Assembly (NCBI GenBank): GCA_018970085.1
Contig: JAGWXD010000021.1
Coordinates: 1-48,469 of the forward strand
Length of the DNA: 48,469 bases
Reading direction: 5' to 3'
Origin: Cyanobacteria bacterium REEB459
Lineage (GTDB): Bacteria; Cyanobacteriota; Cyanobacteriia; Phormidesmidales; Phormidesmidaceae
Below are positions 1 through 48,469 of the stretch, one piece after another (position 1 is the stretch's first letter; each line of letters begins with the position of its first letter). A program made the position numbers and the translations under genes. The notes beneath the pieces were generated by a model. That model was not told where the DNA came from. It saw only the letters and a program-made list of their open reading frames with translations, and made no database searches.

Positions 1-315
1 ACAGCGGCTTCGGGGGTTGCGAGCGACGGTGCTAGGCGATGATCTCTATTGCCATCAACCCTTCTGCCAGCAGCTGTTAGACCAACAGGTGGACTTCATT
101 CTGGTCTGTCGAGAGGACTCCCACACCACCCTCTATGACCATCTGCAGGGGATGGCTTTGCCCACCGTCACGACCCAACGCTGGACCGGCAAGGTACAGG
201 AAGCAACGAGCTGCGTGTCTTTACTCGGTACCTGTATTTCGACAGTTGGGATCATCATTTGCTTGCCTTCATGCCCGAGGGGCTAGAACTGGACATTCAT
301 CCCGATAGCAGCTGA
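1..315 (+). pseudogene. DDE transposase C-terminal fragment, frameshifted
   Basis: The reading frame is already open at base 2, so the 5' part lies outside the window. It encodes a segment around LGDDLYCHQPFC and FILVCREDSH, which resembles the second catalytic Asp region of a DDE transposase common in cyanobacteria. Near base 203 the frame breaks. The continuation, with RYLYFDSWDHH and a stop at 313-315, lies in another frame. One frameshift therefore separates two parts of one original protein and the gene is dead. The IS family cannot be named from this piece and no terminal inverted repeat was seen downstream. Confidence 0.7.
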
Positions 316-369
316 TTCTTTAAAGTGAGAATGCTGGGAAAACCACTGAAAACCCTCAAGACTGGGGGT

Positions 370-2127
370 CTACATGCGCTCTAGCACTGCTATTCCCAGC
401 AGGTTCAGCCCTAGTTTAAGGGTTCTGGCAGTTAGATGAGCCAGCATTAACCGCGATGTCCGCTGGGGTTCGGGGGCTTGTAGCACTGTACAGAGATCGT
501 AGAATTGATTGAACTTCTGACTGAGTTCAAATAGGTAAAGACAAAGCTGGTTGGGATAGAGGTCAATGGCTACTTCCTCTAACACCTGCTCCAATTGCAG
601 CAGGTGGCGAGCTAGGGTGAATTCGGCCTCCTCCTGGAGCTGCAAGGTGGCTGTCGGTGGTAAATGGTCAAAGTCAATGTTACCCTTACGGCTAATTCCC
701 TGGATACGGACGTAGGCATAGAGCATGTAGGGAGCCGTATTACCCTGCAAGGCCAGCATTTTGTCAAAGCTAAACAGGTAATTGCTGGTGCGGTTCTGGC
801 TTAGATCGGCGTACTTAACGGCGGCTAAACCAACGGTTTCGGCGATGGACTCTATCAACTCCTGGGGTTCTTGACGGGCTTCGAGGGCCAGCCGCTGTTC
901 CAGGTCGGCCCGAGCCCTGGCTACGGCTTCGTCGAGCAAATCTTTGAGCCGGACCGTCTCTCCAGATCGGGTTTTGAATTTCTTGCCGTCTTCCCCCTGG
1001 ACTACGCCAAAGGGTACGTGGGTGAGGGTAACACCGGCTGGAATCCAACCAGCTCTCTCAGCTACCTGGAAGACCTGGGCAAAGTGAGTACTCTGGCCAG
1101 CATCGACTACGTAGAGCAGGCGATCGCCCCGGTCTTGGCTAATGCGATAGCGTAGGGCGGCCAGGTCAGTGGTGGCGTAGTTGTAGCCCCCGTCAGATTT
1201 TTGAATAATCACCGGCAGGGGTAAGCCTTCTTTATTGGTAAAGCCCTGGGTGAACACCACCCGGGCACCTTCATTTTCCTGTAGTAATCCCTGGGCCGCT
1301 AAATCCTCCACCACCGCCCCCAGGTAGGCGTTATAAAAAGACTCGCCCCGCTCCTCAAGGGTAATATCTAGACGGCGGTAGATTTGCTCAAATTCCTGAC
1401 GAGATTGTTTGCAGAGCAACTGCCAGGCCCGAGTTGCCCGGGGATTACCGCTTTGCAGATCGACCACTGCCTGGCGCGATCGCTGTTTAAACTCCGGTTC
1501 TTGATCAAAGCGTTGCTTGGCCTGTTTATAGAAATTCACCAGATCGCCAATACCCATCCCAGAATCGGCCTCTAGGGCCTGGGGGCAAGTTTCCTGCAGG
1601 TGGGTAATCAGCATGCCAAATTGGGTACCCCAGTCTCCTACATGGTTTAGCCGCAGAACTGAATGGCCGAGAAACTCCTGTACCCGGGCTAGACAGTCAC
1701 CGATAATGGTGGAGCGGAGATGGCCCACATGCATTTCCTTGGCAATATTCGGGCTAGAGAAATCCACAATTACCCGCTGCGGCTGACTAACGCAGTTAAT
1801 GCCCAGGCGGGGGTGGGCCTGTCGCCTCTGAATTTGACTTTGCAGATAGGCCACACTCAGACGCAGATTAATGAATCCGGGGCCGGCAATCTCTGGGGGG
1901 TCGCATAAATCGGCCAATTGCAGATGGTTAACCAACTCGGCAGCAATGGCTCGGGGGCTGCGCTGCAGGGGCCGGGCCAACCCCATGGCCAGGTTGGCCT
2001 GGTAGTCGCCAAATTTGGGGTTACTGGTCGGGGCTAGCAGCGGATCGGTACTGGCCCAGTCAGGACCAAAGGCAAGGGTCAGTGCCTGGGCGAAGCGATC
2101 TTTGATCTGGGCGATAATCGAGGTCAT
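370..2127 (-). CDS. argS: Arginyl-tRNA synthetase
   Basis: Class I aminoacyl-tRNA synthetase that charges tRNA-Arg with arginine in the cytoplasm. The protein has the N-terminal additional domain, then the HIGH-type motif (HVGHLRS, near residue 135), a Rossmann catalytic core, the [12 protein letters not shown] segment standing in for KMSKS, and a C-terminal DALR anticodon-binding domain ending in [13 protein letters not shown] chose the ATG at 2127 ([11 protein letters not shown]), which gives 585 residues, the usual length. An upstream start at 2178 would add 17 residues without family resemblance. The neighbouring sugar transferase gene is on the same strand, but no functional link is evident. 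Confidence 0.97.
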
Positions 2128-2221
2128 AGGGAGCTTTGGGGGTAGGACAATGGAAAATAGGCTACCTGCCCTGCCCATTATAGATTTAGGGACGATAGGT
2201 TTAGGGATGGCTCCGCAGATA

Positions 2222-3694
2222 TCAATAGGCGCCCTTGCCCCGCAGCAAAATTCCCAGGGTGGTCGCCAGAATCTCCAGATCCAGATTCAAAGACCAGTGG
2301 TCAATGTAGTGCAGATCGAGCCGCACCACATCATCAAAGCTGTCGATATCCGATCGCCCAGACACTTGCCACAGCCCGGTGATGCCTGGCAATACCTGGT
2401 GGCGGGTATGATGCCAGCCATGAAAACGGGCTACATCTCGCAGGGGCAAGGGACGAGGACCAACCAGGCTCATCTCTCCCCGCAGCACATTGATTAACTG
2501 GGGCAGTTCGTCCAGGCTGGTGCGCCGCAGCCAGGTTCCCACCCGGGTGATGCGGGGATCGGCTTTGAGCTTAAAGAGAATGCCGTCAGCACTAGTATTA
2601 CGCTGCTCCAGGTGGGCCTGTTGGGCAGAGGCGTTAACCACCATAGTACGAAACTTCCAGACTGGAAAGGGTTTGCCCTGCAGGCCGACCCGCTGTTGCT
2701 GAAAGCAGACCGGGCCGGCAGAGTCTAGCCGAATAGCCAGGGCAATGGCCAGTAGCAGGGGGGCCAGCAGGGCCAGACCCAAGCCCGCAGCCAGGTAGTC
2801 GATAGTGCGTTTGAGTCGGTAGTCCCAGCCCCCCATCAGGGGCGTATCCAGGCGCAAGCTGGGAAGACCGGCGATGGTTTCTGGTAGACCCCGCCAGTAA
2901 AGCATATCTCGACTATTGGGTAGGAGTTGGAGAACAATTCCCCAGCGTCGCAGCTTCCAGTAGAGGGTGGAGGCCAGGTCAGCGGTGGGCAGGCCTTCTA
3001 CAAGTAGCAGGGTGGCTTTAGAGGCGAGAATTGCCTGGTAGGTGGGTAGAGAGTTGACCGTGCTGACCAGGGCTGCCCCCACCAGGGATAGGCCTGCTCG
3101 CTGACGCAGGACCTGGGCCAGGGGCCTGAGGCGATGGGCAGGGGCAATCAGGAAACAACGGCGGGGAGCATGGTGTTTTTCTAAAGGCCGCAAAACCAGG
3201 GTGATCAGGGCCAGGCGAACCATCACCACCAGCACCATGCTGCTAAGCCAGGCGGAGAAAAACAGCGATCGCGGCAGGTCTAGTTTGGGGTCATAGACGT
3301 ACATCCCCACCAGGGAGGTCAGATAGACCAGGCTAACCAGTTTGCCCGCCTGCAGATAATTTTGAATCGCCTGGCTACCGCCGTAGAGCCCGGCACTGGC
3401 AAATAGCCCCAGGGTCAGCGTCACCAGCAGCCAGAAAGGACTGGGAAAGCCCAACCAGACCCACCACACCAGCGGCGGCGGCATGGGAGAAAAAAAATGA
3501 TTCAGGGATAGGGCTAGATACCAGGCCAGGCCCAAACTCAGCAGATCGCTAAAAACCAATAACAGGCTGCGCTGGGTTGACCAGCTGAGCAGATCCCGCC
3601 AGCCCAGCCGCCGAGGGGCGCGAATATCCCCCGGGGGAGTACAGGCCCTTGGGGACGGATAACTGAGTCGGTTGGCGGGGTGGTCGGATGCCAT
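2222..3694 (-). CDS. Polyprenyl-phosphate sugar-1-phosphate transferase (exopolysaccharide initiation)
   Basis: Likely initiating glycosyltransferase of exopolysaccharide synthesis, moving a sugar-1-phosphate onto undecaprenyl phosphate at the plasma membrane (WcaJ/WbaP type). The N-terminal half has several hydrophobic segments (about residues 40-180) and a central CoA-binding-like region. A further membrane segment (about 300-320) precedes the bacterial sugar transferase domain, with the hallmarks [37 protein letters not shown] and [13 protein letters not shown]. Its 490 residues are normal for the family. The sugar cannot be read from sequence. The O-antigen ligase-like gene at 25007 could act in the same kind of pathway but is far away. 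Confidence 0.9.
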
Positions 3695-3734
3695 GGCTGA
3701 GCAGCAGAAGGAACGGGCCCCCTAGGGGCCAGCC

Positions 3735-5051
3735 TTATCCGGGCAGATCCTGATGGATAAAGGGTCGGGCCTGGTCACCGCTGTAGGTAGCCACTATGTG
3801 GCCATTGCCCACCAACTGATACTTATAGGTGACTAACCCGTCTAGGCCTACGGGGCCCCGAGGCGGCATTTTTTGGGTACTAATGCCAACTTCGGCCCCA
3901 AACCCGTAGCGAAATCCATCGGCAAAGCGGGTGGAACAGTTGTGGTACACCCCAGCCGCATCTACCTGGCTGATAAATTGGGCGGCGATCGCGGCGTCCT
4001 CGGTTACGATCGCATCGGTGTGACGAGAGCCGTAGGTATTGATGTGGGCGATGGCCGCTGCCACAGAATCGACCACCTTCACCGCCAAAATTAAATCATT
4101 ATACTCAGTAGCCCAGTCCGTCTCTGTGGCTACCGCCAGATCGGCGATCACCTGCCGCGCCGCGCCATCTCCTCTGATCTCGACCCCCGCCTGACGCAGC
4201 GCCCCAACCAGAACCGGCAGGGCGGTGGGGGCGATAGCCTGGTGAATCAGCAGGGTTTCAATTGCATTGCAGGCAGAGGGATAACCCGCCTTTGCGTCAA
4301 CGGCGATGGCGCTGGCCTTACCAATATCGGCTGCCGCATCAACGTATAGGTGGCAGATACCATCGGCATGACCAAGAACTGGAATCCGGGTATGGCTTTG
4401 GACAAACTGCACAAAGCTATTGGACCCTCTGGGAATAATCAGGTCGATGTATCGATCTAGCTCTAGTAAGGCCTGGGTTTCTTCCCGGGTAGTTAATAAC
4501 TGCACCACAGCGGTATCTAAGCCGACTCTGCCAAGGCCCTGATGAATAGCCGCCACTAGGGCACGGCAGGAATTGACAGCTTCGCTACCACCTTTAAGCA
4601 TCACCCCATTGCCTGACTTAATGGCCAGGGAGGCAATCTGCATCACTGCATCGGGTCGTGACTCAAAAATTACCCCTAAAACCCCCAAGGGGCAGCTAAT
4701 CCGACTCAAAATTAGCCCCTCATCTAGCTGACGATGCAGTTGTACCCTGCCCACCGGATCGGTTAGCCGGGCCACATCCCGAATCCCAGCGATGGCACCC
4801 TTGAGCTTTACCAGATTCAACCTCAGGCGATCGCAGAGGGGCCTGGCCAGTCCACTCTGTTCTGCGGCCTGACAATCCCGTTGATTGGCCGCCAAAATTG
4901 CCTCTTGCTGGTCTTCCAGGGCCAGGGCAATGGCTTCTAGGGCCTGGTTTTTTAGAGTCGTCGAAGCTATTGACAGGGTTTGGGCCCCCTGCCGGGTAGC
5001 CTGGGCAAGCGCTGCCAAAGTCGAGGGAGAGGACGGGGGAGAAGCAATCAT
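3735..5051 (-). CDS. proA: Gamma-glutamyl phosphate reductase
   Basis: Second enzyme of proline synthesis: NADPH-dependent reduction of gamma-glutamyl phosphate to glutamate-5-semialdehyde. It belongs to the aldehyde dehydrogenase superfamily. Visible marks are the ALDH nucleotide-binding stretch ([14 protein letters not shown], about 128-141), [11 protein letters not shown], and the catalytic Cys261 in [13 protein letters not shown]. The C-terminal half has the family's [20 protein letters not shown] and [14 protein letters not shown]. At 438 residues it is full length. It lies about 40 bp upstream of the sugar transferase on the same strand. No proB is adjacent, as is common in cyanobacteria. 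Confidence 0.97.
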
Positions 5052-5558
5052 AACAGGGTAGGAAGCCGATCAGTTGTGATCAGAAACTAATGTCATCAGA
5101 ACTAACCCTTAACCCCAGGGATACCATGGTCAAAGGGTAGATTAACCATAACAAGCATCCAGGAAAAATAACAACTCAATATAATCCCATCCAATCCCCA
5201 TGATCAGGAACTTCCCAGGGTTTGAAGCGAGCCTTTCTGGAGGTAAATCTTGATTTGAGTTCCCTCCCTAACCGGGTAACCATCAAGATGTTAAGTCCTC
5301 CCTTTAGACCATATTAGGAAGTATGAAAAAGCAGGATTGAATGGGGTTGAATAGACGAGACAGATGGTAATCCAACAGCAACTTCACTCCTTTTTGTGTG
5401 TGGGCCGTGGGCTGTCTAATCTGCCAGGGGAGCCTTTTTCAGCTCCATTTCTAATATACTCTGCCCAAGGTCGCACTGGGGGTGAGGAAAAAATAATTAA
5501 TATGACTCAGCAAAGAATAAGTTTAGCTGATTAAGCTTGGGTGATCGACTGGGTGGAA
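5052..5558. other. Intergenic region, 507 bp, no recognised feature
   Basis: No coding frame with a convincing protein and no tRNA-like fold was seen. It must hold the proA promoter (reading leftwards) and the 3' end of the acyltransferase transcript. A weak 5-bp hairpin (5429-5433 with 5442-5446) is the only structure noticed. Confidence 0.4.
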
Positions 5559-6299
5559 TTAAAGAGAGGCTGACGGGGAAGCCACCATTCCTTGTTTGCG
5601 GTTATCGATCATGCGAGTCAGGCGAGTTTTTAAAGCCAGGGTGAGAGCCCGAGCACTGGCTTTGAGGGCGTCAGGGGCCGCCTTGCCATGGAGGTACTCC
5701 CTCACCGGGATAGCTTCACCAATATTCACCTGCATAGAGGAGCGCCAGGATGGATAGGTCTCGCCGTAGTAAATATCAACGGGCAAAACCTGAATGCCCA
5801 ACTCGGGAGCCGCCGCCTCTGCCTGAATAGCCAGGCGGGCCAGGCCAGGCTTTAAGGGCTGAAGCAGGTCTTGCCGGTAAATCCCTCCCTCTGGGTAAAT
5901 CACCAGCATTTCTCCGGCTCGCAACAGGTCAATGCCGTGGCGCAAACTGGCGATGCTGGGTTGGCGGATATTTACGGCAAAGCCCCCTAGCCGTTGAATC
6001 AGCCACCCCTGAACCCCGGCCACTTCATCTGCGGTCACCATAAAGCGCAGGTCTCGTCCACTGGCCGGACGCCCCACCGCCAACGGTAGCAGTATGGAGT
6101 CCCAGCGGGCTCGATGGGTAGGGGCAATAATGGTGGGACCGGTTTGGGGTAAATGGTGTTGTCCTGAAATCTGGACGGATTCAAAATACCAGGGTATGAC
6201 CAGCCGCTGCCCTAAGAAGTAGGCCAGGGGAGTGAGTAGGGGAGAACAACGGGAGTAGGCAGCTGAATTAGAACTGATCATTAAAATAAGCGGTGACAT
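5559..6299 (-). CDS. 1-acylglycerol-3-phosphate acyltransferase family protein (PlsC-like)
   Basis: Predicted membrane-associated acyltransferase that adds an acyl chain to a lysophospholipid or related acceptor. The catalytic HX4D motif is His62-Asp67 in HRARWD, and the acceptor-binding motif is YPEGGIYR (about 135-142), an order and spacing typical of the PlsC domain. The N-terminal segment (LLTPLAYFLGQRLVIPWYF) is hydrophobic and may anchor the enzyme. With 246 residues it is a single-domain protein. Met7 (6281) is an alternative start. Cyanobacteria usually have several PlsC paralogues, so the acceptor cannot be assigned. Confidence 0.85.
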   Translation of the reverse strand: MSPLILMISSNSAAYSRCSPLLTPLAYFLGQRLVIPWYFESVQISGQHHLPQTGPTIIAPTHRARWDSILLPLAVGRPASGRDLRFMVTADEVAGVQGWLIQRLGGFAVNIRQPSIASLRHGIDLLRAGEMLVIYPEGGIYRQDLLQPLKPGLARLAIQAEAAAPELGIQVLPVDIYYGETYPSWRSSMQVNIGEAIPVREYLHGKAAPDALKASARALTLALKTRLTRMIDNRKQGMVASPSASL

Positions 6300-6497
6300 C
6301 TGGGGAAGCAGCCCATTTAAAGGGGGCTTATCCAGGGGGCTTGGCTCCCGACTGGCGCAGGTTAAGAATAATAGTTTTAGGCTAGCCGATGGATTACCTA
6401 TCTCTCAAGGGGGAGAAGGCCAGTTTGATAGCCGGTGGGGCGATCTCCCCTATCAGGTGATGGCCGGAGTAGCCTTAGCCAACCACTATCGCTGGCA

Positions 6498-7646
6498 TCA
6501 AGGCGGATCAGATGCAGCCTCAGGGGTTAACCAGGTAGCGAACTCCTCGGTGAAGCGATCGCCCAGAATAGCCCTACGAATGCGTTGGGTAAACCCCACC
6601 AGCTCAGTAATATTGTGAATAGAGATTAAGGTGAAGGCCAGCATTTCCTTACTATGGAGGAGGTGACATAGGTAGGCTCGGCTGAACTGCTGACAGGTGT
6701 AACAGGGGCAGGCCGCATCCAGGGGACGGTGGTCGCGGCGAAACCGGCTATTCTTTAGATTCCAGCGCTCTCCCCCGACCAGGGCGGCACCGTGGCGAGC
6801 CAGACGGGTGGGAATAACACAGTCAAACAGGTCTACCCCCGCCGCGATCGCCTGGGTCATTTCTCGATAGGTGCCTACCCCCATCAGGTAGCGGGGCTTG
6901 TGATCGGGCAGGTAGGGGGCGGTGGCCTTGACGATCGCCTCGATTAACTCTGGCGGTTCCCCCACACTGACTCCACCAATGGCGTAGCCCGGCAGGTCCA
7001 ATTGAGCCAGTTGCAAAGCAGCTTGCCGCCGAATTTCGGGATAAATTCCCCCCTGCACAATGCCAAATAAAGCCTGATCCTGCCGCTGGTGGGCAGCCAT
7101 ACACCGCAAGAGCCAGCGCCAGGTGCGATCGGTGGAGGCCTGCATGGCCTCCTGACTGGAAGGATAGGGAGGGCACTCATCAAAGGCCATAATCACATCC
7201 GCCCCCAGGGCATTTTGAATTTGGATCGAGGTTTCTGGATGGAGGGTAATTAAGTGGCCATCGCGGGGGGATTTAAAGACCACCCCTGCCTCCGTAATCG
7301 TACGAATCTGACTTAAACTAAACACCTGAAATCCACCTGAGTCAGTCAGCATTGGTCCCTGCCAACCCATAAATCGGTGTAACCCCCCCGCCTCAGCCAC
7401 AATCTCTTCCCCTGGCTGCAGGTGGAGGTGATAGGTATTGGCCAGCACCATTTGGGCACCGGTAGTGACCAGTTGATCGGGGGTAACGGTTTTCACATTC
7501 GCCAGGGTACCGACAGGCATAAACCGGGGCGTTTCAACCGGTCCGTGGGGGGTATGAAAAACCCCGGCCCTGGCCTGGGTATGGCGGCAGCGTGCCTGGC
7601 ACTCAAAGGCAAAGGGAGGAGTCACAGCCTGGGGAGTTGTTTGCAA
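6498..7646 (-). CDS. tgt: Queuine tRNA-ribosyltransferase (tRNA-guanine transglycosylase)
   Basis: Replaces guanine-34 with preQ1 in the anticodon of GUN tRNAs during queuosine synthesis. Catalytic residues are visible: Asp102 in [12 protein letters not shown] and the nucleophile Asp275 in [15 protein letters not shown]. The zinc ligands are Cys313, Cys315, Cys318 (CPCYTC) and His344. The 382-residue length fits the family. There is no ATG start: the frame opens with TTG at 7646, and a GTG at 7625 is a second candidate. Neither has a clear Shine-Dalgarno sequence. It is followed leftwards by a 198-bp gap before the acyltransferase. Confidence 0.96.
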
Positions 7647-7810
7647 AGTTCAGAGATAGTCTTAATGTAGGTTAAAGAGTTAACCCCAGAATTTTACTGC
7701 TATAACTTTTGAAAAGACCGACCTCTCTACCTAACTCGTCTCCATTTAGCTTCTGGCTGTAAGCACACCCGACTGAACCCTGTCCTTCGCCCCCTTAGGC
7801 CTCTACGGTT

Positions 7811-8971
7811 ATGGTTTTCCCCGACGCCCCTCCTGCCCTGCTGGTATTAGCTGATGGCTCTGTTTTCCATGGTTGGTCCTTTGGGGCCCCCGGTACCGTC
7901 ATGGGAGAGGTGGTCTTCAATACCGGTATGACCGGTTATCAAGAAGTCATGACCGATCCCAGCTATGCTGGTCAACTGGTTACCTTTACCTATCCAGAAC
8001 TGGGGAACACCGGCGTCAACCCTGAAGATGAAGAGTCTAGCCGTCCCCATATTAAAGCGGCGATTGCCCGCAATATTTGCGCCATTCCCAGTAATTGGCG
8101 GTCTACCCAATCCCTGCCTAACTACCTCAAAACCCATAAAATTCCAGGTATTTTTGGTATTGACACCCGGGCCCTAACCCGCCGTATCCGCACCGCAGGA
8201 GCCATGAATGGGGCGGTTTCGACCCAGGTGCTGGAGCCGAGTGAATTGCTACGTCAGTTGCAGGATGCTCCATCTATGGCGGGTCTTAATTTGGTCGATC
8301 AGGTTACCACCCCCGAGGTCTACGAGTGGACCGAAACCACCGCCGCCGCCTGGGAGTATAGCCGTCCGGCTGCCGCACCGGTGGATCAACCGCTGACGGT
8401 GGTAGCTGTTGACTTTGGGGTTAAGCGCAATATCCTCCGGCGGCTAGCCAGCTACGGCTGTCGAGTCGTTGTGGTACCGGCCCGCAGCTCGGCTGAATTG
8501 ATCATGAGCTACAACCCCGATGGCATTTTTCTCTCCAATGGGCCTGGCGATCCTGCGGCTGTGACCTACGCCCCCGCCCTCGTACAGGCTTTACTCAACT
8601 ACAGACGACCGACCTTCGGCATTTGTATGGGACATCAAATTCTAGGGTTATCCCTGGGGGCTTCTACCTTTAAGCTCAAATTTGGTCACCGAGGCCTGAA
8701 CCAGCCCTGTGGTCTCCAGCGTCAGGTAGAAATTACCAGCCAGAACCATGGTTTTGCCCTGGCAGTCGACTCAATTCCAGCAGATCAGGTAACTATCACC
8801 CATTTCAACTTAAACGATCAAACCCTGGCGGGTCTGGCCCACAAAACTCTGCCTGTATTCTCTGTCCAGTACCATCCTGAGGCCAGTCCTGGTCCCCACG
8901 ATGCTGATTATCTCTTCCTCAAATTTGTCGAAACCATGCAAGACTATCGGCTTCACCAGACTACCGCCTAG
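7811..8971 (+). CDS. carA: Carbamoyl-phosphate synthase small (glutaminase) subunit
   Basis: Releases ammonia from glutamine for the large subunit CarB, feeding arginine and pyrimidine synthesis. The N-terminal domain carries [15 protein letters not shown] and [12 protein letters not shown]. The C-terminal class I amidotransferase domain has the nucleophile Cys272 in FGICMGHQ and the His355/Glu357 pair in [18 protein letters not shown] (about 241-248) is also intact. The 386-residue length is normal. carB is not in the window, which is usual in cyanobacteria. The gene is divergent from tgt, with about 165 bp between start codons. Confidence 0.97.
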
Positions 8972-9055
8972 CAAGATAGGGTAATTTACCCCTTGCAGAC
9001 ATATCTATCGTGACCTATATTTAACTGTCGAACTGGAGCACTTGGGAGGTTTCCT

Positions 9056-9445
9056 ATCGCTGAAGCTTTATCCCTCACCGTAAGTTTACGAGGCACACGG
9101 GATGTACAGGGTAACTATCAATTATTTCGCCTCAATGGTTTGCTGGACGCCTTCTCAGTGGCTAACTTTACTAAGGTGATGGCCGCTTACGTAGAAACCG
9201 GCCCAGCCAACATTATTCTTGATCTGTCTGCCATTGATTTTGTTGACAGTTCTGGACTCGGAGCCCTGGTGCAGCTGGTTAAAAAAGCCACCAATCAGGA
9301 CAAAACTGTGCAAGTGGTTACCAATGCCCGCGTTACCCAAACTGTTAAGTTAGTCCGTCTGGAGAAGTTTCTGTCTCTTCAAGATAGTGTGGAAGGGGCG
9401 ATTAATAATCTGGAGCCGAAGTCAGATAGCTCGACTATCAACTAG
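9056..9445 (+). CDS. STAS-domain anti-sigma factor antagonist, non-canonical start
   Basis: A small cytoplasmic STAS protein of the SpoIIAA type. It probably acts in partner switching with an anti-sigma/PP2C pair that is not present here. The phosphorylatable serine region is IDFVDSSGLGALV, followed by the conserved NARVTQTVKLVRLEKF. The only ordinary start in frame (TTG at 9140) would remove the first strand. The similarity-rich part TVSLRGTRDVQGNYQLFRL lies upstream of it, back to about 9071. Between the stop at 9011-9013 and 9140 there is no ATG, GTG or TTG. An ATC at 9056 sits six bases after GGGAGG (9044-9049), so I placed the start there (129 residues). The end overlaps the next gene by 4 bp. 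Confidence 0.8.
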   Translation: MAEALSLTVSLRGTRDVQGNYQLFRLNGLLDAFSVANFTKVMAAYVETGPANIILDLSAIDFVDSSGLGALVQLVKKATNQDKTVQVVTNARVTQTVKLVRLEKFLSLQDSVEGAINNLEPKSDSSTIN

Positions 9446-10077
9446 GTCTGGGGGGGTTTGCAGGCCTGAATAACCTGCAAACTACCACCACCGTAGTAGC
9501 GACATTGAACCGGGTAGAAGCCCAGGGTGCCCAACTCAGCTGTTAGGGTAGCCTGTAACATTTGCCAGGCAGTGTGGGTTTCGAATAGCCATAGAAACAC
9601 AGCTAACCCAGGCCAAAAGAAAGGATTATGGGGGCGGTGAAAATCAACCAGGGTAAATATTCCCCCTGGTTTTAAAACGCGCCAGACCTCCATAAAGATT
9701 TTTTGCCGCTGGTCGGCTTCCATTTCATGGATGGCGGCACTGCTGTGCACCACATCGAAGCGGCTGTCCTCTAGGGGCATAGCCTCTGCCCAGCCCTCGA
9801 CAAAGGTGGCCCCAGGCACATTGTGTCTGGCTCGCTGCAGCGATCGCGGGGAGGCATCAAGGCCAGTGACATGGTCGCTATACCGGGTCAAAAAGCCAGT
9901 GGTTTGTCCACTCCCACAGCAAAGATCTAGTATCTGGCTAGTGCTGACAAGGGTTAACCCCTCCAGGGCCAGGGTGCGAAATCGCTCCTCGCCGCCAACG
10001 CTGAGGGCAGCGGTGCGGGAAATAGTGTCGTATAACCACTGGTAGCGGTAGCTCAGGGGACGCAGTAGGGTAGCCAC
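9442..10077 (-). CDS. Class I SAM-dependent methyltransferase (UbiE/methyltransferase-11 type)
   Basis: Predicted S-adenosylmethionine methyltransferase with a Rossmann fold. Motif I is LDLCCGSGQTTGFL (about 50-63), the acidic loop after strand 2 is GLDASPRSL, and the later core includes FDVVHSSAAIHEM and WRVLKPGGIFTLVDF. Its 211 residues make a single catalytic domain. The substrate is unknown: this group in cyanobacteria includes quinone and small-molecule methylases and many unassigned enzymes. It converges on the STAS gene, and the two stop codons share the palindrome CTAG (9442-9445). It lies 16 bp downstream of purQ on the same strand and may be read from the same transcript. Confidence 0.88.
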   Translation of the reverse strand: MATLLRPLSYRYQWLYDTISRTAALSVGGEERFRTLALEGLTLVSTSQILDLCCGSGQTTGFLTRYSDHVTGLDASPRSLQRARHNVPGATFVEGWAEAMPLEDSRFDVVHSSAAIHEMEADQRQKIFMEVWRVLKPGGIFTLVDFHRPHNPFFWPGLAVFLWLFETHTAWQMLQATLTAELGTLGFYPVQCRYYGGGSLQVIQACKPPQT

Positions 10078-10093
10078 GGTATCGCTTCTAGAA

Positions 10094-10774
10094 CTAATGG
10101 ATTAAACCGGCAATCATAGGTAGACCATCCAGGCCACCCAGCAGGGCATCAGCGGCCCTCTCGGGGTGAGGCATGAGCCCCAGCACGTTACCCTGGCGGT
10201 TGCAAATGCCGGCGATGTTGTGCAGCGAGCCGTTGGGATTAGAGGCCCGGTCTGGTTGCCCTATAGGGTTACAATAGCGCAGTACAATCTGACGATGGGC
10301 TTCTAGCTCTGCCAGGGTGGGGGCATCAGCATAGTAGCATCCTTCCCCGTGGGCAATCGGCAAGGTGAGTATCTGATTAGGGCCGTAGGCCTGAGTCCAG
10401 GGCAGATCGGTGCGTTCTATCCGCAATCTGACCCGGTCGCAGATAAACTGCATACCCTGGTTGCGCACCAGGGCCCCTGGCAGCAGGCCTGCTTCCGTTA
10501 GAATTTGAAAGCCATTACAAATCCCAATTACTAGCTTACCCTGCTGGGCATGGCCGATGGTAGCCTGTAGGGCCGGCGAAAAACGGGCGATCGCCCCACA
10601 GCGCAGGTAATCCCCGTAACTAAATCCCCCTGGCACCACCACCACATCCAGGTCGCTGAGATCGCCATCTTCGTGCCAGACCATGCGGGTGGGTTGGTGC
10701 AGCAGATCGCGGGTCAGGTAGGCCACATCGCGATCGCAGTTAGCACCCGGGAAAACAACAATACCAAATTTCAT
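10094..10774 (-). CDS. purQ: Phosphoribosylformylglycinamidine synthase glutaminase subunit
   Basis: Supplies ammonia for the PurL reaction in purine synthesis, step 4. It is a class I glutamine amidotransferase with nucleophile Cys86 (IGICNGFQIL) and the His203/Glu205 pair (MPHPERA). PGGFSYGDYLRCGAIA is the typical PurQ oxyanion region. At 226 residues it is the short PurQ that works with separate PurS and PurL, not the large fused enzyme. No PurS-like frame was found in the 300 bp upstream, so that partner must be encoded elsewhere. No clear ribosome binding site precedes the ATG. Confidence 0.97.
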   Translation of the reverse strand: MKFGIVVFPGANCDRDVAYLTRDLLHQPTRMVWHEDGDLSDLDVVVVPGGFSYGDYLRCGAIARFSPALQATIGHAQQGKLVIGICNGFQILTEAGLLPGALVRNQGMQFICDRVRLRIERTDLPWTQAYGPNQILTLPIAHGEGCYYADAPTLAELEAHRQIVLRYCNPIGQPDRASNPNGSLHNIAGICNRQGNVLGLMPHPERAADALLGGLDGLPMIAGLIH

Positions 10775-11075
10775 AACGATCCCGGCGGAATATAGTAAAC
10801 AACTACCACAGTAGTCGCGAGTCTAGTTAAAGACGGTGAGGCTCTTGGCTGCGAGCTCAGCCCCAGCACCTGGCTCGGTGTCTTGAGGCCAAGGGTCACA
10901 GCTCTATTAAACACGTAATTCCGCCCTGGTTGCGACATTTTCCCATCAAGCGTTTGCCCTTGTTCCTGGGGTTAGGTAGCTAGAGAAAGGACTTGGCAGC
11001 TATGCTAGAAATAGCACCTGATGACTAGTCCAATAACTAGCCCAATAACTAGAGTTAGTTTCAGGAGATTACCGC
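10775..11075. other. Divergent intergenic region between purQ and pirin gene
   Basis: About 300 bp separate two divergent genes and should hold both promoters. No protein-like frame (notably no PurS) and no tRNA were seen. The sequence CCAATAACTAG occurs twice in a row at 11030-11040 and 11042-11052. AGGAG at 11063-11067 is a good ribosome binding site for the pirin ATG at 11076. Confidence 0.55.
11030..11052 (+). repeat. Two tandem CCAATAACTAG copies before the pirin gene
   Basis: Two identical 11-base copies separated by one base lie 24-46 bases before the pirin start codon and directly ahead of its ribosome binding site. They may be an operator or a simple tandem duplication. No regulator is suggested by sequence. 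Confidence 0.5.
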
Positions 11076-11780
11076 ATGATTATCCTACGACCAGGGGAGG
11101 AACGGGGCAGTGCCAATCTTGGTTGGCTAGATAGCCGCCATAGTTTCTCCTTTAGCAACTACTATGACCCCGACCAGATGGGATTTGCCTGCCTGCGCGT
11201 CATCAACGAGGACCGAATCGGACCGGGTGGCGGTTTCCCTACCCACGGGCACCAGAATATGGAAATTGTTACCTACGTGCTCCAGGGGGCACTGATGCAT
11301 CAAGATAGTCTCGGCAACGGATCGGTGATCCAGCCCGGCGACATTCAACGCATGTCCGCCGGTACAGGCATTTTTCACAGCGAGTTCAACGCCTCTGAGA
11401 GCGAGCCTGTGCACCTGCTACAAATCTGGCTGCTGCCCGCCAGCCAAGGCCTCGCCCCGGGTTATGAGCAAATTTATGTAGCCCCAGAGCAAAAACAAGG
11501 TCAGTTACGCCTGGTGGGGTCTGACCAGGGGCACCAGGGGGCTGTTACTATTCATCAAAAGGTAGATCTTTACGCCAGTATCTTGACCTCAGGCCAGAGG
11601 GTTAGCCATACCCTAAAATCTGGCCGTGTGGCCTGGCTTCAGGTAGCCCGGGGAGCCATTGACTTGAATGGTCAAGTGCTGAGCGCCGGCGATGGTGCCG
11701 CCATTTCTGATGTCGGTTGTTTAAACCTGACGGGCATCGATAAGGAGTCAGAGTTTCTGCTCTTTGATATGGCAGCTTAG
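11076..11780 (+). CDS. Pirin family protein (YhhW/quercetinase-like bicupin)
   Basis: A bicupin of the pirin family, related to E. coli YhhW, which has quercetin 2,3-dioxygenase activity in vitro; the natural substrate is unknown. The N-terminal cupin carries the metal ligands His57 and His59 (THGHQNME) and His101 and Glu103 (IFHSEF), exactly the YhhW pattern. The protein begins [10 protein letters not shown] and has the family's [15 protein letters not shown]. At 234 residues it is full length. A good AGGAG lies eight bases before the ATG. It converges with prs across a 65-bp gap that contains two hairpins. Expression may respond to stress, but only by analogy with the family. Confidence 0.93.
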
Positions 11781-11798
11781 ATATGGCAACTTAACCGT

Positions 11799-11840
11799 CT
11801 CCACTAGCCAGTGGAGCCAAGGGGATAGACAATAACCCCT
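11799..11840. terminator. Paired hairpins between convergent pirin and prs genes
   Basis: CTCCACT (11799-11805) pairs perfectly with AGTGGAG (11810-11816) around a 4-base loop. AGGGG (11820-11824) pairs with CCCCT (11836-11840). They sit between two converging stop codons, as expected for a bidirectional terminator. There is no long T-run on either strand, so intrinsic termination is uncertain. Confidence 0.4.
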
Positions 11841-11845
11841 AAAGC

Positions 11846-12841
11846 CTATCGAAACATACTACTGACAGAACTTTCATCGTGAATACGCCAGATTGTTTCA
11901 CCCAGCAAATTAGCCATAGATAACACCGTTAGCTGTTTAAATTGACGACTGGGGGGAATGGGAATGGTGTTAGTCACGATGACCTCCTCAAATAAACCAC
12001 CCGACAGCCGTTCGATCGCTGGAGTTGAAAACACCGGGTGGGTAGCACAGGCGTATATCTGACGGGCCCCATGCTGTTTCAGCAGTCGTGCTCCTGCACA
12101 GATAGTGCCGGCGGTGTCAATCATATCGTCCACCAGGACTGCCGTTTTATCCCGTACATCCCCTACCACGTTGAGCACCTCAACTGTATTGTGGGCCTGG
12201 CGGCGCTTATCGATCATGGCTAGGGGGGCATCGTTGAGCTTTTTAGCAAAGGCCCGGGCCCGGGCTACCCCACCGACATCGGGGGAAACCACCACCAGGT
12301 CTGGCAGGTTTTTACTGGCAATATAGTCAGTCAATACGGGACTGCCATAGACATGATCACAGGGGATATCAAAGTAGCCCTGAATTTGGGCGGAGTGTAG
12401 ATCGATAGCGAGCACCCGATTAGCCCCTGCTGTTGTAATCTGATTAGCCACTAACTTGGCTGTAATCGATTCACGACCAGCGGTTTTGCGATCGGCCCGA
12501 GCATAGCCATAGTAGGGAACCACGGCGGTAATCTGGCGAGCTGAAGCCCGACGGCAGGCATCGATCATAATTAAAAGTTCCATCAGGTTATCGTTTACCG
12601 GATGGCAGGTGGGCTGAATTAAGTAAACATCACAGCCTCGAATCGACTCTTCAATCTGTATGTAGACTTCTCCGTCAGCAAATAGCTTCCGCACCATCGG
12701 ACCCAGATCAATACCCAGGTAACGAGCTACCTCCTTGGAGAGTTCCACATTGGCAGAACCAGAAAATAGCCTTAGACGATTGTTGTCACTCAGGGCGGGT
12801 AACAGGGGATTCACTAGCGGCAAGGTGGCAGAAGGGATCAC
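11846..12841 (-). CDS. prs: Ribose-phosphate pyrophosphokinase (PRPP synthetase)
   Basis: Makes phosphoribosyl pyrophosphate from ribose-5-phosphate and ATP for nucleotide, histidine and tryptophan synthesis. Visible motifs are RLFSGSANVELSKEVA near the N-terminus, FADGEVYIQIEESIRG, the flexible loop PYYGYARADRKTAGRESI, the LHSAQIQGYFDIP stretch and the PRPP-binding loop VLVDDMIDTAGTI. No ATG fits the start: three in-frame GTG codons lie at 12883, 12850 and 12841. I took 12841 (331 residues) because conserved sequence starts just after it and this is the usual cyanobacterial length. The longest form would be 345 residues. Confidence 0.96.
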   Translation of the reverse strand: MIPSATLPLVNPLLPALSDNNRLRLFSGSANVELSKEVARYLGIDLGPMVRKLFADGEVYIQIEESIRGCDVYLIQPTCHPVNDNLMELLIMIDACRRASARQITAVVPYYGYARADRKTAGRESITAKLVANQITTAGANRVLAIDLHSAQIQGYFDIPCDHVYGSPVLTDYIASKNLPDLVVVSPDVGGVARARAFAKKLNDAPLAMIDKRRQAHNTVEVLNVVGDVRDKTAVLVDDMIDTAGTICAGARLLKQHGARQIYACATHPVFSTPAIERLSGGLFEEVIVTNTIPIPPSRQFKQLTVLSMANLLGETIWRIHDESSVSSMFR

Positions 12842-13082
12842 AGCAAGCACTCTCGGGGATTTTCTCCAAGCAAATCCTAGCACTTCAAATTAAAAACTTT
12901 CTGAGCATTTATTCTCATTACTGTCAGGAATTTCTAGAATTCGTGCCGTTTAGATCCAGGGTCGGCCCGATCGCTGGCCCTTAGCCGCTCAGCCCCTGAT
13001 AATGGCCCCGCCCACCCAAGGCCATAGGTTGACAGCAGGTCGTGAATCCTCCGTGACGGTTCTCTATGGAAATCTCTATGGG

Positions 13083-13136
13083 TAAAGAAAAAGTCTGTCT
13101 GGCGGGGTTATACCCCCCGATGCCAGAACATCGGGG
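13083..13136 (-). terminator. Terminator-like hairpins downstream of the get3d region
   Basis: Reading leftwards, CCCCGATG and CATCGGGG (13115-13122 and 13129-13136) form a perfect 8-bp stem with a 6-base loop. A small GGGG/CCCC hairpin and then a T-rich run (A-rich on the plus strand, 13087-13092) follow. This suits the 3' end of the minus-strand transcript that starts with the Get3d gene, and implies that the transcript extends about 180 bases past its stop codon. Confidence 0.5.
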
Positions 13137-13146
13137 CAGCTTAGGC

Positions 13147-13329
13147 CTAGACCCTAAAAGATAGACCCGGACCGGTTAGACGCCTTATCACCCGGCGATG
13201 GCCATCTTTTTTTAGACGGTAGGCTCTCTCTGGCAACTTCTTGCTGTAACCAGGGGCTTGCTGTTGGCGGTACTTGGCTGCCAACAGCCCCTTTAAAATT
13301 CCGTCCCAGGATTTAACCGGGGGTGGCAA
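13147..13329 (-). CDS. Possible small basic protein after get3d (60 aa), unrecognised
   Basis: An open frame begins with TTG inside the last codons of the Get3d gene (17-bp overlap, different frame) and stops just before the terminator-like hairpins. The product is rich in Lys, Arg and Gln, with segments such as [17 protein letters not shown] and [16 protein letters not shown] do not recognise it. Its position between the Get3d stop and the hairpins shows it is probably transcribed, but no ribosome binding site was found. A strong inverted repeat (13253-13291) within it could equally mean this is structured 3' untranslated RNA. Low confidence as a gene. Confidence 0.3.
13253..13291. repeat. 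Inverted repeat, 12-bp arms with a 4-base bulge
   Basis: GGGGCTTGCTGTTGGC (13253-13268) pairs with GCCAACAGCCCC (13280-13291) around an 11-base loop, leaving four bases bulged in the longer arm. It lies 22 bases beyond the Get3d stop codon. No T-run follows in either direction, so it may be an mRNA-stabilising structure or a dispersed palindrome and not a terminator. Confidence 0.6.
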
Positions 13330-14494
13330 AGCGAATTTTCAGGTAATCGTCTTCCATCTTCGCCCCCGCCGGTTCCAGCGCGGCCAGGGCTTGAGGTAGA
13401 ACTAAATTGCGGCGATGATTGCCAATTCGAACATTCAGTTCGTCGGCGGATTTACTCAATTCAATCTTGTCTTTGGCAATACCGGGTAAGTAAAGCTCCA
13501 GGCTGTACTGATTGTTTTCTTGAGTCACCCGCAGGGTGGTTTCTTTGTAGTACACCTGAGTAGGGTCTTCCTCAGCATAGAGGGTCTGTTTTAGCCGCTG
13601 TAGTGCCTCCAGGCCACACATCTCATCGGCAAACAATGGAATTTCCTTAACCGGCAGGGGACGAAAGTTTTCCTGGATTTCATGCCTGTAGCGCTGCTGT
13701 TTATCCTTCATACTCTGAAAGAACGGATCCTGCACAGTATCAGGAATAATGCGGTTGGCAATCACCAAATCGGTACCCACATTGTAGAGACTTAGATAGG
13801 CGTGGGCCCGTAGGGACTCTTTGATCACCATCTTCTCGGGATTGGTCACCAGCCGTACCGAGGTGGTGCTGGCATCAGTGAGGACCTTCTCCAGGGCAAT
13901 TAACTGTTCGTAGAACTCGTAGGGGGCATCCATGACCTCCTTAGTCGGCAGGGAAAAGCCTGCCACCGGCCGAAAGAAGGGCTCTACCAGGGGCCTCAGG
14001 GCCTCAGAAACAGCTTGAAAGGGTTTATACAGTTTGCGCATATACCACCCCGCCACCTCTGGCAGACTGAGCAGGCGTAGGGCAGTGCCGGTGGGGGCGG
14101 AGTCGATAATCAGAACATCGTATTCTCCTTCGTCGTAATGCCGTTTCATTCGCACCAGACTAAAGATTTCGTCCATACCCGGCAAGATAGCCAGTTCTTC
14201 GGCCTCGATACCCTCTAGGCCACGAGCCTGCAAAACATTGGTAATATAGCGTTTTACCGCGCCCCAATTACCTTCTAATTCGAGCAGGGCGTCTAACTCT
14301 GCTCCCCAGAGGTGGGGGTGCACCGGTCGAGGATCGTGCCCCAGTTCCAGATCAAAACTATCGGCCAGGGAGTGGGCTGGATCTGTACTCAGGACTAGGG
14401 TTTTATAACCTAGTTCTGCACAGCGGAGGCCTGTAGCCGCCGCTACAGAGGTTTTGCCAACTCCGCCCTTACCCGTCATTAACAGTACCCGCAT
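13313..14494 (-). CDS. Get3/ArsA-family ATPase with C-terminal alpha-crystallin-like domain (Get3d type)
   Basis: A deviant-Walker P-loop ATPase of the Get3/TRC40/ArsA family. Residues 8-16 are GKGGVGKTS, followed by [17 protein letters not shown] (switch I region) and [15 protein letters not shown] (switch II). After about residue 313 comes a beta-rich tail with [15 protein letters not shown] and [15 protein letters not shown], an alpha-crystallin/Hsp20-like domain. That fusion is the hallmark of Get3d, a clade in cyanobacteria and plastids whose structure in Nostoc has been described. Its clients are not established. The paired metal-binding Cys motif of eukaryotic Get3 is not seen. ATG start at 14494, 393 residues. 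Confidence 0.9.
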
Positions 14495-14796
14495 GTGGGT
14501 TGCCTCGCCTTTTAAATAATGTTTCCTTGAGCTTTAGTGAATTCAGCTAGATGGCTTGCCGGAAGACCTCCTCCCCCGTGTGCCCAATCTCGAGCCTAAT
14601 GTTAGGCCCAATGATTACCTGATTCTAATCTATAGGGTTTTAGGGGTTTCTGCCGCCTTCCTGGTGCTCAAAGCGCGATCGCCCGGGTTGCCAGGCAAAA
14701 TTGCTGCACTGGTTACTCTCCCTTACCCCTTGCCTAGGCTTCAACATCCTGATTGAATAGGGGCTAAAGATAAACTTTTTTAAACAGGAAGGCCCC
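14495..14796. other. Divergent intergenic region between get3d and glgA
   Basis: About 300 bp hold the promoters of two divergent genes. A 66-codon frame here (14556-14756) has no recognisable protein and is not annotated. A HIP1 octamer is present near 14675. AGGAAGG at 14786-14792 is the ribosome binding site for glgA. Confidence 0.5.
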
Positions 14797-16272
14797 ATGT
14801 ATATCGTCCAAGTTGCGTCAGAATGCGCTCCCGTAATCAAGGCTGGTGGCCTGGGCGATGTAGTTTATGGGCTGAGTAGCGAACTTGAAGGACAGGGCCA
14901 TTGCGTTGAAATTATTTTGCCCAAGTACGATTGTATGCGCTACGACCATATTTGGGGGCTCCACGATGCCTATCGCGACCTGGTAGTTCCTTGGTATGGC
15001 ACCGATATTCGCTGTGATGTGTTTTGTGGCTGGGTGCACGGGCGCTTGTGCTTTTTTATTGAGCCTAAGTCGTGGGAAATGTTCTTTAACCGGGGTTGCT
15101 ACTATGGCTGCTACGACGACCCCATGCGGTTTGCTTTTTTTAGTAAGGCCGCCCTGGAATTTCTGTTGCGCAGCAACAAACGTCCCGACGTGATTCACTG
15201 CCATGACTGGCAAACCGGCCTGATCCCGCCGATGTTGTTTGAAATTTATAAGTACAACGGCATGGAGTTTCAGCGTACTCTCTATACCATCCACAACTTT
15301 AAGCATCAAGGTATCGGGGCGAACGAAATTCTTGAGGCTACTGGCCTGAATCGGGATGACTACTATTTTCAGTACGACCGGCTGCGAGATAATTTCAACC
15401 CCTTTGCCATTAACTTTATGAAGGGCGGGATTACCTATGCCAATCACGTCAATACCGTCTCCCCTTACCACGCCTGGGAGGCCCAGCATACCGATCAGGG
15501 GTTTGGGTTGGGCCATACCCTCCACACCCATCAACATAAGTTTTCTGGCATCCTCAATGGGATTGACTATAGGGTTTGGAATCCGGAACTGGATCCCTAT
15601 ATTCCCCATCCCTACAGTCTCACCACCTTTGAAGATAAGGCCCTGAACAAGAAGGAACTGAGAGAGCGACTATTACTGCGCCAGTGCGATCGTCCTCTGG
15701 TGGCGTTTATTGGTCGACTGGATGACCAGAAGGGCGTCCATCTGGTACACCACGCCATTTATCACACCCTTGCCCGGGGTGGGCAGTTTGTTCTGCTCGG
15801 TTCAGCCACCGAAAAGGGTATCAACGACTGGTTCTGGCACGAAAAGTTACACCTCAACGACAACCCCGATGTTCATTTAGAAATTGGTTTTAATGAAGAA
15901 TTGGCCCACCTGATCTATGCTGGGGCCGATATGATTGTAGTGCCCAGCAATTTTGAACCCTGTGGGCTGACCCAGATGATCGGGCTTAAGTACGGCACGG
16001 TGCCCATTGTTCGGGGGGTTGGCGGTTTGGTGAACACCGTCTTTGACTGGGACTACGATAGTTTCCATGAACCCCAGGAACGCAATGGCTTCGTCTTCTT
16101 TCAAACCGACTATGGGGCGCTGGAATCGGCTATGAATCGGGCCTTTGATATCTGGCAACAGCACCCCCAAACCTTTCGGCAACTGGCCCTACAGGGAATG
16201 GCTTACGACTTCTCCTGGAACCATCCGGGGCAGGCCTATGTCGATCTCTATGAGTATATCCGCCATAAGTAG
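14797..16272 (+). CDS. glgA: Glycogen synthase (ADP-glucose, GT5)
   Basis: Elongates alpha-1,4-glucan chains from ADP-glucose, storing fixed carbon as glycogen. The ADP-glucose-binding motif KAGGLGDV starts at Lys15. HCHDWQTGL, FIGRLDDQKGVHLV and the C-terminal PSNFEPCGLTQMIGLKYG, which carries the catalytic Glu, are all intact, as is VRGVGGLVNTV. The 491-residue length and the N-terminal YDCMRYDHIWGLHDAYR stretch match one of the two GlgA isoforms commonly found in cyanobacteria. Which isoform it is should be settled by phylogeny. A strong ribosome binding site (AGGAAGG) precedes the ATG. Confidence 0.95.
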   Translation: MYIVQVASECAPVIKAGGLGDVVYGLSSELEGQGHCVEIILPKYDCMRYDHIWGLHDAYRDLVVPWYGTDIRCDVFCGWVHGRLCFFIEPKSWEMFFNRGCYYGCYDDPMRFAFFSKAALEFLLRSNKRPDVIHCHDWQTGLIPPMLFEIYKYNGMEFQRTLYTIHNFKHQGIGANEILEATGLNRDDYYFQYDRLRDNFNPFAINFMKGGITYANHVNTVSPYHAWEAQHTDQGFGLGHTLHTHQHKFSGILNGIDYRVWNPELDPYIPHPYSLTTFEDKALNKKELRERLLLRQCDRPLVAFIGRLDDQKGVHLVHHAIYHTLARGGQFVLLGSATEKGINDWFWHEKLHLNDNPDVHLEIGFNEELAHLIYAGADMIVVPSNFEPCGLTQMIGLKYGTVPIVRGVGGLVNTVFDWDYDSFHEPQERNGFVFFQTDYGALESAMNRAFDIWQQHPQTFRQLALQGMAYDFSWNHPGQAYVDLYEYIRHK

Positions 16273-16317
16273 TGAAATCCTGATTTTCTCTGCCTTGCCG
16301 ATATTCCGGCTGCTGAA

Positions 16318-17181
16318 ATGGGCAGTCTGAGGACAGAATTTACTCTCCCCATGATTCCTTCTTCTCCCTCTCCCCTGACCCGGGCCCAACTCCTGCAAGG
16401 TCAGGGTGATGCCCTCTATGCCCTGGGTCGCTATAGTGAAGCCCTGAGTCGCTTCCAGGCTGCCTTGGAACTGCAGCCCGACAGTTACGAACTCTGGACC
16501 CTCCATGGGTTTACCCTGACTGCGCTGAAGTGTTTTGAAGCCTCTTTAGAAAGCTATAATCAGGCTCTGACTCGTTGCCCCAATCACTCCCTGGCCTGGC
16601 ATGGTAAGGGGCATTCCCTGGCCAGATTGAGTCATTTTGAAGAAGCTGCCAGCCACCTACAGCAGGCTGTGCGGCTTAACCCCGCCGATACCAAGGCCTG
16701 GTATAACCTGGGGACGGCCCAAAACCATCTGGGTCGTTACCGAGAGGCGATCGCTAGTTTTGAGCAAAGCCTCAGCCTCAACCCCAGAGACCACCACTGC
16801 TACTATAACCAGGCAGTCGCCTTCCACGGTTTACAGGCCTACGAAAACGCCTTGCAGGTATTGCAGAGCGCCCTAAGACTTAAGCCCGATAGTCACTACA
16901 TCTGGAATCAACGGGGTACCACCCTACTGCAACTGGGGCGCTATGGTGAGGCGATCGCCAGTTTTGAGACATCCCTCCAATGCCAGGCCCACAACCCCAA
17001 TGCCTGGTATGGCAAAGCCCGGGTCTATGCCATGATGCATGACCTGGATAAAGCTCTAAAAAACCTCTATCGCACCTTTGTCATTAGTCCCTACATCTAT
17101 CGGGTGATGGTGCAGATAGACAACCACTTTGACTTGATTCGGGCCGAAACTGAATTTCAACGCCTGGTGGATAACGAGTAA
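16318..17181 (+). CDS. Tetratricopeptide repeat protein
   Basis: Almost the entire 287-residue protein is TPR helical repeats, about seven in number. Recurring signatures include ALYALGRYSEALSRFQAAL, AWYNLGTAQNHLGRYREAI and LLQLGRYGEAIASFETSL. TPRs bind other proteins, and no partner or catalytic domain is visible. There is no signal peptide, so it is probably cytoplasmic. It starts 46 bp after glgA on the same strand and may be cotranscribed. Met12 (16351) is an alternative start. It converges on the CHASE2-GGDEF-EAL gene. Confidence 0.85.
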   Translation: MGSLRTEFTLPMIPSSPSPLTRAQLLQGQGDALYALGRYSEALSRFQAALELQPDSYELWTLHGFTLTALKCFEASLESYNQALTRCPNHSLAWHGKGHSLARLSHFEEAASHLQQAVRLNPADTKAWYNLGTAQNHLGRYREAIASFEQSLSLNPRDHHCYYNQAVAFHGLQAYENALQVLQSALRLKPDSHYIWNQRGTTLLQLGRYGEAIASFETSLQCQAHNPNAWYGKARVYAMMHDLDKALKNLYRTFVISPYIYRVMVQIDNHFDLIRAETEFQRLVDNE

Positions 17182-17265
17182 GACCGGGTTTTTAAGTTCA
17201 GATTCAGTCCAGATTTAGGCCAGAGTAGGGCTCTAGCCCAGGCCACAGAAGGTCCCTGGTGTCAG

Positions 17266-19875
17266 CTATGCAAGGTTACTCTGCGGTGAGACCTGAGCTC
17301 TGCCCCAAAACTGCTGCAGATCCCCCGTTCCCAGCTGCTGTAGTAACTCTTCGGCAGCTTCCTTAGTTAGAGGTTTGGCAAAAAAATAACCCTGGCCGTA
17401 GTGACAGCCCTCCTGGCTAAGCATAGTCACCTGTTCTGCCCTTTCCACCCCCTCTGCGACCACCTCCATCCCCAGGGTTTTGGCCAGGGTGAGGATAGTT
17501 TGAATAATAGCCCAGTCTTCTCGACCCACAAAGGACTTATCGATTTTTAGAGTATCCATAGGAAAGCGGTGCAGATAACTTAAGGATGAATAGCCAGTAC
17601 CAAAATCATCAATAGACAGCTTTAAATCAAAAGACTTTAATTTCAGCATTAGATCAATAGCCCGGTCTACATCTCCCATTACCATGCTTTCAGTAATTTC
17701 CAGACGAATGCGGTCTCCCCTCACCCGGGTTTCCTGAAGGATGTTTTCCACCTGAGCAATCAGATCGGACTGGCCAAACTGCCGATTTGATAGGTTAATA
17801 CTCATGGTTATCTGTTGGTGCTGTGGGAAGGCCTGGTGCCACTGCTGTAGCTGTTGACAGGCTTCCCGGAAGATCCACTGCCCCAGGGCCATAATTAACC
17901 CCGTTTCCTCTGCCGCTGGAATAAAGGTGCCTGGTAAAACCAGGCCGCGGTCTTTCTGGTGCCAGCGTACCAGGGCCTCAAAACCCGCCAGTTCCCCCGT
18001 ATGAAGTCGAATAATGGGTTGGTAGTAAAGTAAAAATTCTTGATTATCCAAAGCCGTAATCAGATCGCTCTCCAGTTGCAGTCGATTGATTGCGTCGGTC
18101 AACATACTGGAAGCAAAAATCTCAAATCTGGATTTACCTAAGGCCTTGGCCCGATACATAGCGGTGTGGGCATCCCGTAGCAAATCTGCTGGTCGATGGT
18201 CTAAGCCGACGTAGCTAATAGCCAGGCCCATGCTGATGGTGCTGGGCAGTTTTTGCCCAGCCAGGGTGATGGGTGCCGACAGATGATCCTGGAGGGCATC
18301 CATGCACCGTCCCACCCTATCGCCATCCAGATTGGTCAATAATAGGCCAAACTCGTCGCCCCCCAGCCGCGCCGCCTTAGCCTCGGGGGGGGCAAATTTT
18401 AACAGCCGTTGGGCTATCACCCGCAGTACCTGATCGCCGGCCTGGTGCCCCAGGCTTTCGTTAATCACCTTGAATCGATCAACCCCCATGAACACCGTAA
18501 TTACTGGCAGACTGACAGGCTGCTGGAGAGCATCTTTAATGCTGATTAAAAAGGCTTCCCGATTAGGTAGACCCGTCAGGGAGTCGTGGGTCCTGCTATA
18601 AATTAATTTGTAGGCAATCACCACCGCAACTGTGCCTACCACCCCCATGATGGGCTCTACCAGGGGTAGCCAGAATAGCTGGCTGACCCCCAGCCACCCC
18701 AAGCCCCCCAGCAGTATCATCACTCCCACGCTGCCAGCAAATAGGGCCATGGGGCGATGAATCAGCAGCACCCAGGTCAGGCTGCCGGCGACTACACACC
18801 AACCCCAAAGCCACAGACCCTCGGCCCAGGGAGCCAGGAACCGGTACAGAGCTGGCTGACCTTCGGTTAAATCCAGTAGCTGGCTGACCATTTGAGCGTG
18901 AATAGCGACCCCTGACATTTTAAAATCCCTGGTCTGGCTAAAACTAAAGGGGGTAGAAAAGCGGTCCTTAAGACTGGGAGCGACTGAACCAATCAATACC
19001 ACTTTGTTGGTAATCCAGCTGGGATCAAACTGGCCACTCAACACCTGACTAATGGAAAGCTGGTACTGGGAAATATCCTGCCCACGGTAGCGCAGCAAAA
19101 TTTGATAACCACTGTTATCGACGGTTTGATAACCACCGTCCTGGGCTGATAGGGCTGGGATGGGAACTCCGCCCAGATAAAGGCTGTTCTTGCTTTTATC
19201 GAACCGAAAGGATAGGGGGGGGTGGTGGTCCGTCAGAACTACCCGTAGAGCAAAGGAATAGTGTTTTGCTGTCTTGCCTGAAACGAATAACAGGTTGCGA
19301 CGGATGATATCGTCTGAATCGGTGGGGAAGTCGTTAAAGCCCACCCGGTCTGGTGGCACGGTGGGCGGGGGCGGCACCTCACTGCCGTCTGAAACCGTAT
19401 CAACTTTCTTAATGACGATGACATTGCTGGCGGCCAATTGCTGAATTAAATCCCTAGAACCGGGGGGATGAGGGGTACTACGATATAAATCTAGCCCGAT
19501 CACGCTGGGGTGGTGGGACTGTAGTTTTCGCAGCACATTGGCCAGTTGGCCATCGACCAGGGGCCAGCCATACTGGCGAATGTCACCCTCAGTAATGCCA
19601 ATAATGGTGACGCGAGGGTGAAGATCCCGACTGGGTTGCGATCGCACCAGCCCATCAAAGAGAAATAATTCCAGCGGCTCGATGACCCCTAACCACTTCA
19701 CGCCGCTGACAAAGGCCCCCGCCAGCACACTGGAGAGGAGCACAATTTTAGTTCCGGTGGCCGCAAGCTTACCGGCGGATTGGTATAAAAAGGGAGGAAA
19801 GATAATTTGTCGGATCCGATCACCAAGGCGGACAGAGCGAGCTTTTACAGTAGCAGGAACCTTTGATCGTGGCAT
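17266..19875 (-). CDS. CHASE2-GGDEF-EAL membrane protein (cyclic di-GMP turnover)
   Basis: A bifunctional-type cyclic di-GMP protein. One membrane segment (about 42-60) leads to an extracytoplasmic CHASE2 sensor (about 65-340). Three more membrane segments (about 350-425), a GGDEF domain (about 428-590) and an EAL domain (about 600-855) follow. GGDEF is intact at 505-509 and EAL at 633-635. DDFGTGYSS (756-764), IRLEITES, DTLKIDKSFV and VVAEGVE are also kept, so both synthesis and hydrolysis are possible. The inhibitory RxxD site ahead of GGDEF is absent (Pro and Ala at the key positions), suggesting no product inhibition. The ligand sensed is unknown. 869 residues. Confidence 0.95.
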   Translation of the reverse strand: MPRSKVPATVKARSVRLGDRIRQIIFPPFLYQSAGKLAATGTKIVLLSSVLAGAFVSGVKWLGVIEPLELFLFDGLVRSQPSRDLHPRVTIIGITEGDIRQYGWPLVDGQLANVLRKLQSHHPSVIGLDLYRSTPHPPGSRDLIQQLAASNVIVIKKVDTVSDGSEVPPPPTVPPDRVGFNDFPTDSDDIIRRNLLFVSGKTAKHYSFALRVVLTDHHPPLSFRFDKSKNSLYLGGVPIPALSAQDGGYQTVDNSGYQILLRYRGQDISQYQLSISQVLSGQFDPSWITNKVVLIGSVAPSLKDRFSTPFSFSQTRDFKMSGVAIHAQMVSQLLDLTEGQPALYRFLAPWAEGLWLWGWCVVAGSLTWVLLIHRPMALFAGSVGVMILLGGLGWLGVSQLFWLPLVEPIMGVVGTVAVVIAYKLIYSRTHDSLTGLPNREAFLISIKDALQQPVSLPVITVFMGVDRFKVINESLGHQAGDQVLRVIAQRLLKFAPPEAKAARLGGDEFGLLLTNLDGDRVGRCMDALQDHLSAPITLAGQKLPSTISMGLAISYVGLDHRPADLLRDAHTAMYRAKALGKSRFEIFASSMLTDAINRLQLESDLITALDNQEFLLYYQPIIRLHTGELAGFEALVRWHQKDRGLVLPGTFIPAAEETGLIMALGQWIFREACQQLQQWHQAFPQHQQITMSINLSNRQFGQSDLIAQVENILQETRVRGDRIRLEITESMVMGDVDRAIDLMLKLKSFDLKLSIDDFGTGYSSLSYLHRFPMDTLKIDKSFVGREDWAIIQTILTLAKTLGMEVVAEGVERAEQVTMLSQEGCHYGQGYFFAKPLTKEAAEELLQQLGTGDLQQFWGRAQVSPQSNLA

Positions 19876-20043
19876 GGTCCTTAAATCGTTACATCTCGTC
19901 CGAAGAGTCAGGAACTATTTGGCATCAACGCGACTCCGTCCACCCTGCAGAAGCAATCATAGAATGACTCCTGCAGGGATGGTGTAACTATAATCATGTC
20001 CGATGGTGATTGCTACCGTGATACTAACCTAACCCTTAAGCAG

Positions 20044-22952
<2,909 letters not shown>

Positions 22953-22958
22953 CAACAA

Positions 22959-23153
22959 CCTACCTTTAACGTAGAGAATTGGGTAACGCTAGGGATAGAA
23001 ATCTCAGCCTTAAGGTCAGATCAGCCAGCGATCGCTTGAGCCTCTGGGTATTTGGAAATGATCCATCGGTTCCACTCGCTGTAGCAGGTGGGTGGGGCTT
23101 CCAGGGCCAGGTTGGGGCGGTAGCTGGCTCGTCGCTTCGGTACATGACCAGAA
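22959..23153 (-). promoter_or_regulatory. Long leader between TPP riboswitch and transporter gene
   Basis: About 195 bases separate the aptamer from the transporter start and should include the expression platform. No obvious intrinsic terminator was found. One frame across 23021-23143 (minus) reads like protein, with YRPNLALEAPPTCYSEW and RWIISKYPEAQAIAG, but has no ordinary start codon. See findings. Confidence 0.4.
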
Positions 23154-23238
23154 TCAACGCTTTCCTCCGCTGGTATTAACCAGGTCAGGTTCTGAGGGTA
23201 TAATCTCAGCCCGATCGTCTCGGGCACCCCTAGCTTGA
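23154..23238 (-). ncRNA. TPP riboswitch aptamer (THI element)
   Basis: On the minus strand the THI-box signature is clear: GGGGTGCC, then GGCTGAGA, then ACCCTCAGAACCTGA, then CTGGTTAATACCAGCGGAGG. The closing P1 helix pairs TCAAGCT (23232-23238) with AGCGTTGA (23154-23161) with one bulged base. CTGAGA (the thi box that binds the pyrimidine of TPP) and the GCGGAGG-side loop are conserved. It lies ahead of the SSS transporter and thiC and should reduce expression when thiamin pyrophosphate is plentiful, as known for this class. Confidence 0.95.
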
Positions 23239-23366
23239 CGGCAATCATATCATTGCGCACTGGCAGAAACGCCTAGATTAAGTTTTACCAATAATTTCTC
23301 CGCCAATGGCAAAGCCTCCTCACCTACCGTCCCCTGTTCTATGCCCACCCAGATCATCAGCCGAGG

Positions 23367-24491
23367 TTAAGATCGCTGCTCTTGAGCCCGCAGGTAAAGA
23401 TCAACCCAATGCTGCTGCACCTGTTTCGGCCTGATCGCCAGGTTGCTAGCTATCGCCGGCAGCGATAGCTCCGCCTGTAAACCCTGCAAAATCGCCTGCT
23501 CCTGCGAACTTAAATGCTGCCAGAAAGCTTGCCACTGCCCTGGGGTAAGACCAAAGCTATGGTCAATCAGGGATGTCTTCAGCCAGTCCAAAACCATGGC
23601 TGGTTGTTCCTTCAGGGCAAATCCCTTGAGGGCATGGTAAACCACCTGTTCCCGCAAGCGATAGACTCGTTTAACCGGCCAGTTGAGGTGGAGGGCAATG
23701 TTCTCTGGGGTCAGACCCTGCAGGTACAGGTTCAACCAGGTAACCGCTTCAGGACCAATCTGACGGCCCAGGTAGGTGCTCAAAGCATGTTTAATCTGAG
23801 TTCTCTGCAGTTGTTGCTCCAGGGTATTTTGCTCAGCTTGATATCGATTCCAGGCCTCTGCATCAAGCAGGCTGAGGGACTCCTCAACCGATCCTGGGGC
23901 CAACTCCTCAGAAATTATCTGAATTAGCTCACCAGCGGGCACCTGGGTGATACCGCTGCGTTGACCAGAGCGCAGGTAATTGACAAAGCGATAGTATATT
24001 AGGGGTTGGTTACGGACTGGCCGCCAGCAGTACTCCTCAATACTGGCTAGCATCAGCTGACTGCGGAGTTGGGTCTGGGGGGTGCAGGTGGCAATCCACC
24101 GGAGTTGCTCTGCCAGGTAGCGATCGCTGCGCATCATGTCTTGAATTACTTCCTGAATAATCTCCCCTACACTGCGCTGGCGGTCTCGACTGAGGTTGAC
24201 CCAGGCCCTAATTTTATGGCGTAATAGGAGGGGTCGACTTAATCGCTGTATCAACTCCTGGTAGCTCTGTCCGGGGCGAAGGTGTCGGTAGCCCGTCTGA
24301 AATAGTCGATAGCGATACTCAATAGACTGACAGACCAGGTTAAACTTTTCTGGGCTAAGCTGCTCAAACCCTTCAGAAGCGGGTCCCAATAGCCACCGCA
24401 CTATACTCCGCTGAGTAGAGTGGCTATCTTCAGGGTGACCAAGAGCAAGGCGACCTAACCACTCTTCAGTAAGTTTATTTACCCTGACCAT
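23367..24491 (-). CDS. HetZ-related protein with helix-turn-helix-like C-terminus
   Basis: A soluble, helix-rich protein of 374 residues from the ATG at 24491 (a TTG at 24506 would add five). The region with IRAWVNLSRDRQRSVGEIIQ, EYCWRPVRNQPL and YYRFVNYLRSGQRSG resembles, from memory, cyanobacterial proteins labelled HetZ-related. HetZ itself is a heterocyst-differentiation regulator, but relatives occur in non-heterocystous species and their role is unclear. Towards the C-terminus two sigma-region-4-like helix-turn-helix segments can be seen (LTPENIALHLNWPVKRVYR; LSLPAIASNLAIRPKQVQ), suggesting DNA binding. The gene is monocistronic by layout. Confidence 0.6.
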   Translation of the reverse strand: MVRVNKLTEEWLGRLALGHPEDSHSTQRSIVRWLLGPASEGFEQLSPEKFNLVCQSIEYRYRLFQTGYRHLRPGQSYQELIQRLSRPLLLRHKIRAWVNLSRDRQRSVGEIIQEVIQDMMRSDRYLAEQLRWIATCTPQTQLRSQLMLASIEEYCWRPVRNQPLIYYRFVNYLRSGQRSGITQVPAGELIQIISEELAPGSVEESLSLLDAEAWNRYQAEQNTLEQQLQRTQIKHALSTYLGRQIGPEAVTWLNLYLQGLTPENIALHLNWPVKRVYRLREQVVYHALKGFALKEQPAMVLDWLKTSLIDHSFGLTPGQWQAFWQHLSSQEQAILQGLQAELSLPAIASNLAIRPKQVQQHWVDLYLRAQEQRS

Positions 24492-25006
24492 GGAGATAAA
24501 GTTCAATAATTGCTACAGAGGCGAGGAAACAAGCCTTTCAGGATGACTGGCTGACGCTTCATCAGGAAACCTTTAATCGAGGATATAGGCAGGTTTTTGC
24601 TTTACTTAGTCTCCCAACCGTGATACCTTATTAATAAAACTGGGTAACGGATTAAAATTAATATTAAGTTGACAACATTCTAAAACTTAGATAAAGACAA
24701 AGGTAAAATCATTTTAATACTAGATGTTACATGATAAGTGAATGCTTAATTATTTGATTTCGTTTTTGAAAATTATTTAATATAGGTCGCATATTATTTT
24801 GAATCTTCCCTAGTCGAGGCCAACCTTGATAAAGTTAGGTTATCACCATAGAAATGGGAATTATAATTTTACTTAAATATTTCTTTAATCAATTCGAAAT
24901 ATTTAAATATTTGTATTAATGGCTATAGTGCTGTTTGACTCTGGTGGGCAGGCAGAGCATTTTAAGGTTTGATAGCTGCAACTGTATACTTAACACCTCT
25001 AAATTT
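24492..25006. promoter_or_regulatory. AT-rich divergent intergenic region
   Basis: About 500 bp, strikingly AT-rich between about 24,600 and 24,920 compared with the rest of the window. It separates the HetZ-related gene from the O-antigen ligase-like gene and must hold both promoters. Several TATA-like stretches occur, so no single promoter can be picked out. No gene or RNA fold was recognised. Confidence 0.5.
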
Positions 25007-26425
25007 ATGAGCTTCCAGTTTTTTCATCCCTACGAAACTCCCAATTTTATTGCTGCCCTGGTAATGTTTCTATGGATACCCTTTGTATTCTGGTTGTTCA
25101 GGGCCTTTCCCTCCCAGCGAGCTATCGTTATAGCTTTTATCACTGGTGCCCTATTCTTACCCGAAGCGCAATTAATCATTCCGGGCTTTCCTGATTATTC
25201 CAAAATCTCCGCCACTTCCTATGCGGTGTTATTTTTTACGTTTCTATTTGATGGTCAACGCATTCGTCAGTTCAGACTGCAATGGCTCGACATGCCGATG
25301 CTCGTCTGGTGCCTCTGCCCATTTTTTAGCAACTTAAGTAATGATATAGATCTATACGATTCTATAGCCTTTACCCTTGAGCAAACCATGAAGTGGGGTG
25401 TGCCCTTCTTTTTGGGTCGTATCTATTTAAGTGACTTGATTGGCCTACGATATCTAGCCATTGGTATTTTTGCCGGAGGCATGGTTTATATTCCCCTCTG
25501 CCTCTTCGAAATGCGTATGTCACCTACGTTACATATTATGCTCTACGGTGGCTTTCCCCATAGTATGTTTGCCCAAGCTGTTCGCGAAGGGGGCTATCGC
25601 CCTACGGTATTTACTGGCCATGGTTTGATTTTAAGCTTTATTATGATTACCGCCTTGACCGTTGGCGTCTGGCTTTGGAAAACTGGCATACTCAGGGAGA
25701 TCTTTAGAATTCCTATGGTTATTGCCATACCGGTTTTCTTGTTGACAGATATTTTCCTTCGTTCTACTGGTGCCTATATTACCCTGGCAGTGGCTCTAGC
25801 TCTGCTATTCTCATCGGTCTTAATCTTTCGATCTAATCTGGCAGCTTATTTGGTTATCGGTGCCGTTATTCTTTATCTCTATCTGGTTATCGTTAGTGAT
25901 CCCCCTAGAATTACTGATAATATCATTGATTTCCTTTCTAAGTATGTATCCCCCGAACGTATCGGTTCTCTGCAGTTTAGATTTGATAATGAAGCACTTT
26001 TGTTAGAAAAAGCAAAATTAAGGCTGCTGCTAGGTTGGGGAGGTTTTGGTCGTAATTTTGTCACCAACGAAGTGGGTCAGGCGACAACCGTCGTCGATAG
26101 TCTATGGATTATTACCATCGGTAGCCTAGGTTTAGTGGGCTTGACCGCTCTACTATCCTCCGTCTTTTTGCCGGTTATTGCTCTGATTAATACCAAATGC
26201 CCGATTAAGGTTTGGGATAGGCCTGAATTTGCCGCCCCTGGGGTGCTTGCCTTGGTACTTTTGATGTACTCGGTGGAGATTTTGGTTAACGCTCCAGTAC
26301 TGCCTCACCTGACCCTAGTCGTTGGGGCCTTAACGGGTTATGTACTGTCTCCGAGTCGTCGCAATTACCCCGTAGCCCCTAGAGGCAAGCTAGTGGTTCC
26401 GGGTTCTACGGGCACGGTCGCTTAA
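25007..26425 (+). CDS. O-antigen ligase/polymerase-like membrane protein
   Basis: A polytopic membrane protein (472 residues, about 11-12 hydrophobic segments) that resembles the Wzy/WaaL/ExoQ group. Those proteins polymerise or transfer lipid-linked polysaccharide units on the outer face of the plasma membrane. A large loop before the last segments includes SLQFRFDNEALLLEKA followed by LLLGWGGFGRNF, the late-loop pattern of that group (arginine, then G-x-G near a membrane segment). I chose the ATG at 25007, since a frame extension back to 24935 adds hydrophilic residues of no family pattern. The gene and its upstream region are AT-rich and it is followed by IS remains, so it may have been acquired. 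Confidence 0.75.
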   Translation: MSFQFFHPYETPNFIAALVMFLWIPFVFWLFRAFPSQRAIVIAFITGALFLPEAQLIIPGFPDYSKISATSYAVLFFTFLFDGQRIRQFRLQWLDMPMLVWCLCPFFSNLSNDIDLYDSIAFTLEQTMKWGVPFFLGRIYLSDLIGLRYLAIGIFAGGMVYIPLCLFEMRMSPTLHIMLYGGFPHSMFAQAVREGGYRPTVFTGHGLILSFIMITALTVGVWLWKTGILREIFRIPMVIAIPVFLLTDIFLRSTGAYITLAVALALLFSSVLIFRSNLAAYLVIGAVILYLYLVIVSDPPRITDNIIDFLSKYVSPERIGSLQFRFDNEALLLEKAKLRLLLGWGGFGRNFVTNEVGQATTVVDSLWIITIGSLGLVGLTALLSSVFLPVIALINTKCPIKVWDRPEFAAPGVLALVLLMYSVEILVNAPVLPHLTLVVGALTGYVLSPSRRNYPVAPRGKLVVPGSTGTVA

Positions 26426-26469
26426 TCTGTAATAGCCAGGACTTTCTCTGATACTCCGCGTAAACTAGT

Positions 26470-26489
26470 GCTGACTTAGGAGTGTCAGC
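26470..26489. repeat. Small inverted repeat before an IS remnant
   Basis: GCTGAC (26470-26475) and GTCAGC (26484-26489) form a perfect 6-bp stem with an 8-base loop, directly before the ATG of the transposase remnant at 26490. It may be part of the former IS end. Confidence 0.4.
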
Positions 26490-26531
26490 ATGAATATCCA
26501 AGAAAAGATCGTCAAAAATAAATTGGGACAC
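26490..26531 (+). pseudogene. Transposase N-terminal remnant (IS481-like)
   Basis: An ATG opens a frame reading MNIQEKIVKNKLG, which looks like the first residues of IS481-type transposases (a start of the kind MNxxEKxVKNKxGLLNLA). After about 13 codons the resemblance ends, where the sequence runs into the next IS fragment. This is too short to be certain. Confidence 0.4.
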
Positions 26532-26538
26532 TGCCCTA

Positions 26539-26892
26539 TTAAAGAGTGAGACCCTGAAATTCGCTGGATACTAGGATTTTAGAGAGCTTCAAGGGGCGCT
26601 GAATCGATCCCATGGCCATGGCTAGCGTGGTCCGTATCCCCAAACCCCAATGGGGTCGCACCCAATTGTGCATTAGATGCTGGACATCCAAAGCTCGCTG
26701 CAAGCCCTCCACTTGCTTGGCATAGTGATTCTGCCTGTGTCGATAAGCCGTTGCCCGTCGCCTCAAGGCACTATTGAAGCCTATATCAGCAATTTTCATT
26801 TTAGAACTCTTGTGCCAGAGATGGCGTTTCGACCTTAGAACGTCTGACGGAAGCATAGGCTTTCCAGGTATAGCTATTGAGAATATTCTCAA
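26539..26892 (-). pseudogene. Transposase C-terminal fragment
   Basis: From about residue 32 onward (26799 leftwards) the frame encodes FNSALRRRATAYRHRQNHYA, GLQRALDVQHLMHNWVRPHWG and AMAMGSIQRPLKLSKIL. This is the familiar C-terminal end of a transposase family widespread in cyanobacteria (ALRRR...YAK...GLQRxLDVxxLxHNxVRxH). The first 30 or so residues do not fit, and no catalytic N-terminal part is present, so only the 3' end survives. It sits between the IS481-like remnant and a truncated IS5-type element, and is not expected to be functional. Confidence 0.65.
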
Positions 26893-26898
26893 TAGCTA
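26871..26898. repeat. Perfect 28-bp palindrome
   Basis: Bases 26871-26898 are their own reverse complement without a single mismatch; the left half is TAGCTATTGAGAAT. There is no spacer, so it would form a hairpin or cruciform with a minimal loop. It lies 35 bp left of the start of the IS5-type remnant. Confidence 0.8.
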
Positions 26899-26933
26899 GG
26901 GCCAAGATACGGTCAAGGTTTTCATCATGAGAA

Positions 26934-27656
26934 TTGCTGCTATGGTTGAGCAAAGACGCCCTTGAGCAATGGGTAATGAGCACAGAGACGGGTCGGCGGG
27001 GAGCCTCTCAACTCTACAGTGACACGGTAATTGGGACGGTAGCGACCCTCAAGAGCGTGTTCCATCTGGCCGGGCGTCAAGCCCAGGGATTTATCGAATC
27101 GGTGTTTCAGTTAATGGACATCCCCTTACCCGTGCCCGACCACAGCACCGTATCGCGTCGATTGGCCGCCTTATCGGTCTCTATGCCGGTTCAACGGCGG
27201 AGCGGGGCGCGGCCTATTGTGGTGGATTCCACGGGGGTGAACGTGTACGGAGAGGGGGAATGGAAAGCTCGGCAACATGGGGTGACCAAACGGCGCACCT
27301 GGCGAAAGCTGTACCTCGGTGTCGATGAGGCCACTGCCTAGCGGGGAGCAGCCGCCACCCTTCCTCCTCGCCATGATGCTCGCCCCACTCAGCCCGCAGT
27401 GCCTAACCCGACCCACCCCAGGGACCAAATTTTGGAGCGCATTGAGCAAGTCGGCCGTGCAGCCTGGAAGCAAGAAAGCGGCTATCAACGCCGGTCTCTC
27501 GCTGAAACCACCCTATTTCGTCTCAAGGTCAGCTTTGGGGCGCGCGTTCGATCGAGGAACTTTGACAATCAGGCTGTTGAGCTCTTCTTGCAGTGTGCAG
27601 CGCTCAATCGCATGATTCAACTGGCCAAGCCTGACAGCTATCCGGTTGAAGCTTAA
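26934..27656 (+). pseudogene. IS5-family transposase, truncated and internally deleted
   Basis: Two blocks in the same reading frame belong to one IS5-type DDE transposase. The first (26934-27338) runs from LLWLSKDALEQWV through VPDHSTVSRRL, the first catalytic Asp in VVDSTGVNVYGEGEW, to LYLGVDEATA. Then comes TAG (27339-27341) and immediately the downstream part, RGAAATLPPRHD to GYQRRSLAETTLFRLK (catalytic Glu) and AKPDSYPVEA. The stretch with the second catalytic Asp is missing. The deletion kept the frame but the junction carries a stop codon. The N-terminus is also cut, since an in-frame TGA sits at 26928. It is inactive. Confidence 0.85.
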
Positions 27657-27712
27657 TTCACTGGTCTTAAGGGGGGAACCTCTGATCCTGACTTATTCAT
27701 GCAACAAAGCCC
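26934..27712 (+). mobile_element. IS5-type element, left end lost, right end kept
   Basis: The right terminal inverted repeat ends in GCAACAAAGCCC (27701-27712), matching the IS903/IS5 kind of end. No matching left end (GGGCTTTGTTGC) was found before 26934, where the transposase frame begins abruptly, so the element is truncated on the left. Confidence 0.65.
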
Positions 27713-27743
27713 TTAGAGACTAAAGCTTTTGTCCTTACACAAC

Positions 27744-27781
27744 TGGGATGCACCCGGGTAGATGGGATGCACCCGGGTAGA
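27744..27781. repeat. 19-bp tandem repeat, two perfect copies
   Basis: The unit TGGGATGCACCCGGGTAGA occurs at 27744-27762 and again at 27763-27781. It contains the palindrome ACCCGGGT (its central CCCGGG is a 6-bp palindrome). It lies between the IS5-type right end and the 3' end of the cysteine synthase gene. Confidence 0.85.
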
Positions 27782-27820
27782 TGTCTGCTGCCCAGCCTGG
27801 CCTGGCTGGGGTAAACCGAG

Positions 27821-28816
27821 TTAGGGCTGGAGTGACTGCAAGCGATCGCTCCATAGTCCTTTTTGCTCAAGCCATTGGCGGTTATAGACGCGGGACTGGT
27901 AGCGAGACCCGCCGTCACAGAGAACGGTGACAATACGATGACCGGGTCCTAGGCGGTGGGCCAATGCAACGGCAGCGGCCAGATTAATCCCCACCGAGCC
28001 CCCCATAAATAGGCCGTCTTGATAAAGCAATTGGTAGAGGGTGACTAAAGCCTCCGGATCACTAATCTGCAAGGCATCGTCAATGGGTACCCCGGCCATG
28101 TTGGCGGTCACCCGGCTGTTGCCAATACCCTCGGTGATAGAACTACCCTCAATTTTGATTTCACCGGTCTTAACGTAGCTATACAAGCCACTTCCCAGGG
28201 GGTCGGCCACCACACACTGAATCGCTGGGTTTTGTTGCTTTAGAAACAGAGCCACCCCAGCGTAGGTCCCCCCGGTGCCGGTGGCGGCTACCCAGGCATC
28301 TACCTGGCCATCGGTTTGCTGCCAGATTTCAGGGCCGGTGGTTTGGTAATGGGCCTGGCGATTGGCCAGATTATCAAACTGGTTAGCCCAGATGGCATTG
28401 TCCATGGCGGCGGCTATGCGGCCCGATAATTTTACATAGTTATTGGGGTCGCGATAGGGTACCGCCGGTACCGGTCTGACCTCGGCTCCCAGGGTGCGCA
28501 ATAGGTCGATCTTTTCCTGGGATTGGGTGTCCGGAATCACAATTAAGCAGCGGTATCCCCTGGCGTTACAGATGTGGGCCAGCCCAATTCCGGTATTGCC
28601 GGCGGTGCCTTCTACCACTGTGCCTCCGGGTTTTAGCAGCCCCCGGGTTTCGGCATCTTGAATGATATAAAGGGCGGCCCGGTCCTTAACGGACCCTCCC
28701 GGGTTGAGAAACTCGGCCTTACCCAAAATCTCGCAGCCAGTAGCCTGACTGAGGCTATTGATACGAATTAGGGGGGTATGGCCGATCGTATCCACAAACC
28801 CCTGTTTAATGTCCAT
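27821..28816 (-). CDS. Cysteine synthase family protein (O-acetylserine sulfhydrylase)
   Basis: PLP enzyme of the beta family that makes cysteine from O-acetylserine and sulfide. The PLP lysine is Lys44 in NPGGSVKDRA. The substrate-binding loop reads EGTAGNTGIG (69-78) where classical CysK has EPTSGNTGI, and the phosphate-binding loop is ATGTGGTYAG. The C-terminal part has LCDGGSRYQSRVYN. These variations place it in a CysK-like subgroup, so the exact sulfur or acyl donor could differ and I leave the symbol blank. 331 residues, full length. The 3' end abuts the IS remains, but the gene itself is intact. Confidence 0.88.
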   Translation of the reverse strand: MDIKQGFVDTIGHTPLIRINSLSQATGCEILGKAEFLNPGGSVKDRAALYIIQDAETRGLLKPGGTVVEGTAGNTGIGLAHICNARGYRCLIVIPDTQSQEKIDLLRTLGAEVRPVPAVPYRDPNNYVKLSGRIAAAMDNAIWANQFDNLANRQAHYQTTGPEIWQQTDGQVDAWVAATGTGGTYAGVALFLKQQNPAIQCVVADPLGSGLYSYVKTGEIKIEGSSITEGIGNSRVTANMAGVPIDDALQISDPEALVTLYQLLYQDGLFMGGSVGINLAAAVALAHRLGPGHRIVTVLCDGGSRYQSRVYNRQWLEQKGLWSDRLQSLQP

Positions 28817-28968
28817 GCGGAACCTTACCTTTGCTGCCAGCCCCTGGTCTGGTGGAACTGTCTTTCATCCTAAGGCGAAACGGGGTCGAGCTCCAGGTTT
28901 TTGCCCAGCTCTGCGGTGGCCTGGCGATCGCGATAGGATAGGAGCAGCTGATTTCTTAGATAGCCGGT

Positions 28969-29745
28969 TTGCCCCAACCCCTACTTCAGGCTTTAATCTT
29001 TGACGTTGACGGCACCCTGGCGGAAACTGAGCGGGACGGGCACCGGGTGGCCTTTAATCTGGCGTTTCAAGAGTTGGGCCTGCCCTGGCATTGGTCTGTA
29101 GGCCTCTATGGTGATTTGCTCAAGGTGGCCGGCGGCAAAGAGCGCATCATTCACTATATCGATCGCTACCAACCGCGGTTTCAACCCGACATCCCTCTAG
29201 ACGCTTGGGCCACCCGCCTGCACCAAGCTAAGGGGCGCTATTTTCAAGACCTGCTGCAGACCCACACCATGGCCCTACGCCCTGGAATCAAACGGTTGCT
29301 GGTCGATGCCCAGAGTCAGCAGCTGCGCCTGGCGATCGCCACCACCAGCGCCAGAGCAACGGTGATACCTTTGCTGCACAGGCTGCTGGGGCCAGAGGCA
29401 GCGAGCTGGTTTGAGGTGATTGCCACAGGGGACGATGTAGTTCATAAAAAGCCAGATCCAGAGGTGTATCATCGGGTTTTAGACAGCCTGGAGTTGCCCA
29501 CCAACCAGTGCCTGGTACTTGAAGACAGCCAGCAGGGGTTAAGGGCAGCGGTGGCTGCTGGATTAACCACCGTGGTCACGGTAAATGACTACACCCGGCA
29601 TCAGTCTATGCCCCAGGCCAAGCTGGTGATTAACCATTTGGGCGAACCCCACCGCCCCTTTGAAGTCCTCTGGGGAAATGCCGGTCAGGCCTATTATTTT
29701 TCCCTGGAGCTAGCCCAGACACTGCTTTGTCGCCCTGTCCCGTGA
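28969..29745 (+). CDS. cbbY: CbbY-type HAD phosphatase
   Basis: HAD-superfamily phosphatase. Motif I is IFDVDGTLAETE, with nucleophile and general acid Asp. The cap domain carries VAGGKERIIHYI, motif II lies around IATTSARATVI, motif III is HKKPDPEVYH and motif IV is LVLEDSQQGLRAA. The cap sequence and order match CbbY, which in Rhodobacter and plants hydrolyses xylulose-1,5-bisphosphate, a Rubisco inhibitor. The only usable start is TTG at 28969, because a TAG lies at 28957. No good ribosome binding site is close. tenA starts 12 bp after its stop, so the two form an operon. 258 residues. Confidence 0.88.
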   Translation: MPQPLLQALIFDVDGTLAETERDGHRVAFNLAFQELGLPWHWSVGLYGDLLKVAGGKERIIHYIDRYQPRFQPDIPLDAWATRLHQAKGRYFQDLLQTHTMALRPGIKRLLVDAQSQQLRLAIATTSARATVIPLLHRLLGPEAASWFEVIATGDDVVHKKPDPEVYHRVLDSLELPTNQCLVLEDSQQGLRAAVAAGLTTVVTVNDYTRHQSMPQAKLVINHLGEPHRPFEVLWGNAGQAYYFSLELAQTLLCRPVP

Positions 29746-29756
29746 GGTTTTTGTCC

Positions 29757-30401
29757 ATGGCTCTTTCCCAAACCCTCTGGCAAGCCCATCAGGCGGTAGC
29801 CCTTGCCTGTTTACACCATCCCTTTGTGACGGGCATTGGGGATGGGTCTCTAGAGGCCGCCAAATTTGCTTACTACATCGCTCAAGACCGCTTTTTCCTG
29901 GAATCCTTTGCCAGGGCCTACAGTATAGCAGCGGCCAAGGCTCCCTCCTGGTCAGCTTTTCAACTGTTCCACCAGATGGCCGACGGTGTGCTAGAAGAGT
30001 TGCGCCTGCACGGCGCCTACGCCCAGAGCTGGGGAGTGGATCTAGACACAGTGAAACCTGGCAGCGCCACCCGGCAGTATACGGATTTTTTACTCCATAC
30101 CGCCTGGAGTCAGGATGCCCCCACCATTGCCGTCGCCATGGCTCCCTGTATGCGGCTCTATGCCTTTTTAGGGCAATCGCTGGTTAACCCCGCCCAGCCT
30201 CCCCACCCCTACAGCGCCTGGGTAGAAACCTATAGCAGCGACCAGTTCGAGCCCCTGGTGCAACAACTAGAGGACTTCATTGATGACTGGGCCACCGACA
30301 CCGCCCTGGTGCGTCAGACCTATGACTATGCCATGGCCTGTGAGCTGAATTTTTTTCAGGCAGCCTGGCAGGCCATCCCCCAGCCCCATACCCAGGGCTA
30401 G
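29757..30401 (+). CDS. tenA: TenA-family aminopyrimidine aminohydrolase (thiaminase II)
   Basis: Helical-bundle enzyme that salvages damaged thiamin pyrimidines by hydrolysing aminomethyl-HMP. Active-site residues of the classical Cys-containing group are present: Asp44 (QDRFF), Cys131 (APCMRLY) and Glu196 (CELNFF). The ATG at 29757, 12 bp after the cbbY stop, gives 214 residues. An in-frame TTG at 29727 lies inside the preceding gene and is less likely. The link with the thiamin locus at 20-23 kb is functional, not positional. Its stop codon shares CTAG with the oppositely oriented small membrane protein gene. Confidence 0.93.
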   Translation: MALSQTLWQAHQAVALACLHHPFVTGIGDGSLEAAKFAYYIAQDRFFLESFARAYSIAAAKAPSWSAFQLFHQMADGVLEELRLHGAYAQSWGVDLDTVKPGSATRQYTDFLLHTAWSQDAPTIAVAMAPCMRLYAFLGQSLVNPAQPPHPYSAWVETYSSDQFEPLVQQLEDFIDDWATDTALVRQTYDYAMACELNFFQAAWQAIPQPHTQG

Positions 30402-30586
30402 CGCAGGCGTTGCAAGCTGCTGACAATAGCCAGACTAAAGCAAACCAGGATCAGCACCCACCACACCAGGCCTGGCAAAAAGGCTAACCAGGTCATGGCC
30501 CGTAATACCCACAGCCCCAGGGTCAGGGCCAGAACCACCAGAAATAGTTTAGTCACAGGATGGAGGGGGTAGGAAGGCTTTGCCAT
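30398..30586 (-). CDS. Small membrane protein, 62 aa, two transmembrane segments
   Basis: The product has a short polar N-terminus (MAKPSYPLHPVTK), then two hydrophobic stretches (about 13-31 and 35-57), and ends in a basic tail (SSLQRLR). It looks like a genuine small inner-membrane protein of the kind conserved in cyanobacteria, but I cannot name a function. The frame is hydrophobic throughout with an ATG start at 30586. It converges on tenA, and the two stop codons overlap in the sequence CTAG (30398-30401). Confidence 0.65.
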   Translation of the reverse strand: MAKPSYPLHPVTKLFLVVLALTLGLWVLRAMTWLAFLPGLVWWVLILVCFSLAIVSSLQRLR

Positions 30587-30806
30587 CGGCGGTGCTCTCT
30601 AATTTAGAAGAAGACCTGCTAACAGTGTAAAGTTAACTCATCAGCCGGTCTCGGTAGGGGGGCTGAGGCCAGTAATTTAAGGGTGGAGGCCAGGCTTGAG
30701 GATCAGATACTTTGTAAAGAGACCGTAAGGGGGGCGTTAATTCTGCCAGCTTAGGCAAACATTTGGGTACAAAGAATGATATCCCTCCAGGAGCCGCGAC
30801 GCCAGT

Positions 30807-31388
30807 ATGATTCAGCTTAACCAACACCGGATGCCATCTCTAGGGCAGCCGCCCGTAGTGCCTGAGTTCTCTCCAGTTCAGCAGGTAGCCCTACTCAAGG
30901 GTGATATTCTGGTTGAGCCCGGGGTCAATGTCAAGGGTAGGGCAGCGGTAATCGCCCATATGTACGTGCCCCTCAGCCGGGCTCAAATCTGGCCTCAGGT
31001 AACCAGCTACCATCGCTGGCCCCAGTTTTTTCCCAATATCATTCACAGTGAGGTATTGGAAACGGTTAAGACCTCATCCCACCGCTATCGTCGTCTTTAC
31101 CAGGTGGGTCGTAAGGGGTTTATGGCCCTCAGTGCCCAGGTTGAGGTGTATCTAAAGGTGTTTGAGACTACCTGCGACCGGATTCAATTCCACCTTGAAA
31201 AAGGCACCTTTTCTCACTTTAGTGCCCACCTGGCCCTGCAAGACTTACACCAGGGTACCCTGCTCAGCTATTCCGTAGAAGCCGCCCCCACCCTACCCGT
31301 ACCCAGTTTTTTAATAGAACAGGCGATGAAATTGGATTTACCTGGCAATATGGGACAAATGCGCCAGGTACTCTGCCGGGAAGCCTAG
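30807..31388 (+). CDS. SRPBCC (START-like) family protein
   Basis: A 193-residue protein with the polyketide cyclase/START-like fold, seen in the segment VPLSRAQIWPQVTSYHRWPQ, which opens the helix-grip domain and its hydrophobic cavity, and later in QFHLEKGTFSHFSAH. The family binds small hydrophobic ligands such as quinones, lipids or pigments. No ligand or catalytic role is evident. The first 40 residues are polar and not part of the fold. No signal peptide is seen. It lies 180 bp ahead of kaiC on the same strand, with no sign of a shared function. Confidence 0.8.
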   Translation: MIQLNQHRMPSLGQPPVVPEFSPVQQVALLKGDILVEPGVNVKGRAAVIAHMYVPLSRAQIWPQVTSYHRWPQFFPNIIHSEVLETVKTSSHRYRRLYQVGRKGFMALSAQVEVYLKVFETTCDRIQFHLEKGTFSHFSAHLALQDLHQGTLLSYSVEAAPTLPVPSFLIEQAMKLDLPGNMGQMRQVLCREA

Positions 31389-31568
31389 CCTTTGCCCCCG
31401 GGTGGGTCACTGCTGGTTAGAATTAGCTGGGGCAGGCAGATGCAAACGGATTTAGCTTTGCTAGCCAATCTCAGCGATCGCTCCATCAGTTCAAGGTATG
31501 CTAAATGCTGAGTACCTGCTCGATTACGTTCAATGGCGCAGCCCTAGGCCCGATTTAACCCATAACCG
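31389..31568 (+). promoter_or_regulatory. Region upstream of kaiC
   Basis: About 180 bp between the START-like gene and kaiC must supply the kaiC promoter, because kaiB does not precede kaiC here. It contains a HIP1 octamer (near 31473) and AT-rich patches. No consensus -35/-10 pair or ribosome binding site is convincing. Confidence 0.4.
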
Positions 31569-33125
31569 ATGACTGATACTGCTTCCATCGATCGCCAATC
31601 CCCCGCCCAGCCCCTGGGTGTCCGCAAAATTCGCACCATGATTGAAGGGTTTGACGACATCAGTCATGGCGGCATTCCTGCTGGCCGTTCAACTCTGGTC
31701 AGCGGTACATCTGGCACCGGCAAAACTCTGTTTGCGGTGCAATTTATTTACAACGGTATTACCTACTTTGACGAGCCCGGGGTATTGGTTACCTTTGAGG
31801 AATCGCCCGAAGACATTATCCAGAACGCCTACAGCTTCGGCTGGGACCTGCAAAAACTGGTCAGCGAGAGCAAGTTATTTATTTTAGATGCCTCCCCCGA
31901 TCCTGAAGGTCAAGATGTGGTGGGCAATTTTGATCTATCGGCCCTGATTGAGCGAATTCAGTACGCTATTCGTAAGTACAAAGCTCGCCGGGTTTCCATC
32001 GACTCGGTTACCGCTGTTTTTCAGCAGTACGACGCCGCCTCTGTGGTGCGACGGGAAATCTTTCGGCTGGTGGCGCGGCTCAAGCAAATGGGGGTGACTA
32101 CGGTTATGACCACTGAGCGCCTGGATGAATACGGTCCGGTGGCCCGGTTTGGGGTAGAGGAATTTGTTTCTGACAACGTGGTCATCGTCCGTAACGCCCT
32201 GGAAGGAGAACGTCGCCGGCGCACCATTGAAATTCTTAAACTGCGAGGTACAACCCATATGAAAGGGGAGTATCCCTTCACCATTACCAACGAGGGTATT
32301 AATATCTTCCCCCTGGGGGCGATGCGGTTAACCCAGCGCTCCTCCAATGCTCGGGTTTCCTCCGGCGTTCCGACCCTGGACGAAATGTGTGGGGGCGGCT
32401 TCTTCAAGGATTCTATTATTCTGGCAACGGGGGCTACCGGTACCGGCAAAACCCTGTTGGTCAGTAAATTTTTGGTGGATGGCTGCAAAAGTGGAGAACG
32501 GGCGATTTTATTCGCCTACGAAGAGTCCCGGGCCCAGCTCTCCCGTAATGCCTACTCTTGGGGGATCGACTTTGAAGAGATGGAGCAGCAGGGGTTACTA
32601 AAAATTATCTGCGCCTATCCCGAGTCGGCTGGTCTAGAGGATCACCTGCAAATTATTAAGACCGAAATTTCTCAGTTCAAGCCCGCCCGCATGGCGATCG
32701 ACTCCCTATCGGCCCTGGATCGGGGGGTGAGTAATAACTCCTTCCGGCAATTTGTGATCGGGGTCACTGGGTTTGCCAAACAGGAGGAAATTACCGGATT
32801 TTTCACCAACACCACCGAGCAGTTTATGGGATTACACTCGATTACTGAGTCCCATATTTCCACCATTACAGATACGATCTTGATGCTGCAATACGTTGAG
32901 GTGCGAGGGGAAATGTCTCGCGCCATTAACGTATTTAAAATGCGGGGCTCCTGGCATGATAAGGGCATTCGGGAGTACACCATCAGCAGTCACGGCCCCG
33001 AAATTAAAGATTCCTTCCGCAATCTGGAGCGGATTATTAGCGGTTCTCCCACCCGTATTGCAGTAGACGAGAAGACCGAACTCTCCAGGATTGTCCAGGG
33101 GGTTCAGGGGGAGGATGACGACTAG
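31569..33125 (+). CDS. kaiC: Circadian clock ATPase/autokinase KaiC
   Basis: Core protein of the cyanobacterial clock: a double-domain RecA-like ATPase that forms hexamers and cycles through phosphorylation. Both P-loops are intact (GTSGTGKT in CI, GATGTGKT in CII). Both catalytic Glu pairs are present (TFEESPEDI and AYEESRAQL). The phosphorylation pair Ser431/Thr432 in SHISTITDT falls at the same positions as in Synechococcus elongatus. The C-terminal tail bound by KaiA is present (GSPTRIAVDEKTELSRIV). 518 residues. Unlike the canonical kaiABC order, kaiC here precedes kaiAB and is separated from them by a minus-strand gene ending 2 bp after it. Confidence 0.98.
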   Translation: MTDTASIDRQSPAQPLGVRKIRTMIEGFDDISHGGIPAGRSTLVSGTSGTGKTLFAVQFIYNGITYFDEPGVLVTFEESPEDIIQNAYSFGWDLQKLVSESKLFILDASPDPEGQDVVGNFDLSALIERIQYAIRKYKARRVSIDSVTAVFQQYDAASVVRREIFRLVARLKQMGVTTVMTTERLDEYGPVARFGVEEFVSDNVVIVRNALEGERRRRTIEILKLRGTTHMKGEYPFTITNEGINIFPLGAMRLTQRSSNARVSSGVPTLDEMCGGGFFKDSIILATGATGTGKTLLVSKFLVDGCKSGERAILFAYEESRAQLSRNAYSWGIDFEEMEQQGLLKIICAYPESAGLEDHLQIIKTEISQFKPARMAIDSLSALDRGVSNNSFRQFVIGVTGFAKQEEITGFFTNTTEQFMGLHSITESHISTITDTILMLQYVEVRGEMSRAINVFKMRGSWHDKGIREYTISSHGPEIKDSFRNLERIISGSPTRIAVDEKTELSRIVQGVQGEDDD

Positions 33126-33127
33126 TC

Positions 33128-35017
33128 TCATTGCCTGGGGCGCCAGGGAATACGCTGTAATAAGGTAGTGGCAATGGCTTCAGGGGACTGCCCCATCACC
33201 GCTGAAACATCCATCAGGCTCAGGGATGCAGGTGGCGGCTCTAAGGGGGGGCAGATGCAAACCAGCAAACTCTGGCTGAGCTCGGGCAACAGCAGTAGAC
33301 TCTGCCAGTCGGCGGCCACAAAGGCCTGGGTCAGTAGGATAGCGTCGGGCTGCCAGACTCGGCACAATAGGCTGGCCTGGGTTAAATCTTCGGCCCGCAG
33401 TAGCTGACAGTTATGGTACTGCAGTGCCTGTTGCCAGGGGTCGATCTGGGGTAGGGCATTCAGCAGTAGAAAGATTCGCTGCTGAGGCTGGGCCGGTGGG
33501 TAGCCCGGCTTCGTTAGGCTAAGCTCAACCAGGGTTGGAACCAGGCGCTGGTCTAGATCGGCCAGCGCCAGCAGAGTGGCCACCTCGGGCCCAGCCCCCA
33601 TGGGGGCTGGGCCAATCCAGATCAGGGCTGGGGTCGGTTTGGTTGGGTCGGTGCCATGGTTGGCCATGAGCTGGTCGGGGGGGGGCAGCGATTCGCCATG
33701 GTAGAGAATCGCTGCAGCAGATAATCGCTGTAGGTTTGACAGTTGGGTGGGCTCACCGCCCACCACCACCAGTCGATAGCAACTGGATTGCAGCAGGCTA
33801 TACACCTGATCGATAACGGCCTGGCTGTGACTAATTAACCCAATCAAAACCGTGGCTGGGGGACGAACCGGGGTAGGGGTGGCAGGCAGCAGTAGGGTAA
33901 GCCGATAACCATAGCGCGGAGAGCAAAAGCCCACCAGGTCTCCCCCCTGTCGCTGACAAAGCCGCCGGGCCAGGGCCAGGGGTAAACTGTCCAGGGGCTC
34001 CATGGGGGGTATAGCGCTCCTGGCCAAGTCAGGGCCATCACCGCCCGGATAACTGCCGCTGAGGGTCAGACCCAGCCAACAGCCCCAGGGCTCTATAGTC
34101 AGGGCTTGGGGTTGGGACTGTGCCTGGAGCAGATAGTCTAGGACGCCGTAGAGGCTTTGCTGTAAACAGCGGCGATCGGCCTGCAAGGGCGGCAGGTTTG
34201 TATTCAAGTCGCAGCTAAACTCGGCTATCCAGGCAGGGGTAGGGCCCTGGTCGTCTAGCCAGGTGCTATGGAATTGGCTAAGCAGGGTCTCGGCCAGGGT
34301 AGATGTATCGACCCTGGCCAGGGTCAGGGCAAATTGGTCAGACTCCAGATCGATCCAATCTACCCATTGATTGATCAGACGAATCAGTTGGCGAATAGCC
34401 CGTCGCATTAGATGGACGTAGCGGCTCTGGCGATCGCCCAAACTCCCAATTCGGGGATCAAGCAGCAGGGTGGATAATCCTAGTAGGGATGTCAGGGGTG
34501 TTTTAACACTATGGTTGAGCACCATTAGCCAGGTGTGGGCCTGGGCTGGCACTGGCACCCTGGAGCCCAGGGCCGATGAAGAGCCCATCGCCGGCATCGC
34601 CGCTGTTACCCAGAGCAGCAGTTCGGCCGCCTGAATCGCCCCCTGATAGCAGCCAGCCCCATCGACTAGTACCCAGGGGCCCTGGGGGTTGGCTTGCAGA
34701 TAGTCCCACAGGTCCGTCAGATTAGATGACGCCGGAATCATCACCACCGGCTGCAGCCAGGGCTGACAGGCCAGCAGTTGGGGACCCTGGGGGGGCGACT
34801 GGGGCAGCGAGTTTAGGTGACATTGGTGGTAAAAAGCCCACAGGGGCGCCAGGGCGATCGCGCCTAGGGGGGCATTGTACTGATCGACTACAACGAGGTA
34901 CTCACCCCCAGGGTAAGGGGCTTGGGCCAGCTGCCGGGCTACCGTAGCCAGATCGGCGGTGAGGGGAAAACTGGGGGGGTAGCTCAATAATTCTGGTGGC
35001 AGCATTCTGACGGTCAA
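33128..35017 (-). CDS. Degenerate histidine-kinase-like protein with CBS-like and receiver-like segments, embedded in the kai locus
   Basis: 629 residues. The N-terminus (about 10-140) looks like a CBS pair (FPLTADLATVARQL; EYLVVVDQYNAPLGAIAL). A HisKA-type helix follows, with His169 in LNHSVKTPLTSLLGL. The ATPase domain (about 270-378) is recognisable only by its ends (ADRRCLQQSLYGVLDYLL; LARRLCQRQGGDLVGF): the N-box Asn is replaced by Tyr295 and the DxGxG box is missing. Kinase activity is therefore doubtful. Two later segments (about 388-500 and 512-620) look like receivers without phosphorylatable Asp. CikA likewise ends in a pseudo-receiver that binds KaiB. Convergent with kaiC, divergent from kaiA. 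Confidence 0.75.
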   Translation of the reverse strand: MTVRMLPPELLSYPPSFPLTADLATVARQLAQAPYPGGEYLVVVDQYNAPLGAIALAPLWAFYHQCHLNSLPQSPPQGPQLLACQPWLQPVVMIPASSNLTDLWDYLQANPQGPWVLVDGAGCYQGAIQAAELLLWVTAAMPAMGSSSALGSRVPVPAQAHTWLMVLNHSVKTPLTSLLGLSTLLLDPRIGSLGDRQSRYVHLMRRAIRQLIRLINQWVDWIDLESDQFALTLARVDTSTLAETLLSQFHSTWLDDQGPTPAWIAEFSCDLNTNLPPLQADRRCLQQSLYGVLDYLLQAQSQPQALTIEPWGCWLGLTLSGSYPGGDGPDLARSAIPPMEPLDSLPLALARRLCQRQGGDLVGFCSPRYGYRLTLLLPATPTPVRPPATVLIGLISHSQAVIDQVYSLLQSSCYRLVVVGGEPTQLSNLQRLSAAAILYHGESLPPPDQLMANHGTDPTKPTPALIWIGPAPMGAGPEVATLLALADLDQRLVPTLVELSLTKPGYPPAQPQQRIFLLLNALPQIDPWQQALQYHNCQLLRAEDLTQASLLCRVWQPDAILLTQAFVAADWQSLLLLPELSQSLLVCICPPLEPPPASLSLMDVSAVMGQSPEAIATTLLQRIPWRPRQ

Positions 35018-35107
35018 CCCTTACAATTAATAAATGTGAATATATATCTAGTTAGCATTAGAGTTGTTGTCTCTAGTTTCTAGTTACGGGCTACCTGTTC
35101 CTGCCGT
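35018..35107. promoter_or_regulatory. Divergent promoter region of kaiA and the kinase-like gene
   Basis: Only about 90 bp separate the two start codons. The stretch 35026-35060 is AT-rich (TAATAAATGTGAATATATAT) and is the likely site of back-to-back promoters. No purine-rich ribosome binding site precedes kaiA. Confidence 0.5.
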
Positions 35108-35992
35108 TTGCGCCTGACTCCTACCTTGGTGACACCCCTACAGATATACTTGCTGGCTCAGTCGGAGGACATTATCACCCCCTGCCAGGGGGTTCTACCT
35201 CCAGAACGATACCTCCTGCACAGGGCAACCACCGTCGGGGATGGGTTACTGTGGTTGAGCGATCGCCGCCACCAGGTAGATTGTTTAATTCTGGAAGCTG
35301 CCATGGTAACTGAAAATCTTCAGAACCGGTTAACCGCCAATGGCGTCCTGGTTCCGGTGGTGTTGGTTACCGCCCACCCCAAAAAAGAGTTAAACCCAGA
35401 GAACCCTCCTCACCCCACCCTAGAAAATCTCAAGAATACCTACCACAGGGCCGTGGTGACGCTACCGGCCCACCAGCTTAGCCAGATAGAAGCGGCTATT
35501 CAACAGGCCATTGAAGAATTCCTGGGGCTATCGGCTGAAGCCTGTTTGTTGCCCACAGACCAGCTACCCATGCCTGACCTGCTCAAGACCCAACAGAACC
35601 GATTAACCGAAAAGCTAAAAGCTCGCCTCGGTTACCTGGGGGTTTATTACAAGCGCAATCCCGATCACTTTTTACGCCATATGAGTCAGTCTGACCGGGA
35701 AACCCTTTTGTGCCAGCTTAAGGCCGACTATCGAAAAATTATCTTAGGCTACTTCTCTAACGATGCCAAACTCAATCAAAATATTGATAGCTTTGTAAAC
35801 CAAGCTTTCATGGCGGATATTTCCGTCTCCCACATTGTCGAAATCCACATGGAACTCATGGATGAGTTTTCGAAGCAGCTTAAGCTGGAGAACCGCAGCG
35901 AAGAAATTTTGCTGGATTACCGGTTAACCCTGATTGATGTGATTGCTCACCTGTGTGAGATGTATCGGCGATCGATTCCCAGAGAATCTTAA
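35108..35992 (+). CDS. kaiA: Circadian clock protein KaiA
   Basis: Stimulates KaiC autophosphorylation. The N-terminal half is a pseudo-receiver (about 10-140). The C-terminal four-helix domain, which binds the KaiC tail and KaiB, is very well kept: [35 protein letters not shown] and [20 protein letters not shown]. The start is uncertain. TTG at 35108 gives 294 residues, while alignment to the 284-residue S. elongatus protein favours TTG at 35126 or GTG at 35129. None has a clear ribosome binding site. kaiB follows by 47 bp and they should be cotranscribed. Confidence 0.97.
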
Positions 35993-36039
35993 GGCTACAA
36001 TCAACCCTGTGTACCTTTTTACTCCAGAGCATCTTTCCT

Positions 36040-36348
36040 ATGAGTGCGGTTAAGAAGACTTATATTCTCAAACTTTACGTAGCTGGCAATACCCCCAATT
36101 CCATCCGTGCCCTCAAAACCTTAAATAATATTCTAGAGGAGGAATTCCAGGGGGTTTACGCTCTCAAGGTAATCGACGTGCTAAAGAATCCCCAACTGGC
36201 CGAAGAAGATAAGATTCTGGCTACGCCAACCCTCTCTAAAATCTTGCCGCCACCTGTGCGTAAAATCATTGGAGATCTGTCCGATCGCGAGCGGGTATTA
36301 ATCGGGTTAGACCTGCTTTACGACGAATTGCGGGAAGACGATTCCTAG
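36040..36348 (+). CDS. kaiB: Circadian clock protein KaiB
   Basis: Thioredoxin-like fold-switching protein that binds KaiC late in the cycle, sequesters KaiA and displaces SasA. It is 102 residues, the same as in S. elongatus, and almost superimposable: [40 protein letters not shown] and [20 protein letters not shown], with the acidic tail. It lies 47 bp after kaiA. It is the last gene of the kai group here, whereas canonical clusters continue into kaiC. It converges on the Crp-family gene with 31 bp between stops. Confidence 0.98.
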
Positions 36349-36379
36349 GCTTTTCCTGCTAGATCTCTCAGTTATTGGG

Positions 36380-37180
36380 TTACTTCAGAGGCCACCATGT
36401 GACCTTATCCCGGGTGGCGCCGTAGACTTCTTTTAAGCCTTCTGGATCAATTACCTGCACCTGGTCGGCGGTGGTGTGGTCGGTATTCTTATTAGCCTTC
36501 AGGTAGGCAGCCCTGGTCAAGCCCTTTAGCACCTGTTCTACAGTACGGTGATTCAGCTGGCAAGCTCGAGCAATCAGATCGATGGGCAAATCAAAGCTGT
36601 AGTCGGTTTTATTCCCCTTGGGTTGACTACCCAGGCTACGTTCCTGAAAAATTAGCGCCCGCAGCAGCGCTGCCACTGCCTGGGGCGGATAGGTACTACA
36701 GTTGAGCAGATGGTACTGAAATTTTTCCTGTAGTTCAAACAAAAGATTGTACCGCTGCTGAAACTCTGGCTGCTGGTTATAAAGGGTTTGGATAGTAGCC
36801 AGGGGTACCTTAATCACATCGGTCGTCTTGTAAGCCTCGACCAGACTGGGGAAGGCCCGCGCCGCCACACCAAAGCCAACAGGTAAGCTGCGTTCGCCAA
36901 AACATCCCCCCGGGTAAGTAATACCCATGACCCGATCTAGAGGGGTACTCCGCATGATTACCGGTCCCCCATCAATCACTACGTAGAGATAATCTAACCA
37001 GGTGCCTGGCCGAAAAGCAGTGTAGATAGGGCGGTTGGAGTAGAGCTTCTCGGTAACCAGCAGATCGGCATCGAGCCCAGCCCGCAGGTCTTCTTCTGAA
37101 AGACATCCAAACAAAAAGCTCTGCTGACATAAAACGGTAATAGGACCGGAGGAAAGGCTTTGCCCGCTACGCCGACTCAT
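36380..37180 (-). CDS. Crp/Fnr-family transcriptional regulator
   Basis: 266 residues. The first two-thirds form a cyclic-nucleotide-binding-like beta barrel (DYLYVVIDGGPVIMRS; PGGCFGERSLPVG), although the phosphate-binding cassette is not a clear cAMP type. The last third is a winged helix-turn-helix (LPIDLIARACQLNHRTVEQVLKGLTRAAYLKA). It probably regulates transcription in response to an unidentified signal. It is convergent with kaiB, but nothing shows a role in the clock. It lies 156 bp from ssb on the same strand. ATG start at 37180. Confidence 0.8.
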   Translation of the reverse strand: MSRRSGQSLSSGPITVLCQQSFLFGCLSEEDLRAGLDADLLVTEKLYSNRPIYTAFRPGTWLDYLYVVIDGGPVIMRSTPLDRVMGITYPGGCFGERSLPVGFGVAARAFPSLVEAYKTTDVIKVPLATIQTLYNQQPEFQQRYNLLFELQEKFQYHLLNCSTYPPQAVAALLRALIFQERSLGSQPKGNKTDYSFDLPIDLIARACQLNHRTVEQVLKGLTRAAYLKANKNTDHTTADQVQVIDPEGLKEVYGATRDKVTWWPLK

Positions 37181-37336
37181 GGAATTAAAGTCCTGGATTT
37201 AGAATCGATTCCATTTTGCCTTGAAAGTCAGACAAAAGGCACAAAGCATTTAAATGAATTTCACCAATCCTCGAAAAAATATTTTGAGCCCATCCCAATG
37301 CAGATGGCTCTGCTAAGGTTTACTCTTCAAGCTTGC

Positions 37337-37696
37337 TTAAAACTCCTCTTCGCCATAACCCCCGGAACCTTCGTTATCGCGGCGAGAGCCCAGCAGGTCT
37401 AATCGGTCTACCCGAATCACTGGCTTCGAACGCCCCGTTCCCGTCGCGCGATCCTGCCAGTATTCTAGCTTCAGGGACCCAGTAACGCCGATTAAGCTGC
37501 CCTTGTGAACATAGTTGGCAGCAATTTCTGCGGTTTTACCCCAAAGTTCCAGGTTAAACCAGTCCGGTTTATCATCTCGACTGGAGCGTCGTCGGACAGC
37601 CAGAGTCAGATTGCAAACGACACTGCCAGACTCGAAATATTTAACTTCGGGCTCCCCACCCACTCGCCCCACCAGGGTTACTACATTGACAGTCAT
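37337..37696 (-). CDS. ssb: Single-stranded DNA-binding protein
   Basis: OB-fold protein that coats single-stranded DNA in replication and repair. The N-terminus MTVNVVTLVGRVGGEPEVKY and the strand with WFNLELWGKTAEIAANYVHK are typical, as is GSLIGVTGSL. At 119 residues it is the short cyanobacterial form. The C-terminal tip is acidic and ends in Phe (GYGEEEF), standing in for the usual DDDIPF interaction tail. ATG start at 37696. Confidence 0.94.
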   Translation of the reverse strand: MTVNVVTLVGRVGGEPEVKYFESGSVVCNLTLAVRRRSSRDDKPDWFNLELWGKTAEIAANYVHKGSLIGVTGSLKLEYWQDRATGTGRSKPVIRVDRLDLLGSRRDNEGSGGYGEEEF

Positions 37697-39198
<1,502 letters not shown>

Positions 39199-39249
39199 TG
39201 ACCTGGCTGTTTAGCGTCAAAGGTTTTATAGAAATAGGTTTTTTCTGAT

Positions 39250-40059
39250 ATGTTTGCCCTGGGTCGATGGTGGACACAGTACGGATTTAAGGCAACCCTG
39301 GCGACTCTGGCTATCGCTGTGGCTCTATGGTCTCGTTCTACCCATGGGGCATTTTTTTACGAAGCCTATCACTGGCTAACCCGCCCACTTCAACCGGGCA
39401 TGAGTCGCGAGCAGCGCTTTGAAAATAGCTATATTTTAGAGCTGCAGCAGCGGCTAGTGGAGTTGGAAAGTCAGAATCGGGCTTTACAGGCCTCGGCTGG
39501 GTACCAACCGATCCTGCCGAGTAAGAGCCTGCGGGCGACGGTAATCGGGCGAGCCGCTGATCATTGGTGGCAGCATATCATTCTTAATCGCGGTAGTCAG
39601 GATGGGGTTAAACCTGGCTATGTCGTTACCGGGCTGGGGGGGTTGGTGGGTAGGGTGGTAGAGGTGTCTCCCCAGACCTCAAGGGTTTTGTTAGTTAGTG
39701 ACCTGACCAGTCGGATTGGGGCTCGCATTAGTCGCAGCCGGGTGATGGGGGTGGTACGGGGCCAGTCTAACCATCAATTGGTGATGGAATTTTTTGATAA
39801 GTTACCTGATGTTAAACCCGGAGATGTGGTGACGACCTCTGCCTACAGCCGCTTGTTTCCTGAAAATATTCCCCTCGGTCGGGTTGAGTCCATGACCAGT
39901 AATCAGGGTACGGCTCCAGAAGCGACGATTCAGCTTTCTGCCCCCCTGCCGATTTTAGAATGGGTGATCATTCAACCTTTTCAACCCTTGCCATCGATTG
40001 ATCTGCCCGAAGTGGCTCAGCCAGGGGTAGATGGTTCTTCCCGACCTCAGCAACCATGA
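39250..40059 (+). CDS. mreC: Rod-shape-determining protein MreC
   Basis: Bitopic inner-membrane protein that links MreB with periplasmic wall enzymes. An N-terminal membrane segment (about 15-30) is followed by a coiled coil (about 60-85, YILELQQRLVELESQNRALQ) and the beta-rich periplasmic domain (GRAADHWWQHIILNRGSQDG; VLLVSDLTSRIGARI; GDVVTTSAYSRLFPENIPLG). The order matches MreC. 269 residues. It starts 51 bp after mreB and its last four bases (ATGA, 40056-40059) overlap the mreD start, indicating translational coupling. Confidence 0.94.
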   Translation: MFALGRWWTQYGFKATLATLAIAVALWSRSTHGAFFYEAYHWLTRPLQPGMSREQRFENSYILELQQRLVELESQNRALQASAGYQPILPSKSLRATVIGRAADHWWQHIILNRGSQDGVKPGYVVTGLGGLVGRVVEVSPQTSRVLLVSDLTSRIGARISRSRVMGVVRGQSNHQLVMEFFDKLPDVKPGDVVTTSAYSRLFPENIPLGRVESMTSNQGTAPEATIQLSAPLPILEWVIIQPFQPLPSIDLPEVAQPGVDGSSRPQQP

Positions 40060-40622
40060 CATCAACTGCGCCATCTGCGCCCTTTTGGCGACGACCCTGG
40101 TTTACCAGTAGTTTGGTCACTGTGGTTTCGGCCTTACTTTGTCTATTGCTGTTACCGGCCCGTATTCCTGGATTTGAATTGTTGGGGGTGTCGCCCCACT
40201 GGGTGCTGATCTGGGTAGTAGCTTGGAGCGTTAAGCGAACCCTGTGGGAAGGGGCGATCGCTGGTTTGGTGATGGGTTTACTGCAGGACAGCATGACAGC
40301 CAATCATCCCACCCATAGCCTGGGCCTGATTGTGGTGGCGGTGCTGACGGCAAAGCTACAAAAGCAGCGATATATTCAAGAAGACCTGATTTCTGTAGCG
40401 TTGATTGTTTTTGCCATGGCAGTGGTGGCCGAAACGGTGCTGGCTCTTCAAATCACCCTAGACCAGCTATTCAATGCCCAGTCCCTTTACCCCATGGTGC
40501 CTAAAATTTGGTTCTACCACCAGCGAGTAGCCCTTAGTTCGGCCATTCTTAGTAGTGTGTGGGCTCCAGCCCTGTATTACCCCATGAATCGGTTGTGGCA
40601 GGTAACCTTAGCGAAGCCTTAG
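40056..40622 (+). CDS. mreD: Rod-shape-determining protein MreD
   Basis: Small polytopic membrane protein of the elongation complex. About five hydrophobic segments are seen over 188 residues, with the typical early VSPHWVLIWVVAWSVKRTLW and GAIAGLVMGLLQDSM. Its start overlaps the mreC stop (ATGA). Its 3' end overlaps that of the convergent HAD gene by 15 bp. MreD sequences vary a lot, so the assignment rests on membrane profile plus position after mreBC. Confidence 0.9.
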   Translation: MTSTAPSAPFWRRPWFTSSLVTVVSALLCLLLLPARIPGFELLGVSPHWVLIWVVAWSVKRTLWEGAIAGLVMGLLQDSMTANHPTHSLGLIVVAVLTAKLQKQRYIQEDLISVALIVFAMAVVAETVLALQITLDQLFNAQSLYPMVPKIWFYHQRVALSSAILSSVWAPALYYPMNRLWQVTLAKP

Positions 40623-41339
40623 GGTTACCTGTCGCTGCAATCTCTGGGCAGCGGCCCAGAGATCTGGCATCAGGCAGGTGGGACGAAAACCCTGAAGATA
40701 ATTACGACTACGAATTCCACAGGTAAGGGCCACGGTTTCCAGGCCAAGGGTTTGTCCAGCCATGATATCGGCTTCGGTATCACCAATCATCCAGGCGTTT
40801 TTGACGCTATAGCCCTGACGCTGCTGGGCTACCACTGCGGTCTGCAACCGTTCTACCTTATGGTGGGCCTGATTGGTATAGGCAGCATCTGTTCTGGGCA
40901 TACCAAACAACTCGCTAACCCCCCCGTCAAGGTTATTTTGGCTTAAAAAGCCCCGCACCTGGTCAGGACAGCGCAGGGTAACTAAAACCAGTCGAACCCC
41001 ACACTGTTGAAACATGGCCAGGGCTTCCCGGGCTTGAGCTTGAACCTGGTCGTGACGGAGCAGGCTGGGATGGTTAACAATGTGATTAACCTGAGCTAGA
41101 AAATCATCAATCTGATGGCCCTCTAGTCCAGACCAATGGGCAATCTGGCGATCGGGAATGCGATTTTGCTTAAAGGTCCAGAATTGGGCTTTAGAGATGG
41201 GGCGAACCGCTATTGGTTGGGCTCGAGCCAGCCCTTGTTGTTCCACCAGTTGAAGTCCCTGGCGATAGGTCGCATAGTAACGATCAGAAACGTCAACAAT
41301 GGGTCCGTCAAAGTCACAAAAAATAATGGGTTGGGTCAT
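40608..41339 (-). CDS. HAD-family phosphatase
   Basis: 243 residues with the HAD core: motif I IFCDFDGPIVDVSD (nucleophile Asp; Pro replaces the usual Thr after DFDG), motif II LVTLRCPDQV, the basic motif III region around HHKVERL, and motif IV MIGDTEADIMAGQTLG. A helical cap lies between motifs I and II, as in phosphoglycolate-phosphatase-like enzymes. The substrate is not predictable. Convergent with mreD (15-bp overlap) and divergent from the phytase-like gene. Confidence 0.82.
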   Translation of the reverse strand: MTQPIIFCDFDGPIVDVSDRYYATYRQGLQLVEQQGLARAQPIAVRPISKAQFWTFKQNRIPDRQIAHWSGLEGHQIDDFLAQVNHIVNHPSLLRHDQVQAQAREALAMFQQCGVRLVLVTLRCPDQVRGFLSQNNLDGGVSELFGMPRTDAAYTNQAHHKVERLQTAVVAQQRQGYSVKNAWMIGDTEADIMAGQTLGLETVALTCGIRSRNYLQGFRPTCLMPDLWAAAQRLQRQVTLRLR

Positions 41340-41503
41340 AGGCTAGAAAATAAACAGGAGAAGAAGAACTCGCTATCGCGATAGGGTATTTTTGTCAACC
41401 CATCTTTACAGTTCGTTGGATTGCTCCACTGTAGCAGTCTTCTAGAAAAATGACTACCGGGGTCTCCTCCGTGGTGAGGAGTTAGGGGAGGGGGTATCGG
41501 TCT

Positions 41504-42691
41504 ATGATGAAGGCTGTTGTCTCAAAAACAAGGGCCATGGTCATAGGCAGGGGCTGGCGAGTGGCGGTGCTGGGGTGGGTGATGCTGACTCTCGTAGCCT
41601 GTGCCCTACCCCAAGTACAGGCAGAAGACCGGCTGTTTCTGCCTGTAACGGTTGACCTGCTGGATCACTACGCCTTGCCACAGCAGGAGTTTCAAGGCAC
41701 TACGGTGGCGGGGCTATCGGCCCTGACCTACGACCCTCAGGGCGATCGCTTTTATGCCCTCAGTGATGACCGGGGAAAATTTGGCCCCAGCCGCTTCTAC
41801 GAGTTGGCCCTCAGCTTTGGGGTCGACCAGGGCCAACAGCCTGGTTTTCATCAGGTCACGGTGACCAAGGTGGTCCCCTTGCAAGACCCCCAGGGTCATC
41901 CCTACGGTCAGGGTGGTCTGGACCCTGAGGGCATGGCGCTTGCTTCCCCGGGGCACCTGTTCATTAGTAGTGAAGGGGATCAAGGGCAAAATGCCCCGCC
42001 CTTGATCGGAGAATTTAACCAAACCACCGGCCAGATGCTGCGGAGCCTGCCTGTACCCCAGCGATTTTTGTTCGATCGCCCTGGGGCCCCACCCCGGGGA
42101 GTCCGTAACAACCTTAGCTTTGAGGCATTGACCGTTAGCCCTGCGGCGACCAGGGCTAACCTACAGCAACCCTTTCGCCTCTTTACCGTCACCGAGTCAG
42201 CCCTGGCCCAAGACTATGACGATAATCCGGAGCGTCCGCTCCAGAGTCGTTTTCTGCATTATCTGGTTGCTCCCGACCAGGTCTCCCTGATTGCTGAGCA
42301 CGCCTATCCCTTGGATCTGGAGCCCACAGGGGCGATTGTCTATGGTGTCACTGACCTGACAGCCATCGACCAAGCAGGACACTTTCTAGCTCTGGAGCGG
42401 GCCTATGGGCTGCGGGGCTTTACTGTGAAGCTTTACCAGCTAGCCACAGGAGGCGCTACAGATACCACTAATCGACCCAGCCTGGCGGGGGCCTTAGGGG
42501 CAGTCAGCCCCATTCGCAAACGGCTGGTTTTTGACTTTGCCCAGGCCCCCTTTGCCGTTGATAATGTCGAAGCTATGACCCTGGGGCCACGTCTTAAAGA
42601 CGGCAGCCAGAGTTTACTTCTGGCTACGGATAATAATTTTCAATCTACCACCCCAACTCAATTGATTTTGCTGCGGCTGCGTGGCTATTAG
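41504..42691 (+). CDS. Phytase-like domain lipoprotein
   Basis: 395 residues. A signal segment (RVAVLGWVMLTLVAC) ends in a lipobox with Cys33, so the mature protein should be a lipoprotein. The rest is a beta-propeller-like domain of the esterase-like/phytase-like family, with GLSALTYDPQGDRFYALSDD, LDPEGMALASPGHLFISSEG, NLSFEALTVSP and DNVEAMTLGP. Members of this family are often annotated as phytase-like without shown activity. No true phytase catalytic motif (RHGxRxP) is present. It precedes sqdB by about 160 bp, and a shared role in phosphate economy is conceivable but unsupported. Confidence 0.85.
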   Translation: MMKAVVSKTRAMVIGRGWRVAVLGWVMLTLVACALPQVQAEDRLFLPVTVDLLDHYALPQQEFQGTTVAGLSALTYDPQGDRFYALSDDRGKFGPSRFYELALSFGVDQGQQPGFHQVTVTKVVPLQDPQGHPYGQGGLDPEGMALASPGHLFISSEGDQGQNAPPLIGEFNQTTGQMLRSLPVPQRFLFDRPGAPPRGVRNNLSFEALTVSPAATRANLQQPFRLFTVTESALAQDYDDNPERPLQSRFLHYLVAPDQVSLIAEHAYPLDLEPTGAIVYGVTDLTAIDQAGHFLALERAYGLRGFTVKLYQLATGGATDTTNRPSLAGALGAVSPIRKRLVFDFAQAPFAVDNVEAMTLGPRLKDGSQSLLLATDNNFQSTTPTQLILLRLRGY

Positions 42692-44008
<1,317 letters not shown>

Positions 44009-44121
44009 GTAATTTGCACCAGCGATGATGGAACGGCCCAGGGTGAACTGGGTTTAAGCCCTGGTCAGCTGATTTGCCTGTCTGGTTCTGCGTCAGCTTT
44101 CTTTTCCCTTTTCCCTGACCT

Positions 44122-45255
44122 ATGCGTATTGCCTTCTTCACGGAGACGTTCTTGCCGAAGGTTGACGGCATTGTCACCCGGTTAAAACATACGGTGGACC
44201 ATCTCCAACGTCTGGGAGACGAGGTGATGGTGATTTCTCCGGAGGGGGGCTTGCGGGAATATCGAGGCGCTCAAATCTATGGAGTATCGGGTTTTCCCCT
44301 GCCCCTCTATCCGGAGTTGAAACTGGCTTTACCTCGTCCGGCGATCGGCGAGGCCCTGGAACGGTTTCAGCCTGAGCTTATCCATGTGGTTAACCCCGCG
44401 GTTTTAGGCCTGGCGGGAATTTACTACAGTAAGGTGATGGCGATTCCCCTGGTGGCCTCTTACCATACCCATCTGCCCAAATATCTAGAACATTATGGCC
44501 TAGGTATTTTAGAGGGGTTGATGTGGGAACTGATTAAGGCCGTCCACAACCAGGCCCGGCTCAACCTCTGTACCTCCACCGCCATGGAGCTAGAATTGGC
44601 AGAACACGGGGTAGAGCGTCTGGCGGTCTGGCAGCGAGGGGTAGATACGGATTTATTCCGCCCGGCTTTGGCCAGCCAAGCCATGCGCGATCGCCTTTCC
44701 CAGGGGCATTCCCAGGACCCCCTATTGCTCTATATTGGCCGCCTCTCGGCGGAAAAAGAAATTGACCGCATCAAGCCGATTCTAGAAGCTATTCCGGGAG
44801 CGCGTCTGGCCCTGGTGGGAGACGGCCCCTACCGGTCAGAGCTAGAGGCTTATTTTGCCGGTACCCTGACCCATTTCGTCGGGTATCTGGCCGGGGAGGA
44901 CCTGGCCGCTGCCTACGCCTCTGCCGATGCCTTTATCTTTCCTTCCCGCACCGAAACTCTGGGTTTGGTGCTACTGGAGGCGATGGCCGCCGGTTGCCCG
45001 GTGGTGGCGGCTAACTCTGGGGGTATTCCCGATATTGTTACCGACGGGGTGAACGGCTTTTTGTTTGATCCCAGGGATGAAACCGGGGCGATTAGTGCCA
45101 CTCGCCGGTTACTGGAGGCCAGCCATGAACGGGAGACCATGCGACAAAATGCCGTGGCCGAGGCCGAACGCTGGGGTTGGAGCGCGGCCACCCGGCAGTT
45201 GCAGCAATTTTATCGCCAGGTATTGAGCCAGCGATCACCCGGGTCGCCGGTTTGA
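44122..45255 (+). CDS. sqdX: Sulfoquinovosyl diacylglycerol synthase (GT4)
   Basis: Transfers sulfoquinovose from its UDP donor to diacylglycerol, finishing SQDG. GT-B glycosyltransferase of family 4: MRIAFFTETFLPKVDGIVTR at the start, ASYHTHLPKYLEHY, the donor site IGRLSAEKEIDRI, and the EX7E-type region PSRTETLGLVLLEAMAAGCP with SGGIPDIV. 377 residues. It lies directly after sqdB, the usual cyanobacterial pair. Its 3' end converges on the next gene, 13 bp away, within a perfect inverted repeat. Confidence 0.96.
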   Translation: MRIAFFTETFLPKVDGIVTRLKHTVDHLQRLGDEVMVISPEGGLREYRGAQIYGVSGFPLPLYPELKLALPRPAIGEALERFQPELIHVVNPAVLGLAGIYYSKVMAIPLVASYHTHLPKYLEHYGLGILEGLMWELIKAVHNQARLNLCTSTAMELELAEHGVERLAVWQRGVDTDLFRPALASQAMRDRLSQGHSQDPLLLYIGRLSAEKEIDRIKPILEAIPGARLALVGDGPYRSELEAYFAGTLTHFVGYLAGEDLAAAYASADAFIFPSRTETLGLVLLEAMAAGCPVVAANSGGIPDIVTDGVNGFLFDPRDETGAISATRRLLEASHERETMRQNAVAEAERWGWSAATRQLQQFYRQVLSQRSPGSPV

Positions 45256-45268
45256 CCTCGACCCGGGT
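45237..45268. terminator. Inverted repeat spanning the convergent ends of sqdX and the next gene
   Basis: ACCCGGGTCG (45237-45246) and CGACCCGGGT (45259-45268) are perfect complements around a 12-base loop. The left arm lies within the sqdX coding end and the right arm stops just before the stop codon of the minus-strand gene. A GC-rich hairpin shared by two converging genes suggests a bidirectional terminator, although T-runs are short. Confidence 0.5.
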
Positions 45269-45883
45269 TTACATGGGGCTGGGGGCGGCGGCAGGATTCT
45301 GATAGGGGGCAGCGACAAAACCTAGTTCAAACAGTTGTTGATAGGCCCGCTGGCCCAGTTCTCGGGTGGGCTGCTGGCTGCGCAAAATTTCCATCAGCAG
45401 AGGTACGGCCAGTTCGGGCTGATTTTTGGCCCGATAAACCAGCGCCAGTTGGTAGGCAGCCTTGTCCCTTAATTGGGCGGACTCCAGTGCCTTTTCTCGA
45501 TGGCCCCGTTGGATTAAGGTATCGACACCGATAAACATCTGAGCTAGCTCTTGATAGTAGGTAGAAATCTGGTTGAGGGTTTCTCGAGCGGTCTTCAGTT
45601 TGGCTTCAGCGGTGGTGTAGTCCTGCTTGGCAATGGCGGCTTCGGCCTCGCCCATCAGTTTAGTCGCTGTTTCGATGCTAAAGGAACTGGTGGCGAGGTT
45701 GCCCGGTTTCAGCGGCGTAGTGGCGGTGCTGCTAGCCGATTGGGCAACAGCAGAGGCGTTAGCCAGTGCCGTCGCCGGATGGCCCAGTAGGCCACCAGCC
45801 ATTCCGACCAGGGAGAGGCAAAGCAGGGTAAGTCTTGAGGACGGGGTCAGGGGCTGAATCGGAGAATGCATTGAAGCGACCAT
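45269..45883 (-). CDS. Exported helical-repeat (TPR-like) protein, cyanobacterial
   Basis: From the ATG at 45883 the protein is 204 residues and begins with a signal peptide: hydrophobic stretch LTLLCLSLVGMAGGLLG, then a likely cleavage site after ATALA. The mature part is Ala-rich and helical, with TPR-like pairs (AEAAIAKQDYTTAEAKLKTA; AYQLALVYRAKNQPELAVPL). The second ATG (45871) or a TTG at 45907 are other possible starts. It is probably periplasmic or thylakoid-lumenal. Function unknown. It converges on sqdX and diverges from the protease gene, with about 85 bp between starts. Confidence 0.75.
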   Translation of the reverse strand: MVASMHSPIQPLTPSSRLTLLCLSLVGMAGGLLGHPATALANASAVAQSASSTATTPLKPGNLATSSFSIETATKLMGEAEAAIAKQDYTTAEAKLKTARETLNQISTYYQELAQMFIGVDTLIQRGHREKALESAQLRDKAAYQLALVYRAKNQPELAVPLLMEILRSQQPTRELGQRAYQQLFELGFVAAPYQNPAAAPSPM

Positions 45884-45968
45884 GAAGTAATTCAAGATGA
45901 GGGACAAGAAACACAGAAAAAATACTGAGGTATCTTATCATTTCGCTATGGTGCACTTCTAACGGACT

Positions 45969-48092
45969 ATGACGTTTTCTCAACTGGCGGCTCCGGGCTC
46001 ACCTGACCCCAGGGCCTCCTATGGCGGGCCCGCAGAGGAGTGGGTCGGCCGGGTGATTCAGCGGGGCGGGCAAGAACTAAAGCTAGAGAAGCTGAGCGAT
46101 CGCTTGACCACCCGGTTGCGCCAGCCCTCCGACCTGGCTGCTCTACAGGAGTATCTCTCACCCCTAGCGGTGAGGGCTGTGGCCGCTGGCCAACTAGTCG
46201 AATGGCAAGTTCAACCAACCGCCCTAGAAGCGACTCTAGAAAAAGCCCGCCGCCATGCCGGAGTGCGCTTTGCCAGCCACGTCTACTATCTCAGCGCCAG
46301 TCCCCACAGCTGGATTTATCTGACGGCAGAAATTACGGTTCAGTTTGCCGCGGCCACCCCAGAGCCCTATATCGAAGCCTTATTGCAGGCTCTGGGACTG
46401 GCTATCGTGCAGCCCCTAAAGGGAATTCCCGCTGCCTTTGTCACCGAAGTCACCGCCACCGCCCAGGAAAATCCCATTAAGCTGGCCAATCGCCTGATCT
46501 GTGATCCAGCGGTGCTGGTGGCAGAGCCCAACCTGGTGATGGCAGTCGATAATTTCTACCATCCCCGGGATGATCTTTACAGTCAGCAGTGGCACCTGTT
46601 TCATCAGGGAGGGCCAAACCTGGCGCCCGGGTCTCACATGAATGTGGAGGCGGCCTGGGATATTACCCGGGGGTCGAGATCGGTGGTGATTGCCATTACC
46701 GATGACGGCTTTGATCTGAACCATCCAGACTTGCAGGGCATGGGTAAGCTGGTCAACCCCATTGATTTACAAGACCAGGATGCGGTGCCTTTGCCCTCCC
46801 ACCAGGATGATAGCCATGGCACAGCGGTGGCGGGATTGGCCCTGGGGGAGGAAAATGGCACGGGGATTGTTGGGGTGGCTCCTGGTTGCGCTCTGCTCCC
46901 CATTCGCACCACTGGTTTTCTTGACGATGCCACCATTGAGCAGCTGTTTGACCAGGCTGTACAGCGGGGGGCAGCGGTGATTTCCTGTAGCTGGTCAGCG
47001 GCGGCCAATGCCTTTGCTCTCACCCTGAGGCAGACTAACGCCATTGCCCGAGCCGCCCGGGAAGGACGCAATGGCAAGGGCTGTGTGATTGTATTTGCCG
47101 CCGGTAATGCTAACCGTCCTGTCAGCGGTACCATTCAAGAAGCCCACTGGCCCCAAAATGCCTTAAGCGGTCCCACCGAGTGGCTCAGCGGGTTTGCCAT
47201 TCATCCCGATGTGATTGCGGTGTCGGCCTGTACCAGCCTGGCCACTAAGGCCGCCTACAGTAATTGGGGAGACCATGTCGCGGTGACCGCCCCCAGTAAC
47301 AATGCCCCCCCTAGTATGGCCTTGCCCCAGGTTGGCACGGTCGATACCGGGCCAGTGATCACCCAATTTTTACCAGGGCTGGGTATGGTCACCAGCGATC
47401 GCGGCGGGGTTGAGGGCTACGGGCCTGGCTCCTACACCACAGACTTTGGCGGCACCTCCAGTTCTTGCCCCCTGGTGGCTGGGGTAGCGGCCTTGATGCT
47501 GTCGGTTAACCCTACTCTCACCGCTGCTCAAGTACGGCAGATTTTGCAAACCACCGCTGATAAAATTGTTGATCCTAATCCAGACCCCCAACTGGGGCTA
47601 AGGTACGGCACCTACGATGGTAGGGGGCATTCCCCGTGGTTTGGCTACGGCAAGGTGAATGCCTTTGCGGCGGTGCGCGAAGCCCAACAACTAGCCGTTA
47701 GGGGCAGAAGCCTGAGACAGGCGGTGACCTATCAGTGCCAAACCCCTCTGACCATTCCCGATTACCCAGCCCAGGCGGCGATTAGCCCCCTCACCGTTAC
47801 CGAAACCGGCGCGGTGGTTGATTTGCAGACCCAGGTCAGCGTAGACCATCAGTTTCTGGGAGACCTCAGCCTTACATTGGTGGCCCCCAACGGCACCGGG
47901 GTGGTAATTCAGACCCGCATCCTGGGGCGTCAGCGGCAATTGCGACAGGTCTATAGCCTGAAAACCACCCCCGCCCTGATCGCTATGCTGGGGCTAGAGG
48001 CCAGGGGTAGCTGGTGCCTGCAGGTGCGAGATCACGCCCCTGGGGCAACGGGTCAGCTGCTGAGTTGGCAGCTACGACTGGGGCTGGGGTAA
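45969..48092 (+). CDS. Subtilisin-like serine protease with P-domain (PrcA-like, calcium-dependent type)
   Basis: Peptidase S8. The catalytic triad is Asp245 (IAITDDGFDLNHPD), His283 (SHGTAVAG) and Ser497 (GGTSSSCPLVAG), with oxyanion Asn380 (FAAGN). About 190 N-terminal residues form a pro-region-like domain. A proprotein-convertase P domain follows the catalytic domain (about 580-707, ending GQLLSWQLRLGLG). The overall order matches the calcium-dependent protease PrcA of Anabaena. There is no signal peptide, so it is probably cytoplasmic or leaves by another route. 707 residues. A strong terminator follows. Confidence 0.9.
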   Translation: MTFSQLAAPGSPDPRASYGGPAEEWVGRVIQRGGQELKLEKLSDRLTTRLRQPSDLAALQEYLSPLAVRAVAAGQLVEWQVQPTALEATLEKARRHAGVRFASHVYYLSASPHSWIYLTAEITVQFAAATPEPYIEALLQALGLAIVQPLKGIPAAFVTEVTATAQENPIKLANRLICDPAVLVAEPNLVMAVDNFYHPRDDLYSQQWHLFHQGGPNLAPGSHMNVEAAWDITRGSRSVVIAITDDGFDLNHPDLQGMGKLVNPIDLQDQDAVPLPSHQDDSHGTAVAGLALGEENGTGIVGVAPGCALLPIRTTGFLDDATIEQLFDQAVQRGAAVISCSWSAAANAFALTLRQTNAIARAAREGRNGKGCVIVFAAGNANRPVSGTIQEAHWPQNALSGPTEWLSGFAIHPDVIAVSACTSLATKAAYSNWGDHVAVTAPSNNAPPSMALPQVGTVDTGPVITQFLPGLGMVTSDRGGVEGYGPGSYTTDFGGTSSSCPLVAGVAALMLSVNPTLTAAQVRQILQTTADKIVDPNPDPQLGLRYGTYDGRGHSPWFGYGKVNAFAAVREAQQLAVRGRSLRQAVTYQCQTPLTIPDYPAQAAISPLTVTETGAVVDLQTQVSVDHQFLGDLSLTLVAPNGTGVVIQTRILGRQRQLRQVYSLKTTPALIAMLGLEARGSWCLQVRDHAPGATGQLLSWQLRLGLG

Positions 48093-48104
48093 CCCCAACT
48101 ACCC

Positions 48105-48152
48105 GGCGGCAATTGATCGCGCCGGCGGGCAGAATTGCCGCCTGATGGTTTT
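48105..48152 (+). terminator. Rho-independent-type terminator after the protease gene
   Basis: GGCGGCAATT (48105-48114) and AATTGCCGCC (48133-48142) form a perfect 10-bp stem, with further GC pairing possible in the loop. It starts 12 bases after the stop codon. A short T-run (TGATGGTTTT) follows. Confidence 0.7.
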
Positions 48153-48327
48153 CAATCCCCCTGGGCAGCCCTATAATATTAATTACGGTAAAGAATAGTA
48201 AACACTACTCATAATTTCTGCCCTACTGACTTGACAGAGGTCACGCCAACGGGTGGGAAAGTTAAGTAGGCGCCATCATCTTCCGTGTATATACCCTTAA
48301 TTTCTTCATAACTGACGGAGACTTCCT
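48153..48327 (+). promoter_or_regulatory. psbD upstream region with candidate promoter and ribosome binding site
   Basis: A consensus TATAAT lies at 48172-48177, although no good -35 sits at the right distance. A TTGACA occurs at about 48231-48236 without a clear -10 after it. GGAG at 48317-48320 is seven bases before the psbD ATG. No other gene is present. Confidence 0.5.
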
Positions 48328-48469
48328 ATGACCATAGCAATGGGGCGTGCGCAAGCCCAGCGAGGATGGTTCGACGTCCTTGACGACTGGCTAAAGCGCG
48401 ATCGCTTTGTATTTGTTGGCTGGTCCGGCATATTGCTGTTTCCCTGCGCCTACCTGGCGGTGGGGGGAT
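48328..48469 (+). CDS. psbD: Photosystem II D2 protein, N-terminal part (cut by window end)
   Basis: The first 47 codons of the D2 reaction-centre protein are present: [20 protein letters not shown], then [14 protein letters not shown] and [13 protein letters not shown], which enters the first membrane helix. D2 binds part of the PSII pigments and the QA quinone in the thylakoid. The sequence is nearly the same as in other cyanobacteria, where psbD is commonly followed by psbC with an overlap. That part lies outside. Whether this is one of two psbD copies cannot be told here. Confidence 0.97.

Follow-up and report, generated by a model that had tools for sequence, protein, structure and literature searches.

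The cyanobacterium REEB459, a member of the Nodosilinea group known here from one draft assembly, in our view likely carries a single intact kaiABC locus in which kaiC has been relocated together with its own upstream element. The locus is a variant of the known kaiABC system, and its gene order is rare, derived and probably functional.

The kai locus of REEB459

The DNA analysed, henceforth the window, is a stretch of 48,469 nt whose coordinates are those of contig C5 of the genome. Four genes with intact open reading frames make up the locus, in the order kaiC (plus strand), a HisKA-domain gene (HK, minus strand), kaiA (plus) and kaiB (plus), and the open reading frames and Pfam matches agree with the order and coordinates given in a first-pass annotation of this DNA. 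The kaiC gene (31569-33125, plus strand) is intact, encodes 518 aa matched by Pfam KaiC in two stretches, and is displaced from behind kaiB; a gap of only 2 bp (33126-33127) separates its stop codon from the convergent stop codon of HK (33128-35017, minus strand, 629 aa, Pfam HisKA). On the other side of HK lie kaiA (35108-35992, plus strand, 294 aa, predicted TTG start, Pfam KaiA N- and C-terminal domains) and, 47 bp behind it, kaiB (36040-36348, plus strand, 102 aa, Pfam KaiB), which is not followed by kaiC.

The annotation had described KaiC as retaining Ser431/Thr432 and both Walker A motifs, KaiA and KaiB as full length, and the loss as one of gene order and not of function, and the protein sequences are in keeping with this. 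KaiC matches NCBIfam circ_KaiC at 1031 bits (cut-off 546) and KaiB matches circ_KaiB at 186 bits (cut-off 145), KaiA having no match in NCBIfam. The Walker A motifs of KaiC occupy residues 46-53 and 288-295, and the protein retains E77/E78, K294, E318/E319, T426, S431 and T432, numbered as in S. elongatus KaiC because residues 13-514 of structure 1u9i align to residues 13-514. We take E77/E78 and E318/E319 to be the catalytic Glu pairs and, S431 and T432 aside, assume the roles of the other retained residues likewise. S431 and T432 themselves are described as the key KaiC phospho-sites in PMC2885980. Solved clock proteins align to KaiA and to KaiB over almost their entire length, and identity to genus relatives is 91-96% for KaiC and, in the 11 genus genomes compared, 96-100% for KaiB. 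As in KaiC1-type clocks, KaiC is thus a double-domain protein with two Walker A motifs, Glu pairs and S431/T432, KaiA is full-length with a C-terminal KaiC-binding domain, and KaiB is close to solved clock KaiB proteins. Two features of a canonical kaiABC cluster are missing, namely the same-strand order kaiA-kaiB-kaiC with kaiC behind kaiB and, judged by gene geometry only, the placing of kaiB and kaiC on one transcript.

A search of the genome (3.24 Mb in 102 contigs, an estimated 99.84% complete with 3.16% contamination) returned one KaiC, one KaiA and one stand-alone KaiB; two more KaiB domains belong to a SasA-like kinase and to a 258-aa protein, and SasA is present. The genome search thus found no second canonical kai operon, which the annotation had named as a possible refutation.

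The HK protein has the HisKA domain and the phospho-acceptor histidine expected of an active histidine kinase, the latter (His169) being invariant in seven aligned proteins. No HATPase_c domain was recognised in it at E 0.001 in the window, or at E 0.01 in any of five genus relatives, whereas five of six more remote relatives that also sit beside kaiA carry HisKA together with HATPase_c and a receiver domain. Its domain content suggests that HK was once a hybrid kinase and has become a pseudokinase next to the clock genes.

Rarity of the gene order and identity of the displaced gene

Comparison across sequenced cyanobacteria, a check proposed with the first-pass annotation, upheld its statement that the canonical order is kaiA-kaiB-kaiC. 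Of 292 genomes sampled across the phylum, 138 contained KaiC at E<=1e-150 and 136 contained KaiB at E<=1e-33 (G147 and G159 have KaiC and no KaiB at that threshold). In 135 of the 136 genomes holding both, kaiC follows immediately after kaiB, on the same strand and at a distance of 21-648 bp, the sole exception being REEB459. This count takes the best KaiC place from all 138 genomes, excludes weaker second KaiC copies and uses a single KaiB copy from G282, which has two. The kaiBC pair is intact even in the 18 genomes with KaiC and KaiB that have no KaiA match. Likewise, kaiC follows kaiA on the same strand within 0.2-1.6 kb in 116 of the 120 genomes with KaiA, the other four being REEB459, G170 (338 kb apart), and G262 and G282 (different contigs). 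Here one KaiA place was taken per genome (for G033 the C21 place adjoining kaiC, not the better-scoring C6 place of 36% identity), and 121 of the 138 KaiC rows were used, 17 genomes without a KaiA match being omitted and G255 kept.

Closer to REEB459 the picture is the same. Among 63 genomes of its taxonomic order, 59 hold kaiA and kaiC and 55 of these are canonical, the remainder being REEB459, G170, G294 and G349 (contig ends); within the genus, 24 of the 25 genomes with both genes are canonical. Canonical spacing from kaiA to kaiC in these two groups is 476-939 bp on one strand, the count omitting second KaiA segments of G325, G337, G339 and G346 and a second KaiC of G303. Among named loci, the best 80 of 235 include 78 with kaiA-kaiB-kaiC and two without, one cut by a contig end (L147) and one without a kaiC match (L156), from the Tychonema bourrellyi assembly, in which we looked for kaiC and found none. 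Our searches of open-access literature listed no report of a displaced kaiC or of an internal kaiC promoter.

The annotation had kaiC separated from its partners by an antisense gene. An intruding antisense gene is ruled out, since the same gene stands divergently beside kaiA in relatives: it is kaiC that has been relocated, and HK is the ancestral neighbour of kaiA. In all 24 genus genomes in which both were found, REEB459 included, HK and kaiA are divergent and side by side (read by eye from match positions), and 68 of the best 80 of 235 named loci have a minus-strand homologue upstream of kaiA. For several of the remaining 12, the contig reaches only a short way beyond kaiA on that side. 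The ancestral block is therefore HK(-)-kaiA-kaiB-kaiC, and comparison of the two orders shows kaiC-HK(-)-kaiA-kaiB to be a circular permutation of it, with every orientation retained. In a KaiC+KaiA tree of 27 genomes REEB459 groups, with a low support of 58, with G328, G320, G325, G329 and G330, all of which are canonical in kai order, so that the permuted order is derived.

Set against characterised and related loci, the REEB459 locus resembles that of S. elongatus PCC 7942 (kaiA and a kaiBC operon) in its three proteins, their conserved residues and its adjacent, co-directional kaiA and kaiB, but its kaiC lies upstream of a convergent HisKA gene and not behind kaiB. The genus loci of Leptolyngbyaceae cyanobacterium M65_K2018_010 (G328) and Nodosilinea sp. 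P-1105 (G317), names assigned through shared sequence, have in common with it all four genes, their orientations and the element upstream of kaiC, yet read HK-kaiA-kaiB-kaiC where REEB459 reads kaiC-HK-kaiA-kaiB. The kaiABC linkage is also broken in the same-family loci of G170 and G294; there, however, kaiA leaves and kaiBC stay together, whereas in REEB459 kaiC leaves and kaiAB stay together.

A conserved element upstream of kaiC

The kaiB-kaiC spacers of the genus contain a conserved footprint around GGTATGCT, in most cases some 75 bases ahead of kaiC, and every one of the 24 genus relatives with a kaiC match has TATGCT in this spacer. Overall, 31 of 113 distinct spacers contain TATGCT, whereas 200 shuffles gave 5.6 on average and never more than 12; this set omits REEB459's own loci, duplicate spacers, lengths below 20 or above 1200 bp, and loci with a weak KaiC match or one that began away from the N-terminus. 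In REEB459 this genus-specific element lies at 31491-31510 on the plus strand, with its core GGTATGCT at 31495, and ends 58 bases before the kaiC start codon. It is the only match in the window at <=3 mismatches (0.84 expected by chance). REEB459 and G328 have 24 identical bases in common at the element, and their alignment has no evident similarity before it and weak similarity behind it. This comparison shows that the move of kaiC took along its upstream sequence, at least the proximal part with the element.

When the pattern was searched for in 26 genus genomes with at most one mismatch, a match was found upstream of kaiC in 22, REEB459 included; three others have a deviating copy of the element, and in the last, G318 (83% complete), no kaiC was found. 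The spacers that supplied the search pattern are also those in which it was found again; its scarcity at other sites was not fixed by this choice. Only three of 25 matches lie away from kaiC (in G317, G318 and G335), no more than the eight given by a reversed control pattern. With so few matches elsewhere, the element appears close to kaiC-specific, and its near confinement to kaiC across the 26 genomes leaves a role as a regulon motif unsupported. No site was listed at the element in a sigma-70 consensus scan, and there was no sign of RNA structure at it (z 0.51).

The element is most likely kaiC's own candidate promoter or regulator site, with TATGCT as a predicted -10 box. Thus, of the earlier claim that kaiC must have its own promoter, uncoupled from kaiB, the uncoupling stands, and the dedicated promoter is rendered probable by the conserved upstream element. 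A promoter of its own was probably in place for kaiC already before the relocation, which would explain why the split was tolerated.

Origin of the arrangement and its consequences for the clock

On its upstream side the block is flanked by a polyketide-cyclase-like gene (30807-31388) on the same strand as kaiC and 180 bp before it. A CRP-like gene, which we take to be such from reading of its sequence alone and which has no family match in Pfam or NCBIfam, flanks it downstream, with 31 bp between its stop and that of kaiB. A degraded DDE transposase is present at 26934-27656, 4 kb upstream. Neither flanking gene neighbours the kai block in relatives. Around each of them REEB459 shares only that gene with each of nine relatives; between relatives the number shared there rises to 11 in some pairs, the central gene counted, and is just one in others, as in all G328 pairs at the CRP-like gene. 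Of the three places compared, only the kai block is conserved with REEB459, and judged from these comparisons gene order in the group decays fast. With both flanks new relative to the relatives, the history of the site is lost. Simple insertion of an intact block between the two flanking genes finds no support, and all 11 relatives that have both carry them on different contigs or at a great distance from each other.

The change from HK(-)-kaiA-kaiB-kaiC to kaiC-HK(-)-kaiA-kaiB would most readily have come about if the block was duplicated in tandem and its two copies then lost genes reciprocally, a route that we favour because a working kaiABC set would exist at each step and that would yield exactly the observed order and orientation. 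The same order would also result from excision followed by re-integration, or from transposition that involved only kaiC. None of these routes has left a trace in its favour: when the spacer in front of kaiC was compared with the HK-kaiA-kaiB region for leftovers of a duplication, 5.7% of 264 control segments did as well as or better than its best local match; an 18-nt repeat at 31430/33245, considered as such a remnant upstream of kaiC, was not significant.

A mis-joined contig, the true order being HK-kaiA-kaiB-kaiC, would account for an arrangement that is unique among the sampled genomes, as expected of a one-off error, and that is seen in a single draft of 102 contigs with 3.16% estimated contamination and no second strain of the same order. 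We nevertheless regard such an artefact as unlikely: to create the permuted order, three joins would have had to fall precisely between genes, the genes at all joins are complete with stops 2 bp and 31 bp apart, and the only repeat near two of the joins, among those listed (20 of 56 direct families and 25 of 42 inverted pairs), is the 18-nt one, 89% identical and not significant. KaiC, KaiA and HK, moreover, have their best relatives in the same genus, as do both flanking genes (12 relatives searched). About equally improbable is that kaiC is now served by read-through from the polyketide-cyclase-like gene as part of a new operon, the old element being a relic. The strand and proximity of that gene are compatible with this, but a relic would not predict an element kept at 24 identical bases with G328 when the sequence preceding it has no evident similarity. 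Least probable, and in our judgement very doubtful, is that the locus is decaying in a shrinking genome, with displacement of kaiC as one loss step as in kaiA-less lineages. The genome is indeed small (3.24 Mb against 3.4-7.3 Mb in the genus, incomplete assemblies included), gene order is unconserved around the two neighbours tested, and elsewhere the Tychonema bourrellyi assembly gave no KaiC match; against decay stand three intact proteins with their catalytic and phosphorylation residues, the 91-96% (KaiC) and 96-100% (KaiB, 11 genomes) identities within the genus, and the presence of SasA.

Under the preferred reading of a relocated kaiC with its own element, kaiA and kaiB would be expressed from the kaiA/HK intergenic region and kaiC from its own upstream site, so that kaiC would have been expressible without kaiB both before and after the move. 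The claim that a shared kaiBC transcript is impossible holds, because kaiC comes first and is separated from kaiB by kaiA and by a gene on the opposite strand; the further claim, that feedback as known from S. elongatus cannot work, is overstated, as feedback on a promoter acts in trans. PMC2885980 describes kaiB and kaiC as normally forming a dicistronic mRNA, and also reports that the kaiBC promoters of S. elongatus can be replaced by heterologous promoters with the rhythm undisturbed; loss of the shared transcript therefore need not stop the clock. Given these replacements and the intact proteins, the KaiABC oscillator would run post-translationally as usual, and the locus would encode a working clock with two control sites. 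Differing kaiB and kaiC expression has been described elsewhere: the phases of kaiB1 and kaiC1 differ in Prochlorococcus MED4, and in Cyanothece 51142 the two are in anti-phase, for which the authors suspect post-transcriptional regulation (PMC5520375). For Anabaena, kai expression is given as low-amplitude or arrhythmic (PMC10805033). No terminator-like site was listed at the 2-bp convergence of kaiC and HK, and with their stops this close the two transcripts may overlap. Tentatively, then, kaiC may long have had a dedicated promoter with a kaiC-specific element in the genus, and in REEB459 kaiB and kaiC may have become fully independent, with the 3' end of kaiC convergent on HK and KaiC:KaiB:KaiA ratios set by two control sites and possibly by 3' antisense overlap.

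In our sample kaiB and kaiC are hardly ever parted, and a lineage that splits them with all three proteins kept offers a direct test of whether it matters to the clock that the two are co-transcribed. The genus-wide, kaiC-specific element is a testable candidate for an internal kaiC promoter hidden in an apparently canonical operon and, if true, two-site control of kaiB and kaiC would be a natural experiment in clock wiring.

Surroundings of the window kaiC

Upstream of kaiC, at a distance of 4 kb, lies a frame-broken remnant of a DDE transposase gene (26934-27656), and 14 kb upstream are genes encoding starch/glycogen-synthase-like and TPR proteins (14797-17181). As homologues of the latter genes are found a short distance 3' of kaiC in two other sampled cyanobacterial genomes (G328, Leptolyngbyaceae cyanobacterium M65_K2018_010, and G333), the genes at 14797-17181 are perhaps what remains of the old neighbourhood of kaiC.

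Separated and incomplete kai loci in other genomes, and further kaiB-related genes

Two genomes of genus g2, which belongs to the same family as the window genome, carry kaiBC and kaiA at separate places: in G170 the two loci (C1:361802-363848 and C1:701779-702618) place kaiA 338 kb from kaiBC, and in G294 the two loci are divided between contigs C370 and C159. A homologue of the HisKA gene, oriented divergently, still adjoins the separated kaiA in both.

In Tychonema bourrellyi FEM_GT703 (locus L156, 9950-12750), an IS605-type TnpB gene separates kaiA from kaiB, and no KaiC was detected 3' of kaiB or elsewhere in the 5.1 Mb assembly (E<=1e-50), which may reflect either genuine loss or a gap in the assembly. 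In G159 (C3:11867-14447), a kaiA with in-frame stops is followed directly by kaiC and no match to KaiB was obtained at E<=1e-33; this clock locus is possibly decaying.

On contig C97 of the window genome, a gene (L034, 1471-2247) whose 258-aa product ends in a KaiB domain adjoins that of an ATPase that we read from its sequence as PilT-like. Contig C179 of G282 contains kaiB twice (312-608 and 1370-1666) in opposite orientations, perhaps a duplication arising from assembly.

The HisKA gene divergent from kaiA

Homologues of the window gene at 33128-35017 are divergent from kaiA in 68 of the 80 named loci (the best 80 of 235). The kaiA-divergent gene is a hybrid kinase in five of six distant loci scanned, and in the genus of the window genome the recognisable ATPase domain has gone from this gene and its orthologues. 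Their product is a candidate clock-associated protein.
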